Assembly: GCF_963675635.1 (NCBI RefSeq) | Contig: NZ_OY776488.1 | Location: 2,116,001-2,180,000, forward strand | DNA from: an uncultured Pseudodesulfovibrio sp. | GTDB lineage: Bacteria; Desulfobacterota; Desulfovibrionia; Desulfovibrionales; Desulfovibrionaceae | Reading direction: 5' to 3' | Length of the DNA stretch: 64,000 nt | Shown here: piece after piece, positions 1 through 64,000 of the stretch | Layout of the letters: each line of letters opens with the position of its first letter | How positions within the stretch are numbered: position 1 is the stretch's first letter | Program-made: the position numbers and the translations under genes | Notes under the pieces: model-generated | Database searches by the model: none | What the model saw: only the letters and a program-made list of their open reading frames with translations | What the model was told of the DNA's origin: nothing

Positions 1-1049
1 CCCTTGATTTCCAGAGAGTCACACAAAACCATGAACCCGCCACATTCAGCGTAGATGGGCATTCCGGCATCGGATAGAAATTTGATATGCGAAAGGACGG
101 AGGAATTGGCCGCTATGCGCTCGGCAAAAACTTCTGGGAATCCACCGCCGAGATACAAGCCGTCGATATCAGGCCACGGCGCATCAGAAAGAATGCTCAA
201 ACGTACCAATTCGGCACCAGCATGTTCCAGAGCCTCAAGGTTTTCCGGATAATAAAACCAGAGGGCTGCGTCATGAACATAGCCGATACGAACTTTCTTT
301 TCCGCAGGATCACCAGAAAAAACCGGACCGGGATCAGGACCAAAGTCTGGCGCGCTCGCAGAAATTTCGGCAATGGCATCAATATCAAGCCACTCTTCAG
401 CCATATCTGCCAGAGTATCTAAAGCGTCCTGGGCCGGGACATCATATTCCTGATCAGAAACAAGCCCCATGTGCCGTTCCGGAATGGGGTTGGACAGGAT
501 CTTCGGCAACATGCCAAGTACAGGAATATCCGTATGTGTTTCAATGGATCTTCGCAGCACCGACCGATGGCGTTCACCCGCTGTACGGTTAAGAATCACT
601 CCCGCAAGGTTCAAACCCTGTTCAAAGTGTTGGCATCCCTGCACAACAGCAGCCACAGTCCGTGTCATCTTGGTGCAATCGATAGCCAAAATAACAGGAG
701 CATTAAGCATGCGTGCCAATTCAGCGGTTGAACAGGAACCATGTTCGTCCATACCGTCGAACAATCCACGGTTGCCTTCAACCAGACTGATATCTGAACC
801 GAGTGATTTGTGAAAAAAAAGGGAACGGATTATTTTTTCAGAATGAAAAAACGGGTCAAGATTTGAACACGAACGACCGGCCGCCAAAGCTAACCATTGT
901 GCGTCAATATAGTCCGGCCCTTTTTTGAAGGGAGCCACCCTTTTCCCCGCTCTTTTGAAAGCACGGGCCAAGGCCAGGGAGACGATTGTCTTTCCTGTTC
1001 CACCGGACAAACCGGCCAGCACTATGCGAGATATGGGATTTTGCACCAT
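1..1049 (-). CDS. cbiA: Cobyrinate a,c-diamide synthase, C-terminus cut by window edge
   Basis: Converts cobyrinate (or hydrogenobyrinate) to the a,c-diamide with ATP and glutamine, a step of cobalamin and related corrinoid synthesis. The N-terminus shows the dethiobiotin-synthetase-like P-loop GLSGGTGKT at residues 11-19. A class I glutamine amidotransferase domain follows, with GLYLGGGFPE and the nucleophile-elbow sequence YAECGG near the window edge. The ATG at 1049 precedes MVQNPISRIVLAG; its ribosome binding site is weak. The gene lies downstream of dsrD behind a strong terminator hairpin, so it may depend on read-through. The dsrABD-cbiA order is familiar in Desulfovibrio and has been linked to siroheme amidation of sulfite reductase; that link is family knowledge, not visible here. 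The stop codon lies beyond position 1. Confidence 0.93.
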   Translation of the reverse strand, partial: MVQNPISRIVLAGLSGGTGKTIVSLALARAFKRAGKRVAPFKKGPDYIDAQWLALAAGRSCSNLDPFFHSEKIIRSLFFHKSLGSDISLVEGNRGLFDGMDEHGSCSTAELARMLNAPVILAIDCTKMTRTVAAVVQGCQHFEQGLNLAGVILNRTAGERHRSVLRRSIETHTDIPVLGMLPKILSNPIPERHMGLVSDQEYDVPAQDALDTLADMAEEWLDIDAIAEISASAPDFGPDPGPVFSGDPAEKKVRIGYVHDAALWFYYPENLEALEHAGAELVRLSILSDAPWPDIDGLYLGGGFPEVFAERIAANSSVLSHIKFLSDAGMPIYAECGGFMVLCDSLEIK

Positions 1050-1070
1050 AAAAATGATCTATTCACAATC

Positions 1071-1111
1071 AAGAAAAGCCTTGCCCTGCATCTCGAAGAC
1101 GCGGGCAAGGC
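1071..1111 (-). terminator. Rho-independent terminator between dsrD and cbiA
   Basis: On the minus strand a perfect 9-bp stem GCCTTGCCC / GGGCAAGGC (1078-1086 and 1103-1111) is followed by TTTTCTT. It sits 25 bases after the dsrD stop and 22 bases before the cbiA start. It should end most dsr transcripts while allowing some read-through into cbiA. Confidence 0.85.
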
Positions 1112-1136
1112 CTCAATTACCGAGCGAGGCTAAAGT

Positions 1137-1385
1137 CTAGTCTTCGCCTTCGGAAGCGGCCTGTTTGCCAGCACCGGCCATGCCGTACATGGTGGTGGAA
1201 CCGGAAGACCAGAACACCAATTTTTCTTCCTGAATCAAAGCAGTCAGAATCTTCTTGACTTCACGGGCCTTTGCATCCGGAAAAAGCTTGGTGAAGTCAT
1301 TGAAGTAGAACTTGGATTTGTTCGCGGACTTCGATTCGCAGAAACCGAGAATCTCAGCCTTTGCAGCTTCAATGTCGAGTGCCAT
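1137..1385 (-). CDS. dsrD: Dissimilatory sulfite reductase-associated protein DsrD
   Basis: An 82-residue winged-helix protein encoded with dsrAB in sulfate reducers. It has no cofactor motifs. Published work describes DsrD as an activator of DsrAB sulfite reduction. The sequence here (start MALDIEAAKAEILGFCESK, core FYFNDFTKLFPDA, end region SSGSTTMYGMAGAG) matches the family in length and pattern. The ATG at 1385 has a good AAGGAG site seven bases upstream. The gene is 68 bases downstream of dsrB with a G+C-rich hairpin between them and is clearly part of the dsr operon. Confidence 0.96.
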   Translation of the reverse strand: MALDIEAAKAEILGFCESKSANKSKFYFNDFTKLFPDAKAREVKKILTALIQEEKLVFWSSGSTTMYGMAGAGKQAASEGED

Positions 1386-1412
1386 GATGGACTCCTTGTT
1401 ATTTGGAAAGAA

Positions 1413-1441
1413 CGGGGTACGGCCCGAGAGGCCGCACCCCG
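1413..1441 (-). other. Intergenic hairpin between dsrB and dsrD
   Basis: CGGGGTACGGCC (1413-1424) pairs with GGCCGCACCCCG (1430-1441) with a single A-C mismatch and a five-base loop. No uridine tract follows on the minus strand, so it looks like an mRNA-stabilising or processing hairpin rather than a full terminator. Confidence 0.6.
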
Positions 1442-1453
1442 AGGGTATTTATC

Positions 1454-2599
1454 CTACCACTTGAACTGAGTGGTCTGACGCCAGGTGTAGTATGCCGGAT
1501 CACGGAAGTCATCGATCAGATGCTCGGTGAAAGGCAGGTCACATTTCTCGAAGAAACGTTCCCAACCAATACGATTGGCCCAGTCGCCCAGACGTTCGTA
1601 TTTATTGGCTTCAGCAGCGTAGGTGTCGAGGATCTTCTTGATCACCTTGGTCATCGTAGGCCAGCGAGGGGGCTCGTTGGGTACGAAGGGAACCACGACC
1701 TTGGAGAAGGCGGGCTTGGTGATACGGTTGGAGATCTTACCACCGACCATGATGGCGATACCGTCGCCTTCACCATCGGACAGGGGCAGAGAGGGGCACA
1801 TGGTGTAGCAGTTACCACAGAACATGCAGCGCTCTTCTTTAATGGCAACGGTCTTGTAGGTCTTGCCATCCATTTCAACCTTGGACGGGCGGACTGCACC
1901 AGTGGGGCAGGCAGCAACGGCCAGGGGGATCTCGCACAGGTTGTCCAGGTACTCGTGGTCGATAATAGGCGGTTTACGGTGAATACCGAGGATCGCGATA
2001 TCGGAGCAGTGAACAGCACCGCACATGTTCAGGCAGCAAGCCATGGAGATGCGCACCGGAGCAGGCAGCTTCATGTCGGTGAAGTCATCGAAGACGACGT
2101 CCATGGTAGCCTTAACGGTACCGGAAGCGTCAGTTGCCGGGGTGTGGCAGTGGACCCAACCCTGAGTGTGAACGATATTGGTCACACCAGCGCCAGTGCC
2201 GCCAACCGGGAACTTCATTGAACCACCGTCGAACTTCTGAGCGTTCAGGAAGTCTTTGAGTTCCTTGGCTGCTTCTTCGGTCTCAACCTGGAATTCGAGG
2301 TTGTTACGAGTGGTGAAACGAACGAAACCACCGCAGAACTTGTCAGCGATGTCGCAGATTTCACGGATATGAGTAACGGTCATCAGACGGGCAGTTGCAG
2401 CGCGGACCGTGTAGGTCTTGTCGCCGGACTGGGCCACGTGCAGCAGGATGCCGGGCTCAAGAATCTCATGGTAGTCCCATTTACCAAAGTTGTCTTTGAT
2501 AACCGGGGGCAGGTACTCGCCGAAATGACGAGGGCCAATGTCGGAAATCCGACCTTCCATCGGTTTTTCGGGATTGTACCCGGAAGAAATAAAAGCCAT
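1454..2599 (-). CDS. dsrB: Dissimilatory (bi)sulfite reductase beta subunit
   Basis: Cytoplasmic beta subunit of the siroheme- and Fe4S4-containing sulfite reductase that performs the six-electron reduction of sulfite, handing sulfur to DsrC. Length 381 residues, normal for DsrB. Siroheme/cluster cysteines are visible at C151, C188, C189 and C193 (motif ACCLNMC). The inserted ferredoxin domain has C231 and the run C258-x2-C261-x2-C264 (CMFCGNC). The ATG start follows a clear purine-rich site. It is 18 bases downstream of dsrA and co-transcribed with it. Confidence 0.98.
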
Positions 2600-2617
2600 A
2601 TTATTTCACTCCTATGT

Positions 2618-3937
2618 TTAGCGCTGGTGACGCTTGCGGAAATCGTTGATGTCGCGTTCCCAACCACCTTCAACGTCTTCTGCTTTCCAGAAGATGTAGG
2701 GGTTGTGGCGAGGTTCCTGAACCTGGCGGGCGTCAACGGGAACGCCAGCGGCGTTGACCAGTGCGGCCATACCGAGACGCTTCATGGTCTCACCAATACG
2801 CTCACGGTTCTTGCCTTCTTCCATCCACCAGTCCCAAACGTTTTCGATGATGTCCTTGATGGCCTGGTAGTCGTCGTCCTTGTTGACTTCGACGAAAGGC
2901 ACGAGCAGGGAACCCATCTGGGGACCGTCGAGGATCGGAGCTTTTGCACCACAGAGGATGGAGCAACCGCGTTCGTCACCAATCTTCAGTGCACGAGGCA
3001 TGGTGTTGATGCAGTGCATGCAACGAACACATTCCTTGTTGTCGATGGTCAGTTTGCCATCTTCGTAAGTAATGCACTGGGACGGACACAGAGCGACAAC
3101 TTCTTTCTGGATGTCGAATGCGCCCCAATCTTTACCGGCATGAGCGCCAGCATTCGGGGGGAACTCGCCGCCGACGTAGGCAGCAACTGCTTCCTGGTCG
3201 ACTTTGATGTTATCTTTCCAGGTACCGATGAAGGACAGGTCAGAACGAGCAATTGCAGCAACGCAACCGTTGGGGCAAGCATCGAACTTGAACTTGAACT
3301 TGTAAGGGAATGCCGGACGATGAAGCTCATCCTGATATTCCATGGTCAACTGGTAGCACAGTTCCTGAGAGTCGTAGCATGCGTACTCACAACGGGACAT
3401 ACCCATGCAGGAAGCAGGGGTACGCAGGTTGGAGCCGGAACCACCAAGGTCGATGTCCAGATTGTGGGTCAGCTCGAAGAAAATTTCTTCCAACTGCGGG
3501 GTGGTGGTGCCCAAGAACACGATGTCGCCGGTGGCGCCATGCATGTTGGTGAGACCGGAACCGCGGAGTTCCCAAATGTCCATCAGATCGTTCAGCAGCT
3601 TGGTGCTGTACCACTTACCATTGGGCTGAGCCACACGAACGGTGTGAAAGTGAGCTACGCCGGGGAACATCTGGGGCTGGTCACAGTAACGACCAATAAC
3701 GCCGCCGCCGTAACCGAAAACGCCGACGATACCGCCGTGCTTCCAGTGAGTTTCACCATCGGTGTAGGACATTTCGAGCACGCCGAGCAAATCGTCGGGG
3801 CAGTCGACGGGGATCTGGTAGTCGAGACCCTTTTCGTTCTTGGCTCGAGCTGCAGCCTCCTGTTTAATGTCGGATACGAAGCTGGGCCACGGGCCGCTTT
3901 CCAGCTGATCCAACAGAGGAGTTTTGTGTTTCGCCAT
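2618..3937 (-). CDS. dsrA: Dissimilatory (bi)sulfite reductase alpha subunit
   Basis: Alpha subunit of DsrAB, the terminal enzyme of dissimilatory sulfate reduction. The chosen start gives MAKHKTPLLDQLESGPWPS and 439 residues. It is five codons inside the longest frame but has the sequence GGAGG nine bases upstream. Siroheme-associated cysteines C177-x5-C183 and C221-x3-C225 are intact. The ferredoxin domain carries C284 plus C303-x2-C306-x2-C309. These positions agree with what I recall of the D. vulgaris enzyme. Codon choice is strongly biased, as expected for an abundant protein. The gene leads the dsr operon. Confidence 0.98.
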   Translation of the reverse strand: MAKHKTPLLDQLESGPWPSFVSDIKQEAAARAKNEKGLDYQIPVDCPDDLLGVLEMSYTDGETHWKHGGIVGVFGYGGGVIGRYCDQPQMFPGVAHFHTVRVAQPNGKWYSTKLLNDLMDIWELRGSGLTNMHGATGDIVFLGTTTPQLEEIFFELTHNLDIDLGGSGSNLRTPASCMGMSRCEYACYDSQELCYQLTMEYQDELHRPAFPYKFKFKFDACPNGCVAAIARSDLSFIGTWKDNIKVDQEAVAAYVGGEFPPNAGAHAGKDWGAFDIQKEVVALCPSQCITYEDGKLTIDNKECVRCMHCINTMPRALKIGDERGCSILCGAKAPILDGPQMGSLLVPFVEVNKDDDYQAIKDIIENVWDWWMEEGKNRERIGETMKRLGMAALVNAAGVPVDARQVQEPRHNPYIFWKAEDVEGGWERDINDFRKRHQR

Positions 3938-4104
3938 TCCCTTAACCTCCATTGTTTGATTAAGATGTTGCCATCAACCATTATTGCGCTCAGGCCGGCA
4001 AGCAGTGATGGAGATCACCTGGAGCCAGAGCGCCTTTCCTACGTAACGCAAGTACCTCAAATAGCGGAGTTTGCACCGATATTCACAAGGTATGCAGGGG
4101 TGAC

Positions 4105-4134
4105 AATGTACTGAACACAACGGTTTTATGTCAA
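4105..4134 (-). promoter_or_regulatory. Probable sigma-70 promoter of the dsr operon
   Basis: Read on the minus strand, TTGACA (4134-4129) is followed after 18 bases by TACATT (4110-4105). This would give an untranslated leader of about 160 bases before dsrA. It is the best -35/-10 pair in the 360-bp divergent gap (3938-4297). No binding-site palindrome was assigned in the rest of that gap. Confidence 0.55.
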
Positions 4135-4297
4135 CCGAAATATCCAAGTATTCATTGCCAATCCTTAATTCTATGGACCCAACGGACAGCCTGTACTCAT
4201 ATCTAGATTCTTCCCCGAGCTTGCCATTGAAGCCAAGCCGGAGTATCGGTCCGATGGCACAGGTTATGGACCGCTATAACCGATACCGCAAAAGGAT

Positions 4298-4984
4298 ATG
4301 AGGAGCAACACAAACTTGCAGAAATCAAACACCAACAAAACGCGCTGCAGGCGTTGCGGCGACTGTTGCAGAAACGGCGGCCCCGCCCTGCACAAAGCCG
4401 ATCTCCCGCTGATTCAGGATGGGACCATCGCGTTGATCGACATAGTCACTCTCAGACCTGGTGAATGGGTCTATGACCAACCCCTGCAGAAGGTCTCCCC
4501 TCTTGACGCCGAGATGCTCAAACTCAAAGGGCGTGACGGCACATGGACCTGTATTTATTTCAGTCCTGAAGGCAGCACCTGCGGCATGTACGAGACCAGA
4601 CCCGTTGAATGCGAGGTGCTCTTCTGTCAGGACATCGAACCGCTCAGGGCCATGTACGACAAGGACCGCCTGACCCGCGCAGACCTGATGCCCGAAGGAC
4701 ACCCCATTCTGTCGCTCATGGCCGACCATGACGAAAAGTGCGCCCCTGCCGCCATGGAACTGCTGGCCAAAGCCGCACGTGAAGGTGACCATGCAGCAGG
4801 TGAATCACTCAAGGAAATGGTCATTTTTGACATGGAGTTGCGCCGCCTGGTCCCGGAAAAAACCGGCATGACGGCTGAAATGAACGACTTTTTCTTCGGC
4901 AGACCCCTGCGCATCTTACTCGCAGGCATGAACATAAAGACTTACGAAGCGGGCGGCACCATCCGCTTCGGTTTCAACGGCTAG
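4298..4984 (+). CDS. YkgJ-family cysteine-cluster protein (putative Zn/Fe-binding)
   Basis: A 228-residue protein with the YkgJ cluster: CRRCGDCCRNGGP near the N-terminus, CIYFSPEGSTCGMYETRP in the middle and CEVLFC shortly after. These proteins are thought to chelate zinc or an iron-sulfur cluster; their substrates are unknown. Two starts compete. The ATG at 4298 has AAAGGA only one base away, whereas an in-frame TTG at 4316 has AGGAG with ten bases of spacing, giving a protein six residues shorter. The gene runs divergently from dsrA and is followed ten bases later by a small gene. Confidence 0.85.
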   Translation: MRSNTNLQKSNTNKTRCRRCGDCCRNGGPALHKADLPLIQDGTIALIDIVTLRPGEWVYDQPLQKVSPLDAEMLKLKGRDGTWTCIYFSPEGSTCGMYETRPVECEVLFCQDIEPLRAMYDKDRLTRADLMPEGHPILSLMADHDEKCAPAAMELLAKAAREGDHAAGESLKEMVIFDMELRRLVPEKTGMTAEMNDFFFGRPLRILLAGMNIKTYEAGGTIRFGFNG

Positions 4985-4994
4985 GAGAAACACT

Positions 4995-5252
4995 ATGAAA
5001 GACGAACGCGGCCACTACTACACACCATCACTGCAGCACCCCGAAGTTCGCATGTACGTACGCGCCAATGAAAACGACATCGAGTTCAGACTCTACAACC
5101 CCAAAGAACCTGTCATATGGGAAAAGCATCAATGGATGCCCTATGCAGCCATAGAAAAGGCTGCGGCCATGTTCCGCGAGCGGGGCACGGATCGCAATCC
5201 GCTGGCTTTATATAATATGGACATTGCCAAGAAGCTCCTTCAAGAGGGCTGA
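4995..5252 (+). CDS. Conserved small protein of unknown function
   Basis: Encodes 85 residues with no signal peptide or membrane segment. Aromatic and charged residues alternate (for example EFRLYNPKEPVIWEKHQW), suggesting a compact beta-rich fold followed by a C-terminal helix. AGGAGA lies eight bases before the ATG. It sits ten bases after the YkgJ gene, so the two are probably one operon closed by the terminator at 5290-5322. I do not recognise the family. Confidence 0.75.
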   Translation: MKDERGHYYTPSLQHPEVRMYVRANENDIEFRLYNPKEPVIWEKHQWMPYAAIEKAAAMFRERGTDRNPLALYNMDIAKKLLQEG

Positions 5253-5289
5253 TTCAGGCACATCCAGAGAGTTCATACGGACTTTTTAC

Positions 5290-5322
5290 AGCCGTCTGGC
5301 CACCAAGGCCGGGCGGCTCTTT
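5290..5322 (+). terminator. Rho-independent terminator after the YkgJ operon
   Basis: AGCCGTCTGGCC (5290-5301) pairs with GGCCGGGCGGCT (5307-5318) with two wobble or mismatched positions, around a five-base loop. The sequence CTTTTG follows. Confidence 0.8.
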
Positions 5323-5389
5323 TGTTCCCGCTCATCGAAGCAGGACATTTTCCCGACGAGCCCTTTCCACAACGGGAACATTCCCTATT

Positions 5390-5509
5390 GTCATAATCGC
5401 CCAGATATGTGTTTTATACATCCATACGAATTTCAATTGTTTTCCTGACGTTCCCCGTCAGGAACTCCCCCGAAAGGCTCCAAACACCGCCATGGAGCCT
5501 TTCTTTTTT
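5390..5509 (+). ncRNA. Possible small RNA or second terminator region
   Basis: This 120-bp piece of the 505-bp gap 5253-5757 holds an 8-bp hairpin TTCCTGAC / GTCAGGAA (5442-5449, 5457-5464). Eight bases later comes a perfect 10-bp terminator GAAAGGCTCC / GGAGCCTTTC (5472-5481, 5494-5503) with six T residues. A TTGTCA box occurs just upstream. No reading frame with a ribosome site is visible. A second terminator so far from the first gene would suit an independent transcript, but read-through termination is equally possible. Confidence 0.3.
5472..5509 (+). terminator. Strong Rho-independent terminator
   Basis: A perfect 10-bp stem GAAAGGCTCC / GGAGCCTTTC with a 12-base loop and a tract of six T residues. 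It insulates the next gene from upstream transcription. Confidence 0.85.
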
Positions 5510-5757
5510 CCGCAAAGATGTTCCACCTGCGAAATCGAATCATTACGACTCGCTGCATGAAAGGTTGCCTGAAAGCACGCCCCTCCCCAATACCCTTTGG
5601 GTTATAACCACACTTGGAATTACCATAAGAACCGGCCACTCATGGCTCTTCAAAAAACGGAATGATCAAATACTAAATCCACGAAACTTTTCCACACAAT
5701 TAATAACGCCATTGCGATGCCTATTCTCAAGTGTTAGAAACAGGGAGGATTACAAAA

Positions 5758-6525
5758 ATGAAAACACACGCACAACGACCAGCTTTCATCTTCTGCCTAA
5801 CACTCGTAATGAGCCTGCTCTTGGGAAACGGCGTTGCTGCGCAACAGCCAACAAAGCTGGTATGTGACATTTGGCCCCCATATCAAACCCAGACGGCAAC
5901 AGACATATCCGGCCTTTCTGTTGAAATAGTCCAAGCCGTGTATAAGCGGATGGGCATTCCCGCAAACAGCATCCAGGCATTCCCCTGGAGACGGGCGATA
6001 GAAATGCTGCGTCACGGCGACGCCGACGCTCTCTTCTCAGCCAATTATACCCAGGAACGGCAGATTTTCGCATATTATCCGAGTGAAGAACTTTTCCAAT
6101 CGCCCTGGGTAATATGGACCAGGCGTGGCGACGAGATATTTTCCCTGGATGATTTGAAAGGAAAAACAATCGGGGTCGTGTCAGGCTATAGTTACACACC
6201 CGAATTCTGGGACTTCATCAATGCCAACTGCATCGTTGAAAGCGTCAATGCTGACATGGCTAATTTCAAGAAATTGAATGTCGGCAGAGTTGACGCCACT
6301 GTAGCTGAATACGGAAACGGACTGTATCTCGCAACCAACCTCAGATACAATAACATCGTCCCCAATCAGGCCGTCACCATAAAGCGTGACGGCTTGTATA
6401 TCATTTTCAGTCGAAAGAAAGTTGCGGAAGATTTCGTCAAAGATTTTTCCAGTGCGTTGATCGAATTCAAAAAGACAAATGCCCACACAAAGCTCTGGGG
6501 AAAATACTTCCAGCCTTCACCATAA
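5758..6525 (+). CDS. Periplasmic solute-binding protein, family 3-like
   Basis: A 255-residue secreted protein with a signal peptide (MKTHAQRPAF, hydrophobic core, cleavage near GVAAQ). The mature part resembles the amino-acid-type periplasmic binding fold: IWPPYQTQ near the start, GLSVEIVQAVYKRMGI, the pattern DADALFSANYTQER and the hinge-like segment LKGKTIGVVSGYSY. Many stand-alone members act as sensors or serve distant transporters. No permease or ATPase gene is adjacent. The start was chosen because GGGAGG lies ten bases before the ATG at 5758; the longer frame begins nine codons earlier without such a site. Confidence 0.85.
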   Translation: MKTHAQRPAFIFCLTLVMSLLLGNGVAAQQPTKLVCDIWPPYQTQTATDISGLSVEIVQAVYKRMGIPANSIQAFPWRRAIEMLRHGDADALFSANYTQERQIFAYYPSEELFQSPWVIWTRRGDEIFSLDDLKGKTIGVVSGYSYTPEFWDFINANCIVESVNADMANFKKLNVGRVDATVAEYGNGLYLATNLRYNNIVPNQAVTIKRDGLYIIFSRKKVAEDFVKDFSSALIEFKKTNAHTKLWGKYFQPSP

Positions 6526-6557
6526 GAATCGATGAACCGTACTCATCAACAACAGAA

Positions 6558-6594
6558 AAGGCTTTTGCGATCGGGTTTTGATTGCAAAAGCCTT
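6558..6594 (+). terminator. Hairpin terminator after the binding-protein gene
   Basis: A perfect 11-bp stem AAGGCTTTTGC / GCAAAAGCCTT (6558-6568 and 6584-6594) begins about 30 bases after the stop codon. The following T tract is poor (ACTTC), so termination may be partial. Confidence 0.6.
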
Positions 6595-6628
6595 ACTTCA
6601 TGTAAATTCCAGGAAGCGGCACGATATC

Positions 6629-6658
6629 AAATGTCAAACAGACATTTCACACGGTGTG
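6629..6658 (+). promoter_or_regulatory. Two adjacent inverted repeats upstream of the sigma-54 activator gene
   Basis: AAATGTC-N5-GACATTT (6629-6647) is directly followed by CACAC-G-GTGTG (6648-6658), about 140 bp before the activator start. Neither resembles the GAACT repeats downstream of the gene, so a different regulator may act here. Confidence 0.35.
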
Positions 6659-6800
6659 CCCACAATGGCGCTTTCGCAAGCAATCAGAACACACAGCTTC
6701 AAAGTTCTCTACGGCGGGCTAGGATTGTACGATCTCCTCCAAATATATGTTGTCTCAATTCTCCCATGACAGTAAAAAGAATCTGAGGAACAACGCTATT

Positions 6801-8198
6801 ATGAGAAAAATGCTTGTTATTACACGAGATGGAAGTCGCTCTGAAGCTGTCAGTGAATTGCTTGACCAGGATGATCACATTCTGACCAAGACCCGGTTGG
6901 AATCATCTGACCCGGGCGACGACAGGGAAGTGGATACGCTTTTCGTGGATGTCGATTCACTGCTTGGAAAAAGCAAATCCATTCAGGCTGCCCTTAAAGG
7001 ACTTTGGTCACACTATCCCTCTGCGGCCATTGTCGTCATGGCCGATGAGGAACAGACCAAGATCGCGGTCGACGCGGTAAAGGCAGGAGCATTTGACTAC
7101 CTGACCCACCCTATCGGCAAGGAAGAACTGGGGCTGGTCATGGCCAAAGTCCGAGAATCCGACGTCTTGCAGTCTGAGTTGGACTACTTGCGCGGACAGT
7201 TCTGGGATGAAGACTCACTTGACTACGTCGACACCCGAAGTCAGGCCATGCGCGATGTTTTCGTCAAAATTCGTCAGGTGGCAGGCACACGGACCACCGT
7301 CCTCCTCACAGGGGAAACAGGCACAGGCAAAAGCCTGATAGCGAAGCTTCTCCACAGGCACAGCAATCGAAAAGACATGCCATTCATCAGTGTGCATTGC
7401 GGAGCGATACCCGACTCTCTGGTGGAGAGTGAACTCTTCGGCCACGAAAAAGGCGCCTTCACCGGCGCGGTCCGACGCAAACTCGGCAAATTTGAGTTGG
7501 CACATGGAGGGACAATTTTTCTCGACGAGATCGGCACGGTCAGCCAATCAGTCCAGGTTAAACTTCTCAACGTCATACAGGAACGCATCATTCAGCGCGT
7601 AGGAGGCGAAAACGACATATCCGTTGATGTTCGTATTATCGCCGCGACCAATGAAGATATGAAGCAACTGTGCGACGAGGGCCGGTTCAGACGCGACCTC
7701 TTCTACAGACTCAATGTTTTCCCAATCTGCATTCCCCCTTTATGCGATAGGGTTGAAGATATTCCGCGGATATCAGAAAGCTTCATCAAGCAGTTCAACG
7801 GCCTTTTGAATACTGAGATAAAAGGCATACATCCTGAAGTACTTGATGCATTTCGAGAATACAGTTGGCCCGGAAATGTACGGGAACTCGAAAACATCAT
7901 TGAGCGGGCATGTATTCTGGAATCGGGTGACGTGCTCCTCCCGGGAAGCTTCCCGCCCGACATACTCACGACCCAGGGAGATGTCGTCACTTCACCCGTA
8001 AAAACGAGCCTGCCACTCAAGGAGGCCCGACAGATAGCCGTCGACAAATTTGAGAAGCAATACCTGACGAGCCTGCTTGAACAATGCAATGGAAGCATCA
8101 AGAAATCCGCTGAAAGAGCCGGGATCACCTCTCGCCAAGTGAATAAGCTCATGAATCGACACGGCCTCACAAGGAAACCATTCAAATCATCAAAGTAA
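6801..8198 (+). CDS. Sigma-54-dependent transcriptional activator with degenerate receiver
   Basis: A 465-residue enhancer-binding protein. Residues 1-125 form a receiver-like domain, but the usual switch lysine is replaced (FDYLTHP instead of FDYLTKP) and the acidic pocket is unclear (LFVDVDSL). This suggests control other than phosphorylation. The central AAA+ domain is complete: Walker A GETGTGKS near residue 171, the sigma-54 contact loop ELFGHEKGAFTGA near 210-222, Walker B GGTIFLDEIG and FRRDLFYRLNVF. A Fis-type helix-turn-helix closes the protein (KKSAERAGITSRQVNKLMN). The ATG at 6801 has AGGA upstream; the longer frame to 6747 lacks a site. Its likely target is the operon starting at 8479. 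Confidence 0.92.
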   Translation: MRKMLVITRDGSRSEAVSELLDQDDHILTKTRLESSDPGDDREVDTLFVDVDSLLGKSKSIQAALKGLWSHYPSAAIVVMADEEQTKIAVDAVKAGAFDYLTHPIGKEELGLVMAKVRESDVLQSELDYLRGQFWDEDSLDYVDTRSQAMRDVFVKIRQVAGTRTTVLLTGETGTGKSLIAKLLHRHSNRKDMPFISVHCGAIPDSLVESELFGHEKGAFTGAVRRKLGKFELAHGGTIFLDEIGTVSQSVQVKLLNVIQERIIQRVGGENDISVDVRIIAATNEDMKQLCDEGRFRRDLFYRLNVFPICIPPLCDRVEDIPRISESFIKQFNGLLNTEIKGIHPEVLDAFREYSWPGNVRELENIIERACILESGDVLLPGSFPPDILTTQGDVVTSPVKTSLPLKEARQIAVDKFEKQYLTSLLEQCNGSIKKSAERAGITSRQVNKLMNRHGLTRKPFKSSK

Positions 8199-8211
8199 GA
8201 ACTAATAGTTC
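8199..8211. promoter_or_regulatory. GAACT-N3-AGTTC palindrome, copy 1
   Basis: GAACT-AAT-AGTTC begins right after the activator stop codon. It shares its core and three-base spacing with the longer palindrome at 8350-8378. Their centres are 159 bp apart, about fifteen helical turns. I infer an upstream activating site for the neighbouring sigma-54 activator. Confidence 0.5.
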
Positions 8212-8307
8212 CGAACAGCCCGCCATTGAGAGAACAATTAATTCCTGTTTTTGCATAAGCAGTTAATAAATATAACTATTAATTTTACCATATTCAAGCA
8301 AACAGCT

Positions 8308-8319
8308 GTCACATGTGAC
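8308..8319. promoter_or_regulatory. Perfect 12-bp palindrome GTCACATGTGAC
   Basis: The palindrome lies between the two GAACT repeats. It contains TCAC/GTGA half-sites like those of CRP/FNR-family regulators but without their usual spacer, so the binding protein is unknown. Confidence 0.4.
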
Positions 8320-8349
8320 GCAAAGTCCTTTTATACATCCGTATTTGCC

Positions 8350-8378
8350 ATAAACAGGAACTAAAAGTTCCTGTTTAT
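8350..8378. promoter_or_regulatory. Long GAACT palindrome, copy 2 (probable enhancer site)
   Basis: A perfect 13-bp inverted repeat ATAAACAGGAACT / AGTTCCTGTTTAT separated by AAA. Its centre is 77 bp upstream of the sigma-54 -12 element at 8441, a normal distance for an activator site. Confidence 0.65.
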
Positions 8379-8427
8379 ACCTCTCTCCTTTACATCTTTT
8401 CCCTATAATTCAAGCCTCTTATCACCA

Positions 8428-8443
8428 TGGCACGGTGCATGCT
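8428..8443 (+). promoter_or_regulatory. Sigma-54 (RpoN) -24/-12 promoter
   Basis: TGGCACGGTGCATGCT matches the consensus TGGCACGRNNNTTGCW at every defined position except one, with correct spacing between GG (8429-8430) and GC (8441-8442). Transcription should begin near 8454. That is downstream of a possible ATG at 8449, so it supports the ATG at 8479 as the first start codon. The activator gene lies immediately upstream. Confidence 0.85.
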
Positions 8444-8478
8444 TATGGGTGTTTACCCCCACGAGGGCAGAAACAACC

Positions 8479-8736
8479 ATGAAAAAGGCAGTGAATACCA
8501 TATCCACCCGCAAGGAAACCATCCGGGGAGTTATCGTTCCGGAAGAATGGGACAACCAATTCCATGTGACGAAAATACTCATCGCATGCAAAGGCGAACG
8601 AGAAATTCGCGTTGAGAATCTGGATAGATTCCCTCACCTATTGGGCCTGTCCCAAAAGGAAACGCTTATCACCGGCACTGTCACGTACGATGGCACAATG
8701 GAATCCATTGTCATCGACAGTGTTGACACGCTGTAA
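8479..8736 (+). CDS. Small protein, paralogue of the 9860-10132 product
   Basis: First gene of the sigma-54 operon, 85 residues, unrecognised family. The start at 8479 has GAGGG eleven bases upstream and fits the mapped promoter; the longer frame from 8449 would start upstream of the transcript. The central pattern ETIRGVIVPEEWDN, then VTKILIACKGEREIRV and ITGTVTYDG, lines up with the protein encoded at 9860-10132. Alternating hydrophobic strands with glycine turns suggest a small beta-barrel of OB type; that is inference only. There is no signal peptide. Confidence 0.8.
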   Translation: MKKAVNTISTRKETIRGVIVPEEWDNQFHVTKILIACKGEREIRVENLDRFPHLLGLSQKETLITGTVTYDGTMESIVIDSVDTL

Positions 8737-8757
8737 ACCCTGAAGCGAACACATCGT

Positions 8758-9270
8758 ATGTATTCATTTTTCGGAATATTCATCACATCGGCTCTACTGC
8801 TCTGTGTATTCGCAGTGCAGGTCAACGCTGAGGAGCAACCGAATAATCCGGTTGAAGTCATGGGACTGGTCGTCGGCTCCTCAAATGGACCGACTCTCTA
8901 TGACGGGATACGGGATTATGTGCTCCTCGGCGTTGACAATATAGGCATTGAGGGACGTCTCTGCGTTATATTTGGAGACCTGATGCATGAAAAAAACGGG
9001 CCGACCATTGACGTTTTTACAGTCCATCTTGTTTCTGACAGGCAGCAGCAAGAAGACAGAAAGGCCCGGACGGATCTCCATGTCCGCTCTCGGACCACAC
9101 AACACCATCTAGGACATACACTCCTGTCCCCCTCCCGCACTCTGAAGTGCCGGAGATGGTTCAAGCCGTTGCCCAAACAGGGGAACAGCGGTGAATCCGT
9201 TGCGGCAGGACGTATCGGAAATATTTGGCACATCATGCCGTTCATTAAAACACCCAAAAAGCTGGCGTAG
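8758..9270 (+). CDS. Exported protein of unknown function
   Basis: A 170-residue product with a clear N-terminal signal peptide (MYSFFGIFITSALLLCVFAV, cleavage near VNAEE). Residues 30-95 contain beta-strand-like segments (VEVMGLVVGSSNG, YVLLGVDNIGIEGRLCVIFG, IDVFTVHLVSD). From about residue 100 the sequence turns basic and low in hydrophobic pattern (RKARTDLHVRSRTTQHH), unlike a folded domain. A frameshift near 9050-9070 or a disordered tail would both explain this. It follows the previous gene by 21 bases. Confidence 0.6.
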   Translation: MYSFFGIFITSALLLCVFAVQVNAEEQPNNPVEVMGLVVGSSNGPTLYDGIRDYVLLGVDNIGIEGRLCVIFGDLMHEKNGPTIDVFTVHLVSDRQQQEDRKARTDLHVRSRTTQHHLGHTLLSPSRTLKCRRWFKPLPKQGNSGESVAAGRIGNIWHIMPFIKTPKKLA

Positions 9271-9277
9271 GCACATT

Positions 9278-9844
9278 ATGGAAGCATCAGTGGTTGAGAA
9301 TGAAGCAGTGGCTGGCGACGTCTATGAAGTTCGCGTAATTTCAGGACTGTCCCCCGAAGATGTTGAAGGTCTTTTGAACATGGCTGAAACCAGCGGCCTA
9401 TTCAATCCCGATCAAATGACAGAAATCGAAGACATGTCATGGGGGTGTGCGTATCAGGGGGAAAGTGTTGCTTGCAGCTTTTTACAAGCTCTGGTTTCCA
9501 CACCTCAGGGAGAAAAGCCAATTGGTTTTCTCTGCTTCACGGAAATCCCTGAATGGCCGCAAAACTATGAACTTTTCGGCATAGCAGTCACACCGGAATA
9601 TCAGCGCCTCGGCATCGGGACCGCCCTGATGACGGGGATGAAGAACATTGTGGCTGGCCAGGACGGCAAGCGCATTTTTCTTGAGACCGGACAAAATCAT
9701 AAATGTGAAGAAATCCGTCGCTTTTACGAGGCAAACAACTATTCCATGGAACATCGGTTTTTCAAACAATTCATCCCGAAAGATGAAAATGTGGTCTATT
9801 GCCACACCATTGAATTCGATGAAGAAGATGCCAACTTCCAATAG
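9278..9844 (+). CDS. GNAT-family N-acetyltransferase
   Basis: A 188-residue cytoplasmic acetyltransferase. The acetyl-CoA binding motif is clear: ELFGIAVTPEYQRLGIGTAL, containing the Q/R-x-x-G-x-G/A signature. Later motifs include IFLETGQNHKCEEIRRFYEA and NNYSMEHRF. The substrate is unknown; polyamines, amino acids or ribosomal proteins are typical for the fold, and the polyamine transporter downstream makes polyamine acetylation worth considering. The start at 9278 is taken because the longer frame overlaps the previous gene. Confidence 0.88.
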   Translation: MEASVVENEAVAGDVYEVRVISGLSPEDVEGLLNMAETSGLFNPDQMTEIEDMSWGCAYQGESVACSFLQALVSTPQGEKPIGFLCFTEIPEWPQNYELFGIAVTPEYQRLGIGTALMTGMKNIVAGQDGKRIFLETGQNHKCEEIRRFYEANNYSMEHRFFKQFIPKDENVVYCHTIEFDEEDANFQ

Positions 9845-9859
9845 GAAAAGGGAGGGAAT

Positions 9860-10132
9860 ATGACGCTTGATATGTACGAAGACACTCTCTATGGGCAAGT
9901 TTTACCGCTGGACTGGGAGAATGACGTTGTCACCGGCATCATCTTGCTTGTCGACGGAGAAGAAGAGTTCATCGTGAAACCGGACAAGGTCGGAGGAAGA
10001 CTGGTTGACCATCTGGACAGGTGGATAACAGCCGAAGGCATTGTTGAAGAGACCGAAGACGAATCATACATCAAGATTCGCAATTTCAAAGTTGACGATG
10101 AATTTGATTATGCCGGTGACGACAACTGGTAA
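9860..10132 (+). CDS. Small acidic protein, paralogue of the 8479-8736 product
   Basis: A 90-residue protein with GGGAGG upstream of the ATG at 9860. Its segments DTLYGQVLPLDWEND, VTGIILLVDGEEEFIV and ITAEGIVEETEDESYIKI align through the whole length with the first protein of the operon. The C-terminus is strongly acidic (VDDEFDYAGDDNW). Function unknown. Two copies of one unrecognised fold in one operon suggest a heteromeric pair or two specialised binding proteins. Confidence 0.8.
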   Translation: MTLDMYEDTLYGQVLPLDWENDVVTGIILLVDGEEEFIVKPDKVGGRLVDHLDRWITAEGIVEETEDESYIKIRNFKVDDEFDYAGDDNW

Positions 10133-10202
10133 GCGGCAATCTCTTTCTTTGGCATTGAACTATTGAGACAGTGAAATCATATTTCATGAGAGCACACGGG
10201 CA

Positions 10203-10856
10203 ATGATACATCCCAACACAGAAGTACGCTTCGTTAATCCGACCATTGGACATGGAGTGTTTGCTACAGCCGATATCCCACGAGGCACCATTGTCTTCGT
10301 AAAGGACAGTCTGGACATTGAATTGACAGAAGCGGTCTTCAACGAACTGGACGAACACCACAAAGCGGTTGCTGATAAATACTCTTATATTGATGAAAAC
10401 GGCGTTCGTATCCTCAGCTGGGACAACGCCAAGTATGTCAATCACAAATGCGACTGCAACATCATCAGCACCGGGTACGGTTTTGAAATAGCCATTCGTG
10501 ACATATGGAAAAATGAAGAAATCTGTGATGACTACGGCCTGTTCAACCTTGAAGACAAGATACCACTGTCATGCGGATGCCGCAGATGCCGCCAGTGGCT
10601 TCGTCCAGATGACCTTGATAACCATTACGCCACCTGGGACGCTCAGATAGTAACTGCCCTTCAGGATATCACAAATGTTCAGCAGCCTTTGATGGAATAC
10701 ATGGATTCGAAAACAAAAAAACAACTGAGAGCATATCTTTGCGGCGAAGACCCGTACACTTCTGTGCTCACACTAAAATATCATAGAAACATTTCTGACA
10801 AATCAAATAGTATGAAGAATAGTACTCCCCCGACCTACCAAGGATACAATGGATAA
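10203..10856 (+). CDS. SET-domain protein (putative lysine methyltransferase)
   Basis: A 217-residue protein with the SET signatures: GHGVFATADIPRGTIVF at the N-terminus, the AdoMet-pocket motif YVNHKCDCN (eukaryotic form NHxCxPN) and EEICDDYGLF. Just after lies a post-SET-like cysteine group CGCRRCRQW. Bacterial SET proteins methylate protein lysines, but few substrates are known. The preceding 70-bp gap is the only sizeable one inside the operon. The protein overlaps the next gene by eight bases. Confidence 0.87.
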   Translation: MIHPNTEVRFVNPTIGHGVFATADIPRGTIVFVKDSLDIELTEAVFNELDEHHKAVADKYSYIDENGVRILSWDNAKYVNHKCDCNIISTGYGFEIAIRDIWKNEEICDDYGLFNLEDKIPLSCGCRRCRQWLRPDDLDNHYATWDAQIVTALQDITNVQQPLMEYMDSKTKKQLRAYLCGEDPYTSVLTLKYHRNISDKSNSMKNSTPPTYQGYNG

Positions 10857-11331
10857 TACTCTGAAACAACCCAAGTTCATTATCGGGTGGCGAGAGTGGA
10901 TCTCGTTGCCCGATTTTCATATTCCGGCCATAAAAGCAAAGATCGACACAGGAGCAAGAACTTCAGCCATTCACGCATTTCAAATTGAACCATTTGAAAA
11001 GGCGGGAGAACGCTATGTCCGATTCTGCATTCACCCACTTCAGGGACGTGACGATATTTCCATCCCCTGTGAGGCAAAGCTGATCGACCAGAGGAAAGTC
11101 ACGAATTCCGGTGGCACAACCCAAAAACGATATGTCATAAGCACCACCCTGGAACTTGCGGGGCGTCAATGGGAAATCGAACTGACCCTGACCAATCGCG
11201 ACCAAATGAAGTTCCGAATGCTGCTCGGTCGTTCTGCCATGAGAGGGCATCTCATTATCGACCCCCAACAATCGTATCAAGCCGGAAAAATGAAAGCGGA
11301 AACACTGTATAAGGACTCAGACAACTCATGA
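10849..11331 (+). CDS. Retropepsin-like ATP-dependent zinc protease homologue
   Basis: A 160-residue protein of the family annotated as ATP-dependent zinc protease or RimK/LysX-associated aspartyl protease. The catalytic-type motif [13 protein letters not shown] lies near residues 31-43, and [10 protein letters not shown] closes the domain. Members are nearly always encoded beside a RimK-type ligase, as here (4-bp overlap with the next gene), and may cleave or process its product. AAGGA precedes the ATG. Confidence 0.88.
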
Positions 11332-12233
11332 AAATTGCAATACTTTCGAGAAAAAAATCCCTGTATTCCACCAATGCCCTCGTGGAAGCAGGCAAAGCCA
11401 ATGGACACAACATGCGTGTGATCAATCCATTGCGCTGTTATATGAACATAGCTTCGCACAACCCGACCATCCACTACAAAGGCGAGGACTTATCTGACAT
11501 TGATGCGATCATCCCCCGCATCGGCTCATCAATCACATTTTACGGCACCGCAGTTGTTCGTCAATTCGAGATGATGAATATATACAACCTCAATGAATCC
11601 GTTGCCATCACCCGGTCGCGTGATAAATTGCGGAGTATGCAGCTTCTGTCGCGTAAAGGCATCGGCCTTCCCGTCACAGGATTTGCCAACTCCACGAAAT
11701 TCACCGACGACCTGATAGAGATGGTCGGAGGCGCTCCGCTGGTGGTAAAACTTCTCGAAGGGACTCAGGGCATCGGTGTTGTCCTGGCTGAAAACAACCA
11801 GGCGGCCAAAAGCGTCATCGAAGCCTTTCAGGGGGTCAAGGCCAACATTCTGGTTCAAGAATATATCAAGGAAGCAAAGGGCAAGGATCTCCGCTGCCTG
11901 GTCATTGGCGGCAAAGTCATCGCGACCATGCAGCGCAAAGCGCTTCCCGGAGAATTCCGCTCCAACCTGCATCGCGGCGGCTCCGGCTCCATAGCCAAGA
12001 TTACGCCGGAAGAACGATCGACCGCTGTCCGTGCAGCCAAGATCATGGGGCTCAATGTCTGCGGCGTCGACCTGCTCAGGACCAACCACGGCCCTGTTGT
12101 CATGGAAGTCAACTCTTCTCCGGGCCTTGAAGGCATCGAGAAAGTGACAGGAAAAAATCTTGCCGCCAAAATCATCGATTTCATCGAAAAGAATGCCAAA
12201 ATCGGTGCGAACAAGACCCGCGGCAAGGGCTAG
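11328..12233 (+). CDS. rimK: RimK-type ATP-grasp ligase
   Basis: Encodes 301 residues of the RimK family, which adds glutamate residues to a carboxyl group, classically the C-terminus of ribosomal protein S6. Visible features are the N-terminal [20 protein letters not shown] and [12 protein letters not shown], the ATP-grasp lysine region [35 protein letters not shown] and the metal site [14 protein letters not shown]. The start overlaps the protease stop as ATGA, implying translational coupling. With a protease, an acetyltransferase and a polyamine importer as partners, the acceptor here may not be S6. Confidence 0.93.
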
Positions 12234-12260
12234 ATATTACTTGAATTGACGGGGCGAATC

Positions 12261-13379
12261 ATGACTCATACTGTTTTAGACATACAGAACATCAGCAAAT
12301 CGTTTGATGGTGAAACGGCTCTGGACAACTTCTCTTTATCCATCAAAGACGGAGAATTCCTGACCCTGCTCGGCCCTTCCGGATGCGGCAAGACAACTGT
12401 CTTACGCATCATTGGTGGCTTCGAGGAGTGTGACAGTGGCGAAATACATATCGACGGGCATTCCGCCACAGGCGTTCCGCCTGAATCTCGGGCCGTAAAC
12501 ACTGTGTTTCAGAGTTACGCGCTGTTCCCGCATATGAATGTATATGACAACATTGCGTTCGGCCTGCGTATTGCCGGCAAGTCCGAGGCAGAGACAGCCA
12601 AGGCCGTACTGGAGGCGCTCCAGTTGGTTCGCCTGGAAGCGGTCAGGCATAAAATGCCGTTGGAACTCTCCGGAGGACAGCAGCAGCGAGTCGCCATTGC
12701 CCGCGCAATCGTCAATAAACCCCGAGTCCTGTTACTCGATGAACCGCTTTCGGCCCTCGACTACCGCCTACGCAGACAGATGCAAAAGGAGTTGAAGGAA
12801 CTTCAGCGAACTCTGGGCATCACCTTCATTCTGGTCACGCACGATCAGGAAGAAGCGTTTACCATGTCGGATCGCGTGGCAGTCATGGACCATGGCCGCA
12901 TCGCGCAGGTCGATTCGCCAAGAGCCATTTACGAAGAACCCGCAAATCTTTATGTCGCCGGATTTGTGGGCGAAATCAACGTACTTGACGGAGTCATCAC
13001 TGGACGGGATGCACAAAATTACACAGCTGAAGTAGACGGCGTTGCCGTTGTCGTCAAATCCAAGAAGGACTTCAATGAAGGAGATCTGATCCACCTGCTG
13101 CTGCGGCCTGAAGACTTTCGAGTTGAAATCATGCGAGATTTGGAAAACTCCCCAACTCTGGCCAAGAAGTTTGACAAGGCTCTTCTCCAAGGGACTGTGG
13201 AGCGCACGTACTACAAAGGCGCGACATACGATGTCGATATCATCCTGGATGACGGCAACCACATACTGGTCACCGAATTCTTCGATGAAGACAGCGAATC
13301 CCTGTATTTCAACACAGGGGATCGTGTCGCCGTCGGCTGGTTTGAAGGATGGGAGGTTGTGCTGCCCCATGAAGGATAA
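12261..13379 (+). CDS. potA: Spermidine/putrescine ABC transporter ATPase
   Basis: A 372-residue ABC ATPase that energises polyamine uptake. Walker A GPSGCGKTT, signature LSGGQQQRVAIARA, Walker B VLLLDEPLSALD and the switch histidine in LVTHDQEEA are intact. A C-terminal TOBE-type domain follows (LRPEDFRVE). The ATG at 12261 was preferred to a TTG five codons earlier. It lies 27 bases after rimK and overlaps potB by 11 bases. Confidence 0.95.
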   Translation: MTHTVLDIQNISKSFDGETALDNFSLSIKDGEFLTLLGPSGCGKTTVLRIIGGFEECDSGEIHIDGHSATGVPPESRAVNTVFQSYALFPHMNVYDNIAFGLRIAGKSEAETAKAVLEALQLVRLEAVRHKMPLELSGGQQQRVAIARAIVNKPRVLLLDEPLSALDYRLRRQMQKELKELQRTLGITFILVTHDQEEAFTMSDRVAVMDHGRIAQVDSPRAIYEEPANLYVAGFVGEINVLDGVITGRDAQNYTAEVDGVAVVVKSKKDFNEGDLIHLLLRPEDFRVEIMRDLENSPTLAKKFDKALLQGTVERTYYKGATYDVDIILDDGNHILVTEFFDEDSESLYFNTGDRVAVGWFEGWEVVLPHEG

Positions 13380-14223
13380 CCGCATCTTCAGACGTTTGGT
13401 CATCGGGGGAACACTGGCATGGATCGCCCTGTTCGGTGCAATCCCCACTTTCATGCTTGTGGGCGTCAGCTTCCTCAAGCGTCATCCTTCTGATCTGATC
13501 GAACAAACCTTCAACTTTGACAGTTATCTCCGGTTGTCTGATCCCGTCATCGGCTCCATGGTCATCAAATCTCTTGGGATGGCAGCCACAGCCACTTTCC
13601 TTTGCCTGCTCCTGGGTTATCCCTTTGCATACATCGTCGCCCGGGCACAAAAACGGCATGCGCGAAGAATGTTGCTGTTGGTCATGATACCATTTTGGAC
13701 CAACACGCTCATCCGTACCTATGCATTGGTGGCGGTACTCAAAGCCGACGGGATTCTCAACAAGATACTGCTATTTCTTGGTGTTATCGATGTCCCCCTC
13801 AAGTTAATGTATACGCAGACCGCCGTATTCATCGGGCTCCTCTACACCCTGCTCCCCTTCATGATCCTTCCTTTGTATGCAGCCATCGAAAAACTCGACC
13901 AGAAATTGCTTGAAGCATCCAGAGACCTTGGCGCCAGCCGGTGGAGCACGTTCAGAAAAATCACTATTCCGCTCACCATGCCCGGCATCGTCTCGGGCTG
14001 CATGCTCGTCTTTCTCCCTGCACTCGGCATGTTCTACATACCGGACATTCTGGGAGGCGCACGGACCATACTGCTTGGCAATTACATTCGGGACCAGTTC
14101 CTCACTTCACGAGACATCCCCATGGGGGCCGCCGCAAGCGTCGCGCTGACTCTGGTCATGAGCCTGATGCTGTTCATCTATTATCGGAGTCTCAAACGAT
14201 CCGGAAGGAAGATCCGGATATGA
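13369..14223 (+). CDS. potB: Spermidine/putrescine ABC transporter permease
   Basis: A 284-residue inner-membrane permease with about six transmembrane segments, starting MKDNRIFRRLVIGG. The EAA loop that docks PotA is present (LLEASRDLGASRWSTFRKIT, then PLTMPGI). The start at 13369 lies inside the end of potA; the open frame extends far upstream but only as a shadow of potA. It shares an ATGA overlap with potC. Confidence 0.95.
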   Translation: MKDNRIFRRLVIGGTLAWIALFGAIPTFMLVGVSFLKRHPSDLIEQTFNFDSYLRLSDPVIGSMVIKSLGMAATATFLCLLLGYPFAYIVARAQKRHARRMLLLVMIPFWTNTLIRTYALVAVLKADGILNKILLFLGVIDVPLKLMYTQTAVFIGLLYTLLPFMILPLYAAIEKLDQKLLEASRDLGASRWSTFRKITIPLTMPGIVSGCMLVFLPALGMFYIPDILGGARTILLGNYIRDQFLTSRDIPMGAAASVALTLVMSLMLFIYYRSLKRSGRKIRI

Positions 14224-14987
14224 TACGATTCATAAAAATGGGCTATGCGTGCCTCGTTTATCTTTTTCTCTACCTGCCGCTGGCTGTCATGGCGGTATAT
14301 TCTTTCAATGCGTCAAAATACTCCCTTGCATGGAAAGGGTTCACACTCAAATGGTACGGCAAGCTGCTCACCAACACGACCTTGATAGACGCCGCACTCC
14401 GCTCCCTGACCATTGCCCTGGTTTCAGCGACTATCGCCTGTATCATCGGCACTCTGATAGCCTTTATGCTGCATCAATACCGATTCCGTGGCCGAAAAAC
14501 CATCTTCGGCGGCGTATTCATTATGATGATGTCTCCGGACATCGTTATCGGCATATCACTACTGGTGCTGTTTCTCGGCGCAGGTTTGACTCTTGGATTC
14601 TGGACGCTTTTGATGGGTCACGTCACCCTGTGTGTCCCCTTTGTGGCAGCCACCGTCTATTCACGTTTCAAAGGATTCGATGCTTCGGTGGTCGAGGCTG
14701 CCAGAGATCTCGGAGCCAATGAGTATCAGGTCTTTCGACGTGTCGTTCTACCCATGGCCATGCCCGGTCTTGTGGCTGGCTGGCTGCTCAGTTTCACGTT
14801 GTCTCTTGATGATGTCATCATCAGTTTCTTTACAACCGGACCAACGTATGAAGTGCTTCCTCTGCGAATCTATTCAATGGTGCGCCTTGGAATAAAACCC
14901 GATGTCAACGCGCTCAGCGTAGTGATGATCCTTATAACCGTCGTCGCCGTCATCATATCCCGGCGACTCCTCAAGGAGAAGAGATGA
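14220..14987 (+). CDS. potC: Spermidine/putrescine ABC transporter permease
   Basis: A 255-residue inner-membrane permease with about six transmembrane helices (MIRFIKMGYACLVYLFLYLP at the start). The EAA motif VVEAARDLGANEYQVFRRVV and LPMAMPGLVAGW are present. It overlaps potB and potD by four bases each (ATGA), so all three are translationally coupled. Confidence 0.95.
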   Translation: MIRFIKMGYACLVYLFLYLPLAVMAVYSFNASKYSLAWKGFTLKWYGKLLTNTTLIDAALRSLTIALVSATIACIIGTLIAFMLHQYRFRGRKTIFGGVFIMMMSPDIVIGISLLVLFLGAGLTLGFWTLLMGHVTLCVPFVAATVYSRFKGFDASVVEAARDLGANEYQVFRRVVLPMAMPGLVAGWLLSFTLSLDDVIISFFTTGPTYEVLPLRIYSMVRLGIKPDVNALSVVMILITVVAVIISRRLLKEKR

Positions 14988-16024
14988 AAAAAGTATTAAT
15001 TGCCATCGCCGTCATTATCATGTGCGCCGCGTCTGCCCATGCCGGCAGCAACGAACTGTATCTCTACATTTGGTCAGAATACATCCCCGACGAGGTTCTT
15101 GAAGACTTCACAAAGGAGACCGGCATCACCGTCCACCTGTCCACATACGACAGCAATGAAGCCATGTACGCCAAGATCAAACTGGCTGGACAGGGATATG
15201 ATCTGATCGTCCCTTCATCAGACTATGTAGGTCTCATGCGTCGTCAGGAGATGCTGCTCCCACTGGACAAGGCAAAGCTGCCGAACCTCTCCAACCTGAC
15301 GCCCAGATTCGTCAACCAGTCCTTTGATCCGAACAATGAATACTCTGTGCCATACATGTGGGGCTCCACGGCCATTGCCATCAACACTGGCACCCTCGGG
15401 CACACGGCTGTCGAAAGCATAGCAGACCTCTGGAAACCGGAAATGGACGGCAGGCTCCTACTCCCCAACGAACCGCGGGAAGCCTTTGTCTTGGCCCTGA
15501 AGAAACTTGGATACTCAGTCAATGAAACCGACCCCGCTCATCTCGAAGAGGCATATCAGCAGTTGAAAATACTGATGCCGCGTGTCCGCGCCTTCGACTC
15601 CGACTCTCCCAAACAGGCATTGCTCTCGGGCGAAATATCCGTTGGAGTTGTCTGGAATGGCGAAGCATACATCGCCAACAGTGAAAACCCCGAAATTATA
15701 TATCTTTACCCACCTGAAGGCTTCAGCCTCTGGATGGATTCAATGTGCATTCCCAAAGGCGCAAAAAATATTGCCGAGGCTCACGTCTTCTTGAACTACC
15801 TGCTCCGCCCTGACGTGGCTGCCGTCATCAGCACGGAAATGGGATACTCGACTCCCAATGCCAAAGCCATTGAGCTCTTGCCGGAAGAAGTACGAAACAA
15901 TCCCATCGTCTACCCCACCGAAGCCGAGATCCAACGGGGAGAATTCGAAGATGATCTGGGGGAAGCCATGAAATTGTATGATGAATACTGGGTGAAACTG
16001 AAGACCGGCAACACCCAGCCTTAA
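14984..16024 (+). CDS. potD: Spermidine/putrescine periplasmic binding protein
   Basis: A 346-residue periplasmic binding protein with signal peptide MKKVLIAIAVIIMCAASAHA. The mature start LYLYIWSEYIPDEVLEDF and the later YDLIVPSSDYVGLMRRQEML and NSFDPNNEYSVPYMWG-type region are typical of PotD. It captures polyamines for PotABC. It is the last gene before the integrated element; the hairpin at 16052 follows the stop codon by 27 bases. Confidence 0.94.
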   Translation: MKKVLIAIAVIIMCAASAHAGSNELYLYIWSEYIPDEVLEDFTKETGITVHLSTYDSNEAMYAKIKLAGQGYDLIVPSSDYVGLMRRQEMLLPLDKAKLPNLSNLTPRFVNQSFDPNNEYSVPYMWGSTAIAINTGTLGHTAVESIADLWKPEMDGRLLLPNEPREAFVLALKKLGYSVNETDPAHLEEAYQQLKILMPRVRAFDSDSPKQALLSGEISVGVVWNGEAYIANSENPEIIYLYPPEGFSLWMDSMCIPKGAKNIAEAHVFLNYLLRPDVAAVISTEMGYSTPNAKAIELLPEEVRNNPIVYPTEAEIQRGEFEDDLGEAMKLYDEYWVKLKTGNTQP

Positions 16025-16044
16025 AAAGAAAAGCTCTCCTTTAA

Positions 16045-16081
16045 AACAAAAAGCGGCTTACGATTAACATCGTAAGCCGCT
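16045..16081 (-). terminator. Displaced tRNA-Leu terminator, also behind potD
   Basis: A perfect 12-bp stem AGCGGCTTACGA / TCGTAAGCCGCT (16052-16063 and 16070-16081). On the minus strand it is followed by TTTTTGTTTT. It is placed just as a terminator would be for a tRNA whose 3' end is the fragment at 16092, so it was probably the original tRNA-Leu terminator before insertion. On the plus strand it may also stop the pot transcript. Confidence 0.8.
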
Positions 16082-16091
16082 AATTTCATTC

Positions 16092-16147
16092 TGGTACAAG
16101 GGGGGGACTCGAACCCCCACAGCCGTGAAGCCGGCGGATTTTGAATC
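16092..16147 (-). pseudogene. 3' fragment of tRNA-Leu(CAA) at the left end of the element
   Basis: This 56-base piece covers the anticodon loop to CCA of the gene intact at 46241-46327. It has lost one base in the acceptor arm (CCTTGTACCA against CCTTGGTACCA) and has a different variable-loop sequence. The 18 bases GCCGGCGGATTTTGAATC at 16130-16147 are identical to 46280-46297 and form the attachment-site core. Confidence 0.9.
16130..16147. repeat. Left attachment-site core
   Basis: 18 bases identical to 46280-46297, covering the anticodon loop and part of the anticodon stem of tRNA-Leu. Sequence on both outer sides of the pair diverges. Confidence 0.85.
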
Positions 16148-16263
16148 AATATCCGAGATTTCACCCATCATCATTTAATATCATCTTAGTTCTAGATCTC
16201 AATCACTTAAAGAATTCCCCCCTTCACTAACCATCCCAGAATATCATCTTGTTTAACCACCAA

Positions 16264-16282
16264 TTTGGTGTTAATTTGGTGG
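16264..16282 (+). repeat. TTTGGTG direct repeats, putative integrase arm sites (left)
   Basis: TTTGGTGT starts at 16264 and TTTGGTGG at 16275, an 11-base period. The same motif with the same period occurs just inside the right end at 46149 and 46160. Their symmetric placement suggests arm-type binding sites for the integrase. Confidence 0.5.
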
Positions 16283-16312
16283 TTGTTTTAAGATCAATCT
16301 TTGGAGGACGGG

Positions 16313-17524
16313 GTGAGTAAGAAGTGGATTCAATCTGACAAATTTCGCGGAATCAGATGGCAGCAACACCCGAAGCGGAAACATGGAGTCCGCTTCGATA
16401 GGCGTTTTGCCTATCGATTTATGTTTCAGGGCAAACGCTACGAAGGTTTTCTTGGCTGGGAGACAGAAGGTTGGCATGAGAAAGACGCATACTTAAAAAA
16501 AGAGTTCTATCTTGAAAACGCCAAGAATGGCCACGGACCGACCAGCCCTAAGAGAGAAGCACAACAATCCCGCGAAGCTGTCTTGGCTGAGAAACGTAAA
16601 GACATTTCATTTGAGGCCTATTTCAACAATCGATACCTGCCAGAAGCTCGCACACGGAAAAAAGAGCACACCATAAGAACCGAAAAGCAGCATCTCCGAG
16701 ACTGGCTCTCCCCTCAGTTGAATGAAAAGCCCATGCGCTCCATAAGCCCCGACGACATTGAACGAATCAAGCTTGCAGTTCTAGACAAAGGACGCACTCC
16801 CAGGACAGCACAGCATATCCTAGCCGTCTTTCGCCTCGTATGGAATCATGCAAGAAAGAGAGGTATCGTCGAGACAGACAGCCCTACCCGCGCTATTGAA
16901 ATCGGCAGAATTAACAATGAGCGCACCAGGTTTCTCAAGCCAGAAGAAGCGCAAAAGCTTTTAGACACGGTCAGGGCCCTCGACGAAAATGCCTACTCAT
17001 TAACTCTGGCCGCCCTATACACCGGCGCAAGACTAGGAGAGCTAACCGGCCTCACTTGGAGTGCAATCGATATGCAGGAAAAATCAATCACTCTTCTGCA
17101 CACGAAAACAGGCAAACCACGTATTTTGCCCATAGCTGGCGCGTTATATGAAATTATCGAGAACATTGGCGAAGGGACTCCTGAAGAACTTGTATTCACA
17201 AATTCGAAAAAGGCTAAATGGCGCGAGGCTCCGTGGGGCTTTCGACAGGCCATCAAGGATCTCAAGCTCAACGAAGGCCGAACAGACAAGCGAGAGTGGA
17301 TTTGCTTCCATAGCCTCCGACACACAGCTGCCTCTATGATGCTCGCTGCCGGTGTGGATATCCGTACCATCCAATCACACTTTGGCTGGTCTACGCTTGC
17401 TATGCTTCAACGCTATACTCATGCTCTGGATGAGTCGAAGCGAGCAGCGATTGACTCATTGGAAAGGGCCTTAGCCACCAAGCCAGGTGGTAAGATTCTT
17501 CCATTCAAGAAGACCGCAGAATAA
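16313..17524 (+). CDS. Site-specific tyrosine integrase
   Basis: A 403-residue recombinase that inserts and excises the element at tRNA-Leu. The N-terminal half has a phage-integrase SAM-like domain (ISPDDIERIKLAVLDKG). The C-terminal catalytic domain shows the first arginine in ALYTGARLGELTGLTW, HSLRHTAASMML and the distal region IQSHFGWSTLAMLQRYTH, whose tyrosine is the nucleophile. The GTG at 16313 was chosen because GGAGG lies five bases upstream; a TTG at 16301 overlaps that site. It is the first gene inside the left attachment site. Confidence 0.95.
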   Translation: MSKKWIQSDKFRGIRWQQHPKRKHGVRFDRRFAYRFMFQGKRYEGFLGWETEGWHEKDAYLKKEFYLENAKNGHGPTSPKREAQQSREAVLAEKRKDISFEAYFNNRYLPEARTRKKEHTIRTEKQHLRDWLSPQLNEKPMRSISPDDIERIKLAVLDKGRTPRTAQHILAVFRLVWNHARKRGIVETDSPTRAIEIGRINNERTRFLKPEEAQKLLDTVRALDENAYSLTLAALYTGARLGELTGLTWSAIDMQEKSITLLHTKTGKPRILPIAGALYEIIENIGEGTPEELVFTNSKKAKWREAPWGFRQAIKDLKLNEGRTDKREWICFHSLRHTAASMMLAAGVDIRTIQSHFGWSTLAMLQRYTHALDESKRAAIDSLERALATKPGGKILPFKKTAE

Positions 17525-17558
17525 AGCCCCCCCCAAAAAAACATACTGCGCCACCGCT

Positions 17559-17692
17559 TCTACAGAGAGGACGCACAAGCGCTTGATATGTCTGATGAAT
17601 TTTGGCTCAACCTGAAGCACATTCGGGCATACACAAGCCTGAAAAATTCTTCGAAGAAACAGACTCTTAAAAAAACAAACATGCATCGATAA
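17559..17692 (+). pseudogene. Possible remnant of a HigA-type antitoxin gene
   Basis: The plus frame here reads AQALDMSDEFWLNLKHIRAY and ends at TAA near 17690. The words DEFWLNL resemble the segment after the helix-turn-helix of HigA/VapI antitoxins (TSPEFWLNLQ). No start codon, helix-turn-helix or toxin gene is present, so it is at best a fragment. The rest of the gap 17525-17738 holds only a terminator. Confidence 0.3.
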
Positions 17693-17704
17693 ATACTTAA
17701 TCTT

Positions 17705-17732
17705 AAAAAGCCGCTAGCAATTGCTAACGGCT
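17705..17732 (-). terminator. Terminator of the VWA/zinc-ribbon gene cluster
   Basis: AGCCG and CGGCT (17709-17713, 17728-17732) flank the perfect palindrome TAGCAATTGCTA. On the minus strand TTTTT follows. It can act in both directions and also faces the integrase side. Confidence 0.75.
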
Positions 17733-17738
17733 CTTATC

Positions 17739-18077
17739 TTATCCTTCAAATTCAGCATCACACCGATTGCAGTGCCAGACCCCAATGATATGTCGGTCGA
17801 TATGTTCCCCGACTTGGTTACCGACCGTTGCCCCGGCAAAGAATCCTGCAAGGGCACCGGCAAGGGCTCCGGTTATGGCACCCATTCCGGTGCCAATGAC
17901 AGGGGCAAATCGAGAGCCAATAGCTGCTCCGCATATAGCTCCACTTGATGCGCTGGCGTAACCCGCTGCGCCGCCAGCCACTCCTCCTACAGCCGTTCCG
18001 AGTTTTTGCGTTCTGTTTATTAAAATGACGTGCGTATCCCCATTGCAGTTTGGGCATTTGGGTGTTTCATTTTCCAT
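17739..18077 (-). CDS. Zinc-ribbon protein with glycine-zipper membrane segment
   Basis: A 112-residue protein with two CxxC pairs, CPNC at the N-terminus and CNRC at the C-terminus, that would come together as a zinc ribbon. Between them lies a long Gly/Ala-rich stretch with GxxxG spacing (GGVAGGAAGYASASSGA, ITGALAGALAGFFAGA), typical of glycine-zipper membrane inserts. It is the last gene of the minus-strand cluster led by the MoxR-type ATPase, 24 bases after the VWA gene. Function unknown; a small membrane effector or pore subunit is possible. Confidence 0.7.
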   Translation of the reverse strand: MENETPKCPNCNGDTHVILINRTQKLGTAVGGVAGGAAGYASASSGAICGAAIGSRFAPVIGTGMGAITGALAGALAGFFAGATVGNQVGEHIDRHIIGVWHCNRCDAEFEG

Positions 18078-18101
18078 ATTTTCTCTCGCTTATATTTGTG
18101 A

Positions 18102-19676
18102 TTATTTGACCAGCGCACCACGCAACATGCCAAACATAGACGGGGCCAATTCGGACAGGTCGTGGATGGTGCGGCTATGGTTTGGAATCAGTTTGGTGAT
18201 GGCTTCGGACATGATGCCCAGACCGTAGATTTCGATGCCAAGACGCCTGGCGTCTTCAATGGCACTGAGTGCAACATTGGACGAGTCAGGATCACCGTCC
18301 GTCAGGATCAGGACGATCCTTCTTGGTTCAGAAAGCGGTTGCATCTGTTGCAGCACCCACCAGAGGGCTTCTCCAAGCGGTGTGCAACCTGCTGCGCTCA
18401 CGGCAAAGTCAGCGTGCATCCGCTCTCCATGTCGCAGAATGGGGCACACTGTCGGGCCTTGGCCGTTTCCGTTGCCTCCATCTGTCGGAGTACCTGCAGG
18501 AAAGGCCGTAACCGCTACATTTATACCATCGATGGAATCCAAGGCAGTGGCAACTGCATGACATATCTGCGAGGTTAGCTTAATACGCCGTCGCATTGAG
18601 CCGGAACAATCCAGCAGAATGTGAACAGCAGTATTCACGCCAACCTTGCGAGCTTCCCATTTGAACACACGAGAATCTGCTACCGTCAACCGGTGCAATT
18701 GACGCGAATCCAGACGACCATGGCGACTGACGTTACTTCGTGCCATCACCGATGATTGCAACACTCCTTGAAGCTGAGTTCGCAATGCAACTGAAGCCCG
18801 TCTCGTTACCTTTTCATCCTCCGGTGGGATAGGCTTCGTGGTCTTATTCCCAAGCCTTGCTACACAGAGAGATTCACTCAAATCCTGCGGTTGACCTTTA
18901 GTGAGCGATTCAGCAAGCGCCCCACCTAGGTCATCTGGCAAATCGTCTGGGGTTGCCTGAAAGAGCTGTTTCAGACTCCTACAAGATCCTTCGGCCACCC
19001 CATTGGGACTACCGTTTTTGAATGTGTTTTTGTCTTTAGAGCCCTCATTTTTAGGGACCTGTGAATCCAATTTCTCTTTAAGGATGGAAACGACTTCCCG
19101 CGCATACAGGATACAATCCTGTGTTGATTCACAGCAGACATGCACCTTTTGCAGGACTATGTTTAACCGCGCAATCAGACCAGGATATTGAGCTTCAACA
19201 AGGCAGCCGGCAGCATCTCGCTGATTGCCCAGCGAAGGGACATCCCACGCTCGTACCGACAACAGCAACCAATTCAAGATTGCCATACCAGGATCAGTAG
19301 CCTGTTCAGAGTCATTGCCGAACAGATGCTGAATGAGCCAGTTGAAGTTCTGGCGGCAACCGGGAAACAAACGCGCCAGACGATGCTCAACACGCCAATC
19401 CTCAAAGGTATTCCAGACGTGCATTTCTAGCGGCGTCAGGTTCGCCAACTTCAGCCAATCAAAACGAGTTTCCCGAATATGCGCAGCTTCATGATCCGCA
19501 TATCCACGCGCTAGACCGATGAGTGTTTCGTCACAACCCAGAGGAAGCGCAGGCAGATGAATAGTATTGCCATCCGTATATGCTCCGGTTCCCCCAATCA
19601 CTATTTTTACGCCGTATTTACGCCCGAGCACGCTTGCCACCATGGGCAGTGATTTCATGATGAGTTTGTTCGTCAT
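18102..19676 (-). CDS. VWA-domain protein with N-terminal HEAAH motif (CobT-like architecture)
   Basis: A 524-residue protein. Near residue 65 it has YADHEAAHIRETRFDW, a zinc-metalloprotease-like HExxH-type motif, followed by NTFEDWRVE. The C-terminal von Willebrand A domain has the MIDAS sequence HILLDCSGSMRRR and ILTDGDPDSSN. MoxR-type ATPases work with VWA partners, and the ATPase gene lies two genes upstream. The ATG at 19676, with GGTGA upstream, is preferred to a TTG at 19688 that overlaps the previous stop. CobT of cobaltochelatase has similar architecture, but no other chelatase subunit is present. Confidence 0.8.
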   Translation of the reverse strand: MTNKLIMKSLPMVASVLGRKYGVKIVIGGTGAYTDGNTIHLPALPLGCDETLIGLARGYADHEAAHIRETRFDWLKLANLTPLEMHVWNTFEDWRVEHRLARLFPGCRQNFNWLIQHLFGNDSEQATDPGMAILNWLLLSVRAWDVPSLGNQRDAAGCLVEAQYPGLIARLNIVLQKVHVCCESTQDCILYAREVVSILKEKLDSQVPKNEGSKDKNTFKNGSPNGVAEGSCRSLKQLFQATPDDLPDDLGGALAESLTKGQPQDLSESLCVARLGNKTTKPIPPEDEKVTRRASVALRTQLQGVLQSSVMARSNVSRHGRLDSRQLHRLTVADSRVFKWEARKVGVNTAVHILLDCSGSMRRRIKLTSQICHAVATALDSIDGINVAVTAFPAGTPTDGGNGNGQGPTVCPILRHGERMHADFAVSAAGCTPLGEALWWVLQQMQPLSEPRRIVLILTDGDPDSSNVALSAIEDARRLGIEIYGLGIMSEAITKLIPNHSRTIHDLSELAPSMFGMLRGALVK

Positions 19677-19681
19677 GACAA

Positions 19682-20647
19682 TCACCAAAGCCCATGGCTA
19701 TCGATCTGATGTTGATGCACCGATTCGGGAATGAACTCAGCGTCAGCTATCGATTTTTCAGGCAATGAAGGAATCGTGTCTGCAACCAGACCAGCCAGGA
19801 TATCACTGGCATCTTTGCCATCGAGGATCTTCTGCCCATGCGCCACGAGCGTTACAGGATCACGAAGCATGGACACAACACCTTGAAGCATCACCAACTC
19901 ACTGCCATGGATGTAACCGCGAGTAGGAATACGGTTGAAGGTCGTTTCCAGAAGATCCACTACGGGCACGACACGCGGTTCAACAAAGCTAAGCCCCGAC
20001 AGTTTGGTATGGATGGAACGCAAAGGAGACAACGCCTTGTGCGTCACCTTGTCCTTTCCGTCAAAACACCGATGCCATGTATCTGTCGCAGCCTTGGCAA
20101 CCTCACCGAAAAGCGTGCCGCCAAGTTCATTCACTTCATCATGCAAACCCTGATGTACCGCGTCATCCGTGGGTGGCAGGAGCTTGAACAACTGCCACTT
20201 GAAGCCGATACGACTACGGACGTAATCCGCACTGACAGTAGAGCCGCCGATCAGATTCTCCCAGCCAGGATGCTGCGATATCCAATCCCGTACAGCGTCA
20301 TCGTACCGATTGAGGAATTGATCTTTTGCGTTCAGGAAGTCATTACGAATGACGGTCAGTTCCGCCACGACCTCATCAGCTTTATCCTCAGGAAGTGCCC
20401 AACCGCCAAGGAATCGGACACCGGTTCGATCCAGCAGGTTCACAGCGCGAGCCTTGAGTGTCCCGAAGATACGTAGCTCCTGCGGATTGCAAATCTTCTT
20501 GCTGCCCAGCGACGCCAGTTCTTCAGGCGGCAACTCCGCCCCACCAAAGTCCGAGGGTGTTAATTTCTTGCGAGCAGTCCAAATGTTCACGTCCAGATTC
20601 AGGGCCATCAAATTGTCGAGCACAGTGATGTCAGTGTGGGTATCCAT
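19682..20647 (-). CDS. DUF3150-like protein
   Basis: A 321-residue cytoplasmic protein without signal peptide or membrane segment. The words LNLDVNIWTARKKLTP, ELASLGSKKICNP and NLLDRTGVRFLGGWALP match what I remember of DUF3150, a family found in plasmids and islands between a CobS/MoxR-like ATPase and a VWA protein, exactly the order here. Starts two bases after the ATPase stop codon. The role is unknown; it may be the substrate or adaptor of the ATPase-VWA pair. Confidence 0.75.
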   Translation of the reverse strand: MDTHTDITVLDNLMALNLDVNIWTARKKLTPSDFGGAELPPEELASLGSKKICNPQELRIFGTLKARAVNLLDRTGVRFLGGWALPEDKADEVVAELTVIRNDFLNAKDQFLNRYDDAVRDWISQHPGWENLIGGSTVSADYVRSRIGFKWQLFKLLPPTDDAVHQGLHDEVNELGGTLFGEVAKAATDTWHRCFDGKDKVTHKALSPLRSIHTKLSGLSFVEPRVVPVVDLLETTFNRIPTRGYIHGSELVMLQGVVSMLRDPVTLVAHGQKILDGKDASDILAGLVADTIPSLPEKSIADAEFIPESVHQHQIDSHGLW

Positions 20648-20649
20648 GA

Positions 20650-21633
20650 TTACTCCTTGGTTTCTTGTGGGAAGATGCGTTGCGCCAGTTCGTGCAATAC
20701 GGTCCTGGTCTCAGGGGAAGCTCGATAGCCAAGAGAGCGATCGAGCGCATAGGTCACGGGCTGAATGCCTTGCCTTGCAAGCGGTTGGAATCGGACAGTC
20801 AAGTCTGCCCAACGAATGAGAGTACGGGTCGAGAAAGTGATTTCGATAGTGTCGCGAAAGCTGCCGTCAGCCTCGCCCATAAACAGTTTGCGGACCTCGT
20901 TGGCGTATTCCACCATCTTGGTCCGCACGTCCTTGGGAAGTCCCGGTGCCTTGCGATGCAGTAGCTCGCGCTCCGACTTAGGACTGGGGTAACCGATTTC
21001 GCACAGCCAGAAGCGATCCATGAAGGCTAAATTCTGTCTGAGCGTTCCTTGATACAATCCGGTTTCGTCGGCTCCGCCATTGGTGTTGGCTGTGGCCGCA
21101 AAGCGGAATAACGGATGCGGTTTGATAACTTCTCCGCTGTTCTCCGGGATGCATAGCGGATCTCCATCCAGAATTCCGTTGAGACCGGCAGCAGTCGCCG
21201 GATCAAGTAGGTCTATTTCATTAAGCAGGAATAACCCGCCGAACTTCATGGCGAGCGCCAGCGGTCCATACTGAAAGGACATATTCGAGTCCTCCACGGT
21301 CAAATGCCCGACCATATCGGGGAACTCCAGCCGTCCGTGCCCAGTGATGTCGAAAACCGGATAATTAAGCTTGGCTGCAAGTTGTTTGATCAGACTTGTT
21401 TTACCCGAACCAGCAGGTCCGAACACGTAAAGCGGGTCAGACGAATCCATAAACCAGACGACCGCGTCACGGCTCGAATCATGGAAGAGGTATTCCGGGT
21501 TAGGTTCCGGGGTAAACGAGGATGGAGATGCAAAGCCGCATACCGTCCGTTTGGATTTCTTGCCGCTGAAGACCTCTCCTGCATCGTGGTTAGTCGGTTG
21601 CATGGTTTGCAGTTCTTTCAAGATGTCACTCAT
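20650..21633 (-). CDS. MoxR/CbbQ-type AAA+ ATPase
   Basis: A 327-residue AAA+ ATPase. Walker A is FGPAGSGKTSL, Walker B GGLFLLNEIDLLDPA, sensor 1 RFAATANTNG, and the arginine-finger region includes TLRQNLAFMDRFW. Such ATPases insert metals or remodel partner complexes together with VWA proteins. The start is the ATG at 21633 with AAAGGAGG upstream; the longer frame runs into a terminator hairpin. That hairpin ends only about 25 bases before the start, leaving no room for a separate promoter. Confidence 0.88.
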   Translation of the reverse strand: MSDILKELQTMQPTNHDAGEVFSGKKSKRTVCGFASPSSFTPEPNPEYLFHDSSRDAVVWFMDSSDPLYVFGPAGSGKTSLIKQLAAKLNYPVFDITGHGRLEFPDMVGHLTVEDSNMSFQYGPLALAMKFGGLFLLNEIDLLDPATAAGLNGILDGDPLCIPENSGEVIKPHPLFRFAATANTNGGADETGLYQGTLRQNLAFMDRFWLCEIGYPSPKSERELLHRKAPGLPKDVRTKMVEYANEVRKLFMGEADGSFRDTIEITFSTRTLIRWADLTVRFQPLARQGIQPVTYALDRSLGYRASPETRTVLHELAQRIFPQETKE

Positions 21634-21657
21634 GGTTTCCCTCCTTTGAAAACGGAA

Positions 21658-21692
21658 AGAGCCCCGGCCTGCTTGTGCAGAACCGGGACTCT
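21658..21692 (-). terminator. Terminator-like hairpin directly before the MoxR-type gene
   Basis: On the minus strand the stem AGAGTCCCGG ... CCGGGGCTCT with an inner TGC/GCA helix is followed by TTCCGTTTT. It ends the ankyrin-gene transcript and may also be an attenuator of the MoxR operon. It is clearly related to the hairpin at 24655-24686. Confidence 0.75.
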
Positions 21693-21771
21693 TCATATTT
21701 TATGAGTTTCAGTTAATGGTTTAACTATCTACAAGGTGCGTACCTTAAATACGTCTCACCATTTAACTATT

Positions 21772-24081
21772 TTATTGGAAGTTTGTATTGCTCTCGTTTG
21801 GTCTTGAAAAGTCCTTTAGAAGGCCATGCATTTGATGTGAACGGCACGCCTCGTTCAAGGAAAGGCCACTATCAAGTGTGACATCCATATCTGCTCCGTG
21901 TTTAAGCAAGAGGCTAGCGACTTCAGCATGATCAATGAGTACTGCTTGAAACAAAGGTGTCATTCCTTCGTGGTGAACATCATTCACTTCCGCCCCTGCT
22001 CCCAGCAAAATCTTGATATTATCAATGTCGCCGAAAGCCGTGCCATAGCCCTTGCCACAGCGCCCAGGCCAAGGGCGATCCTTTGCATCGGAAGCACAGT
22101 TAAGCACAGCGTAGAGTAGTGGTGACAGTTCTCCATACTCAGTTGTTATCCGTTGTCGTATGTCCACACCACGTTTGATGAGTAATCGCAGCAAATATGG
22201 TACACGATGAACTAGCACCATATGGAGTGCTGTATATTTGAGCTGACCGCTAGCCGTAATCAACGCTTCAGGGAGTACGTTTTTTGGCCTGTAACCCGGG
22301 TATCGCATGGGTGTCATCAAGGTGTTGGTTGCGATAGGGCTGTCATCACGGCTCAGAATGGCTTCAGCGACTTTGTATCTGTCCTTCCAGGTTTCCTGAT
22401 CCATGGCTGTATAAAATGCATTATTTTCTAGTACGGTGCGGAAATTCAGATTAATTCCTTTATTTATGAGCCTGATGGCTTGGTCGTAGCTATGGTCTTT
22501 GATGGCTGCGCATAGTTTGTTGTTGTCTACAGTGTAAGTTTTTATAATGGCATTCAGCTGCCCTTTGTACTTTGCCTTGCCATCCCTCTGAGCTTCTGAT
22601 GAAGTTCCGATTTCGGGAATCCATTTCCCGAACAAGCCCTCAAAACGCCGTCGTCCGATTTCAAGAACCCGCCGTCGGTATTCTTCGTCTTCAAGGTCAT
22701 GTTTAGAGAATTCGTCTTGCTTGGCGGAGACATTCCAAAGTGCGACACACTGGTCATGCCATTGAGACCAGGATTTCATTTTCTTTATATGCAACCAGTA
22801 CTTACCACGTGACTTTCCGAAGCGTTGCTTATTCGACAACAGGTAACATGCCATCGAATGTGTTATCTCAAGGATGATCGGCATGAGGTTGCCAGCTCGA
22901 TAGCGAGCATTACAAAACGCCTCCCAAAGAAGGTTATATCCATCTTCGATATCGTTGTTTTCGAGGGCTTTGAGGCCATCTGCAAAAGGAATGGTGAACG
23001 AGTGAAAGCCGCCATTGTCTGGACCACTTTTAAGCTCCAGGAGTCTCGATTCAAGTAATGTACCTTTGCGGCCATGGGGAGGAAGAATTTTCAGGCATTC
23101 AACAAACAGTTTTTTCTCTGCTTCATAGGGTGCGAACCAGAAACGCTCTTCGTGCAGTTCAGCGATGACTTTTAATGGAGGCCGCCGTTCTTCTACTTGT
23201 TCAACGATAATCTGTTTAGCTATTTTAGTACGATCGTAAAGTGAAGTTTCAGCATGAGCGGGCATATCGATGAAGGTTCTTAAGCATCGCGTGAAAGATC
23301 TTCTTAATAGTTCGATATATGTTGTAGCAAAAGAATCCCGTAACATGTTGGCCGTTTGCTGATCATATTCATTGGCGAGGGCTCGGAGAGTGTTATCCAC
23401 AGCACTCGCTATAATGAGTCCAGTTCTCAGGGAGCGGCGGAGATCTGCAGCAATATCCCCAGAGAGGTATTTAGCCTTTGCTACGGCAAGGATGGTTGCC
23501 ATGGACGGAGTTGACACTCCAGTCATCCAGTTCTCTATGGTTCGTTCATCTTTGATAGTTGTATCGTTGGAGAACCAAAAAGTTTCCATATCCATTTGGG
23601 CTTGACGTAGCCACCACTTGAGGAAGCGACCAACAGCAGATTTTCCCTTACGCGGCAGGAACCATGTCGGTGTACGCGGAAAGGGCGTTTCTACAGGGCC
23701 ACCGCAGATGCAACTGGTGAACGAGATTCTAAATGCCGTATGCGCGAGTGTCTTTGAAAGGTATTCCCTGAAGAGCGATTCCCATGCCTGTTTCGAATCT
23801 TCCCAGTTGGTGCTGGGGAATGCCATACGCCGGCACCAGTTCACTTCGTGTAGAAGCTCTACGCAAGTAATGCTGAGGATGGTGGAGCGAATATCCTTGT
23901 GGCCGAAAAGCTGAGCCATCAGCATTTCAAACTCATCATGCTCCAGCAAGGCTTCGTCTTTAAGGAAACGTTTGAGATGTTTTTTTTGGGAGTCTTCTAG
24001 GTAGTACTGTAAGCCAGAGAGTTTAAAAAGCGTTTCGATAGCGGTCGCAACAGGGGAATAGTGTGTTTGTTCTTGTGTCAT
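21772..24081 (-). CDS. Large ankyrin-repeat protein with HTH-like segment
   Basis: A 769-residue protein of unrecognised family. The C-terminal 150 residues hold ankyrin repeats (TALHMVLVHRVPYLLRLLI, NIKILLGAGAEVNDV, GMTPLFQAVLIDHAEVASLL). Around residue 180 the words TIENWMTGVSTPSMATILAV resemble an XRE-type helix-turn-helix. The middle is helical and rich in Trp and Arg without catalytic motifs that I can name. No strong ribosome site precedes the ATG at 24081. It lies between two tiny genes and the MoxR cluster, in a region dense with defence genes. Confidence 0.8.
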   Translation of the reverse strand: MTQEQTHYSPVATAIETLFKLSGLQYYLEDSQKKHLKRFLKDEALLEHDEFEMLMAQLFGHKDIRSTILSITCVELLHEVNWCRRMAFPSTNWEDSKQAWESLFREYLSKTLAHTAFRISFTSCICGGPVETPFPRTPTWFLPRKGKSAVGRFLKWWLRQAQMDMETFWFSNDTTIKDERTIENWMTGVSTPSMATILAVAKAKYLSGDIAADLRRSLRTGLIIASAVDNTLRALANEYDQQTANMLRDSFATTYIELLRRSFTRCLRTFIDMPAHAETSLYDRTKIAKQIIVEQVEERRPPLKVIAELHEERFWFAPYEAEKKLFVECLKILPPHGRKGTLLESRLLELKSGPDNGGFHSFTIPFADGLKALENNDIEDGYNLLWEAFCNARYRAGNLMPIILEITHSMACYLLSNKQRFGKSRGKYWLHIKKMKSWSQWHDQCVALWNVSAKQDEFSKHDLEDEEYRRRVLEIGRRRFEGLFGKWIPEIGTSSEAQRDGKAKYKGQLNAIIKTYTVDNNKLCAAIKDHSYDQAIRLINKGINLNFRTVLENNAFYTAMDQETWKDRYKVAEAILSRDDSPIATNTLMTPMRYPGYRPKNVLPEALITASGQLKYTALHMVLVHRVPYLLRLLIKRGVDIRQRITTEYGELSPLLYAVLNCASDAKDRPWPGRCGKGYGTAFGDIDNIKILLGAGAEVNDVHHEGMTPLFQAVLIDHAEVASLLLKHGADMDVTLDSGLSLNEACRSHQMHGLLKDFSRPNESNTNFQ

Positions 24082-24128
24082 GATATGTGTGGTGACGGGC
24101 GAGCTGTTTCCAGCCCACCCGAATGTGG

Positions 24129-24266
24129 TTAATCTTCGTCGTCAATATAGCTATCGTTGTTGGGATTATGCGTGTCGGCCCAGTCATCCATATCAGCATC
24201 GTTGTTAGGGTTGTTGATGTCAGACCAAGTATCAAGTTCATCTTGGCTCATGTTCGAAGTGTCCAT
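24129..24266 (-). CDS. Tiny acidic repeat protein
   Basis: A 45-residue protein with AAGGAG eight bases before the ATG at 24266. Two imperfect repeats fill most of it: DTWSDINNPNNDADM and DDWADTHNPNNDSYI, followed by DDED. The protein has about fourteen acidic residues and no basic residue except one histidine. Function unknown. It lies 30 bases after a gene for an equally small basic protein. Confidence 0.65.
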   Translation of the reverse strand: MDTSNMSQDELDTWSDINNPNNDADMDDWADTHNPNNDSYIDDED

Positions 24267-24296
24267 AGCGTATTCTCCTTGTCGTTGAAATGGTTA

Positions 24297-24425
24297 TTAG
24301 TTCTTTTTTCTGTTGGGGTTCTTTTGTTTCCCACGATTCCCCTGTGCCTGATCGTGCTGACGATTCGTACCTTTACTTCCCTTGTTGGCATTGCCTTGAT
24401 TCGCTTTGTTGTCTTCCTGTTTCAT
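24297..24425 (-). CDS. Tiny basic Gln/Asn/Lys-rich protein
   Basis: A 42-residue protein starting MKQEDNKANQGNANKG and ending NPNRKKN, with GGAGGA just before the ATG at 24425. It lacks hydrophobic residues and is probably disordered. The strong ribosome site and clean placement support translation. It pairs in position and opposite charge with the acidic protein at 24129-24266. Confidence 0.55.
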   Translation of the reverse strand: MKQEDNKANQGNANKGSKGTNRQHDQAQGNRGKQKNPNRKKN

Positions 24426-24546
24426 GATTCCTCCTTGGAATGTTTCGTCTTTGTCTATCGACTCGGAGTTGGGCTGGCGAACATGCTAACGGACATTATT
24501 TTTCATTAAGGCAAGAAAGTCTTTCTTAATGCGATATTGGCATTGA

Positions 24547-24630
24547 TTATGGTTCAATCATGCTACCGATTTCACTGGCATCAAGTTCCGCAGGTTGCAG
24601 CATTTCCAGTTCCTTGATTATTTCGCTCGT
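24547..24630 (-). pseudogene. Degenerate duplicate of the MoxR-gene 5' end
   Basis: 27 codons reading TSEIIKELEMLQPAELDASE and ending at TAA. They match the start of the MoxR-type protein (MSDILKELQTMQPTNHDAGE) and follow the same leader (CAAAGGAG plus hairpin), but the start codon position is ACG. It is either a dead duplicate or a mini-gene using a rare start. Confidence 0.5.
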
Positions 24631-24654
24631 AGTTTTTCTCCTTTGAAAACAGAA

Positions 24655-24686
24655 AACCCCGGCCCTGCGTGTGCAGAACCGGGGTT
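24655..24686 (-). terminator. Terminator after the toxin-antitoxin pair
   Basis: AACCCCGG / CCGGGGTT outer stem with a CTGC/GCAG inner stem, followed on the minus strand by TTTTCTGTTTTC. It lies 22 bases past the toxin stop codon. Together with the downstream AAAGGAG it duplicates the leader of the MoxR-type gene. Confidence 0.85.
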
Positions 24687-24708
24687 AATCTTGTAATGTT
24701 TTAGTGAA

Positions 24709-24978
24709 TTATCTTAACTCTTTCGTATGCCAGAGTCGTAATATGTAAACAGCGTCACCTTTCACGAGGTAACGCACAATATATCGTCCAAATACGAATT
24801 CACGGACTCCCTCAACATCTTCAAGAGGACGTCCTATATGTGGTGTTTCTGTGAACCTATTAATAACAGATTTGAGATTGAGCACTGTAGTGCGAGCTAT
24901 TTCCAAGTCGTGCTGAGCAAGGAAATCGTGAAACCGTTTTAAATCTTGAACAGATTCAGGGGAAAACCTTATTTGCAT
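24709..24978 (-). CDS. RelE/ParE-type toxin
   Basis: An 89-residue toxin of the ParE/RelE fold: MQIRFSPESVQDLKRFHDFL, then NRFTETPHIGRPLEDVEGVR and FVFGRYIVRYLVKGDAVYIL ending LRLWHTKE. ParE members poison gyrase and RelE members cleave mRNA; the sequence does not settle which. The ATG overlaps the antitoxin stop by ten bases, typical of the pair. Confidence 0.9.
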   Translation of the reverse strand: MQIRFSPESVQDLKRFHDFLAQHDLEIARTTVLNLKSVINRFTETPHIGRPLEDVEGVREFVFGRYIVRYLVKGDAVYILRLWHTKELR

Positions 24979-25241
24979 TCTGGAGCATCCGTTTCAGCTT
25001 CAGTTCCCCAGCTATCCATCCAGGCAAAAACGTCATCACCTTCCACAAATCGCCCAGCCTCAATGCTTTCAATCGCCAGCAGCGTCTCTTCACGACGTTG
25101 CTCTTGAGCCTCATGCTTAGTGACAAAATCCACCATGAACTCCCGCAAGAGATGGCTGGAGCTTTGGCCCCTTTTTTGGGCTATAGCCTCGAACTTATCC
25201 TTTAAGGCAACGTCAACACGCGCCCGTATGGTTTCCTGCAT
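24969..25241 (-). CDS. Antitoxin of the ParE-type pair
   Basis: A 90-residue protein with an N-terminal ribbon-helix-helix-like region (MQETIRARVDVALKDKFEAI, then RGQSSSHLLREFMVDFV) for DNA binding and an acidic C-terminus ending ETDAPECK for toxin binding. The ATG at 25241 with GGAGG is preferred over the longer frame to 25301, which would run through the promoter. Operator repeats overlap its promoter. Confidence 0.88.
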   Translation of the reverse strand: MQETIRARVDVALKDKFEAIAQKRGQSSSHLLREFMVDFVTKHEAQEQRREETLLAIESIEAGRFVEGDDVFAWMDSWGTEAETDAPECK

Positions 25242-25251
25242 TACGCCTCCA

Positions 25252-25291
25252 TTGTTGTAGCTACAATACGCTACAAAGAATGGAGTGTAAA
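25252..25291 (-). promoter_or_regulatory. Autoregulated promoter of the toxin-antitoxin operon
   Basis: Minus-strand TTTACA (25291-25286), 17-base spacer, TATTGT (25268-25263). The -10 box overlaps the perfect palindrome TTGTAGCTACAA (25255-25266), and a further CTACAA lies at 25271-25276. This layout is normal for ribbon-helix-helix autorepression. Confidence 0.75.
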
Positions 25292-25301
25292 TTGTTTTCA
25301 A

Positions 25302-26531
25302 TCACGCTGCTGATTTTAACGGCTTGTTGATTTTTCCAACATACAATCGTTCATAATCGTTGCCCGTCTTTTCGCATTGCCCCAATAACTTCTGCGCTTT
25401 GAGGCTGTCACTGGTTACCATGTTTAAGGTCTCGACCATCTGATTTCGATCTAACGTCTTTCGTCCCGCAACCATTGCAACACGAAAACGATTGTTCCCA
25501 GCTATCAGCCACGGATTTTCATCATTCAGATTCGCCAAGCGGTACGTCCGTTTGATCCGTTGTTCAGTTTCAGCAATTCGCTCAGTTAAATGGTCTCTCT
25601 TGTCCTTAAGCAATGCCAGTTCTTCCAGTTCCAAGCAGGACGCCGAATCTAGCTCGGAGATGTCTAGCCCTTGAAACTTCGGACAGTCTGCATTGACATC
25701 ACACCAATCGCAGAGAGGATGAAAGCCACGGCAGTAGTCCAGATCGTTTAACGCCAAATTGCCAGCTCGCACGTCCTCCGCTGTCCGCCAAATAGCCACA
25801 GCCGTTTGCAAACATAAGTCGAGCATAGTGATCTCAGCCAGATACGGGCCAAATGGTTTCACCGTAGACATAGAGATGGAAAGAACCCAACCTTCGATGT
25901 CCACAGGATCTGGCGATTCAGGGAGTTCCACACCAAATAGCGCTCGTATAGCTTGCGGGAACGTAGCTTTTTCAATCCCCTTTTCCTGCACGGAAAAGCA
26001 CGGCTTATTCCAGAAGGTCTTCAACAATCCAACTTGACCATAAAGCTGAGCCTCATATGAAGAATACAACGAGGCAGGGATGCGTTCGTTACTTTTGAGT
26101 TCCAGAACACGCACGGCAGGCTTCATCCCACCCCAGACCAATGTGAAATCAAGATGAGCCTTGATCGGCACGCCGTCATGTGCAATGCAGATTTCAAGTT
26201 GTGGCACGAGCTTCATCCCGGTTGCCTCCAACGCTTTCTGAATGCCGTCCTCCTGCCAATGCCCTCGCTGCAAGATAATTTGACGGCCCAGAACATGGGC
26301 CAACTCATCAGGTGTCTGTTTTGATATCGATTCAGTAGAAGGCGTCCTCGACATACCGAGTTTACTCGCAACTGCAGCCCGCATGCATTCCATTCCTTTA
26401 CCAATGTCGGACATGCCAATGTACTGGCTGCGGTCTCCAAGCTCCTTGGACGTTTTCTGTTCAGAGTATGCAAGCAGCCCTTGAGTCAATAATCGCATCA
26501 AGCCTTGAGCTTTCATGTCATCATGCTGCAT
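25302..26531 (-). CDS. PD-(D/E)XK nuclease of the Cas4/RecB type
   Basis: A 409-residue protein. A central segment carries HLDFTLVWGG followed by VRVLELKSNERIP, giving the D...ExK active site, and YEAQLYGQVGLL as the motif after it. Cysteines near the C-terminus (CRGFHPLCDWCDVNADCPKF) could hold an iron-sulfur cluster as in Cas4/AddB. The ATG at 26531 follows GGAGG and overlaps the annealing-protein gene by 11 bases. A nuclease next to an annealing protein forms a phage-like two-component recombination system. Confidence 0.78.
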   Translation of the reverse strand: MQHDDMKAQGLMRLLTQGLLAYSEQKTSKELGDRSQYIGMSDIGKGMECMRAAVASKLGMSRTPSTESISKQTPDELAHVLGRQIILQRGHWQEDGIQKALEATGMKLVPQLEICIAHDGVPIKAHLDFTLVWGGMKPAVRVLELKSNERIPASLYSSYEAQLYGQVGLLKTFWNKPCFSVQEKGIEKATFPQAIRALFGVELPESPDPVDIEGWVLSISMSTVKPFGPYLAEITMLDLCLQTAVAIWRTAEDVRAGNLALNDLDYCRGFHPLCDWCDVNADCPKFQGLDISELDSASCLELEELALLKDKRDHLTERIAETEQRIKRTYRLANLNDENPWLIAGNNRFRVAMVAGRKTLDRNQMVETLNMVTSDSLKAQKLLGQCEKTGNDYERLYVGKINKPLKSAA

Positions 26532-27198
26532 CCGAATACCTCCACCAGACCTTACGGCCACCATCCCAACGGAATCCAGCTTTACGTAAGAATTCCTTCT
26601 TCGAGTGAGTACTGCCAGTTGCCAGCACGCACTGCTTGCCATCATTGGCCGTACCTTTGCGATACTGCACACCATCAAGACGAGGCAAATTAGCTTCCTG
26701 AAGCCTCCCCCCTGAGGGTACGCTATTCTGCTGCTGCGCAGGCTCCTGAGGCTCATATACAGGCCTTTCAGGAGCCTTAACCAAGTTGCCATTATGTTTC
26801 GCCAACTCTCCGTCATCATCGCTTTCCGTCACGATCCCAATCAACGCAGACAAACCATACCGACGCGCATAAGTCATGGCCGAGCCATATCCTTGCGGGT
26901 CGTTCTTCGGCAACGGCATGGTGAGAAGAGAAGATTGCCACTGCCCAGTTTCAGCATGAACGATCTTGGTCACAAGCCCAAGCTGGTTGGCCTCAACGGA
27001 TACCGGATACTGCGTGAGCCAGATGCCATGCTCAAGAAGAGCATCGCGGCATGCGTTCATAACCGAATGCAAAGTCGCATATCGGCTGTTAGTGAACTTG
27101 TTCTCAGCGTCCTTCTGTGCAGGGGATAAAGCCTGCTGCACTTGGATCATTGTCTCTGCCAATTCCGTAATTTCTCGGGAACTCATTTGGGGTTCCAT
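26521..27198 (-). CDS. Erf-family single-strand annealing protein
   Basis: A 225-residue protein of the ERF superfamily, which anneals complementary DNA strands in phage recombination. Typical words are FTNSRYATLHSVMNACRDAL, GIWLTQYPV, LVTKIVHAETGQWQ and YGSAMTYARRYGLSALIGI. The C-terminal tail (RKAGFRWDGGRKVWWRY) is another familiar small module. GGAGG precedes the ATG. Upstream lies a terminator-like hairpin. Confidence 0.9.
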   Translation of the reverse strand: MEPQMSSREITELAETMIQVQQALSPAQKDAENKFTNSRYATLHSVMNACRDALLEHGIWLTQYPVSVEANQLGLVTKIVHAETGQWQSSLLTMPLPKNDPQGYGSAMTYARRYGLSALIGIVTESDDDGELAKHNGNLVKAPERPVYEPQEPAQQQNSVPSGGRLQEANLPRLDGVQYRKGTANDGKQCVLATGSTHSKKEFLRKAGFRWDGGRKVWWRYSDAA

Positions 27199-27219
27199 GT
27201 TTGCCTCCTTGAAATGAGA

Positions 27220-27255
27220 AAGGCCCCAGTGCCACGAAAGGCGACGCCGGGGCTT
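27220..27255 (-). terminator. Hairpin between rdrB and the Erf-type gene
   Basis: GCCCCGGCG-type outer stem against GGGGCC (27245-27255 and 27220-27227), followed on the minus strand by TTTCTCATTTC. It begins 139 bases after the rdrB stop and ends about 20 bases before the Erf start, like the other leader hairpins of this element. The AT-rich stretch 27260-27393 may hold a promoter, but I cannot fix one. Confidence 0.55.
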
Positions 27256-27393
27256 TTCTTTGCTAGAAAATAAAGCGAGAAAAATATTATATATTCAAAG
27301 GTGTAATATATATCTCAAACAGAATGAAAATCAGTCGAACAACTTATAAACTCACACTCTATACGAGAACGTAACAACCTAACCAGATAGCTA

Positions 27394-29778
27394 TTACTGA
27401 AACGAATAACGCCTTGAATTGATGAGTATTTTTTCAATCACATTCCAACCTTCCTGCTTACTCATCTTTCCGCCTTTCGTTAACGCTTCCAGCACATGCG
27501 CATATTCGTTGCGAATATTTGTGGCGAATATGCCGGGGTCGTCGGTACAGATACAAAGAGCTGGAGCCGGATAGTCAGGTTCGTTTTCAAGATTAAGCCA
27601 ATTCTTTATATGATGCTCGTCGTAATTATCGTAACAACTGATCCTCACATTACTCGTAGGCATTGTTTCAATGGCGATACTTCGTTTGACAAGTTCTGAA
27701 AGCACCACTTTTTGAAGTTCTTTCAACGCATTTATAGAAATTAAAGATGCGTCAATTTCCTCAAAGGCTGTTGAATCTGAGATATTGCTCCAAGTCATTT
27801 CACTTATCCGCCTGCCATGGTGTAGACGATAAATTTCAAACGCTTCGGAATTATCCTTTTCTGTGTTTTCAATATCCATCAACTCACGACAGTCAAAAGC
27901 ATTCAGCGCCTGCTCCGCACGCCTTCTATCAACTATTGCTTTAATGGGATTAAGTCTCCGCATCTTCCATGCTTCTGCCAATAAATCTGGAGCCTTGCCT
28001 ACTTCATATACCTTGCGGGAGTGCCGTCGAATCTCTTGTTGAATCATGGCGGTGTCCGCTGCAAACTCCGGTTTGCCACGAAGAAACGTCCAAGCGAAGA
28101 CAAGGTCATCCAGGTGGACTGTACGACGCATGACAATGCTTTTCCCGATCCTTTGCTCCCAAAGCTCTGGGCTAATTCCCAAAGCGGTAGCATGCCCTAT
28201 CCTATTCTTGCCGGATAAGTTAAGAAATATAACAGCTTCGTACACAGCGCGAATTCCGCTAACCAAATGAACAAAATCTTCACCAGCATGAAATGTGAAT
28301 TGGTTGATACCTGAATCACGCATTCGACGGAAAGCCGGAGCGAAAACTTCTGGCGGTGCATGTAATTCGTTGCCAGCCGCATCACAACCGACAACCATAT
28401 CGTGAAGGCTGGTAACTTTCTTTCGCATCTCGATAAGTAGCCGAGCTTGCTTTTCCAGATTGGCTCTAAGTCGATAATGCTGACAACAGGAATACTTGGT
28501 CTCGCTCTTCTTGATAAAATGCCCAACCATCCGCATTTCCATGCGTTTCCTGCAATCACCATTCTCTTTGTGCGGGGTACGTCTATCAACTCCGCTGGAA
28601 TAATTGTTGTACTCCTTCTGAATATTGCAAAGCAGCTTGAACATTTTGCGACCTTTGTCCTTAGGCGCAAATCGACCTTCAAGGAAAGCAACGTCCTCAG
28701 AATACATGCCTTCTATTTGATTAAAACGTCGATGGTAATATGATTCTTCAGAAAAATCCCGCATAGCATTTTTAGTTATCCGCTCAAATTGGTCAAAACC
28801 ATTTTGTTCGCGTTGCTGAACCATTAACCGGTTCAAAAAACTTTGGATGAGCAGGTAGTAATGGAGAATTTGACTGTGCACCTCGGTTCCGTTCGCTTCA
28901 ATTAATCGGTAATAATCAATTAGAAAGAGAACTTCTTGGTGTAGACTACTGCTCGTTTCTCCTTCAGGTTTCAAAAGGTAGCGTGGATGCTTTTGTCTCC
29001 TGAACAACTGCCGCTGATGTCTACAAGACCGGTCGAAGTACCTTTTAAGGCTAAGCCTTGAACGTCCACTAATACTACTGCCTCCATAACATTCTGCAAC
29101 CATCCAATACCGGAGATCAGAGGCAAGATAGAGCAACTCATGAAGATGGTCAGGTATAAAACGTTCATCGATTTGCATGAACAATTCTTCAGCCTCATGC
29201 GCCATACCCCTTCGCACAAAACGAGCAAATCGACCGGGGCGCTTCATGGCATCTTGCCATATCCAATCCGCTTCGGTGCTCCCGTTCAGGTGAATATGAA
29301 GGTCGTAGAAACCATGTTGCTTGGCAAGATCATCAAGTCCAGGATCATCTGTGCTGAGAAGTGCTGTATTTTCCAAAAGCCTTGCAGTGCTTTCCAGAGC
29401 AGTGTCGTTCGCATGGGAATGACGAAAGGTGTCGTGGAGCGCATATGCGATGATGGGGAGTGGAGCAACTTTTATCAATAGATTCTGCCAGGATGTCAAT
29501 TCTTCATGTCGTACATGGATTTTCCCAACTCCAACTTGAAGATGTTGATCCGCAAGAGCTTTGAGCCCCGTCAGAACTTGTTGATCCATCCGATCAACAT
29601 TTCCAAATAAATTTTGCCAACGATTTTCATATATATAGTCTGGCAGATTGTTACTGTGCTGTCTGGCACGCACAAAGCAAAGCTGCCTACATGTCGTCAC
29701 ATCTGGCCACGCTCCATCAATATAGCGAAAGAGAAGAGACGTGTTTGCAAAAAGGACGGTAGGTAAGAGGACCTGCAT
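27394..29778 (-). CDS. rdrB: RADAR adenosine deaminase RdrB
   Basis: A 794-residue adenosine-deaminase-fold protein, about twice the length of housekeeping deaminases. Metal and catalytic motifs: HIH at 161-163 within GFYDLHIHLNGSTEAD; FTFHAGEDF near 495, with the catalytic glutamate; RIGHATALG near 529; and CTDDPGIFATNIRNEY near 744. In RADAR anti-phage systems RdrB assembles into large shells and converts adenosine in RNA or ATP to inosine during infection. It starts six bases after rdrA, in the normal rdrA-rdrB order. Confidence 0.9.
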   Translation of the reverse strand: MQVLLPTVLFANTSLLFRYIDGAWPDVTTCRQLCFVRARQHSNNLPDYIYENRWQNLFGNVDRMDQQVLTGLKALADQHLQVGVGKIHVRHEELTSWQNLLIKVAPLPIIAYALHDTFRHSHANDTALESTARLLENTALLSTDDPGLDDLAKQHGFYDLHIHLNGSTEADWIWQDAMKRPGRFARFVRRGMAHEAEELFMQIDERFIPDHLHELLYLASDLRYWMVAECYGGSSISGRSRLSLKRYFDRSCRHQRQLFRRQKHPRYLLKPEGETSSSLHQEVLFLIDYYRLIEANGTEVHSQILHYYLLIQSFLNRLMVQQREQNGFDQFERITKNAMRDFSEESYYHRRFNQIEGMYSEDVAFLEGRFAPKDKGRKMFKLLCNIQKEYNNYSSGVDRRTPHKENGDCRKRMEMRMVGHFIKKSETKYSCCQHYRLRANLEKQARLLIEMRKKVTSLHDMVVGCDAAGNELHAPPEVFAPAFRRMRDSGINQFTFHAGEDFVHLVSGIRAVYEAVIFLNLSGKNRIGHATALGISPELWEQRIGKSIVMRRTVHLDDLVFAWTFLRGKPEFAADTAMIQQEIRRHSRKVYEVGKAPDLLAEAWKMRRLNPIKAIVDRRRAEQALNAFDCRELMDIENTEKDNSEAFEIYRLHHGRRISEMTWSNISDSTAFEEIDASLISINALKELQKVVLSELVKRSIAIETMPTSNVRISCYDNYDEHHIKNWLNLENEPDYPAPALCICTDDPGIFATNIRNEYAHVLEALTKGGKMSKQEGWNVIEKILINSRRYSFQ

Positions 29779-29784
29779 ACGCTA

Positions 29785-32700
29785 CTACTTGTATTCTTTA
29801 CGATACAACTCCATAAAAGCCTTGAGGTAGGCTTTTCCTTCATAGCTGCTCGGCTTTACGTATGATCTTTTGGAGTAGTCTTCGTCTGTCACGAATTCGA
29901 AATAAATGTCATTCCTAGCAGCACGGCTTAGTGAGAAGAATGAAGAGAAGTCATAAGAATTCAATCTTTCCATTATCTTAGACCAATTGCGCTTAAGGAT
30001 GTCTGAGGAAAAATTGTAGTAATCCTCACTTGAGTCATCCTTTGTTATTTCTTGCAGAAAACTATCGATCTCTTTTTGTAACGCCGTTCGCTTCATGACA
30101 GTTTTTTCTTTTAAGGCGTTCTTCATTGGGAAACATAGCGTGTTCAAGAGAGAGGTCAGTCCAAACACTGTAAAATTATCATATTTGACCTGTGGATAAT
30201 CCGCGATTCCCGAATCTTTAGCTACCATTCTAGGGTCTCCGGCCATGGCTCCGTAGGAACGCAATGTTACATTACTTATATTAGGAAGTAAGATTGGCCA
30301 GATAGGGCATGACAAATACCAATTGTACAACGGTAATACTGATGGGATATCTACCCCTTGAGAATAAAGTGATGCTAATCTTTTCCCAAAAGAAGCAAGT
30401 GTGTCACTTGTCGAGAGTGGTGACAATTTCAGCCTGTGGTCTCCTACTATGCGATACTTATGCAAGGCTTCTTCAACTAATATAGAATCAAGAAGCACAA
30501 CACTATACAATTCAAGGATATAGCCAACATGTGGAGTTTTCCGTTCTGCGTTCAGGGCCCTCTGAAATCGCTTCCATATACGGCCATAGGTGTTAAACTG
30601 AAGGCCGGATTGATCCTCGGCTGGCTTATTCTCTTGCCATAATTCAATCAAATTAAGAAATTGTGCAAAAGAAGAATCTTCAAAGACATCTTCCATGAAA
30701 ATCTCTGTTGACGCGGTATCCCCATAAGATCGATCTTCTTCGCCAGCCCCAGTTGATACAGAAAAGCGATCTTGAGGGCTGAGGTAACTATGAAGCATGT
30801 ATTCGATCGACTCTTTACTCTCTCCACCTAAAAGCGCCAGCAGGCCTACAAGTTGATAAGCAGACAAATATGTGAATGTTTCTTTCTCATTGGGAGCAAC
30901 CCTGACAAAGAGTGCGTTCATAATAGATTTATGCCAACTCCGAATATTGTCCGACAATGTATCAAGCGTATTAACAAAGAGACCGAATGAATCGGCTACA
31001 TCCATATCGGTATTTTTAGCATTCTCTACAAAGCTTCGAACATAAGCGGAAACATTCTCAGAATCCACATTGGCTATAAAGCTTTTGTCTGAAAACTCTT
31101 CTTCTGCAACCTCCAGGTTCCATACAGCAGAAATTCGCGGCAACACACTCGTCTTTCTGATTGATTCACTCGAAATTCTATAATGCCCCAATGGCTCAAC
31201 GTGATGTTCCGCCCCAAGAAGAGCCGCTGCAGTAATACGTTCCGAACTAAAAAGGGATGGCTCGTCGATTTCAAAAACGTGGGGAAGCAGCATCCCCATT
31301 TTGTCAGCATGGCTCATGTTGAAATCTCTTACCTGCAGAACTTTGATGAAATAGTCTCCGATCAAAGCTGGGTTCTGCCACATAGCCGCTGCATACAATC
31401 CACCCATCACCAAAGCTACAGAATTTCGCTCGTTGCCTCCAAGGCCAAGTGGCAATGAAGCTTCTTCATTCAGCAAATTATTATCTTTCAATCGTTGAGC
31501 AAGTGAACTCATTCCAAAACGATCCCGCACAGCCAGCACATCTTTCGACCAATGAAAACCGAAATGGCTCAACGGCGTGTTAAACACCTGTGCCATCTTG
31601 AAGTGAAACGTGAGAGAATCCTCCTTCAATCTATCAGAAGCACAACTTTCAATGCACTGTAGGACCTGAATAATTGTCCGCACAGGTTGGCGAACCAAGT
31701 GCTTGATCGCCATTTCAAGACCAGTCTTTGTGTTCAGGTGATACCGTTTTTTCAGCATTTCTTTCAAAACGTCTTCCAGTGATTCGGATTGCCCACTGGA
31801 GTGGTGCGCGAAAATAACTTTTACCACATGGCGGCGCATGACTTGATCTATGCGTTGGAGTTCAATCCTTCTGCTGGGTTTCATTATTTTTAGAAGATAT
31901 TGATCTTCGAGGGAATCAATTCGATCATGAAAAAGTTTCATTTTTTTGTCGTCGCCAGCATCTCTCTCAAGGTACTGACTATCAAAATGCGCCCATTGGT
32001 TCATTCTGACCAAACAGCTGTATAGATCAAAATCACCGGACAAAAAGACTACCAGTTGTGGCGATGTGAGGTACTTACGAAGAATTTCCAACACGTCCCA
32101 ACCTCGGGAGAAATTTGTGTCGATGTCATCAAAAGCCATGACAAAAGCTTCCTGTTCAAGGCACTCTAGTGCGGATTTAACAAACAGATGAAAATCCCTT
32201 TCCAAAAATTCCCCTTGGATCACATTAGTGAGCCCTTCTTCCATAATGAAATTGGGGCTATCCCAAGCATCATGGGAAAAAGCCTTACTTCCAATGCCGT
32301 TTATTTGTGCAAGACCACGGGCAAGCTCGTTCAAGGATTCTCGGAATGTAGTATACTTTGCGGAAGAGCCACTCTCAACACTGTGTTGCTTCCACCACTC
32401 ATCAACCGCGCTTCTAATACGAGAAATAATGTTAAAAAAAATACTCTCTTTGACATCAATCAGTGTGGGATCAATGATGCCAATATTTCGCATATTTTTC
32501 TCTTTGGAAATCTCCTTAAGCGCATTTAAAACAAAGGTTGTCTTACCAGTTCCTCTCTCTCCCAACACAGCGATCACGTCATGAAATCGGGTTTTCAAAA
32601 ACTGACTTGATTGGCTATGCCCACTATGAAGGCTCGCTTTGAATTCGGGGATACGTTCGAGCGTTTCATCAACACTTAATCTGAGCTCTTCAAGAGCGGT

Positions 32701-32811
32701 TTTCTGTATAAGATTGGCCTTGTCATCGTAGACTCTCGCATCCGACGATTCACGCACAGAGATCAGTATTTCATTTGTTGTGTTTCCAGAAGATTCAGCA
32801 GACGAGTTCAT
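29785..32811 (-). CDS. rdrA: RADAR ATPase RdrA
   Basis: A 1008-residue P-loop ATPase. Walker A GERGTGKT is at residues 84-91 and Walker B FVMAFDDIDTNF at 223-234; LVVFLSGDFDLY is a likely sensor segment. The long C-terminal half has no recognisable domain, as in other RdrA proteins. RdrA senses infection and activates the RdrB deaminase. AGGAG precedes the ATG at 32811. The identification rests on size, P-loop position and the adjacent deaminase of the right length; no accessory rdrC/rdrD gene was recognised. Confidence 0.88.
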   Translation of the reverse strand: MNSSAESSGNTTNEILISVRESSDARVYDDKANLIQKTALEELRLSVDETLERIPEFKASLHSGHSQSSQFLKTRFHDVIAVLGERGTGKTTFVLNALKEISKEKNMRNIGIIDPTLIDVKESIFFNIISRIRSAVDEWWKQHSVESGSSAKYTTFRESLNELARGLAQINGIGSKAFSHDAWDSPNFIMEEGLTNVIQGEFLERDFHLFVKSALECLEQEAFVMAFDDIDTNFSRGWDVLEILRKYLTSPQLVVFLSGDFDLYSCLVRMNQWAHFDSQYLERDAGDDKKMKLFHDRIDSLEDQYLLKIMKPSRRIELQRIDQVMRRHVVKVIFAHHSSGQSESLEDVLKEMLKKRYHLNTKTGLEMAIKHLVRQPVRTIIQVLQCIESCASDRLKEDSLTFHFKMAQVFNTPLSHFGFHWSKDVLAVRDRFGMSSLAQRLKDNNLLNEEASLPLGLGGNERNSVALVMGGLYAAAMWQNPALIGDYFIKVLQVRDFNMSHADKMGMLLPHVFEIDEPSLFSSERITAAALLGAEHHVEPLGHYRISSESIRKTSVLPRISAVWNLEVAEEEFSDKSFIANVDSENVSAYVRSFVENAKNTDMDVADSFGLFVNTLDTLSDNIRSWHKSIMNALFVRVAPNEKETFTYLSAYQLVGLLALLGGESKESIEYMLHSYLSPQDRFSVSTGAGEEDRSYGDTASTEIFMEDVFEDSSFAQFLNLIELWQENKPAEDQSGLQFNTYGRIWKRFQRALNAERKTPHVGYILELYSVVLLDSILVEEALHKYRIVGDHRLKLSPLSTSDTLASFGKRLASLYSQGVDIPSVLPLYNWYLSCPIWPILLPNISNVTLRSYGAMAGDPRMVAKDSGIADYPQVKYDNFTVFGLTSLLNTLCFPMKNALKEKTVMKRTALQKEIDSFLQEITKDDSSEDYYNFSSDILKRNWSKIMERLNSYDFSSFFSLSRAARNDIYFEFVTDEDYSKRSYVKPSSYEGKAYLKAFMELYRKEYK

Positions 32812-32941
32812 GGGAGCTCCTAGGATGATTATGGCAGATTCAATATTCTAAGCGCATACACAAATAGCATTGGCGAATCAATGCCAAAACCGCGAAAGCA
32901 GATGATAAACACTGAGAATTGTTCATTGTGTCGGTGAAACC

Positions 32942-32999
32942 CACAGAGAATCTGTGCGGTTACGCAAACAAAAAGAATAATTGATGGTTAACCAATTAT
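32942..32999. promoter_or_regulatory. Inverted repeats in the divergent rdrA/hsdM gap
   Basis: The 433-bp gap 32812-33244 separates two divergent defence operons. It holds CACAGA-N3-TCTGTG (32942-32956) and an imperfect palindrome centred on GGTTAACC (about 32976-32999). Either could bind a regulator controlling one or both operons. No convincing promoter pair was fixed, and no reading frame in the gap has a ribosome site. Confidence 0.35.
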
Positions 33000-33244
33000 C
33001 AAAAATATGGACTGCAGCCTTATGTAACCAATGTTCTGTTTATGGCGGATGCTGTGGGTCTTAGTCATACAAGCTGTTATCGCAAGCTTCTGCACCAGCT
33101 CGTTCCGATTGTTCATACATATTGACGATACGAATCACACGGGGCTACAGTCCGAATTCATTTATGAATTCAATGAGCTTAGGATTTGCTGTTGTACGTC
33201 AAATCTTTCTCTCACACTCGTGCAACGCATCAGGAGAATATGCT

Positions 33245-35422
33245 GTGAACGTTCAATCTCACAAAGAGCTTACCGATAGAATTTGGGAAATTGCCAACCG
33301 GCTTCGAGGGCCGTACAGGCCGCCGCAATATAGGTTGGTCATGTTGCCTATGGTCGTGCTTCGTAGGCTGGATTGTGTACTTGAACCGACTAAAGATGCC
33401 GTTCTCAAGCAATATGCAAAGCTTGAGGTTCAGGAGATGCCGGAAAAGGCTATGGATAAGATCCTCGGCAAAGCGGCTGATCCGACCAGGCACCATCCTT
33501 TTTACAACACCAGCCCCTACACTTTCAGAAAGCTCTTGGACGACGCTGAAAACATTGCGCCCAACCTTATTTCATATATCAATGGTTTTTCGCCTATTGC
33601 ACGGGCCATCTTTGAGAAATTCAAGTTCTTTGATCAGATTGAAAAGCTGGATTCCAGCAACCGGCTCTACAAGGTTGTGGGGTTGATGTCCGATGTCGAT
33701 TTGCATCCAAAGCGCATCGACAACATCCAGATGGGGTACCTGTTCGAACACCTCATCATGAAGTTCAACGAACAGGCCAACGAGGTGGCTGGTGACCACT
33801 TTACCCCGCGTGAAGTCATTCGACTTATGGCGAATCTCGTCTATACCGGGGAAAAGGATGTCTACAAGCCGGGTATTTTCCGCACCATTTACGATCCGGC
33901 CTGTGGAACCGGCGGCATGCTGTCTGTCTCTGAGGAATTCATTCGTAGCCAAAATGATAAGGCGCAGCTGGAACTCTTTGGCCAGGAGTATAATGACGAA
34001 TCCTGGGCCATCTGCTGTTCGGATATGCTTATTAAGGATGAACCCACCGAGAATATCGTGTTGGGCGACACTCTTGGTGATGGCAAGACCCACGACGGTT
34101 TTGAGGGCGATAAATTTCATTATCTCATGGCCAACCCGCCTTTTGGCGTCGAGTGGAAGGATCAAAAGACCGTCGTGGCGGGCGAGCACAAGACGCACGG
34201 CTTTGCAGGGCGCTTTGGGGCGGGGGTGCCTGCCATCAATGACGGCTCCCTCCTGTTCCTTCAGCACATGATTTCCAAGATGCATCCGTATAAAGATGGC
34301 GACGAGGACCAGCTGGGTTCCAAGATCGCTATCGTCTTCAACGGCTCGCCGCTCTTTTCTGGTGATGCTGGTTCCGGCCCCTCCAATATCCGGCGTTGGA
34401 TTATCGAGAACGACTGGCTTGATGCCATTGTCGCGTTGCCTGACCAGCTGTTCTACAACACCGGCATTTATACATACATCTGGCTGGTGACGAACAGGAA
34501 GGCTCCGGAGCGCAAGGGCAAGGTGCAGCTCATCGACGGCACCCGCTTTTTCCAGAAGATGAAAAAGAGCCTCAACAACAAGCGCAATGAGATCACTGAA
34601 GAACAGATCCGGCATCTGACGACGGTTTATGGAAACAACACGGATGGCGAGACCGCCGAGGTCCAGATCAACGAGCACACCGAGGAGCGCGTCATTTCGC
34701 GCATCTTTGAGAATCGTGAATTCGGGTTCCTCAAGGTTACAGTGGAACGTCCGTTACGCATGAGCTTCGAGGCCACGCCGGAACGGATCGCCAAGCTCGA
34801 TGACCAGACCGCCTTTGCCAATCTGGCCAAGTCCAAGAAGCGCAAGAACGAGGCGGCCATGAAGCGCGAAGAGGAAGAGGGACGCCTGCAACAGCATCTG
34901 ATCAAGACTGCGCTTGAAACGCTTGAGGCAAACGGGACTTATATGGACCGCGCCGTTTTTGATGGCGACGTGAAGAAGGCCGCAAAGCGAATCGGGGTCA
35001 AGATCCCTGCTCCGGTCAAAAAGTCGATTTATGCCGCCCTTGGCGAACGCAATCAGGATGCCGAGATATGTCGTGACGCCAAGGGGAATCCCGAACCGGA
35101 CAGCGAATTGCGCGACACCGAGAACATCCCGCTGCCCGAGGGGACAGCGTTGCCCCTGCCCATGGACTTCGGTCCGGACAAGCCCAATGACAGGCTGGTG
35201 ACGAAATTCAAGCCGACCATTGAAGCCTACATGGCTCGCGAGGTCCTGCCTCACGTCTCTGATGCCTGGGTCGACTACGACAAGACCAAGGTGGGCTACG
35301 AGATCCCCATCAACCGGCATTTCTATGTGTACAAGCCGCCTCGCCCGCTGAATGAGATTGAGACTGACATTACGAAGCTTGAGGGCAAGATCGCGGATAT
35401 GCTGAAGGGGTTGGTAGCATGA
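33245..35422 (+). CDS. hsdM: Type I restriction-modification methyltransferase subunit
   Basis: A 725-residue N6-adenine methyltransferase. AdoMet motif DPACGTGGM lies near residue 217 and catalytic motif ANPPFG near 297. The N-terminal helical domain (RLVMLPMVVLRRLD) is typical of HsdM. A C-terminal extension of some 200 residues is larger than in the compact E. coli form. The GTG at 33245 with AGGAG upstream was chosen; the frame continues upstream without a site. Its stop overlaps hsdS (ATGA). Confidence 0.95.
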   Translation: MNVQSHKELTDRIWEIANRLRGPYRPPQYRLVMLPMVVLRRLDCVLEPTKDAVLKQYAKLEVQEMPEKAMDKILGKAADPTRHHPFYNTSPYTFRKLLDDAENIAPNLISYINGFSPIARAIFEKFKFFDQIEKLDSSNRLYKVVGLMSDVDLHPKRIDNIQMGYLFEHLIMKFNEQANEVAGDHFTPREVIRLMANLVYTGEKDVYKPGIFRTIYDPACGTGGMLSVSEEFIRSQNDKAQLELFGQEYNDESWAICCSDMLIKDEPTENIVLGDTLGDGKTHDGFEGDKFHYLMANPPFGVEWKDQKTVVAGEHKTHGFAGRFGAGVPAINDGSLLFLQHMISKMHPYKDGDEDQLGSKIAIVFNGSPLFSGDAGSGPSNIRRWIIENDWLDAIVALPDQLFYNTGIYTYIWLVTNRKAPERKGKVQLIDGTRFFQKMKKSLNNKRNEITEEQIRHLTTVYGNNTDGETAEVQINEHTEERVISRIFENREFGFLKVTVERPLRMSFEATPERIAKLDDQTAFANLAKSKKRKNEAAMKREEEEGRLQQHLIKTALETLEANGTYMDRAVFDGDVKKAAKRIGVKIPAPVKKSIYAALGERNQDAEICRDAKGNPEPDSELRDTENIPLPEGTALPLPMDFGPDKPNDRLVTKFKPTIEAYMAREVLPHVSDAWVDYDKTKVGYEIPINRHFYVYKPPRPLNEIETDITKLEGKIADMLKGLVA

Positions 35423-36732
35423 CCGATGTTCCTGAAAATATTGCCCGAGCCTATGGCGAGCTTCCGGAAGGCTGGAAACTTGAAAAACTGAAGTTCTTTG
35501 CGGACATTCGTAATAGCAACGTCGACAAAGTACTCAAAGATGACGAAGTTCCGGTGAGTCTCTGCAACTATACTGATGTATACTACAATGATCGGATAAC
35601 ATCAGACATGCCCTTTATGCAGGGCTCAGCAACTGATACTGAAATCCAACGTTTTCAGCTGAAGCGTGGGCAAGTCATTATCACCAAGGATAGTGAAAGC
35701 TGGGATGACATCGGTATTCCGGCATTCGTAACTGAAGACATGCCAGAAGTCTTGTGCGGGTATCATTTATCAGTATTCGACCCGAATGAAGAACTAGACG
35801 GCGGCTACCTCGCTTGGCTTTGTCGGTCTGAGCCCCTGAATAATCAATTCAAGTTAGCGGCAAATGGTGTCACCCGTTTTGGGTTGGGCCAATATCCGAT
35901 GAGAAACTCCTTCATTGCAGCTCCCCCCTTCGAAATCCAAAAGCGAATTGCCCAATTTCTGGATGAGAAGACCGCCAAGATTGATGGGCTGATCGAGAAG
36001 AAACGCGAGCTGCTGGATCGCCTGGCCGAAAAGCGGCAGGCCCTCATCACCCAGGCCGTCACCAAGGGGCTCAACCCAGATGCGCCCATGAAGCCTTCCG
36101 GGATTGAGTGGCTGGGGGATATTCCGGAGCATTGGGATGTATTCCCTTTAAAGAGAGTGCTAACCGATTCAACCTATGGCATTTCGGCGTCCCTTGAACC
36201 TGCTGGCGAAGTCGTCATACTTCGGATGGGCAACCTTGTAGACGGGATAATAGATTATTCCGATTTAAAATTTCTTGACGAGATTGATGATGGACTATTG
36301 TTGCAGCCACGAGATGTTGTTTTCAATAGAACTAATAGTTTAGATTTAGTTGGAAAGACTTCACTTTTTATGGGGAATGCAGATTCCCCAGTATCTTTTG
36401 CCTCCTACTTGGTTAGGTTTCGCTTCGATGAACGCTACCTGCCTGAATACGCCAACTACGTCATGGGAACAGAAAGTCTTTTGGCTCTAGTTCGAACGTT
36501 TGCTCTCCGTAGCATAGGGCAAGCGAACCTAAATCCCAGTAGGTACTCGATGACTATATTTCCTGTTCCACCATTGGGTGAACAGGAAGAGATTGTAACA
36601 AAGCTAGATTATGAAAACGATCGTATTAGTGTTGCCGTAGAGAATATTTCTAAATCGATCTGCGCACTCGAAGAGTATCGTTCTGCTCTCATCACCTCTG
36701 CAGTCACAGGTCAGATCGAGGCTCTCAAATGA
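35419..36732 (+). CDS. hsdS: Type I restriction-modification specificity subunit
   Basis: A 437-residue DNA-recognition subunit with two target-recognition domains, each followed by a coiled-coil spacer. The first ends in PFEIQKRIAQFLDEKTAKID with KRELLDRLAEKRQAL, the second begins GIEWLGDIPEHWDV and ends PPLGEQEEIV. It selects the bipartite target of the methyltransferase and nuclease. It overlaps hsdM and the next gene by four bases each. The target sequence cannot be read from the protein by eye. Confidence 0.95.
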   Translation: MTDVPENIARAYGELPEGWKLEKLKFFADIRNSNVDKVLKDDEVPVSLCNYTDVYYNDRITSDMPFMQGSATDTEIQRFQLKRGQVIITKDSESWDDIGIPAFVTEDMPEVLCGYHLSVFDPNEELDGGYLAWLCRSEPLNNQFKLAANGVTRFGLGQYPMRNSFIAAPPFEIQKRIAQFLDEKTAKIDGLIEKKRELLDRLAEKRQALITQAVTKGLNPDAPMKPSGIEWLGDIPEHWDVFPLKRVLTDSTYGISASLEPAGEVVILRMGNLVDGIIDYSDLKFLDEIDDGLLLQPRDVVFNRTNSLDLVGKTSLFMGNADSPVSFASYLVRFRFDERYLPEYANYVMGTESLLALVRTFALRSIGQANLNPSRYSMTIFPVPPLGEQEEIVTKLDYENDRISVAVENISKSICALEEYRSALITSAVTGQIEALK

Positions 36733-37358
36733 CCCTCGCTGCCGCAACATACTTTGAGCACCTTAAGGCTTATGTAAACAGCCAGTACATCACGCATGAT
36801 GGCGCAGGTGGCAAGGTCATCCTCAAGGAGAAGTACTTTCGTCCTGAGGACGTGAAACCACAGACGCGAAAGATAGAATTAAGTCTGCCAGGCGCAGGAA
36901 TGGCTTTCAAGCTCGATCAAGATGAGTTTGAAACAAAGGAGAAGAAGGGTAAACAGAAAAAGAAGGATAAACCATCACTTTTTCATTTCCTTGACGACAC
37001 TTCGAAGCCTTGGTCCAAGAGGTGCGATTTTGTGATTTTCTACGTGAAAGGAAGAATGTTTCATGCAGACTGCATCGAGTTTAAATCCAAAAGCCTTGCC
37101 GCTGACAAAATTGTACCGCAACTTGCAGCGGGAACCAACTGGGTGCGGAGCCTGAAACGTACCATCGAGAACTATACGGGCTACACCCGACGTATCAGAT
37201 TGCGTAAATTTGTTTTTGCAGAAAATGAAAACCCTGATGCATATCTTGAAGAGAATAGGCAACTCAAAGCTGATGCCTCAATACGCTATTACCACTTTGA
37301 CGAGGTCCAGGGACAATCTTTAGCCGACCTCGAAAATGCCTCTGTACAGGAGATTTGA
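36729..37358 (+). CDS. PD-(D/E)XK-like protein embedded in the hsd operon
   Basis: A 209-residue protein, unrecognised as a family. Residues 100-119 fit a PD-(D/E)XK active site: D100 in KRCDFVIFYV, then E117 and K119 in ADCIEFKSK, followed by a helix with KIVPQLAAGTNW. A Lys-rich loop (KEKKGKQKKKDK) precedes it. It overlaps hsdS as ATGA and ends three bases before hsdR, so its product is made with the restriction complex. It may be an additional nuclease, an accessory specificity factor or an immunity component. Confidence 0.75.
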   Translation: MTLAAATYFEHLKAYVNSQYITHDGAGGKVILKEKYFRPEDVKPQTRKIELSLPGAGMAFKLDQDEFETKEKKGKQKKKDKPSLFHFLDDTSKPWSKRCDFVIFYVKGRMFHADCIEFKSKSLAADKIVPQLAAGTNWVRSLKRTIENYTGYTRRIRLRKFVFAENENPDAYLEENRQLKADASIRYYHFDEVQGQSLADLENASVQEI

Positions 37359-37361
37359 CCT

Positions 37362-40300
37362 ATGGCTGGGCACACTGAACGCGACTTCGAAAATGCAATT
37401 GAATACGGTCTCCTGAAATCTGGCGGCTACACCAAACGCACCCCGCAGGACTATGACGAGTCGCTCGCTCTTTTCTCTGCCGACGTCACTGGATTTCTCA
37501 AGGAGTCGCAACCTTCGAAATGGAGTGCGCTGGAAGCGTTGCTCAGTGATAAGACAGAAGCGACTGTACTCGACAATCTCGCCAAAGAGCTCGCGCTCAA
37601 AGGCACGCTCCACGTCTTTCGCCACGGTTTCAAGTGTTATGGCAAGAAATTCCGGCTTGCATACTTCCGTCCCAATACGTCCATGAATCCTGAGGCGGCG
37701 GAGCAATACGCCAAGAACAGACTGACCATTACCCGCCAAGTTGCGTTCACGTCGGTCATGAAGCGGCCCGACGGCAAGAGCAACCGCAAGTGCATCATTG
37801 ACGTGACCCTTGCCGTAAACGGCCTGCCCGTGGTGACGGTTGAGCTCAAGAATCCGCAAACCGGGCAGAAGGTGGCAAAGGCCATCGAGCAGTATCAAAA
37901 GGATCGTGATGGACGAGATCTGCTCTTTGAATTCAAAAAACGGGCTCTGGTTCATTTCGCCGTTGATCCGGATGAAGTGTGGATGACGACACAATTGAAG
38001 GGCAAAGAGACCTTCTTCCTGCCGTTCAATCGAGGTAACAACCATGGAGCAGGCAACCCGCCTGTCGAGAACAATTGGAAAACACACTATCTCTGGGATG
38101 AGGTCCTTCAAGCTGACAGCCTCCTGGAGATCCTCCAACGCTTCATGCATCTTGAGGTCAAGGAGCGGAAGATAAAGACCAGCAAGGGCAACCTCCGAAC
38201 TGTGAAGACGGAGAAGATGATCTTTCCCCGCTACCACCAGCTTGATGTAGTCCGAAAACTCATAGGCCACACCAAGGCTCACGGTTCAGGCCGAAACTAC
38301 CTGATCCAGCATTCTGCCGGTTCAGGAAAATCCAACTCCATTGCATGGCTCGCCCACAGGCTGGCCAGTCTGCATGATGAACAGGATAGTAAGATTTTTC
38401 ATTCGGTTATCGTCGTCACTGACCGTCGAGTGCTGGATCAGCAATTGCAGAACACCATTTACCAGTTCGAGCACAAGACCGGCGTTGTCGAGAAGATCGA
38501 CGAAGATACCCAGCAGCTCGCACGCGCTTTGTCCCAGGGGACGTCGGTCATCATCACGACGATCCAGAAGTTCCCCTTCATTTCGCAGGCGCTCTCCACC
38601 CTGGAGAATAAAGGCGCGGGAGTAGCCATTGACACGGCAAGCAAGCGATTTGCCGTTATCGTGGACGAGGCCCACTCTTCTCAGAGCGGCGAGACCGCTA
38701 CAGCCCTGAAAGGCATGTTGAACAAGGATGGCATTGAAGCCGCCGTTGCTGCCCAAATTTCGGATGAAGAGGATGGGGCATACAGCGAGGAAGACATCAA
38801 GGCCCTCCGAGATGCTTATCAGCGCGCCCGGCAACCGAATCTTAGCTTTTTCGCATTCACTGCCACCCCAAAGTACAAGACAAAGGCCTTGTTCGATGAA
38901 CCAGGCCCGTCCGGCGATTCGCCATTTCATGAATACACCATGCGTCAGGCCATCGAAGAAGGCTTCATCATGGATGTGCTGGAGAACTACACTACCTACA
39001 AGCGGTTCTTCGGCCTGGTGAAGCAGGTCGAGGCTGACCCAGAGGTTCCCCGCAAAAGGGCTGCCAGGGCACTCACGCAGTTCATGGAGCTGCACCCGGT
39101 CAACATTGAGCAGGTTGTATCCGTCATCATCGAGCATTTTCGCCTCAACGTTATGCACGAGCTGGGTGGTCGGGCCAAGGCTATGGTCGTCACAGGCTCA
39201 CGTCTCTCGGCAGTGCAATATAAACTGGCTTTTGACCATTACATCAAGGAACGGGGATACACCGGTATTCGCTCTCTGGTGGCCTTTTCCGGGACGGTGG
39301 AAGACCCGGAAGATCCCGGCTCTGCGTACACTGAAGTCGGCATGAATGAAGGGCTTTCCGAAAGCGAGTTGCCGGAAGCATTCGGCGGCGATGAATACAG
39401 AGTCCTTCTGGTGGCAGAGAAATACCAGACCGGTTTTGATCAGCCTTTGCTGCAGACCATGTACGTCGTAAAGAGACTTTCTGGCGTCCAGGCTGTCCAG
39501 ACTCTTTCCCGCCTCAATCGCACCGCTCCCGGAAAGACCAGGACGTTTGTTCTCGACTTCGCCAACGAAGCCGCCGACATATTCAAGGCATTCAAGCCAT
39601 ACTATGAGTCAACACCTGTCGGTGAAAACGCAGATCCTCACCGTTTGTCCGAGTTGCAGCACCGCCTGCTTGAATGGGCAATTTTCGATTTGGAGGATGT
39701 CAATGCTTTTGCTGAGGTTTGGTACCGTAAGCGGCGCGACCACTCCGCCACCGATCATCGGAAGATGAATGCGATTCTTGATATTGTTGTTCAGCGCTTT
39801 ACTGAGCACACAGAAGAAGAACAGGAACAGTTCAGAGGTCAACTCACGGCGTATCGCAATCTCTATGCATTCCTTTCGCAGGTTATCCCGTACCAGGATA
39901 GTGAACTTGAAAAGCTCTACGCATTTGCTCGAAATCTGTTGCTGAAATTGCCCAGCCCAGGGGAAGGCCAGAAGTTCTCATTGGACGATGAAGTTGCGCT
40001 CCGTTATTTCCGGTTGCAACAAATGTCAGATGGTTCCATCGACCTTTCCAACGGCAAGGCTGATCCTTTAAAAGGCCCAACCGACGTCGGAACAGCTGGA
40101 GCCAAGGATGAAGAGGTTGTCCTTTCCAGTTTGGTCGATCGTCTCAATGAACGTTTCGGGACCGACTTCACCGAAGCAGATCAGCTCTTCTTTGATCAGA
40201 TCCGAGCCAGCGCGGAAGAAAACGAGGACATTGCCGAGGCTGCCCGTGCCAATAACTTCGCGAACTTCTCAGCTTATTTTGACAAGATTCTCGATGAGCT

Positions 40301-40433
40301 TTTCATCGCCCGCATGGAAGGCAACGAAGATATTTTCTCACGAGTCATGGCCGACAAGGATTTTCGTTCTGCTGCCCATGAGCATTTGGCGCAGGAATTA
40401 TTCCAGCGAATCCGAGACGAGAAAGTCGCATAA
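37362..40433 (+). CDS. hsdR: Type I restriction endonuclease / translocase subunit
   Basis: A 1023-residue motor subunit. The N-terminal nuclease has IDVTLAVNGLPVVTVELKN (D and ExK, residues about 146-163). The SF2 helicase core shows Walker A HSAGSGKSNS near 317, the DEAH-type box IVDEAHSSQSGE near 432, FAFTATPKYKTK and the later YQTGFDQP and LSRLNRTAPGK. It translocates DNA and cuts away from the recognition site. The ATG at 37362 follows the previous gene by three bases. Confidence 0.95.
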   Translation: MAGHTERDFENAIEYGLLKSGGYTKRTPQDYDESLALFSADVTGFLKESQPSKWSALEALLSDKTEATVLDNLAKELALKGTLHVFRHGFKCYGKKFRLAYFRPNTSMNPEAAEQYAKNRLTITRQVAFTSVMKRPDGKSNRKCIIDVTLAVNGLPVVTVELKNPQTGQKVAKAIEQYQKDRDGRDLLFEFKKRALVHFAVDPDEVWMTTQLKGKETFFLPFNRGNNHGAGNPPVENNWKTHYLWDEVLQADSLLEILQRFMHLEVKERKIKTSKGNLRTVKTEKMIFPRYHQLDVVRKLIGHTKAHGSGRNYLIQHSAGSGKSNSIAWLAHRLASLHDEQDSKIFHSVIVVTDRRVLDQQLQNTIYQFEHKTGVVEKIDEDTQQLARALSQGTSVIITTIQKFPFISQALSTLENKGAGVAIDTASKRFAVIVDEAHSSQSGETATALKGMLNKDGIEAAVAAQISDEEDGAYSEEDIKALRDAYQRARQPNLSFFAFTATPKYKTKALFDEPGPSGDSPFHEYTMRQAIEEGFIMDVLENYTTYKRFFGLVKQVEADPEVPRKRAARALTQFMELHPVNIEQVVSVIIEHFRLNVMHELGGRAKAMVVTGSRLSAVQYKLAFDHYIKERGYTGIRSLVAFSGTVEDPEDPGSAYTEVGMNEGLSESELPEAFGGDEYRVLLVAEKYQTGFDQPLLQTMYVVKRLSGVQAVQTLSRLNRTAPGKTRTFVLDFANEAADIFKAFKPYYESTPVGENADPHRLSELQHRLLEWAIFDLEDVNAFAEVWYRKRRDHSATDHRKMNAILDIVVQRFTEHTEEEQEQFRGQLTAYRNLYAFLSQVIPYQDSELEKLYAFARNLLLKLPSPGEGQKFSLDDEVALRYFRLQQMSDGSIDLSNGKADPLKGPTDVGTAGAKDEEVVLSSLVDRLNERFGTDFTEADQLFFDQIRASAEENEDIAEAARANNFANFSAYFDKILDELFIARMEGNEDIFSRVMADKDFRSAAHEHLAQELFQRIRDEKVA

Positions 40434-40445
40434 CAAGGAGGCTAC

Positions 40446-41315
40446 GTGTCTGAACCATACTCAATCAAAATGTTCCTGCCGGATGGTGATCCGGACGGCC
40501 TCCGTCTGATCGAAAAATCAAACTGGACCGGTATCGGTGTGGTCTTTTCCCGTTCTGGGTACAAGGACGCATTGAAGCGAGAAGAGTTCCAACGTACAGG
40601 CGTGTACGTCTTGGTCGGATCATCAGGAGACAGCAGTCTGCCCACCATTTATATTGGTGAAGGAGACCCGGTCCGCCCTCGACTGGATAGTCACTACGCC
40701 AAGAAGGACTTCTGGAACTGGGGCGTATTCTTCGTCACCAGCAACCAAAGTCTGAACAAGGCTCACGTTAAGTATTTGGAGAGTCGCCTGATTCAGCTTG
40801 CCAAAGACGTCAAGCAGTGCAACCTCGACAACGCGAATGATTCCAGCCAACCGAACTTGTCCGAAGCTGATGTGGCTGACATGGAAAGCTACATCCGGGA
40901 CATGCTCAAGGTCTTTCCCCTGGTGGGCCTCTCCGTCTTCGAAAAGCCAGAGCAGGTTTCGAATGAAAGAGAACTACTCTTCATCAAAGCCAAAGGGATT
41001 ACAGCCAAGGGCTACGAAACGAGCCGGGGTTTTGTCGTTCTTGAGGGGTCAGAAAGTGTTGTAGATGAGGTTCCCTCCATTCACGAATACCTCACTAGCT
41101 TACGAAGCGATCTGGTTAAGAAAGGCGTTTTGATCCCACAGAATGGGCATTACGCGTTCACCGAAAACTATGTATTCACGTCACCTAGTACAGCCGCAGG
41201 GGTTGTTCAGGGACGTAGCTCAAACGGCAGAACATGTTGGAAGGATGCTAAAGGGAAGACCTTGAAAACTATACAAACGGAAAGCACTAAGGGAAGTGAG
41301 GGGGCAGAGTCTTGA
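40446..41315 (+). CDS. GIY-YIG nuclease-fold protein with DUF4357-like tail
   Basis: A 289-residue protein. The GIY-YIG pair appears as GVYVLVG and IYIGEGD, with the conserved arginine in PRLDSH and a later catalytic-type glutamate in KYLESRLIQ. The C-terminus (GRSSNGRTCWKDAKGKTL) matches the DUF4357 tail seen on such proteins. A GTG start with AAGGAGG upstream lies 12 bases after hsdR. GIY-YIG/DUF4357 proteins commonly accompany type I systems; their task is unclear. Confidence 0.82.
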   Translation: MSEPYSIKMFLPDGDPDGLRLIEKSNWTGIGVVFSRSGYKDALKREEFQRTGVYVLVGSSGDSSLPTIYIGEGDPVRPRLDSHYAKKDFWNWGVFFVTSNQSLNKAHVKYLESRLIQLAKDVKQCNLDNANDSSQPNLSEADVADMESYIRDMLKVFPLVGLSVFEKPEQVSNERELLFIKAKGITAKGYETSRGFVVLEGSESVVDEVPSIHEYLTSLRSDLVKKGVLIPQNGHYAFTENYVFTSPSTAAGVVQGRSSNGRTCWKDAKGKTLKTIQTESTKGSEGAES

Positions 41316-41677
41316 AGCACGATATACTTGGATTGAAAGAACTCATCCGGCTCAATGTCCGAACCTATGCGGACATGTCCTCCATTACAGATCTCGGGGA
41401 ACTACGTAGTGCATTTCTTAAGGCCACAGAAATGGTTTTTGACGATCTTGAGGATGAACTCAAGACTTTCGGAGCCTCTTCCTCTCCAAAGAAAAGCTAT
41501 TCCATAGAAGGGAAAAAAGAGAAGCATCCTAAAGCGTATGAAAAATGGACTCCGGAAGAAGAGAAAGAACTCGCTCAAAGATATGAGCAAGGGATACCAA
41601 TTCCTGAGATCGCCGAGCAGTTGGGTAGAAATCCCGGGGGGATTAGGTCTAGGCTTCAAAAGTTAGGCTTATGCTGA
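41312..41677 (+). CDS. Small protein with C-terminal HTH/Myb-like domain
   Basis: A 121-residue protein starting with TTG that overlaps the previous stop (TTGA). The C-terminal 40 residues (YEKWTPEEEKELAQRYEQG, IPEIAEQLGRNPGGIRSRL) form a helix-turn-helix of the kind attached to restriction-related proteins and helicases. It is probably the last gene of the hsd operon; a terminator follows 40 bases later. Confidence 0.75.
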   Translation: MKHDILGLKELIRLNVRTYADMSSITDLGELRSAFLKATEMVFDDLEDELKTFGASSSPKKSYSIEGKKEKHPKAYEKWTPEEEKELAQRYEQGIPIPEIAEQLGRNPGGIRSRLQKLGLC

Positions 41678-41717
41678 GCTAATTACATTCACCATCCGTT
41701 GCACAAAACTATATAAA

Positions 41718-41753
41718 AATGAGGCGAGGAGGCGTAAGCTTTCTCGCCTCATT
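41718..41753 (+). terminator. Terminator of the hsd operon
   Basis: A perfect 11-bp stem AATGAGGCGAG / CTCGCCTCATT (41718-41728 and 41743-41753) followed by CATTTCT. It probably works in both directions. Confidence 0.75.
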
Positions 41754-41869
41754 CATTTCTCATGCTGTAAAACACAACTTTCTTTTGTAATCTTACTATT
41801 ATTTGCAGTGAAGCGAACTCTACCTCGACAACTTGCGGACCTTTGCTGCTCAAAGCATCCTTTTCTCAT

Positions 41870-42092
41870 GCATTTTAAACAATAGAACCTGTTTTATTTC
41901 AGGGTTGTTTAAAACGGTATTAGGTTAATATCTAAGTTTTATACTAAAGAAGACTCTAAAGCTATACTCTGTTTAAAACACTAAGAAGACTAACAAGAAA
42001 AAGAAATACTACTACAAAGCTAATACCTAATACTCTTTTTAGTAACAAAATACTTTTACCATTATAATATAGTGAAAGAATGTTAAAACTAA
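41870..42092 (+). repeat. AT-rich repeat region, candidate replication origin
   Basis: A low-G+C stretch with three copies of the TGTTTAAAA motif (inverted at 41873-41882, direct at 41905-41914 and 41970-41979). It also has two copies of ACTAAxGAAGACT near 41943 and 41980, and an inverted TATTAGGT / ACCTAATA pair. It immediately precedes an HUH-type protein gene. TATAAT at 42063-42068 may be that gene's -10 box. No reading frame here has a ribosome site. Confidence 0.4.
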
Positions 42093-42104
42093 ATGGAGAG
42101 TAAA

Positions 42105-42752
42105 ATGCACTATTTAACAAGTAGTAATTCTAACAACTACAATGGTCTTCCTGTTAACAATGGAAAGAATGGACAATACTTTTGCTACACTAGTATGCTT
42201 CAAAGATTCTATGAACTGTTAACGTCCATGACAGAACGGCATAGTCGCGTACTGTTTGTACGCTTTGATGTCAGATTTCCAAGTGGCTATATGCCTTTGG
42301 GAAGAAATGAGGAGATCACTCACCTTTGTAAGCGTCTGAAAGAAAACAGCAGAAGCAAAGGACGTGATCTTGGTTTGTTCTGGGTTCGGGAACAGAGTCG
42401 AGAGAAACACCAGCACTATCATTGTGTGGCTCTTATTGATGGTAACAAGGTTCAGAACCATAGGGCTTTTCTCATTGAAGTCGAACGTATCTGGAATCAC
42501 ATTACTGGGAGTACACAAACCGGAACAATTGATTGGTGTGAAAGGACTAGGAATGGTCAGCCAGGAAGAAATGGGATTATGATCCAGCGTCCTCTACGGA
42601 AGGCTCAAGGCGAGGAACTTCTCCATCAGCAGAATGACTTTCAGAGCAAGGTCAATCACTGCTTCGAGTGGGCCAGCTATCTTTGTAAAACCAATCAAAA
42701 AGACAACACACCGTCAGGTGTGAGGCGTTTTGGCTTGTCCCAGATGAAATAA
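42105..42752 (+). CDS. Inovirus Gp2 / YfjJ-like HUH protein
   Basis: A 215-residue protein related to the YagK/YfjJ and inovirus Gp2 group. It has the metal-binding HxH motif of HUH replication initiators (KHQHYHCVALIDG), the strand LFVRFDVRFPSGY before it, and a C-terminal NHCFEWASYLCKTNQ with the tyrosine/lysine region. Such proteins nick single-strand origins or control replication. GGAGAG lies five bases before the ATG at 42105, which is preferred to the ATG at 42093. Confidence 0.8.
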   Translation: MHYLTSSNSNNYNGLPVNNGKNGQYFCYTSMLQRFYELLTSMTERHSRVLFVRFDVRFPSGYMPLGRNEEITHLCKRLKENSRSKGRDLGLFWVREQSREKHQHYHCVALIDGNKVQNHRAFLIEVERIWNHITGSTQTGTIDWCERTRNGQPGRNGIMIQRPLRKAQGEELLHQQNDFQSKVNHCFEWASYLCKTNQKDNTPSGVRRFGLSQMK

Positions 42753-42795
42753 CCACAACCCACCCCATACTCCTTCGCTATGAAGGACCTTGGCA

Positions 42796-42828
42796 ACAGC
42801 CGTCAGACACCCCGTGTTTGGCGGCTGT
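42796..42828 (+). other. Leader hairpin before the 42849 gene
   Basis: ACAGCCG (42796-42802) pairs with CGGCTGT (42822-42828), with a CAC/GTG inner helix (42808-42810, 42814-42816). It lies 20 bases before the next start codon and could influence its expression or end the HUH-gene transcript. Confidence 0.45.
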
Positions 42829-42848
42829 GCTGTTTAAAGGACATTACA

Positions 42849-43232
42849 ATGAAGATAAAATACATCACAGCTACTGACTCCGGTTTCTTCCACTCCGGCT
42901 CCTTCCTGGGCACCTCTCTCGACGTGAGAATAACCCTTGCGGGCACGAGGCTTCTTAAATGGGAAATAGGCAATCATATCCCCAAGTCGAAGCCATACTC
43001 CGATGAAGCCCCTATCGACCCTGGCTGGGTGTTGGCCTATGACCTTAATCTTGACATGAACCATTCCATATATTGCCTTACCATCACCGGAGAGGTCATC
43101 AAGAAGGCATTGAATCCGTATGGGGCCAGCCTGAAGGAACAGAAGAAAAAAATTAGCCAGGTCTTGACTCGAATTAGCGTTGCTCCTGGCGTTAATGGGA
43201 GGGCCCTATTCAAGTTCGAGGAGGTTCTGTAG
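42849..43232 (+). CDS. Hypothetical protein
   Basis: A 127-residue protein starting MKIKYITATDSGFFHSG. It is mixed alpha/beta without signal peptide, membrane segment or known motif. AAAGGA lies eight bases before the ATG; the longer frame from 42780 passes through a hairpin. It follows the HUH gene and precedes a terminator. Function unknown. Confidence 0.6.
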   Translation: MKIKYITATDSGFFHSGSFLGTSLDVRITLAGTRLLKWEIGNHIPKSKPYSDEAPIDPGWVLAYDLNLDMNHSIYCLTITGEVIKKALNPYGASLKEQKKKISQVLTRISVAPGVNGRALFKFEEVL

Positions 43233-43243
43233 TTTGCTATTGG

Positions 43244-43277
43244 AAAGCGGTCTCTTTGCTCTCAGGGAGACCGCTTT
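43244..43277 (+). terminator. Terminator after the 42849 gene
   Basis: A perfect 11-bp stem AAAGCGGTCTC / GAGACCGCTTT (43244-43254, 43267-43277) begins 12 bases after the stop codon. Confidence 0.8.
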
Positions 43278-43358
43278 GTCCGAGAGTTGCTTGTTGAAAT
43301 TACATTCCTTATTCTCATCATGATTTGATTTGGATTGGGAGCACAAGGAGAAGTAGAC

Positions 43359-43436
43359 ATGGGAAAAGCATCGGATAACATATTGATTTATTTAAAAAAC
43401 CAAGACACGCCCTACAGTAAAATGGTTAATAATTAG
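43359..43436 (+). CDS. Possible 25-residue peptide
   Basis: MGKASDNILIYLKNQDTPYS followed by KMVNN and TAG. The site AAGGAG lies eight bases before the ATG. It occupies an otherwise empty gap (43233-43536). Nothing else supports it. Confidence 0.35.
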   Translation: MGKASDNILIYLKNQDTPYSKMVNN

Positions 43437-43480
43437 ATAAAAAAAGCTCAATTATCCCGCTTTTTGACTATCTCAATGGC

Positions 43481-43515
43481 AAAAAGAGAGGCGAAACCTC
43501 GAAGATTTCGCCTCT
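43481..43515 (-). terminator. Terminator of the replication operon
   Basis: AGAGGCGAAA / TTTCGCCTCT (43487-43496, 43506-43515) with CTTTTT following on the minus strand, about 20 bases after the stop of the 43537 gene. Confidence 0.85.
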
Positions 43516-43536
43516 ACATAATTCACAAACTGCCCT

Positions 43537-44658
43537 TTAGGCAGGAGAATAGAATCGCCCTTTTGTACTGCTCCCTTGGGCAACCAATAACCCCAGACCA
43601 CACAAACGCTTGAAAGCGGCTGTGACGCTCTTCCCACTTCGCCCTTTCACGCAATCATCTTTCACATTACTGGCTCGGACTTCGCCAGTTGCCCTTGCTA
43701 TCCTTAAGATTTCTACCTGAAGTAAACTCAACCCATACTTCTCAACCTCATCCTTGGCGATTTCAGAAGAGTCTTCAACCGCAGAACGTTTTGTATCTTC
43801 TTTCATCACCTGCGCATGTCTATGGAATCCATAGTCGTCCTGGCGATACTCGACAAGAATCGGATGCAACTGCTCCCCATGCAGATGACGGGCAGCAGGG
43901 AAATGGACTTCGACAACATTTCCATCAGACGGCTGCCAGCTCTTTGGCCGTTTCAAAGAGATAAGAAGATCTGCATCATCTTCCATCTTGAGCGTTCCCC
44001 GAAGTTGCCCAGCTTTGTTTTCATGCTGAACCAAGATTACAGTTTTTCCCTGCAAACGAAGAGCTTCAAACCACTCCTCAACTTCACGCCAGGCGGTTGG
44101 AGAACTCCCCTTAGCCGTGGGAACAAGTTTCCCATAGTTATCAAATGCAATGACTTGATCATCATCGATACGCTCCTCGATCCACAGACGATCATTTCGA
44201 TCAAGGAGGTTGATTTTCTTACCTTCATCTTTGAGACTCAGGATTCGCATCCTCTGGGCCCAATCTTCACCATTATGAATCTGGCTCATTGGCCTAAAGC
44301 GTCTCTGAAGCACTTTTAAAGACAATTCCCCATCAACAAGAAGGCAATTGATCTTTTGATTGGCAATAATTCGATCACAGAACTTTCCCTTACTCGCCAT
44401 AGCCATCAACAAATCAGCAAGGAAGAATGACTTGCTCGCCTTTCTCTCACCTGCCAATAGAACGAGTTCCCCCTCCTGAAACAAATTTTCAAGAATATAC
44501 TGATTTGAAGCAAACTCCGTATCAAGGAGTTGCTCAAGGGAAAGAGGACGGACAACCGCCCCCTTATCATTATTCTTAAACACGAGACCATGAGTGCTCG
44601 CGGCCTGTTCATAAAACTCCTCATGCGAGACACAACGTCTATATGGTTCAGCAAGCAT
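43537..44658 (-). CDS. RepA-like replicative helicase / AAA ATPase
   Basis: A 373-residue RecA-fold ATPase like plasmid RepA helicases. The Walker A form LLAGERKASKSFF departs from the usual G-x4-GKS by a serine before the lysine. LLVDGELSLKVLQRR, VIAFDNYGKL (Walker B) and TVILVQHENKAG follow. The C-terminal region has a winged-helix pattern (DDCVKGRSGKSVTAAFKRL). It overlaps the primase-like gene by 11 bases. Confidence 0.8.
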   Translation of the reverse strand: MLAEPYRRCVSHEEFYEQAASTHGLVFKNNDKGAVVRPLSLEQLLDTEFASNQYILENLFQEGELVLLAGERKASKSFFLADLLMAMASKGKFCDRIIANQKINCLLVDGELSLKVLQRRFRPMSQIHNGEDWAQRMRILSLKDEGKKINLLDRNDRLWIEERIDDDQVIAFDNYGKLVPTAKGSSPTAWREVEEWFEALRLQGKTVILVQHENKAGQLRGTLKMEDDADLLISLKRPKSWQPSDGNVVEVHFPAARHLHGEQLHPILVEYRQDDYGFHRHAQVMKEDTKRSAVEDSSEIAKDEVEKYGLSLLQVEILRIARATGEVRASNVKDDCVKGRSGKSVTAAFKRLCGLGLLVAQGSSTKGRFYSPA

Positions 44659-45598
44659 GGTAGCGCTCCATTTTCAAAGAAATGCCCCATTCCTTGAACC
44701 TATTAATCAAAATATCGCCGATCAGACAGGACTCGCGATTCGAAGGGGAGTAGACGTAGGTCACATCTCGGCCAGCCAAAAACGACCAGTCAATCTGGTC
44801 AGCAAAAGAACGCTCTCCAGCCCAAGTCCAAACCTCACCAGAGTGAGCCCTATTACGCTCATCCACTCGCATCAGAGCATCCAAAAGATACACCGAGGAA
44901 CAAGGCTTGGCCTTCAACCCAGACAAATTATAAATTATTTTTCCCGATGGAGGAGCCAGATATTTCCACTGACAATGATTTGCATCACCATAAAGAGTAG
45001 AAAACATCAAAACGCTCTCTCCAGAACAATTCCAGCTATGAGCATAAAATGAAGGAGCACCATGCTCAGTGGTGAAGGTATAATTGCCATCAGGCTGTTC
45101 AAGAACGCTTTCTGTGAAAGGGGCAGCGTAGTTCATCGAATCTGGGATAAAGACTGCACCCTTAGCTTGAGAGCCCTGCGCAACTCCGAATTGGGACAAA
45201 TCAATCCCCAGAACTTTTGCAATCCGTTGAAAGGCATCAAAGAACGAGCATTGCAAGACATACGCCCAAAACGACAACAACCCAAAACCAAATCTCCCAT
45301 ATCGGTGATTCCAGCTGTCAATGGGAGTCCAACAAGTATTGCCACACATATCAAGAAAGGACACAGGAGCGATAACATACTCAAAAGCAGGATCGCGGAA
45401 CAAAGCACCATCCACACTTCCCGCCGGAAGCAATTCCTTTAACAAATGTATGCGATTCTCCCCCATCAACTGGAGGACGCGATGGGTTAAGCGAACCTTA
45501 TCTTGAATTGATTGATCAGTATTGACGTTGCAAGAAATCCACTTTTGCATCTGCGAGCAAGGCACACTAACCATAGACAGTGGCAGGAGAGCACTCAT
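44648..45598 (-). CDS. Putative primase-like replication protein
   Basis: A 316-residue protein of uncertain family. The word order NHRYGRFGFGLLSFWAYV, SFFDAFQRIAKVLGIDLS and the later VYLLDALMRVDERN, VWTWAGERSFADQIDW, VTYVYSPSNRESCLIGD suggest a primase with a Toprim-like C-terminal part. The start at 45598 follows GGAGG and overlaps the regulator region only slightly. The position between an AlpA-like gene and a helicase supports a replication role. Confidence 0.6.
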   Translation of the reverse strand: MSALLPLSMVSVPCSQMQKWISCNVNTDQSIQDKVRLTHRVLQLMGENRIHLLKELLPAGSVDGALFRDPAFEYVIAPVSFLDMCGNTCWTPIDSWNHRYGRFGFGLLSFWAYVLQCSFFDAFQRIAKVLGIDLSQFGVAQGSQAKGAVFIPDSMNYAAPFTESVLEQPDGNYTFTTEHGAPSFYAHSWNCSGESVLMFSTLYGDANHCQWKYLAPPSGKIIYNLSGLKAKPCSSVYLLDALMRVDERNRAHSGEVWTWAGERSFADQIDWSFLAGRDVTYVYSPSNRESCLIGDILINRFKEWGISLKMERYHAC

Positions 45599-45600
45599 CA

Positions 45601-45828
45601 CTACACCTCCAACCGGGCTGCAAGCCAACTCAAAAAATCTTCCCGCCGATAGCAGACCTTCTTAGAGCCGCAGCGAAAATTTGCAGGCCCCTTGCCTGCA
45701 CTATCCAGATTAGCCAGAGTTCTGGCGCAAATCATTCCACCTAACAGCTCTTCAGCTTTTGAACGACTAAACACCGGGGGGAGAGAACTAGAAAGGTCTT
45801 CGAGAACCTTGTTAGTAATATTATACAT
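45601..45828 (-). CDS. AlpA/excisionase-like DNA-binding protein
   Basis: A 75-residue protein with a winged-helix or MerR-like fold: VFSRSKAEELLGGMICARTL, LANLDSAGKGPANFRCG, KKVCYRREDFLSWL. Such proteins regulate excision and gene expression in P4-like elements. It leads the minus-strand replication operon. The 410-bp stretch 45829-46240 beyond it contains the arm-site repeats and terminator listed separately; otherwise I see only AT-rich sequence. Confidence 0.8.
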   Translation of the reverse strand: MYNITNKVLEDLSSSLPPVFSRSKAEELLGGMICARTLANLDSAGKGPANFRCGSKKVCYRREDFLSWLAARLEV

Positions 45829-46148
45829 AAAAACCTCACTTGGTTTGTTTTTTCTATTTGATATTTACCTCCAAAAACAAAAATGGCTGACCCGGAACAT
45901 TTTCGGATCACAACCATTATTAATATGTGCCAGTTTAGGGACTGGCTTCCCTCGGCCATAATTCTGACCGACAATTATTATGGTGCCCATAAAAACCGGG
46001 CGTATATTAAATTATGTCATAGCTAATCGTCCTAAAGTTTACATTCACTAAATTACTAAAAATTATTATCCACAATCAAATTATTTTTATATATAGCCGT
46101 CTTTCCCAATTGAGGTCAACAAAATAACAAATTTAATGGCTTCTCAAA

Positions 46149-46167
46149 TTTGGTGTCATTTTGGTGT
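46149..46167 (+). repeat. TTTGGTG direct repeats, putative integrase arm sites (right)
   Basis: TTTGGTGT at 46149-46156 and again at 46160-46167, the same motif and 11-base period as at the left end. Confidence 0.5.
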
Positions 46168-46184
46168 CAAACCTACGCCTCCAC

Positions 46185-46231
46185 AAAAAAAACAGAGTAT
46201 TGGAAATTTTCAAAAAACTTCTAATACTCTG
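46185..46231 (-). terminator. Element-borne terminator of tRNA-Leu
   Basis: CAGAGTATT / AATACTCTG (46193-46201, 46223-46231) with eight T residues following on the minus strand. It lies just after the tRNA 3' end, inside the island, replacing the terminator displaced to 16052. Confidence 0.8.
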
Positions 46232-46240
46232 ATTTCATTC

Positions 46241-46327
46241 TGGTACCAAGGGGGGGACTCGAACCCCCACAGCGTTACCGCCGGCGGATTTTGAATCCGC
46301 TGCGTCTACCAATTCCGCCACCCTGGC
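46241..46327 (-). tRNA. tRNA-Leu (anticodon CAA), integration target
   Basis: An 87-base tRNA with encoded CCA. The acceptor GCCAGGG pairs with CCTTGGT (two G-U pairs). The anticodon stem GCGGA/TCCGC encloses TTCAAAA, the long variable arm is CGGC-GGTAAC-GCTG, and the T-arm is GGGGG-TTCGAGT-CCCCC. The 3' half from the anticodon loop was supplied by the element. Confidence 0.96.
46280..46297. repeat. Right attachment-site core
   Basis: 18 bases GCCGGCGGATTTTGAATC identical to 16130-16147, within the anticodon arm of the intact tRNA-Leu. Confidence 0.85.
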
Positions 46328-46480
46328 ACGGGAGACGTTCTTAATAGGGCAGGTGACGAATACTGTCAATCCTCTAGTCACACTCCAATGCCAGTTTTTT
46401 ATAAAAACCAATTCCATCAACTACAGCCAAGCAACGGTTACCGGTTACCATGACAAACATCATGAGTATTTTTACCAACG

Positions 46481-46509
46481 TTGACAGATAAAAACTAAAG
46501 GTTTGTACC
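46481..46509 (+). promoter_or_regulatory. Possible promoter of the DUF554 gene
   Basis: TTGACA at 46481-46486, 17-base spacer, then the weak -10 TGTACC at 46504-46509, about 80 bases before the start codon. A tandem GGTTACC repeat lies about 40 bp upstream. Confidence 0.35.
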
Positions 46510-46587
46510 TGCCAAGAGTCTTGTCACGGCCCTCTGCTTAGTGGTAGCACTCTTCTGCTGTATTTACCGTAACATTAGGAGACAGCC

Positions 46588-47271
46588 GTGCTTCCCATAG
46601 GTTCAATTGTCAACGCATTAGCCATCATCGGCGGTTCCGTTCTGGGTTGCTGGCTTCAGTCCCACTTTCCCGAACGCATCCGGACCATAGTTTTCCAGGG
46701 GTTGGGCCTGAGCGTCCTGCTCATAGGCATTCAGATGGCACTCAAAACCGAGGACATCATCCTTGTTATCTTTGCCATCCTCCTGGGCGGCATCACGGGC
46801 GAACTGTTGCGGCTCGATACCTTATTTGAAAAACTCGGCAATCTATTTAAAAAAGTCATTGGCTCCAAGAATGCCAAATTCACCGAGGGGTTGATCACGG
46901 CCTCACTTGTCTACTGTATCGGGGCCATGGCAATCATCGGTCCCCTGGAAGAAGGCATCCGAGGCAATACAGCCGTGCTGTTTACCAAATCGATCCTGGA
47001 TGGTTTCGCCTCCATCGCCTTTGCCGCCACGTATGGCTCCGGCGTGCTTTTTTCCTTTATTCCCGTTCTTCTCTATGAAGGAACCCTGACCCTTGGAGCC
47101 AACTTTTTTCAACAGTATTTCTCGGACATGATGATCGCCCAGATCACAGGGTGCGGCGGTTTGCTTATTATTGGCATCGGCATCAACCTTCTTGAACTGA
47201 CTGAGATAAGAATGGCGAATCTCCTTCCTTCCCTGGCCTACGTGGTCATTCTTACCGCCTTTTTCGCATAA
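46588..47271 (+). CDS. DUF554 membrane protein
   Basis: A 227-residue inner-membrane protein with six or seven hydrophobic segments. It starts MLPIGSIVNALAIIGGSVLG and includes LVYCIGAMAIIGPLEEGIRG and FTKSILDGFASIAFAATYG, typical of DUF554 (YdfK/YqgA) proteins, whose role is unknown. The GTG start has AGGAG upstream. The gene is the first host gene right of the island. Confidence 0.88.
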   Translation: MLPIGSIVNALAIIGGSVLGCWLQSHFPERIRTIVFQGLGLSVLLIGIQMALKTEDIILVIFAILLGGITGELLRLDTLFEKLGNLFKKVIGSKNAKFTEGLITASLVYCIGAMAIIGPLEEGIRGNTAVLFTKSILDGFASIAFAATYGSGVLFSFIPVLLYEGTLTLGANFFQQYFSDMMIAQITGCGGLLIIGIGINLLELTEIRMANLLPSLAYVVILTAFFA

Positions 47272-47301
47272 AAAAAGGCCCGTTCCTTCCAGAACGGGCC
47301 T
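47271..47301. terminator. Bidirectional terminator between converging genes
   Basis: AGGCCCGTTC / GAACGGGCCT (47276-47285, 47292-47301) with seven A residues on the left, giving a T tract for the minus-strand gene. Confidence 0.85.
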
Positions 47302-47324
47302 CGACGTATTCACAACTACTTTTA

Positions 47325-47822
47325 TTAATCCGCTTTCTTTTCGATAGTTTTTTGACCACCGCAACCACCACAACCCATAGTGGCTTTTTTGGTGTACTCT
47401 TTAACTTCTTCATCCTGTCCGATCAGTCGGATATCATCCTCGGACTCAAGCTGCCCTTTCAACATGGCGTACTCAATGACGTCTTCCAGAATCTGCTGAC
47501 AATGTTTTGTCGGCACATTCTCCGCAGCCATGGCGCGTTGAAAGTCCGGCTTGTCAAAGGGCTTCGCCCAATAATTATGTTTGAGAAAGTCCCACGCTCC
47601 TGCCTTGGGAACATCAATGGCAGGCTTCGTAGCGCGCATGGACACTTCCCACTTGGTATACGCATAAACGTCATCCAGGGTATCCTCGGGATAACAGCCG
47701 TGAATATTGCTCGCCTGGAACGAAAGCAACACCTTGTTCCCGACTGCAATTTCCTTGAACACGCGCCCGAAATCCTCATGCCTGGACACTTCAACAAGAT
47801 ATTCTCTGAAATCTTTAGCCAT
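47325..47822 (-). CDS. Protein with Gly/Cys-rich C-terminus, unknown function
   Basis: A 165-residue soluble protein. The ATG at 47822 with AAGGAG is preferred to one nine codons upstream. The body is mixed alpha/beta (MAKDFREYLVEVSRHEDFG); the tail MGCGGCGGQKT resembles short metal-binding or prenylation-like Gly-Cys tails but has no proven role. I do not recognise the family. Confidence 0.7.
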   Translation of the reverse strand: MAKDFREYLVEVSRHEDFGRVFKEIAVGNKVLLSFQASNIHGCYPEDTLDDVYAYTKWEVSMRATKPAIDVPKAGAWDFLKHNYWAKPFDKPDFQRAMAAENVPTKHCQQILEDVIEYAMLKGQLESEDDIRLIGQDEEVKEYTKKATMGCGGCGGQKTIEKKAD

Positions 47823-47903
47823 TATGATCTCCTTGTATACCGTATGCACAGATGACCGGCATACTCTCTCAATTCTCCCATAGAATCAAGGGGTTTTCCC
47901 CAA

Positions 47904-48812
47904 CTACCCCAACACCCCAAGCATAACCGGCAGGGTAATGACAGATGCCAAGGTCTGAAACGTGATAATCTGAGACATCAGCCGATGGTCACCCCCCATC
48001 TGGCGGGCGAGAATAAAGGACGATGCGGACACGGGAATCGCGGTATAAATCACGGCCGTCAACGTTGCGTCCGCATCTGCACCAAAGAAAAAACACAACC
48101 CTATGGCCATAAGAGGAAGAAATATCAGGTGCAGGACAGAGGAGACCACGAGCGTCCGCTTGCCTCCGCCGACCCTCTCCAGTCGCAACCCCGCCCCTAC
48201 GGCCAGCAACCCCATGGGTAGCGCCGCCCGACCAAGAATATCGAGCAGATCATTCAACACGGTCGGCAGCGAAACATGCAGGATGTTCAGACACAGACCG
48301 ACCAGGCATGCAAGGATGAGCGGATTTTTCACCAACTGCCGGACACCCCCTTTAACTCCATCGACTGGCGTCCCGTGACGGGACAACGTCAGGACACAAA
48401 TAACATTGATGACAGGGATCATTGTCAGCAGGGCCACCGCGGACAATGTCATCCAATCTGGTCCGAGCATAGCCGAAGCGATGGACAACCCGACATAGGT
48501 ATTTGGTCGAAACGCACCTTGAAACAATGAAGTATAAGCAGGACCGTCGAGTTTCAGCAAAGGCCAGATCAGGCGGGCCAACAAGGCAGAAGACAGCACA
48601 GCACAAAGGACAGCACCGGCAAGCGGCAGACTATCAGCTTGAATATCCTTGTCTGAAAGGCCCTGTACCAGCAGCGACGGAAGCAAAATGTAATAGGTCA
48701 ATCTCTCAGAGACCGACCAAAACCCCTGCCCAGGAAAATCAAAACGGCGCAGGAGAAATCCAATCAGTATAAGCCCGAAAATGGGCGCGATGGCGAGAAG
48801 GACCAGAGACAT
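47904..48812 (-). CDS. AEC-family permease
   Basis: A 302-residue membrane protein with about ten hydrophobic segments, of the auxin efflux carrier family. It starts MSLVLLAIAPIFGLILIGFL, with LTYYILLPSLLVQGL, FRPNTYVGLSIASAMLG and ALPMGLLAVGAGLRLE as family landmarks. Bacterial members move malonate, malate or other carboxylates; the substrate here is unknown. The upstream part of the open frame is not conserved-looking and was left out. Confidence 0.88.
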   Translation of the reverse strand: MSLVLLAIAPIFGLILIGFLLRRFDFPGQGFWSVSERLTYYILLPSLLVQGLSDKDIQADSLPLAGAVLCAVLSSALLARLIWPLLKLDGPAYTSLFQGAFRPNTYVGLSIASAMLGPDWMTLSAVALLTMIPVINVICVLTLSRHGTPVDGVKGGVRQLVKNPLILACLVGLCLNILHVSLPTVLNDLLDILGRAALPMGLLAVGAGLRLERVGGGKRTLVVSSVLHLIFLPLMAIGLCFFFGADADATLTAVIYTAIPVSASSFILARQMGGDHRLMSQIITFQTLASVITLPVMLGVLG

Positions 48813-48908
48813 GGATGGAACCCTACGCCGGGTAGGGCGGGAGTGGCAAGAAAAACGGGAAACCTCTGAAGAGACTCCCCGCACTTATTGAAAACAGTCG
48901 TAATGGTG

Positions 48909-49658
48909 TTATTCCGGCACGGTCTCCATCCCTGCCCACCGGGGCTCATGCAGCGGCAGAACGTGGTCAGCCATGTCCTTGGCCTTGAGCAAAATGTCAT
49001 AGGCTTCGTTCGGACCTGTATTCGTCCCTGGCGGAATGACTTCCATTTCCATGGCCCTGACCTCAATGGGGGGATTCAGATTTTCCAGAATGGTACAGAA
49101 TCCGCAGATAAGGACAGAGCCTTTGTCGGTTTCGATTTTCACGGACATGCCGCCGGGAGTGTGGGCCGGAGTATGTATCATGGTAATTCCGGGCAGAACC
49201 TCGGTATCGCCATCCACAGTGATCACCTGTCCGTTATCCTCGACGTCCTCAATGTAATCCTCAAGATACCGAAAATCCAGCGGATGCGGATTATGGATAT
49301 GTTCAATCTCCTTTTCATGCACATAGATCTTCGCATTCTCGCACTTGTAGTCGTTCTCGCAATGGTCGTTGTGCAGATGGGTATGGATGATGATATCGAT
49401 ATCTTCTGGCTTGAGGCCGTATTTTGCCAGCCCATCCTCAAAGGTATAGATCTTGCCGCCGATGGCTTTTTCCCGCTCATCAGAAATAATCGGCTGCATT
49501 TCACCCGTGTCCACCAGGATTTTCTTGTCCCCTCCCTCAATATACCATGTGTATATGGGGATGGTGTACGGTGTTCCATATCCCTGCTGATAGGTCATCA
49601 TTCCCTTGTCGAATACCTTGGTTCCCATGACAATGGGATGAATAGTATATGTGCTCAT
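48909..49658 (-). CDS. Metallo-beta-lactamase-fold hydrolase (lactonase-like)
   Basis: A 249-residue enzyme with the metal motif HTHLHNDHCEN near residue 90, a second histidine in IHTPAHTPGGMSV and the later segment VLICGFCTILENL. The family includes N-acyl homoserine lactonases and related hydrolases; this subtype carries a cysteine-containing CGFC in place of the usual SGD region. GGAAG precedes the ATG at 49658. The substrate is unknown. Confidence 0.85.
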   Translation of the reverse strand: MSTYTIHPIVMGTKVFDKGMMTYQQGYGTPYTIPIYTWYIEGGDKKILVDTGEMQPIISDEREKAIGGKIYTFEDGLAKYGLKPEDIDIIIHTHLHNDHCENDYKCENAKIYVHEKEIEHIHNPHPLDFRYLEDYIEDVEDNGQVITVDGDTEVLPGITMIHTPAHTPGGMSVKIETDKGSVLICGFCTILENLNPPIEVRAMEMEVIPPGTNTGPNEAYDILLKAKDMADHVLPLHEPRWAGMETVPE

Positions 49659-49687
49659 AATTGCTACTTCCTTTTCTCTGTTGTCAT

Positions 49688-49717
49688 AACGTATGAACGA
49701 GCCTACAACTTTGTCAA
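49688..49717 (-). promoter_or_regulatory. Promoter of the lactonase-like gene
   Basis: Minus-strand TTGACA (49717-49712), 18-base spacer, TACGTT (49693-49688), about 30 bases before the start codon. The rest of the 316-bp gap to 49974 should hold the opposite promoter; TTGACC at 49819 is a candidate -35. Confidence 0.5.
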
Positions 49718-49974
49718 GGACATGGTCTCTCATCCTCAAGCACGATACCGGCCTGAGTTTGCGGAATGTCCTGACCTCAAATTATCACGAAAGAGCATTA
49801 TTTCTAACTATACACGTCTTGACCGCTTTTACCGAAGCCGGTAGGTAATTGAAATACGAGGATTTAACATTTCGTATCCCGCTCGGAAACTTATGCAGCG
49901 TTTATTAAACGATTCCACATTGTTGCATAGTAAGAATTGCATACAGCGAATATGATTCTTTAAGGAGAATAAAC

Positions 49975-50433
49975 ATGGATGTTAAACTGGCAAAGCCCTT
50001 CATAAAAGCCGCTGTTGATGTACTGTCCACCATGGCATTCATCAAACCAGAGGTTGGCAAGCCTTACGTTAAAAGAAACAATGTCGCGGCTGGCGACGTA
50101 TCCGGCATGGTCGGCATTACAGGTGAAAAGAACGGAAGCGTTTCCCTCTCCTTCTCCAAGGGGTGCGCAGTAGCTATCGTCAAAAACATGCTCGGCGATG
50201 AGATTGATGACATCATGCAGGACGTCAAAGACGCAGTCGGCGAATTGACGAACATGATTTCGGGTCAGGCGCGCGCCGGACTTGCCGAAACAGGTCTTGT
50301 TTTCCAGGGATCGACGCCAACAGTCGTCATGGGAGACAACCACACGATTTCCCACATGGCAAAATCACCCATCATGGCCATCCCCTTCACCACGAAGGAC
50401 GGGGACTTCACTATCGAATTCTGCTTCGAGTAA
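49975..50433 (+). CDS. CheX-like chemotaxis protein
   Basis: A 152-residue protein of the CheC/CheX/FliY group, which removes phosphate from response regulators. The active-site pattern ExxN is in DAVGELTNMISGQAR, within VKDAVGELTNMI. Other landmarks are KPYVKRNNVAAGDVSGMVGI and VSLSFSKGCAVAIVKNMLG. AAGGAG precedes the ATG. It lies 30 bases upstream of a receiver-containing gene that may be its target. Confidence 0.87.
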   Translation: MDVKLAKPFIKAAVDVLSTMAFIKPEVGKPYVKRNNVAAGDVSGMVGITGEKNGSVSLSFSKGCAVAIVKNMLGDEIDDIMQDVKDAVGELTNMISGQARAGLAETGLVFQGSTPTVVMGDNHTISHMAKSPIMAIPFTTKDGDFTIEFCFE

Positions 50434-50463
50434 ACATCCGACCATGTAAGCTGTGGAGAAACC

Positions 50464-52047
50464 ATGCCAATGCTTGATAATTTTAGAAATAAAGAATTTC
50501 TGGATCAAATAACGATCCTCAATGAAATTTCCGGCAGTAAAAACCCGGGCGCCCTAGCAGGCCTTCTTGAGCTTCTCAAAAACCCGGTTGGAGATACTTC
50601 CATCGACTATATGGTGGTCAACGCCCTGAATGCGGTCCTATCCAGCAATGAAGATGAAGTCGTTGCCGGTCTGAACGACAGCCATGACGGCTATAAGATC
50701 CTCTGCATTCGAGTTGCAGGCGAATATGCCATCAAGAAAGCGGCTCAACCGCTGGTTACCCTTGCCGAAACTGAGACAGACCTTGACCGTCTCATGGAAA
50801 TCCTCACATCCCTCGCACGCATCGCTGATGAGTCAGCCCTGCCCATATTCAGGAAATTCCTGAGTCACGAGGATGCGTTCATCCAGTCTTCCTGCATAGA
50901 AGCCCTCGGCAAAATGGAAGATGCTGAATCAATTGAACATTTCAAGTCAATGATCACAGAAAGCGAAGCACCAGATCGTTTTGAGGTCTGCGACATTACC
51001 ACTTGGAAAGCCGTTGATGCCCTTGCAACATACAGCTCGGATGACACTATTGAATTCCTGGTGGAAAAGCTCCATCACAAGAACCCGACAGTCAGACGAA
51101 TCATCACCGATGCCCTGATCGCCATCGGAGCCCGATGTATCCCCATGCTTCTTTCTGTTTTCGAAACAAGTGACACCGACAGCAAGATCCTGGCAGCCAA
51201 CGTACTCGGATTCCTGCGCAACAAGCAGGGAGCAGACGGACTGGTCGCCGCCTTTGACAAGGGGCTGGCCGAGAACGAAAACGTCCGCTACGCAGTCTAC
51301 GAAGCCTTGGGCCGCATCGGCACCATGAAAGGCATCATCTGTCTTATTGATGGCCTTTCCGAGACCGAGGAACTCATCCTCATGGCCGTCATCGGTGGTC
51401 TGGAAAAGCATGTCAATCCCGGCATGATCTCCACACTGACCTCAAGCATAATCAGAGCCGATGAACAGGCAGACAGACTTGCCCGAGGTGTTATTGCCTC
51501 CAAGGCCACAACCATTTTCGACGCACTATACGAAACTCAGGGCGCAGCTGATGCCCTGATGGATGTGCTCATTGAATCTAATGACCCGGAAATCATCGAA
51601 GAGTTTCGTGCTATACTGACTGAAATCGGTGGTTCTCGTGCAGAACAGGATATCCAAAGACTGCCCCAATTGACCACAGGAACCAGAAAAGCTCTGGCGG
51701 CGGATGATTCCCGGTCCATGTGTGCCATGCATCGAGCCATCCTTACGGACCTCGGATTTGAGCCGTTCATGGCCAGCAATGGCGAAGAAGCCTACGACTT
51801 CATCGAACAGGGCGAAGAGTTCGAAATCATCATCACCGACATGAACATGCCCGTCATGGATGGCATGGAGCTGGTGAGCAAGGTCCGATCCACACCCGGT
51901 TTGGAAGACGTTCCCATCATCATGGTCACCACGGAATCAGAAGCGTCCCAGCAAGGCTTGGCTGAGAAGGCCGGAGTCACTGCATTTATCACCAAACCAT
52001 TCAAACCGGATGCGCTCAAGGCGAAGATCGCCGAAGTTACTTCTTAA
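50464..52047 (+). CDS. HEAT-repeat protein with C-terminal response-regulator receiver
   Basis: A 527-residue fusion. Residues 1-390 are HEAT-type helical repeats (ALPIFRKFLSHEDAFIQSS, CIEALGKMEDAESIEHFKSM, TVRRIITDALIAIGARCIP). Residues about 405-527 form a full receiver: acidic pair LAADDSRSM, phospho-acceptor in IIITDMNMPVMDG, threonine MVTTESE and lysine FITKPFKPD. GGAG lies nearby upstream of the ATG. There is no output domain, so the repeats are likely the effector surface. Co-expression with CheX suggests chemotaxis or motility adaptation. Confidence 0.88.
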   Translation: MPMLDNFRNKEFLDQITILNEISGSKNPGALAGLLELLKNPVGDTSIDYMVVNALNAVLSSNEDEVVAGLNDSHDGYKILCIRVAGEYAIKKAAQPLVTLAETETDLDRLMEILTSLARIADESALPIFRKFLSHEDAFIQSSCIEALGKMEDAESIEHFKSMITESEAPDRFEVCDITTWKAVDALATYSSDDTIEFLVEKLHHKNPTVRRIITDALIAIGARCIPMLLSVFETSDTDSKILAANVLGFLRNKQGADGLVAAFDKGLAENENVRYAVYEALGRIGTMKGIICLIDGLSETEELILMAVIGGLEKHVNPGMISTLTSSIIRADEQADRLARGVIASKATTIFDALYETQGAADALMDVLIESNDPEIIEEFRAILTEIGGSRAEQDIQRLPQLTTGTRKALAADDSRSMCAMHRAILTDLGFEPFMASNGEEAYDFIEQGEEFEIIITDMNMPVMDGMELVSKVRSTPGLEDVPIIMVTTESEASQQGLAEKAGVTAFITKPFKPDALKAKIAEVTS

Positions 52048-52079
52048 AAAAAGAGGCCTCACACGAGGCCTCTTTTTTT
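52046..52079 (+). terminator. Terminator of the CheX/HEAT-receiver operon
   Basis: A perfect 9-bp stem AGAGGCCTC / GAGGCCTCT (52052-52060, 52065-52073) with a four-base loop and seven T residues; A residues on the other side make it bidirectional. Confidence 0.9.
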
Positions 52080-52132
52080 ATACTTTGCTCGACAACGCCG
52101 TGACGGATCAGCACGGGTTGCATACGCCAGAC

Positions 52133-52969
52133 TTACTCAGTCTTTGAAACACCGGATACCCTGAGAAATTCAATGACCATTTCAGCCACCTCTTTGGAAA
52201 AAAGCATCCAGACATGGCTCATAGGAGAACACACACGTTCCTGCCAACCTGGACGACCGGTACGAAGCTTGTCCAGAGGGAAAACGTAATCATCGGTCAG
52301 CGTATAAATCCCGAGCCGAGGACAATCCGGGTCCGAGGTCCTTTCAACGGTCTGAGAAATATATCTGCCGGGAATGAGCGCACGAGCCATGCGATTGCCG
52401 CCTAGCCACGCAAGGTCGCTCCCTTTGTGCGGCGACCCCAAAGTTATCAACGCCGCAACCCGATTCCGATATGCCGGTTTCCCAGCCACACAACGTGAAA
52501 CAAGGCCGCCCAGACTGTGCCCGACAAGAATCACCCTTCGGTGAGGATTGCTGGCAAGCAACTGATCGAGCTTTGATTCCATCCCGGCAAGAGCCGCATC
52601 AAAATCCTTGGTAAAACTATTATATTGAAAGGTGTGCAGGTTGGAGAACCCTGCCTGTTCAAGTCGACGCCGAAACACGGTCCATGCAGACTTGTTATGA
52701 TACAAACCGTGAACCATCAACACCGGCGTTCCCGGCATGAACTTTTCCCGTTCTGGAAGCAAGGCAAGCAGACATGAAGGAAGCACGATACAGTCGGCTG
52801 CCACCGCCTTGAGCATACCCACGCCCACCGCGCGACCGAAATGTTCAACACCATCACGAATCTCAGGCAATTGTCCGGCGATACCATTGGATAGGATGAA
52901 TGCCCCGTATCGCAACACGGCCAGAATCACGGCAACGCACACCAGAGCGGAGAGGATGAATATCAGCAT
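52133..52969 (-). CDS. Membrane-anchored alpha/beta hydrolase (lipase-like)
   Basis: A 278-residue protein with an N-terminal hydrophobic anchor (MLIFILSALVCVAVILAVLR). The hydrolase part shows the oxyanion region VLMVHGLYHNKSAW, the nucleophile elbow ILVGHSLGGLVSR, the acidic segment IYTLTDDYVFPLDK and the late histidine SPMSHVWML. It resembles triacylglycerol lipase-like or PGAP1-like enzymes. The ATG at 52969 is chosen because the upstream frame overlaps the divergent gene; no strong ribosome site is seen. Confidence 0.83.
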   Translation of the reverse strand: MLIFILSALVCVAVILAVLRYGAFILSNGIAGQLPEIRDGVEHFGRAVGVGMLKAVAADCIVLPSCLLALLPEREKFMPGTPVLMVHGLYHNKSAWTVFRRRLEQAGFSNLHTFQYNSFTKDFDAALAGMESKLDQLLASNPHRRVILVGHSLGGLVSRCVAGKPAYRNRVAALITLGSPHKGSDLAWLGGNRMARALIPGRYISQTVERTSDPDCPRLGIYTLTDDYVFPLDKLRTGRPGWQERVCSPMSHVWMLFSKEVAEMVIEFLRVSGVSKTE

Positions 52970-53081
52970 GACGGCACCATGACGCTGGGGCGACCCAGTG
53001 TCAACCCGGTACCAAAACGACACATCTTGCCCTTTGGACAACTCCGGGTGTATCTCCATACCAAACCAAAAGGAGTTCAAC

Positions 53082-54125
53082 GTGGGAAAGACCACTCTTT
53101 GCCTCGATATCGGAAGCGGTACACAGGATGTACTGTTATATTCACCTGATAAGGAAATCGAGAACTGCCCGAAATTCGTCATCCCGTCCCCGGCTCTCCA
53201 AATCGGCCGACGTATCGAGAAACTGCGTATGCATGGAGAAAGCATATGGCTACATGACCGCAACATGGGCGGCGGTGTAACCCGGTTCATTCGCGCCCAT
53301 CAAAAGGCCGGACTCAAGGTCGCTGCCAGCCGGAGCGCGGCATATACCATGGCAGACGATCTGACTCGGGTCACTGACATGGGCATTGAGCTGACCGAAA
53401 GATGTCCGGAAGGTTTCGAGCCGGTCCGGCTCACGGACTTTGACGAATCATGGTGGCGTCATTTCCTTGAAGCGGCAGAACTCCCCTGGCCCGACCATAT
53501 CGCGGCCTGCGCCCAGGATCACGGATTCCACCCTGGCGAATCCAATCGACGCGGCAGATTCAATCTCTGGCAGACCTTCCTGACTGAAGGCGAAGGACGC
53601 CCCGAAGCGCTGATCTACCAAAATCCGCCAGCAATGCTCACACGGTTGCGCGATTTACAGGCAGACATCAACGGCGGCGTGGTGGCGGACACCGGCGCAG
53701 CAGCAGTCCTCGGCGCACTGTACGTGGACGAAATCGAAAAACTCAGTTTCAAAACAGGGATTACACTGGTCAACATCGGCAATTCCCACCTTATAGCATT
53801 CCTGCTTTACCAAGGCCGGATACACGGCGTGTATGAACAACATACTGGGTGCGTGAATGGAGAAAAGCTCTGGAGCGACCTGGAACAGTTCCGCTGTGGC
53901 TGTCTTGCTTTCGAACAGGTCTTCGAGGAACGTGGCCATGGTTGTCTGACTCAGGAGCTGCCAATGGATGCCAACGGGTTCAAACCGACCTTTGTTCTCG
54001 GACCGCGCAGAACCATGCTCGATGGCTACGACGTCTCGTTTCCGGCACCTGGCGGAGACATGATGCTCGCAGGGTGTTTCGGTCTCATTAAGGGTATGGA
54101 TCTGGCAACAAAGACCAAGGGATGA
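53082..54125 (+). CDS. DUF1786 actin-fold protein
   Basis: A 347-residue protein beginning VGKTTLCLDIGSGTQDVLLY, the phosphate-1 motif of the sugar-kinase/actin ATPase fold, with a second such motif in GVVADTGAAAVLGAL and GITLVNIGNSHLIA. DUF1786 proteins are often linked to glycyl-radical or pyruvate formate-lyase-type functions, but no such gene is adjacent. The GTG at 53082 has AAGGAG six bases upstream; the longer frame lacks a site. Confidence 0.8.
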   Translation: MGKTTLCLDIGSGTQDVLLYSPDKEIENCPKFVIPSPALQIGRRIEKLRMHGESIWLHDRNMGGGVTRFIRAHQKAGLKVAASRSAAYTMADDLTRVTDMGIELTERCPEGFEPVRLTDFDESWWRHFLEAAELPWPDHIAACAQDHGFHPGESNRRGRFNLWQTFLTEGEGRPEALIYQNPPAMLTRLRDLQADINGGVVADTGAAAVLGALYVDEIEKLSFKTGITLVNIGNSHLIAFLLYQGRIHGVYEQHTGCVNGEKLWSDLEQFRCGCLAFEQVFEERGHGCLTQELPMDANGFKPTFVLGPRRTMLDGYDVSFPAPGGDMMLAGCFGLIKGMDLATKTKG

Positions 54126-54183
54126 CTTCAACTGAATATGACCGTTGACGGAAACATATGACTATGGCTACTAGAGAACGACT

Positions 54184-57100
54184 ATGCAAAAGAACCGACT
54201 CATCATCACCATACTCTGTGTCTTCCTGTTCTCAGCCACGGCTCATGCAGGTATTCTATACGTCAACGAAAAAGCACCGCAGCCTGGCGACGGCAGAACG
54301 TGGACTACCGCTTTCAAGACATTGACACAGGCCTTGGATGCTGCACAAGGCGGTGACCAGATATGGGTTGCCGAGGGCATATATTTGCCCACAGAATCCA
54401 CCGACAGGAACGCCTCTTTTCAACTCAAAAAAGAGGTGGAGTTATACGGCGGATTCTCCGGGTCCGAGTCGGAACTCAAAAAGCGCGACATAAAAAAACA
54501 CCAGGCCATCCTGTCCGGAGATATCGGTCAGCCCGGCGTACCAGATGACAACGTATTTCACGTCATTATCGGCGCGGACATGGCCGTACTGGACGGTTTC
54601 ACCATTACCGGCGGATACAGCCTCAACACGGCCTGGACCGGCGGAAAAACGCTCACTGCGCAATCGCTGACAACAGCTCCACAACCCGGATTCGGCGCTG
54701 GAATGCTCAACTTTCAGGCTGCGCCGGAAGTACGTAACTGCGTATTTCAGGACAACTACGCACTCATGGGCGGTGCGGTCTACAACATGACCGCCGCGCC
54801 AAACAACCCTACGGGCATCCCCGCGAGTTCTCCGAAATTCATTGACTGCACCTTCTGGCAGAACTCGGCACTCGCACACGGTGGTGGCGTGGTCAACACC
54901 CTGCGTACCGCCCCCCTGTTCGTTTCCTGCGTTTTCGACTCCAACATAGCGGACATCTCGGGCGGTGGCATGTTCAACGACTTCGGCGCTGCGCCAATGC
55001 TGCTCAACTCGATCTTTCGCAACAATGAAGCGGATAACGGTGGCGGCATGGTCAATGAAGGCGGTTCCACGCCGATTCTGTATTATTCGACACTTACCGG
55101 AAACCGCTCCATGAAAAGCGGCCCGGCCATCTATCAGGGTGCAGGGGCGGCCAACACGACAGTCCTGACGAAATCCGTTGTCTGGGACAATGAATGTGAA
55201 GGGGCGGACATACGGTTTTTCAATGGCGACAAGTCCGTTGTCCGGGTGCAGGACTCTGTCATACAAAACGGCTACAAAGGGAAATCGGTATTCCAGGCCA
55301 ACCCCGGCCTGGACCGAAAGTCCGAAACCATGCTGAATGTGGGCTACAAGACCAATGGTCACCGTTTCCGGGCAGCCAAACTCGAATACAGGATCAAGGA
55401 CATCGACCGATTCGAGGTCATCAAAAACCTGCCTGCCTATGATCCCGGGTATATGGCTTCCGTCGATCAGAAACTGCTCGACACCATGAACGCCCCCAAA
55501 ACAGCGTCGATTCCAACCCCGGAAACAGTGCCCGCACCAGTCGTTGCCGCACCCCCGACCATGGAACCGGTTCCGGTGCCCAAGGTGACATCCGCATCCG
55601 CTCCGGCAGCGTCCCCCATGGTGGAAACCATACAGCCCCCGGCACCAAAGGCCGCGCCTGTTGCAATCGCTCCCGTCGTGACACAGCAAAATGCCGCCAA
55701 AGTCACAGCCCCGGCCGTGGAAAAGACACCGGCACCTCCGGTATCAAAAGTCGAACCGGAAAGCGTGGCAATGCTGACTCCAACCCCTTCGATCCTGGAC
55801 ACACATCCCGCGCCAGCCAGACCAAGCGGACCGCCTAATGCCGAAGTGCTCATGTTGAGCCTGGACATGGACGGCAACGGCTGTATCTCCATCAATGAAG
55901 CGACCGGGGAGATGCAGCAAAAGTTCTGGCGCATGGATCTCAATGGGGACAATTGCCTGTCCAAGACGGAACTCGCCAGGGCATCCAATGCAACACAACG
56001 CCCCAAACAACCGATGACGCGACAGGCCACAGCCGTGCCGGCTACTACTGTGGCTGCGGTCCCGCAAAAAAGCATTTCCCCCCAACAACCCAAAGCAGTT
56101 GTCCAGACTCCGGCGCCAGCCGTGGCTCCCAAACAGGTCGTACAACCGGCTGCGCAGTCCGAGGGGTACACCCTGTTTTCGCCCATCGGCTCAAAAGACA
56201 CCCACCTGGTTGATATGCGGGGCAACATCGTCAAGACATGGCGTGGCAAAGATCAATCCTCCGGCGCAGTTTACCTGCTCAACAACGGCAACCTGCTCCG
56301 CAGTGTGTCTCCCGGTAAGGGTGAGGTCCGCACCCCCTTTACAGGCAAGGACATCACCGGCGGCATCATTCAGGAAGTCTCTCCACGCGGTCAGATTGTC
56401 TGGGAATACACCTATGTTTCGGACAAGGTCCGTCAGCATCACGACATTGCCCCACTTCCCAATGGCAACGTCCTGCTCCTGGCCTGGGAGTTGAAAACCG
56501 AATCCGACATCCAAGCCGTTGGTGGCACCGTGCGAAATCACCCGGACAACACGGTCTGGGCCGAACACATCGTTGAAGTCCGCAAATCAGGTCCCCGTAG
56601 CGGCTACATCGTCTGGGAATGGCATGCATGGGATCATTTGATACAAAACGCCGACCAGTCTGCCCCCAACTTTGCAAACCCGGTTCGTCTGCCGCAACGT
56701 ATCGACATCAATTATAACCCTACACGTAATCCGGAATGGCTCAACGCCAATTCCATAGACTACAATCCGCAGCTCAAACAGATCATCCTCAGCCTGAGCA
56801 ACACCGGCGAAGTCTGGATCATCGACCATTCAACCAACACGAGTCAGGCCGCATCCAGCACTGGTGGTATGATGCATCGGGGCGGAGAGATCCTGTTCCG
56901 ATGGGGGAACCCCCAAGCCTACGGAGCATCAGGCCGCCCCACACTGGTAGCTCAGCGTGATGCCAGATGGGTACTAGGCAACAAACCCGGCGAAGAGCAT
57001 ATCCTTATTTTCAATAACGGGAATCGCCAGACTCAACGGTCCGATATCATTGAAATCAAGCCGGAATACTATTTCAAGTCGACCCGTCTGAACGCTAACA

Positions 57101-57354
57101 TTGTCTGGTCGTACAATGATAAAGGAGGCGAACGCTTCTTTGCTGAACAGGTGTCCGGAGCGCAACGGCTGGAGAACGGTCATACGCTCTTCAGTGACGG
57201 CCCGGCAGGACGCATCGTAGAAGTCTCGACCAACGCCAAACCAGTGTGGGAATATAACTTCACAGGTTCCAGTAGCGCATCCAACAACCAAATATTCAGG
57301 GCCAGCAGAATTCCCGGAGACCATCCTGGATTACGTCGACTCTCCATCAACTAG
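54184..57354 (+). CDS. Large secreted beta-helix / EF-hand / arylsulfotransferase-like fusion
   Basis: A 1056-residue exported protein with signal peptide MQKNRLIITILCVFLFSATA. Residues 25-370 form a right-handed beta-helix with repeated GGGMFND / GGGMVNE / GGAVYNM turns. A Pro/Ala-rich linker spans about 440-550. Two EF-hand-like loops follow (DMDGNGCISINEA near 560, DLNGDNCLSKTEL near 584). From about 660 an arylsulfotransferase-like propeller begins (GYTLFSPIGSKDTHLVDMRG, HHDIAPLPNGNVLLLAWE, VWEWHAWDHLIQN). The combination suggests a surface or periplasmic polysaccharide-modifying protein. A terminator follows the stop. Confidence 0.8.
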   Translation: MQKNRLIITILCVFLFSATAHAGILYVNEKAPQPGDGRTWTTAFKTLTQALDAAQGGDQIWVAEGIYLPTESTDRNASFQLKKEVELYGGFSGSESELKKRDIKKHQAILSGDIGQPGVPDDNVFHVIIGADMAVLDGFTITGGYSLNTAWTGGKTLTAQSLTTAPQPGFGAGMLNFQAAPEVRNCVFQDNYALMGGAVYNMTAAPNNPTGIPASSPKFIDCTFWQNSALAHGGGVVNTLRTAPLFVSCVFDSNIADISGGGMFNDFGAAPMLLNSIFRNNEADNGGGMVNEGGSTPILYYSTLTGNRSMKSGPAIYQGAGAANTTVLTKSVVWDNECEGADIRFFNGDKSVVRVQDSVIQNGYKGKSVFQANPGLDRKSETMLNVGYKTNGHRFRAAKLEYRIKDIDRFEVIKNLPAYDPGYMASVDQKLLDTMNAPKTASIPTPETVPAPVVAAPPTMEPVPVPKVTSASAPAASPMVETIQPPAPKAAPVAIAPVVTQQNAAKVTAPAVEKTPAPPVSKVEPESVAMLTPTPSILDTHPAPARPSGPPNAEVLMLSLDMDGNGCISINEATGEMQQKFWRMDLNGDNCLSKTELARASNATQRPKQPMTRQATAVPATTVAAVPQKSISPQQPKAVVQTPAPAVAPKQVVQPAAQSEGYTLFSPIGSKDTHLVDMRGNIVKTWRGKDQSSGAVYLLNNGNLLRSVSPGKGEVRTPFTGKDITGGIIQEVSPRGQIVWEYTYVSDKVRQHHDIAPLPNGNVLLLAWELKTESDIQAVGGTVRNHPDNTVWAEHIVEVRKSGPRSGYIVWEWHAWDHLIQNADQSAPNFANPVRLPQRIDINYNPTRNPEWLNANSIDYNPQLKQIILSLSNTGEVWIIDHSTNTSQAASSTGGMMHRGGEILFRWGNPQAYGASGRPTLVAQRDARWVLGNKPGEEHILIFNNGNRQTQRSDIIEIKPEYYFKSTRLNANIVWSYNDKGGERFFAEQVSGAQRLENGHTLFSDGPAGRIVEVSTNAKPVWEYNFTGSSSASNNQIFRASRIPGDHPGLRRLSIN

Positions 57355-57356
57355 CA

Positions 57357-57389
57357 AAAGCGGGCGGCCCTGAGCCAGCCCGCTTTTTT
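57357..57389 (+). terminator. Terminator after the fusion-protein gene
   Basis: AAAGCGGGC / GCCCGCTTT stem (57357-57365, 57378-57386) with a 12-base loop and six T residues. Confidence 0.85.
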
Positions 57390-57476
57390 GGGGATAATAA
57401 TATCATCCCCCTATGCACGTGATACGACCCATGATATACTTTCAAGTAAATAATTATATTTACAAAAGGAGCAATC

Positions 57477-58172
57477 ATGAGGCTGATACTCCATTTTCCA
57501 ATTTCCTTTTTACTGACCGCCACACTTTTTGTTCTTCCCGGAATAGCCGGATGGGGGGACTCTCTCAAGAGTATGGGAGACACTGGTTCCAAAGCGGTCG
57601 GGCTGCCCTATACACCAACAGAGGCCGACGCCGGAATCCGTGAAGTTCTGGAGATGGGGACAGATTATGCCGTTGCCGAGCTAGGGAAAAGCGGCGGTTT
57701 TTCCGCCAACCCAGTCACGGCAATTCCACTTCCGGACATGCTTTCGACTATGGTCGGCACTTCCGGGCTGCTCTCATCATTCAACACGGCAGCAGAAGAA
57801 TCAGCCGCCCCCATCGGCGGGATTTTCCACCAGACCATCGATTCCATGGATATCGGCAACCCTGTGTCCATAATTAGCGGAAGCGACACTTCCATCACAG
57901 ACTTCTTTGAACAAACGGCGCGCCCCACTCTCAAAGATCTGGCACGCCCTGTCATCGAACAAAATTTGAACGCTGCGGGACTCGGCTCCTATACAAACGC
58001 CATATCGGCTGCTCAGCTCATGTCCAACGCATCCGGATCTCCTTTCGATCCCGTAGATTACGTTACAGACAGATCTCTTGATGCCATGTTCATGTATATC
58101 GGCGATCAGGAAAAAGATCTCCGCTCCAATGGCGCGGCCAGTGCAAGTGAACTTCTGAAAAAACTCTTTTAG
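57477..58172 (+). CDS. DUF4197 exported protein
   Basis: A 231-residue protein with an N-terminal signal peptide (MRLILHFPISFLLTATLFVL). The mature part has the DUF4197 pattern: AGIREVLEMGTDYAVAELGK, DPVDYVTDRSLDAMFMYIGD and EKDLRSNGAASASELLKKLF at the C-terminus. Function unknown. AAAGGAG precedes the ATG and the next gene follows in nine bases, so the two form an operon. Confidence 0.85.
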   Translation: MRLILHFPISFLLTATLFVLPGIAGWGDSLKSMGDTGSKAVGLPYTPTEADAGIREVLEMGTDYAVAELGKSGGFSANPVTAIPLPDMLSTMVGTSGLLSSFNTAAEESAAPIGGIFHQTIDSMDIGNPVSIISGSDTSITDFFEQTARPTLKDLARPVIEQNLNAAGLGSYTNAISAAQLMSNASGSPFDPVDYVTDRSLDAMFMYIGDQEKDLRSNGAASASELLKKLF

Positions 58173-58181
58173 GAGGAGACA

Positions 58182-60212
58182 ATGAATAAATTGATGAAAA
58201 TAGGTCTGATAGCAGCAGGGACCATCCTGTCCCTTTTCATAATTGCAATCATCATCCTTGTAACCACAGTTGACCCCAACGCATATAAGGGAGAAATTTC
58301 CCAGGCGGTTAAAGAGCAGACCGGAAGAGAGCTCTCCTTTGAAGGCGACATAGGCTTCACATTTTTCCCAACGCTTGGTCTGGAAGTCGGCCCCATGGCC
58401 CTTGGCAACGCCAAAGGCTTCAGTCCCGCCGAAATGGTCCGCATCAACAAGGCGGAAGCATCTATCCGCATCATGCCTTTGTTTGCAGGTGATGTGACCA
58501 TCGGCATGGTCGTACTGGATGGATTGACCCTCAATCTTGCCAAAAACAAGAACGGTGTGTCCAACTGGGACGACCTCACAAAGGACAAAGGCGAGCAGAA
58601 AGCGCAAGAAAAGACGGCAGCAAATGACACCAAAGGAGCAGGCAACAAGGTCGAAAGTCTGTCAGTGCAGGGCGTGGAAATCACCAACGCCAACATTCTG
58701 TACGATGACCAGCAGGCAGGAAGTACCAGTTCACTCACCAACCTGAATCTTATTATCGGAGAAGTGGGCGACACTGTTCGCTTCCCCTTCGAACTGAGCT
58801 TTGATCTCAAGCTCGACAGCCCAAAAATCGAAACCCGCCCGGTTCTGACCGGGTTTGCCAAGTTTGCTCAGAAGGCAGGGACAATTGAAGTCGATGAAAT
58901 GCTCTTCAAAGCACTCAACCTTGAGCTTTCCGGCAACTTCTTCGCCAAAGCCGCAAAAGGCAAGAACGCCTTTTCCGGTGAACTCTCACTGGCCGAAGCT
59001 TCCATCAAAAAACTCATGCAGGAAATTGGCATGACTCCATTGGAAACAACCGACCACAACGCCCTTGAAAAACTGACGTTTAATTTGAAATACAATGGGT
59101 CCGACAACGCTGTTTCTCTGGAAAATATGACCGTCAAACTGGACGAAACGACCATAACAGCGACGGGTTCGATAAATAACTTTGCCAAACCCGTCATGGC
59201 ATTCACTGTCAACGTGGATGATATCGACGTTGACCGATATATGCCCCCCAAGTCAGAAGGAACCACACCACAGCCCCAACAGGGCGCAGCGAACACGGAA
59301 GAACCCGCCAAGGAACCAGACCTCGCCGCGCTCAAGGATCTGGATCTCACAGGCAAACTGACCATAGGGAAAGTCAAAGCCATGAATCTACGAGTCTCGG
59401 ACATCCTCTGCGAGCTGAGAGCAAAAAACAGCATCGTTACGATCAAGCCGTTTTCCGCAAATCTCTATGAGGGGAATCTGACTGCCCATTCCGTACTCAA
59501 CGCCAATACCAATGTTGCTTCATGGACGGAATCAGCCGTTCTCAAAGACGTACAGGCCGGGCCACTGCTCAAGGATCTGACAGGCAAGGACCATGTACTT
59601 GGCACAACGGTTGTCAAATACGATCTCAAGGGCATGGGCCTGACTCCGCCCAACATCAAGCAGACAATTTCCGGAACGGCATCCTTCGCCTTTACCGACG
59701 GTGCTCTCAACGGCGTCAATGTAGCTAAAATGCTGCGTGACGGTTGGAACAGGATCAAGGGCAAGCCTATCAGTTCTGATGAACCGGCACGGACGGACTT
59801 CGCCGAGCTTCTCGGCTCTGCAGTCCTGACGAATGGGCATATCACCAACGACGATCTGCTCATGAAATCGCCCCTCCTGCGAGTGACCGGCAAAGGATGG
59901 GCCAATCTGCCAAAGAATAATACCGACTACACTGCTACAGTAACGGTTGTCGGGACACTCAAGGGGCAGGATGGTGCTTCCATGGAAGATCTCAAGGGAT
60001 TGCCCCTGCCCATCAATGTCAAAGGCGATCTGAATGACCCATCCATCAGCCTCGATATAAAAGCCATGGCGGAAGCGCTGCTCAAGGGGCAGTTCAAGCA
60101 AGGGACCAAGGGCTTGGAAGAGAAGCTGAAAAAAGACATTCTCGGCGGTTCGAAGACCGACACAACTGATAAGCCGACAAGTCCTTTCGGCGGCTTATTC
60201 AAAAAGAAATAA
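58182..60212 (+). CDS. AsmA-family protein
   Basis: A 676-residue protein with one N-terminal transmembrane helix (LIAAGTILSLFIIAIIILVT) and a long periplasmic beta-rich body. Landmarks are VDPNAYKGEISQAVKEQTGR, the word FPTLGLEVGPMALGN and the C-terminal AsmA region TDGALNGVNVAKMLRDG. AsmA-like proteins are thought to move phospholipids toward the outer membrane. GGAGGAGA precedes the ATG. Confidence 0.92.
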   Translation: MNKLMKIGLIAAGTILSLFIIAIIILVTTVDPNAYKGEISQAVKEQTGRELSFEGDIGFTFFPTLGLEVGPMALGNAKGFSPAEMVRINKAEASIRIMPLFAGDVTIGMVVLDGLTLNLAKNKNGVSNWDDLTKDKGEQKAQEKTAANDTKGAGNKVESLSVQGVEITNANILYDDQQAGSTSSLTNLNLIIGEVGDTVRFPFELSFDLKLDSPKIETRPVLTGFAKFAQKAGTIEVDEMLFKALNLELSGNFFAKAAKGKNAFSGELSLAEASIKKLMQEIGMTPLETTDHNALEKLTFNLKYNGSDNAVSLENMTVKLDETTITATGSINNFAKPVMAFTVNVDDIDVDRYMPPKSEGTTPQPQQGAANTEEPAKEPDLAALKDLDLTGKLTIGKVKAMNLRVSDILCELRAKNSIVTIKPFSANLYEGNLTAHSVLNANTNVASWTESAVLKDVQAGPLLKDLTGKDHVLGTTVVKYDLKGMGLTPPNIKQTISGTASFAFTDGALNGVNVAKMLRDGWNRIKGKPISSDEPARTDFAELLGSAVLTNGHITNDDLLMKSPLLRVTGKGWANLPKNNTDYTATVTVVGTLKGQDGASMEDLKGLPLPINVKGDLNDPSISLDIKAMAEALLKGQFKQGTKGLEEKLKKDILGGSKTDTTDKPTSPFGGLFKKK

Positions 60213-60227
60213 TCTATCACTTAACAA

Positions 60228-60302
60228 ACTCGGCGAGAAAAGAGGTGCCTTTTCTCGCCGAGTAACTTTTTCAAAAAAACCGTCATGAAGACGGTTTTTT
60301 TT
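60228..60302 (+). terminator. Two tandem terminators after the AsmA gene
   Basis: The first stem ACTCGGCGAGAAAA / TTTTCTCGCCGAGT spans 60228-60263, followed by ACTTTTT. The second is CCGTC-ATGAA-GACGG (60280-60294) flanked by A and T tracts and able to act in both directions. Confidence 0.85.
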
Positions 60303-60314
60303 AGTGGAAGGATT

Positions 60315-61076
60315 TTAAAAACGAAGTGACAAACAGGTCAATCCGCCATCAAGCTTGCGATATTCAGAAACGTCGAGAACAACGGTTTCAACGCCTGTCT
60401 GGCGAACCTTGGCAAGGGTTTTTGGAAAACCGTCAGGAACAATGACTGTCCCGTTGATATACAGACAGTTTCGAGCATACGCTTCGCCATCTTCAACGAT
60501 GATTCTATTGAAATGGGCCAACTCTTCCATATCTTCACAACACGGCGATACCAATATGGAATTGTTGCCGATAAAATTCACATCCGTCTTGAAATGCAGA
60601 CTTGGACAGCAGGCCATTTCCTTCCACGTATACCCAAACGGCTCCACCGCAGCTCCCAAAGCGGCAGCGCCCTTGTGATTCGTCCTGTCGGACAACCCGA
60701 TGTAGAACGTCTCATCGACCTGCAACACATCACCGCCTTCGATGTGCGCTGGCGGAGCAATTCTGACAATGGGTTTGAATTTCGCAAGGACCGGTTCAAT
60801 ACTCTTCTGTTCCCCCTGCCGCGAAGGCGCGCCGAGTGGAGTAATAACCGCGACATGCTCACAGACAACAGCCGTATCTTCGACAAAACAACAGTCAGGA
60901 AAGCCGGGCTCTGCATCCAGTACCGTCACATCAAGACCCAAATGCATCAACACCTGACAATATGCATCATGCTGTTTCAATGCGAGCTGAAAATCGGGTT
61001 TACCGAGATTGGCTGTGGTTATGCCCTTGAGCATCTCTTCTGACGGGCGACGAGTAATTGCGCGGGTAAATTTCAT
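60315..61076 (-). CDS. Dimethylargininase-like amidinohydrolase
   Basis: A 253-residue enzyme of the arginine deiminase/amidinotransferase superfamily, closest in words to N(G),N(G)-dimethylarginine dimethylaminohydrolase. Catalytic residues fit: FPDCCFVEDTAVV (Glu/Asp), the histidine in CPSLHFKTDVNFIG and the C-terminal nucleophile cysteine in LDGGLTCLSLRF. It would hydrolyse methylated or free arginine to citrulline. The start MKFTRAITRRPSEEML is typical. Arginine or another guanidino compound is an alternative substrate. Confidence 0.87.
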   Translation of the reverse strand: MKFTRAITRRPSEEMLKGITTANLGKPDFQLALKQHDAYCQVLMHLGLDVTVLDAEPGFPDCCFVEDTAVVCEHVAVITPLGAPSRQGEQKSIEPVLAKFKPIVRIAPPAHIEGGDVLQVDETFYIGLSDRTNHKGAAALGAAVEPFGYTWKEMACCPSLHFKTDVNFIGNNSILVSPCCEDMEELAHFNRIIVEDGEAYARNCLYINGTVIVPDGFPKTLAKVRQTGVETVVLDVSEYRKLDGGLTCLSLRF

Positions 61077-61214
61077 GGATTGGCTCCCGTGAAGTTATAA
61101 TCTGTTTGGGAAGCTTGATAATTGAATTGAATTTCGTCAAGTGAAGATAGGGAGGAACGTCAGGACTGTCCGCAGCATCGTGTAAGAAAGCAACGAAAAA
61201 GAAAGGGGATAATC

Positions 61215-61976
61215 ATGAAAAAATTGATCTTTCTGAATGTCTTGGCTTTCGGATTGGTGTTAGCAACATTATCCGGAAACCTTCTGGCTGCCCAACCACA
61301 AAAAATGAATGTGCAGTCCGTGAAACCGTCAACGCAAGTCAAAACGCACGTCACCCAGGATGCTGAGAAATGGCATCAGGCGCAAATCTGGCTCAAATCG
61401 GTTGGATACGACAAGACAATCGAACAGATGAAAGCCATGACATCGTTGAATCTGCAAAAATATTCTATCGAAATCCAAAAACAGGTCACAAACGAAAACA
61501 TGCGCCATGTAGCCCTGCTTACCAACCTTGAAGTGCTCCGTCTCCCTGGCAAAATAGGCGACACCGGAATACAGCACATAGCTGGCCTGTTAAGACTCAA
61601 AACCTTGAACCTGCCCCAAAGTAGAATCACTGACGAAGGTATGCGTCATTTGAAAAACCTGACTCAAGTTGACAGTCTGGTCCTCTCTGCCTCAAATATC
61701 TCGGATGCAGGTGTTGCTCAGATCAAGCATCTCCGTCCATCTGTGCTCAACCTGACGCGTACAAAGATCACAGACGCAGGTGTAGCTATGCTCAACGATA
61801 TGCCGCTCAGATTACTCTTCATATCTTTCACCGCAATCACAGACGCATCAGTCCCCGTTCTCTCTCAACACCACGGCTTAGAACGATTGGATATTCAGGG
61901 TCGCGACGGCATCACCCAACAAGGAGCCGACCAACTCAAAGCGGCACTTCCCAACACACGAATCGTGTATCCATAG
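61215..61976 (+). CDS. Exported leucine-rich-repeat protein
   Basis: A 253-residue protein with a signal peptide (MKKLIFLNVLAFGLVLATLS). From about residue 95 it has leucine-rich repeats of the bacterial F-box-like LRR type: LTNLEVLRLPGKIGDTGIQH, LLRLKTLNLPQSRITDEGM, LTQVDSLVLSASNISDAGV, VLNLTRTKITDAGVAML. Such repeats bind proteins or sugars; the partner is unknown. A good purine-rich site (AAAGGGGA) precedes the ATG. Confidence 0.83.
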   Translation: MKKLIFLNVLAFGLVLATLSGNLLAAQPQKMNVQSVKPSTQVKTHVTQDAEKWHQAQIWLKSVGYDKTIEQMKAMTSLNLQKYSIEIQKQVTNENMRHVALLTNLEVLRLPGKIGDTGIQHIAGLLRLKTLNLPQSRITDEGMRHLKNLTQVDSLVLSASNISDAGVAQIKHLRPSVLNLTRTKITDAGVAMLNDMPLRLLFISFTAITDASVPVLSQHHGLERLDIQGRDGITQQGADQLKAALPNTRIVYP

Positions 61977-62107
61977 ACCCCAATCTGGGAGGCCTTTCCA
62001 TTCATTGCCCAAGACTCATCATCTACCATGCATTATGTGCTGACGAAGGCCATTACGCATGAATTTGATATGAACTTCGTTCTGTCTCTTTGAATTTCTA
62101 TAAACGC

Positions 62108-62141
62108 AGAAAAGCCCTGATTCTATTGAATCAGGGCTTTT
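62108..62141 (-). terminator. Terminator of the rRNA operon
   Basis: A perfect 14-bp stem AAAAGCCCTGATTC / GAATCAGGGCTTTT (62110-62123, 62128-62141) lies just past the 5S 3' end on the minus strand. The gap 61977-62107 shows nothing else. Confidence 0.9.
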
Positions 62142-62153
62142 CTTTAAAAGATC

Positions 62154-62267
62154 CTTGGCACCGACCTACTTTCCCACACGCTACCATGCAGTATCATCGG
62201 CGATGGAGGGCTTAACTACCGGGTTCGGAATGGGACCGGGTGTACCCCCTCCTCCTTGGGCACCAAG
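62154..62267 (-). rRNA. 5S ribosomal RNA
   Basis: About 114 bases on the minus strand with typical 5S words: CCGGTCCCATTCCGAACCCG, AGTTAAGCCCTCCATCGCCG and GTGGGAAAGTAGGTCGGTGC. The ends are estimated from the terminal helix. Confidence 0.93.
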
Positions 62268-62342
62268 AAAAAGAGTTGAGTATTATTTACTCAAATATAT
62301 AAGTAAATAGGGGAAGAGAGAATTCCATTAAGTTGTTAAATA

Positions 62343-64000
<1,658 letters not shown>

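Follow-up and report, generated by a model that had tools for sequence, protein, structure and literature searches.

What task could one operon perform that joins a polyamine importer to a glutamate ligase, a retropepsin-like protease, an acetyltransferase, a SET-domain protein and three small proteins of OB-like or unrecognised type? A search of the literature for this gene set found no description of it. The operon lies within a window of 64,000 nucleotides, the whole stretch of DNA analysed, from an uncultured Pseudodesulfovibrio sp., a marine sulfate-reducing bacterium. The features concerned are as follows.

6801–8198, + strand: enhancer-binding protein (EBP), 465 aa; atypical receiver, AAA+ domain with GAFTGA, Fis-type HTH
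8198–8212, no strand: distal palindrome AGAACT-AAT-AGTTCC, overlapping the EBP stop codon
8350–8378, no strand: proximal palindrome ATAAACAGGAACT-AAA-AGTTCCTGTTTAT, 13-bp arms
8428–8443, + strand: predicted sigma-54 promoter TGGCACGGTGCATGCT (TGGCAC-N5-ATGCT), a -24/-12 element of the GG-N10-GC type
8479–8736, + strand: A1, 85 aa, paralogue of A2 by hhalign; no Pfam match
8758–9270, + strand: X, N-terminal hydrophobic (signal-like) segment and OB-like domain, from alignment and structure model
9278–9844, + strand: GNAT acetyltransferase, 188 aa (PF00583, 1.1e-12)
9860–10132, + strand: A2, 90 aa, OB-like, from alignment and structure model
10203–10856, + strand: SET-domain protein, 217 aa (PF00856, 1.2e-11)
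10849–11331, + strand: RimB-type retropepsin-like protease, 160 aa, DTG motif (PF05618, 7.4e-39)
11328–12233, + strand: RimK, ATP-grasp alpha-L-glutamate ligase, 301 aa (NF007764)
12261–13379, + strand: PotA, ABC transporter ATPase (NF006987, 531.9 bits, cut-off 482)
13369–14223, + strand: PotB, permease, named by its position and by orthologues in related genomes, no family model
14220–14987, + strand: PotC, permease, named on the same grounds as PotB
14984–16024, + strand: PotD-like polyamine-binding protein (solved spermidine/putrescine-binding proteins, 1e-108 to 1e-104)
16052–16081, no strand: hairpin, -22 kcal/mol, with a weak T-tail on the + strand

The eleven open reading frames from A1 through PotD (8479–16024) all lie on the plus strand, with junction gaps, in order, of 21, 7, 15, 70, -8, -4, 27, -11, -4 and -4 bp. 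The first-pass annotation had described eleven genes with five overlapping junctions and a single 70-bp gap, all others being 27 bp or less, and the coordinates reproduce this exactly. Its GNAT, SET, RimB-type protease, RimK, PotA and PotD-like assignments are backed by Pfam or NCBIfam, and its two unrecognised paralogues correspond to A1 and A2. That annotation missed the upstream EBP gene, both palindromes and another RimB-RimK pair that the genome carries away from the operon. The operon may end at the 16052–16081 hairpin, a possible terminator. Sigma-70-like matches between 8100 and 16200 number 8, against 8.1 expected by chance.

The EBP gene, whose start at 6801 is taken from orthologue length, gives a Pfam match to Sigma54_activat (3.7e-69), while HTH_8 (0.001, 19.2 of 22) and Response_reg (0.0013) fall below cut-off. 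In line with an NtrC-type EBP, the loop of the family reads GAFTGA in 60 of 72 rows, GSFTGA in 11 and GAFTSA in one. At what we take to be the canonical receiver positions, the acceptor Asp is retained in 67 of 68 rows, whereas all 70 rows with letters have Y, H, R or L in place of the conserved Lys before Pro. The domain is not a canonical receiver, the Asp being present and the conserved Lys replaced, and standard switching is unlikely.

The element at 8428–8443, earlier called a near-perfect sigma-54 promoter, has one mismatch to TGGCAC-N5-TTGCW, but the match by itself is not above chance (1 found, 2.58 expected in shuffles of the window), and its significance taken alone was ruled out. 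What makes it convincing is its conservation and its setting. The TGGCA and TGCT of the core are invariant in 10 of 10 aligned operon loci, three of which (L032–L034) are near-identical, and every class-level locus with a recognised promoter also has a palindrome at a fixed spacing from it. The sigma-54 control that had been proposed is supported on these two grounds of sequence comparison.

The proximal palindrome contains a 15-bp core (8357–8371) that is the genome's only perfect GGAACTN3AGTTCC, and there are 70 bp from the start of its GAAC-N5-GTTC to the -24 element. In a class-level set of 49 EBP loci, from which four repeats had been removed and in which some near-identical ones were left, GAAC-N5-GTTC is exact in 44 and has at most one arm mismatch in all 49; the exact palindrome occurs in 149 of 4000 random windows. 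A promoter is recognised in 41 of these loci, the other 8 giving no match, and in 41 of 41 the motif, with at most one arm mismatch, starts 64–70 bp before the -24 element. Among phylum EBP loci, 12 of 23 carry the exact palindrome, against 304 of 4000 random windows, and 11 do not. Pairing of the neighbouring EBP with one or two GAAC-N5-GTTC sites, and hence with the promoter and downstream genes, is supported, the binding being what we infer from these patterns.

A1 and A2 are distant paralogues (hhalign probability 96.2%, E = 2.7e-9, 76 columns), and neither gives a match above cut-off in Pfam or NCBIfam. A1-like matches occur in 31 other genomes, of which 29 were examined. The A2 structure model (pLDDT 78.8) has five strands and one helix, and its Foldseek list consists mainly of OB folds (best E = 6e-3). 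The X model (pLDDT 82.7) likewise retrieves mainly OB folds. Since X has no match in Pfam and hhalign found no relation to A1 (1.5%), it is termed OB-like from the model alone; its signal-like segment was judged by eye, and its C-terminal part is not conserved in the alignment. The nearest solved relative of the GNAT protein is 2r7h (6.3e-12), itself only a putative D-alanine acetyltransferase. The SET protein resembles histone methyltransferase SET domains (1.7e-7). The only SET relatives outside the genus given by one scan of genome contigs are two MAG loci labelled Flavobacterium and Flavobacteriales, and these lack the other operon genes; use of SET to mark the system was ruled out on this ground.

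The transporter has the A-B-C-D gene order of the PotABCD spermidine/putrescine importer, a PotA above cut-off and a PotD of the same sequence family, with 9 identities at the 13 positions that we take to be ligand contacts. It differs in that its PotD scores below the NCBIfam PotD equivalog cut-off (387.2 of 582), has Asp in place of Tyr85, as do 23 of 23 linked PotD rows (one row a repeat), and belongs to an operon adjoining an EBP gene.

Gene order, whose loss in relatives the first-pass annotation had named as counting against its reading, is kept in related genomes. Gene content is modular. Among 28 genus loci of the operon type that were fetched (one broken), PotABCD is found in 18, as is an acyltransferase, with SET in 21 and RimB-RimK in 10; the combinations are many. 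PotABCD occurs without RimBK in 10 loci and RimBK without PotABCD in 2. Thus a single pathway needing every part, as first proposed, is weakened, and one needing RimK and PotABCD together is ruled out, each being found without the other. The locus comparison supports a core made up of EBP, the small OB-like A1/A2 and X, which looks secreted, joined by GNAT in the majority of the class-level loci fetched. Independent gain and loss of RimB-RimK, SET, acyltransferase and PotABCD is well supported by the same comparison, and would equally fit co-regulation without a common substrate.

Elsewhere in the phylum, related EBPs adjoin an aminomutase with ATP-grasp ligases or genes of spermidine synthesis. 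A KamA-family aminomutase with an ATP-grasp enzyme is found in 12 class-level genomes, the adjoining EBP being 48–61% identical in 10 of the 12, and in 10 of 32 phylum regions (raw count). SpeD occurs in 5 of the 32, with SpeB in 3 (raw count; Pfam confirmation covered three SpeD and one SpeB, and a weak SpeD match 6 kb away in L209 was left out), and 17 of the 32 have neither KamA with ATP-grasp nor a counted SpeD. KamA scores below the NCBIfam lysine 2,3-aminomutase cut-off (475.4 of 525.4) and may therefore act on something other than lysine. In L128 a single EBP precedes KamA, ATP-grasp, A2 and PotABCD together. In L185 the EBP gene and the SpeD-SpeB pair point in divergent directions, and the short contig of L190 has no EBP. 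L158 has EBP-GNAT-A2 followed by a divergent RimB-RimK pair placed outside the operon RimK clade in a tree rooted for drawing only, with a very long outgroup row, open forks and an unsettled deep order. In L159–L162 and L137, RimB-RimK lies near the EBP gene run, not inside it. No KamA was found in Pfam and NCBIfam scans of the operon open reading frames and scanned proteins. The ablA-ablB pathway, which leads to N-epsilon-acetyl-beta-lysine through a lysine 2,3-aminomutase and a beta-lysine acetyltransferase (review PMC1224877), is similar in that related EBP loci couple a KamA-family aminomutase with GNAT; in those loci intervening D-Ala-D-Ala-ligase-like ATP-grasp enzymes are present, and the window operon lacks KamA.

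The acceptor of RimK bears on how these parts may be read. RimK belongs to the S6-ligase family NF007764 (459.3 bits, cut-off 331) and matches the solved alpha-L-glutamate ligase 7qyr (1.2e-138), and the GNAT protein shows a weak match to RimI (6.2e-10, below the NCBIfam cut-off). These similarities would suit a tuning of the ribosome like that of Pseudomonas RimABK, in which RimK glutamylates S6, RimB trims, SET and GNAT modify other ribosomal proteins and imported polyamines adjust translation. We consider this quite improbable. S6 is here 96 aa long, stops at KLAA and lacks the C-terminal tail to which glutamates are added. All 31 genus genomes with a recovered C-terminus (of 36 in all) show this ending, KLAA or something close to it, whether rimK is present or absent. 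Two solved chains of S6, 135 and 139 residues long and presumably from E. coli and Pseudomonas, extend about 45–50 residues beyond the aligned part. Since the tail is missing, the usual action of RimK on S6 is improbable here, and S6 as a target from the family name alone was ruled out. In addition, a Pfam scan covering eight proteins found no RimA-like phosphodiesterase domain. The Pseudomonas system (RimK ligase, RimB retropepsin, RimA phosphodiesterase) shares the RimB-RimK gene pair, overlapping here, a RimK of the same curated family and a RimB with a DTG motif; RimB passes the Pfam cut-off, while its best curated family, NF052261 (RimB), gives 140.7 bits against a cut-off of 200. The operon differs in having no rimA, a tail-less S6 and sigma-54/EBP control, and in being joined to PotABCD, GNAT, SET and OB-like proteins. 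P. aeruginosa is described in part of PMC10092738 as having rimBK operons without rimA, and a portion of PMC11957791 reports that Pseudomonas RimK makes free poly-alpha-glutamate in vivo with the help of RimB. An acceptor within the operon may also be considered, as A2 and GNAT are conserved near their last residues in 9 aligned rows, A2 with an acidic C-terminus and final Trp (one row has an extra Gln after it) and GNAT with an invariant C-terminal Gln. That either takes a glutamate tail is very improbable, as both are present in genus genomes without any rimK match, among them G003, G004, G016, G017, G018, G022 and G026.

The many cargo combinations can also be read as co-regulation without a shared substrate, the EBP answering one stress and each module doing a separate job (polyamine uptake, poly-glutamate formation or protein glutamylation, protein methylation, acetylation, surface acylation). 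This is possible though somewhat doubtful. It agrees with the class-level locus L131, where an EBP-OB module without enzymes of these kinds is followed by other genes, and with GroESL, which lies within the OB-KamA run of L180 (whose EBP is truncated at the edge of the retrieved sequence) and adjoins the module in L185. Co-regulation alone would not predict that an amine source, an amide ligase and GNAT recur beside EBPs about 50% identical. The reading that we tentatively prefer, at a little under even confidence, is that a conserved regulon provides the cell with small cationic amines and attaches acyl or glutamyl groups to them. Regulation and modularity are well supported by the comparisons; the chemistry of the cargo is what we infer from them. 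Of the amine or peptide modification under sigma-54 control first suggested, acetyl and glutamyl transfer is still favoured, and more strongly so given the beta-lysine-type and spermidine genes beside related EBPs, while its form as one all-parts pathway is weakened.

Under the preferred reading, the window operon would be one version of a phylum-conserved regulon whose cargo beyond the core is swappable. Amines would be supplied by import through PotABCD in the window version, or elsewhere by synthesis, of beta-lysine or a similar amino acid by KamA-like aminomutase with ATP-grasp ligases, or of spermidine by SpeD and SpeB. GNAT would acetylate the amine and an ATP-grasp enzyme would form an amide bond. 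The window RimK may attach glutamate by alpha linkage to a peptide or small amine, or make free poly-alpha-glutamate, with RimB stimulating RimK and trimming the product. The end product would probably be a stress protectant. GroESL in the L180 run counts against this reading, as it suits a general stress regulon. So do the KamA score below cut-off, the merely putative function of the GNAT's closest solved relative, the arrangements in L185 and L190, the 17 phylum regions with neither gene set, and the loci that lack a promoter match or an exact palindrome.

A wider form of this proposal, which we regard as unlikely, is that one EBP family governs amine supply across the phylum, by import or by spermidine or beta-lysine-type synthesis, toward acetylated and glutamylated or peptidyl conjugates as new amine-peptide protectants. 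RimK and RimB would have been recruited from ribosome modification to form glutamyl-polyamine or poly-glutamate/polyamine, and A1, X and A2 would sense or carry the product.

The sigma-54/EBP regulons of D. vulgaris (Kazakov et al. 2015, PMC4641369) are similar in that the EBP gene adjoins its target operon, some have palindromic sites, the promoter is of the -24/-12 type and the regulons are small. The main text of that paper makes no mention of spermidine, RimK, glutamate ligase, SET domain, aminomutase, ATP-grasp or acetyltransferase. That relatives of the EBP recur within the phylum next to genes of polyamine or beta-lysine type suggests a previously undescribed regulon for handling amines. 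In it, the import of polyamines, the synthesis of spermidine and ligation of the beta-lysine type would be connected throughout the phylum by a single EBP family, a single DNA motif and a small set of OB-like proteins, so that the product may be sought directly by metabolomics. A role for RimK and RimB in bacteria with a tail-less S6, a question left open in the portion of PMC11957791 cited here, would become testable.

The eleven open reading frames, gap sizes and five overlaps of the first-pass annotation all agree with our reading of the operon. That annotation did not include the gene immediately 5′ of the operon, which encodes a sigma-54 enhancer-binding protein (EBP). A1, A2 and X are small proteins with no Pfam match above cut-off, and A1 and A2 are distant paralogues. 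The features are as follows.

6801-8198, forward strand: EBP gene
8198-8212: distal palindrome, between EBP and A1
8350-8378: proximal palindrome, between EBP and A1
8428-8443, forward strand: −24/−12 promoter
8479-16024, forward strand: operon, in the order A1, X, GNAT, A2, SET, RimB, RimK, PotA, PotB, PotC, PotD

The sigma-54 promoter claimed earlier is at chance level within the window taken alone, but its core is invariant across an alignment of ten loci, three of which are almost identical. A promoter match is found in 41 of 49 class-level EBP loci (four repeats removed beforehand, near-identical loci retained) and is absent in the other eight. The palindrome GAAC-N5-GTTC is present exactly in 44 of the 49 and in all 49 with ≤1 arm mismatch; the exact form occurs in 149/4000 random windows drawn from the same loci. 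In every one of the 41 loci with a promoter match the palindrome (≤1 arm mismatch) starts 64–70 bp 5′ of the −24 element. Outside the class, the exact palindrome is found ≤450 nt from the EBP in 12/23 loci versus 304/4000 controls. The perfect core GGAACT-N3-AGTTCC has a single copy genome-wide, at the operon; with ≤1 mismatch there are 8 sites in the genome, two of them at the operon. The EBP retains GAFTGA-type loops. Its receiver has lost the Lys though it keeps the acceptor Asp, at what we take to be the canonical positions, which suggests that the input is probably unusual.

The genes behind the promoter vary. Among 28 genus loci counted by hand (the broken L155 included, one locus at a contig end, in G008, left out, and the PotD of L035 apparently frame-shifted), RimB-RimK (RimBK) is present in 10, PotABCD in 18, SET in 21 and an acyltransferase in 18. 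Ten loci have PotABCD but lack RimBK, and two have the reverse. PotABCD is also present in three loci from a different genus (L123-L125), one of which has RimBK as well. In a search with A2, hits are found in 69/297 class genomes, and the EBP-A1-GNAT-A2 core is more broadly distributed than RimBK; RimK at 1e-80 is found in 36/297. L155 (genome G021) appears broken, with EBP and GNAT fragments left beside A2. A second A2 copy in the studied genome (G000:C1:1863830-1864099; L138:6001-6273) lies behind DUF1611 and ornithine-racemase-like genes, the latter named from its best NCBIfam model, with a score under cut-off. A DUF1611 gene is also close to the EBP-OB locus L187.

RimK (E up to 1e-30) is found in 21/36 genus genomes, the studied one counted, and in 1/24 genomes from the rest of the order (35% identity). 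The RimBK operon is present in 10/36, again counting the studied genome, and a RimB-RimK pair at another place in 15/36, four of which also have the operon. The second RimK of the studied genome shows 80% identity. In a RimK tree the RimK of genome G138 groups with the ten from the operon in a single clade (99/99), to the exclusion of the other RimKs that these genomes encode. Pairs of the second kind (L040-L054) display an AstE/AspA-family gene directly after RimK in 12/15 and a citrate-transporter-type gene directly before RimB in 6/15, neighbours which suggest small-molecule glutamylation. In L158 a divergent RimB-RimK pair comes after EBP-GNAT-A2 and shares its strand; in L137 and L159-L162 other pairs lie close to KamA (aminomutase) genes or to EBP genes. 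RimBK thus seems to have entered the EBP neighbourhood more than once, L158 being the only clear second same-strand case.

At class level, twelve genomes have a KamA-family aminomutase gene adjoining a D-Ala-D-Ala-ligase-like ATP-grasp gene. An EBP of 48–61% identity lies alongside in 10 of the 12; L166 has one of 70% identity further downstream, and none was seen in L160. Several also carry A1, X-like, GNAT and A2 genes, and L128 combines EBP, KamA, ATP-grasp, A2 and PotABCD. At L131, EBP and A1 are accompanied by X-like and A2-like genes, and the genes that come next are STAS and lipid-transport-like (named by eye); the locus has none of the set's enzymes.

A1-like proteins are found in 31/394 other genomes of the phylum draw, and 29 of the 31 gave 32 regions, whose neighbours were reached by following A1 and were not chosen for function. 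A related EBP (43–56% identity, threshold applied) is present in 23/32 and KamA with ATP-grasp in 10/32. SpeD (S-adenosylmethionine decarboxylase) is found in 5/32, three of the five with SpeB (agmatinase-type); a Pfam check covers three SpeD and one SpeB, the rest being assigned by similarity. Neither KamA with ATP-grasp nor SpeD is present in 17/32. In L183 and L202, SpeD lies behind the EBP and is encoded on its strand; in L181 and L190 it shares a run with genes for OB-like and HU proteins; in L185 it is divergent. The L181 and L190 runs, with their OB-like and spermidine-synthesis genes, hold an HU/IHF-type DNA-binding gene; proteins of this type commonly bend sigma-54 promoters. In L180, GroESL is part of the OB-KamA run, and the EBP there is truncated by the edge of the retrieved region; in L185, GroESL lies close to the module.

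The models of A2 (pLDDT 78.8) and X (pLDDT 82.7) show an OB-like fold, and Foldseek gives weak hits, chiefly to OB domains, for each (best E 6e-3 for A2 and 9e-4 for X). A2 (9860-10132) has an acidic end before a Trp, invariant in the alignment, and the C-terminal residue of GNAT (9278-9844) is Gln in 9/9 aligned rows. In PotD, 9 of 13 ligand contacts, presumed from the E. coli PotD positions, are identical (W34, Y37, S83, E171, S211, W229, W255, D257, Y293); the changes are T35 to S, Y85 to D, D168 to E and Q327 to E. RimK is close to the solved alpha-L-glutamate ligase 7qyr, which we take to be a Pseudomonas enzyme.

The S6 protein of the studied genome has 96 aa. S6 C-termini, read in 31/36 genus genomes (of the other five, 2 gave no S6 match and 3 were not parsed), are KLAA or close variants, with or without rimK alike. 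Among solved S6 chains, those of 135 and 139 aa, presumably from E. coli and Pseudomonas, run well beyond the aligned part; many of the others match the short length seen here. According to PMC11957791, some RpsF proteins are without C-terminal glutamate and other RimK roles are possible; the same paper describes free poly-alpha-L-glutamate made by RimK and stimulated by RimB.

Directly behind the operon, a 69-bp stretch (16080-16147) shows 90% identity to part of tRNA-Leu (46241-46327) and its flank, and the next open reading frame (16301-17524) is integrase-like (named by eye). The two tRNA-Leu sequences are probably the ends of a 30-kb integrated element abutting the operon, in a genome of one 3.52 Mb contig.

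A term search of the main text of PMC4641369 did not find the operon's gene functions, and no description of this gene set was found in the literature searched. The regulation and modularity of the regulon are established to the extent that sequence allows. Co-regulation with no common substrate is the main rival to a shared function. Since the Pot importer, SpeD/SpeB and KamA recur with ATP-grasp ligases and GNAT, we infer a role for the regulon in handling small cationic amines. By a further step, RimK here may act on a small acceptor or synthesize free poly-glutamate.
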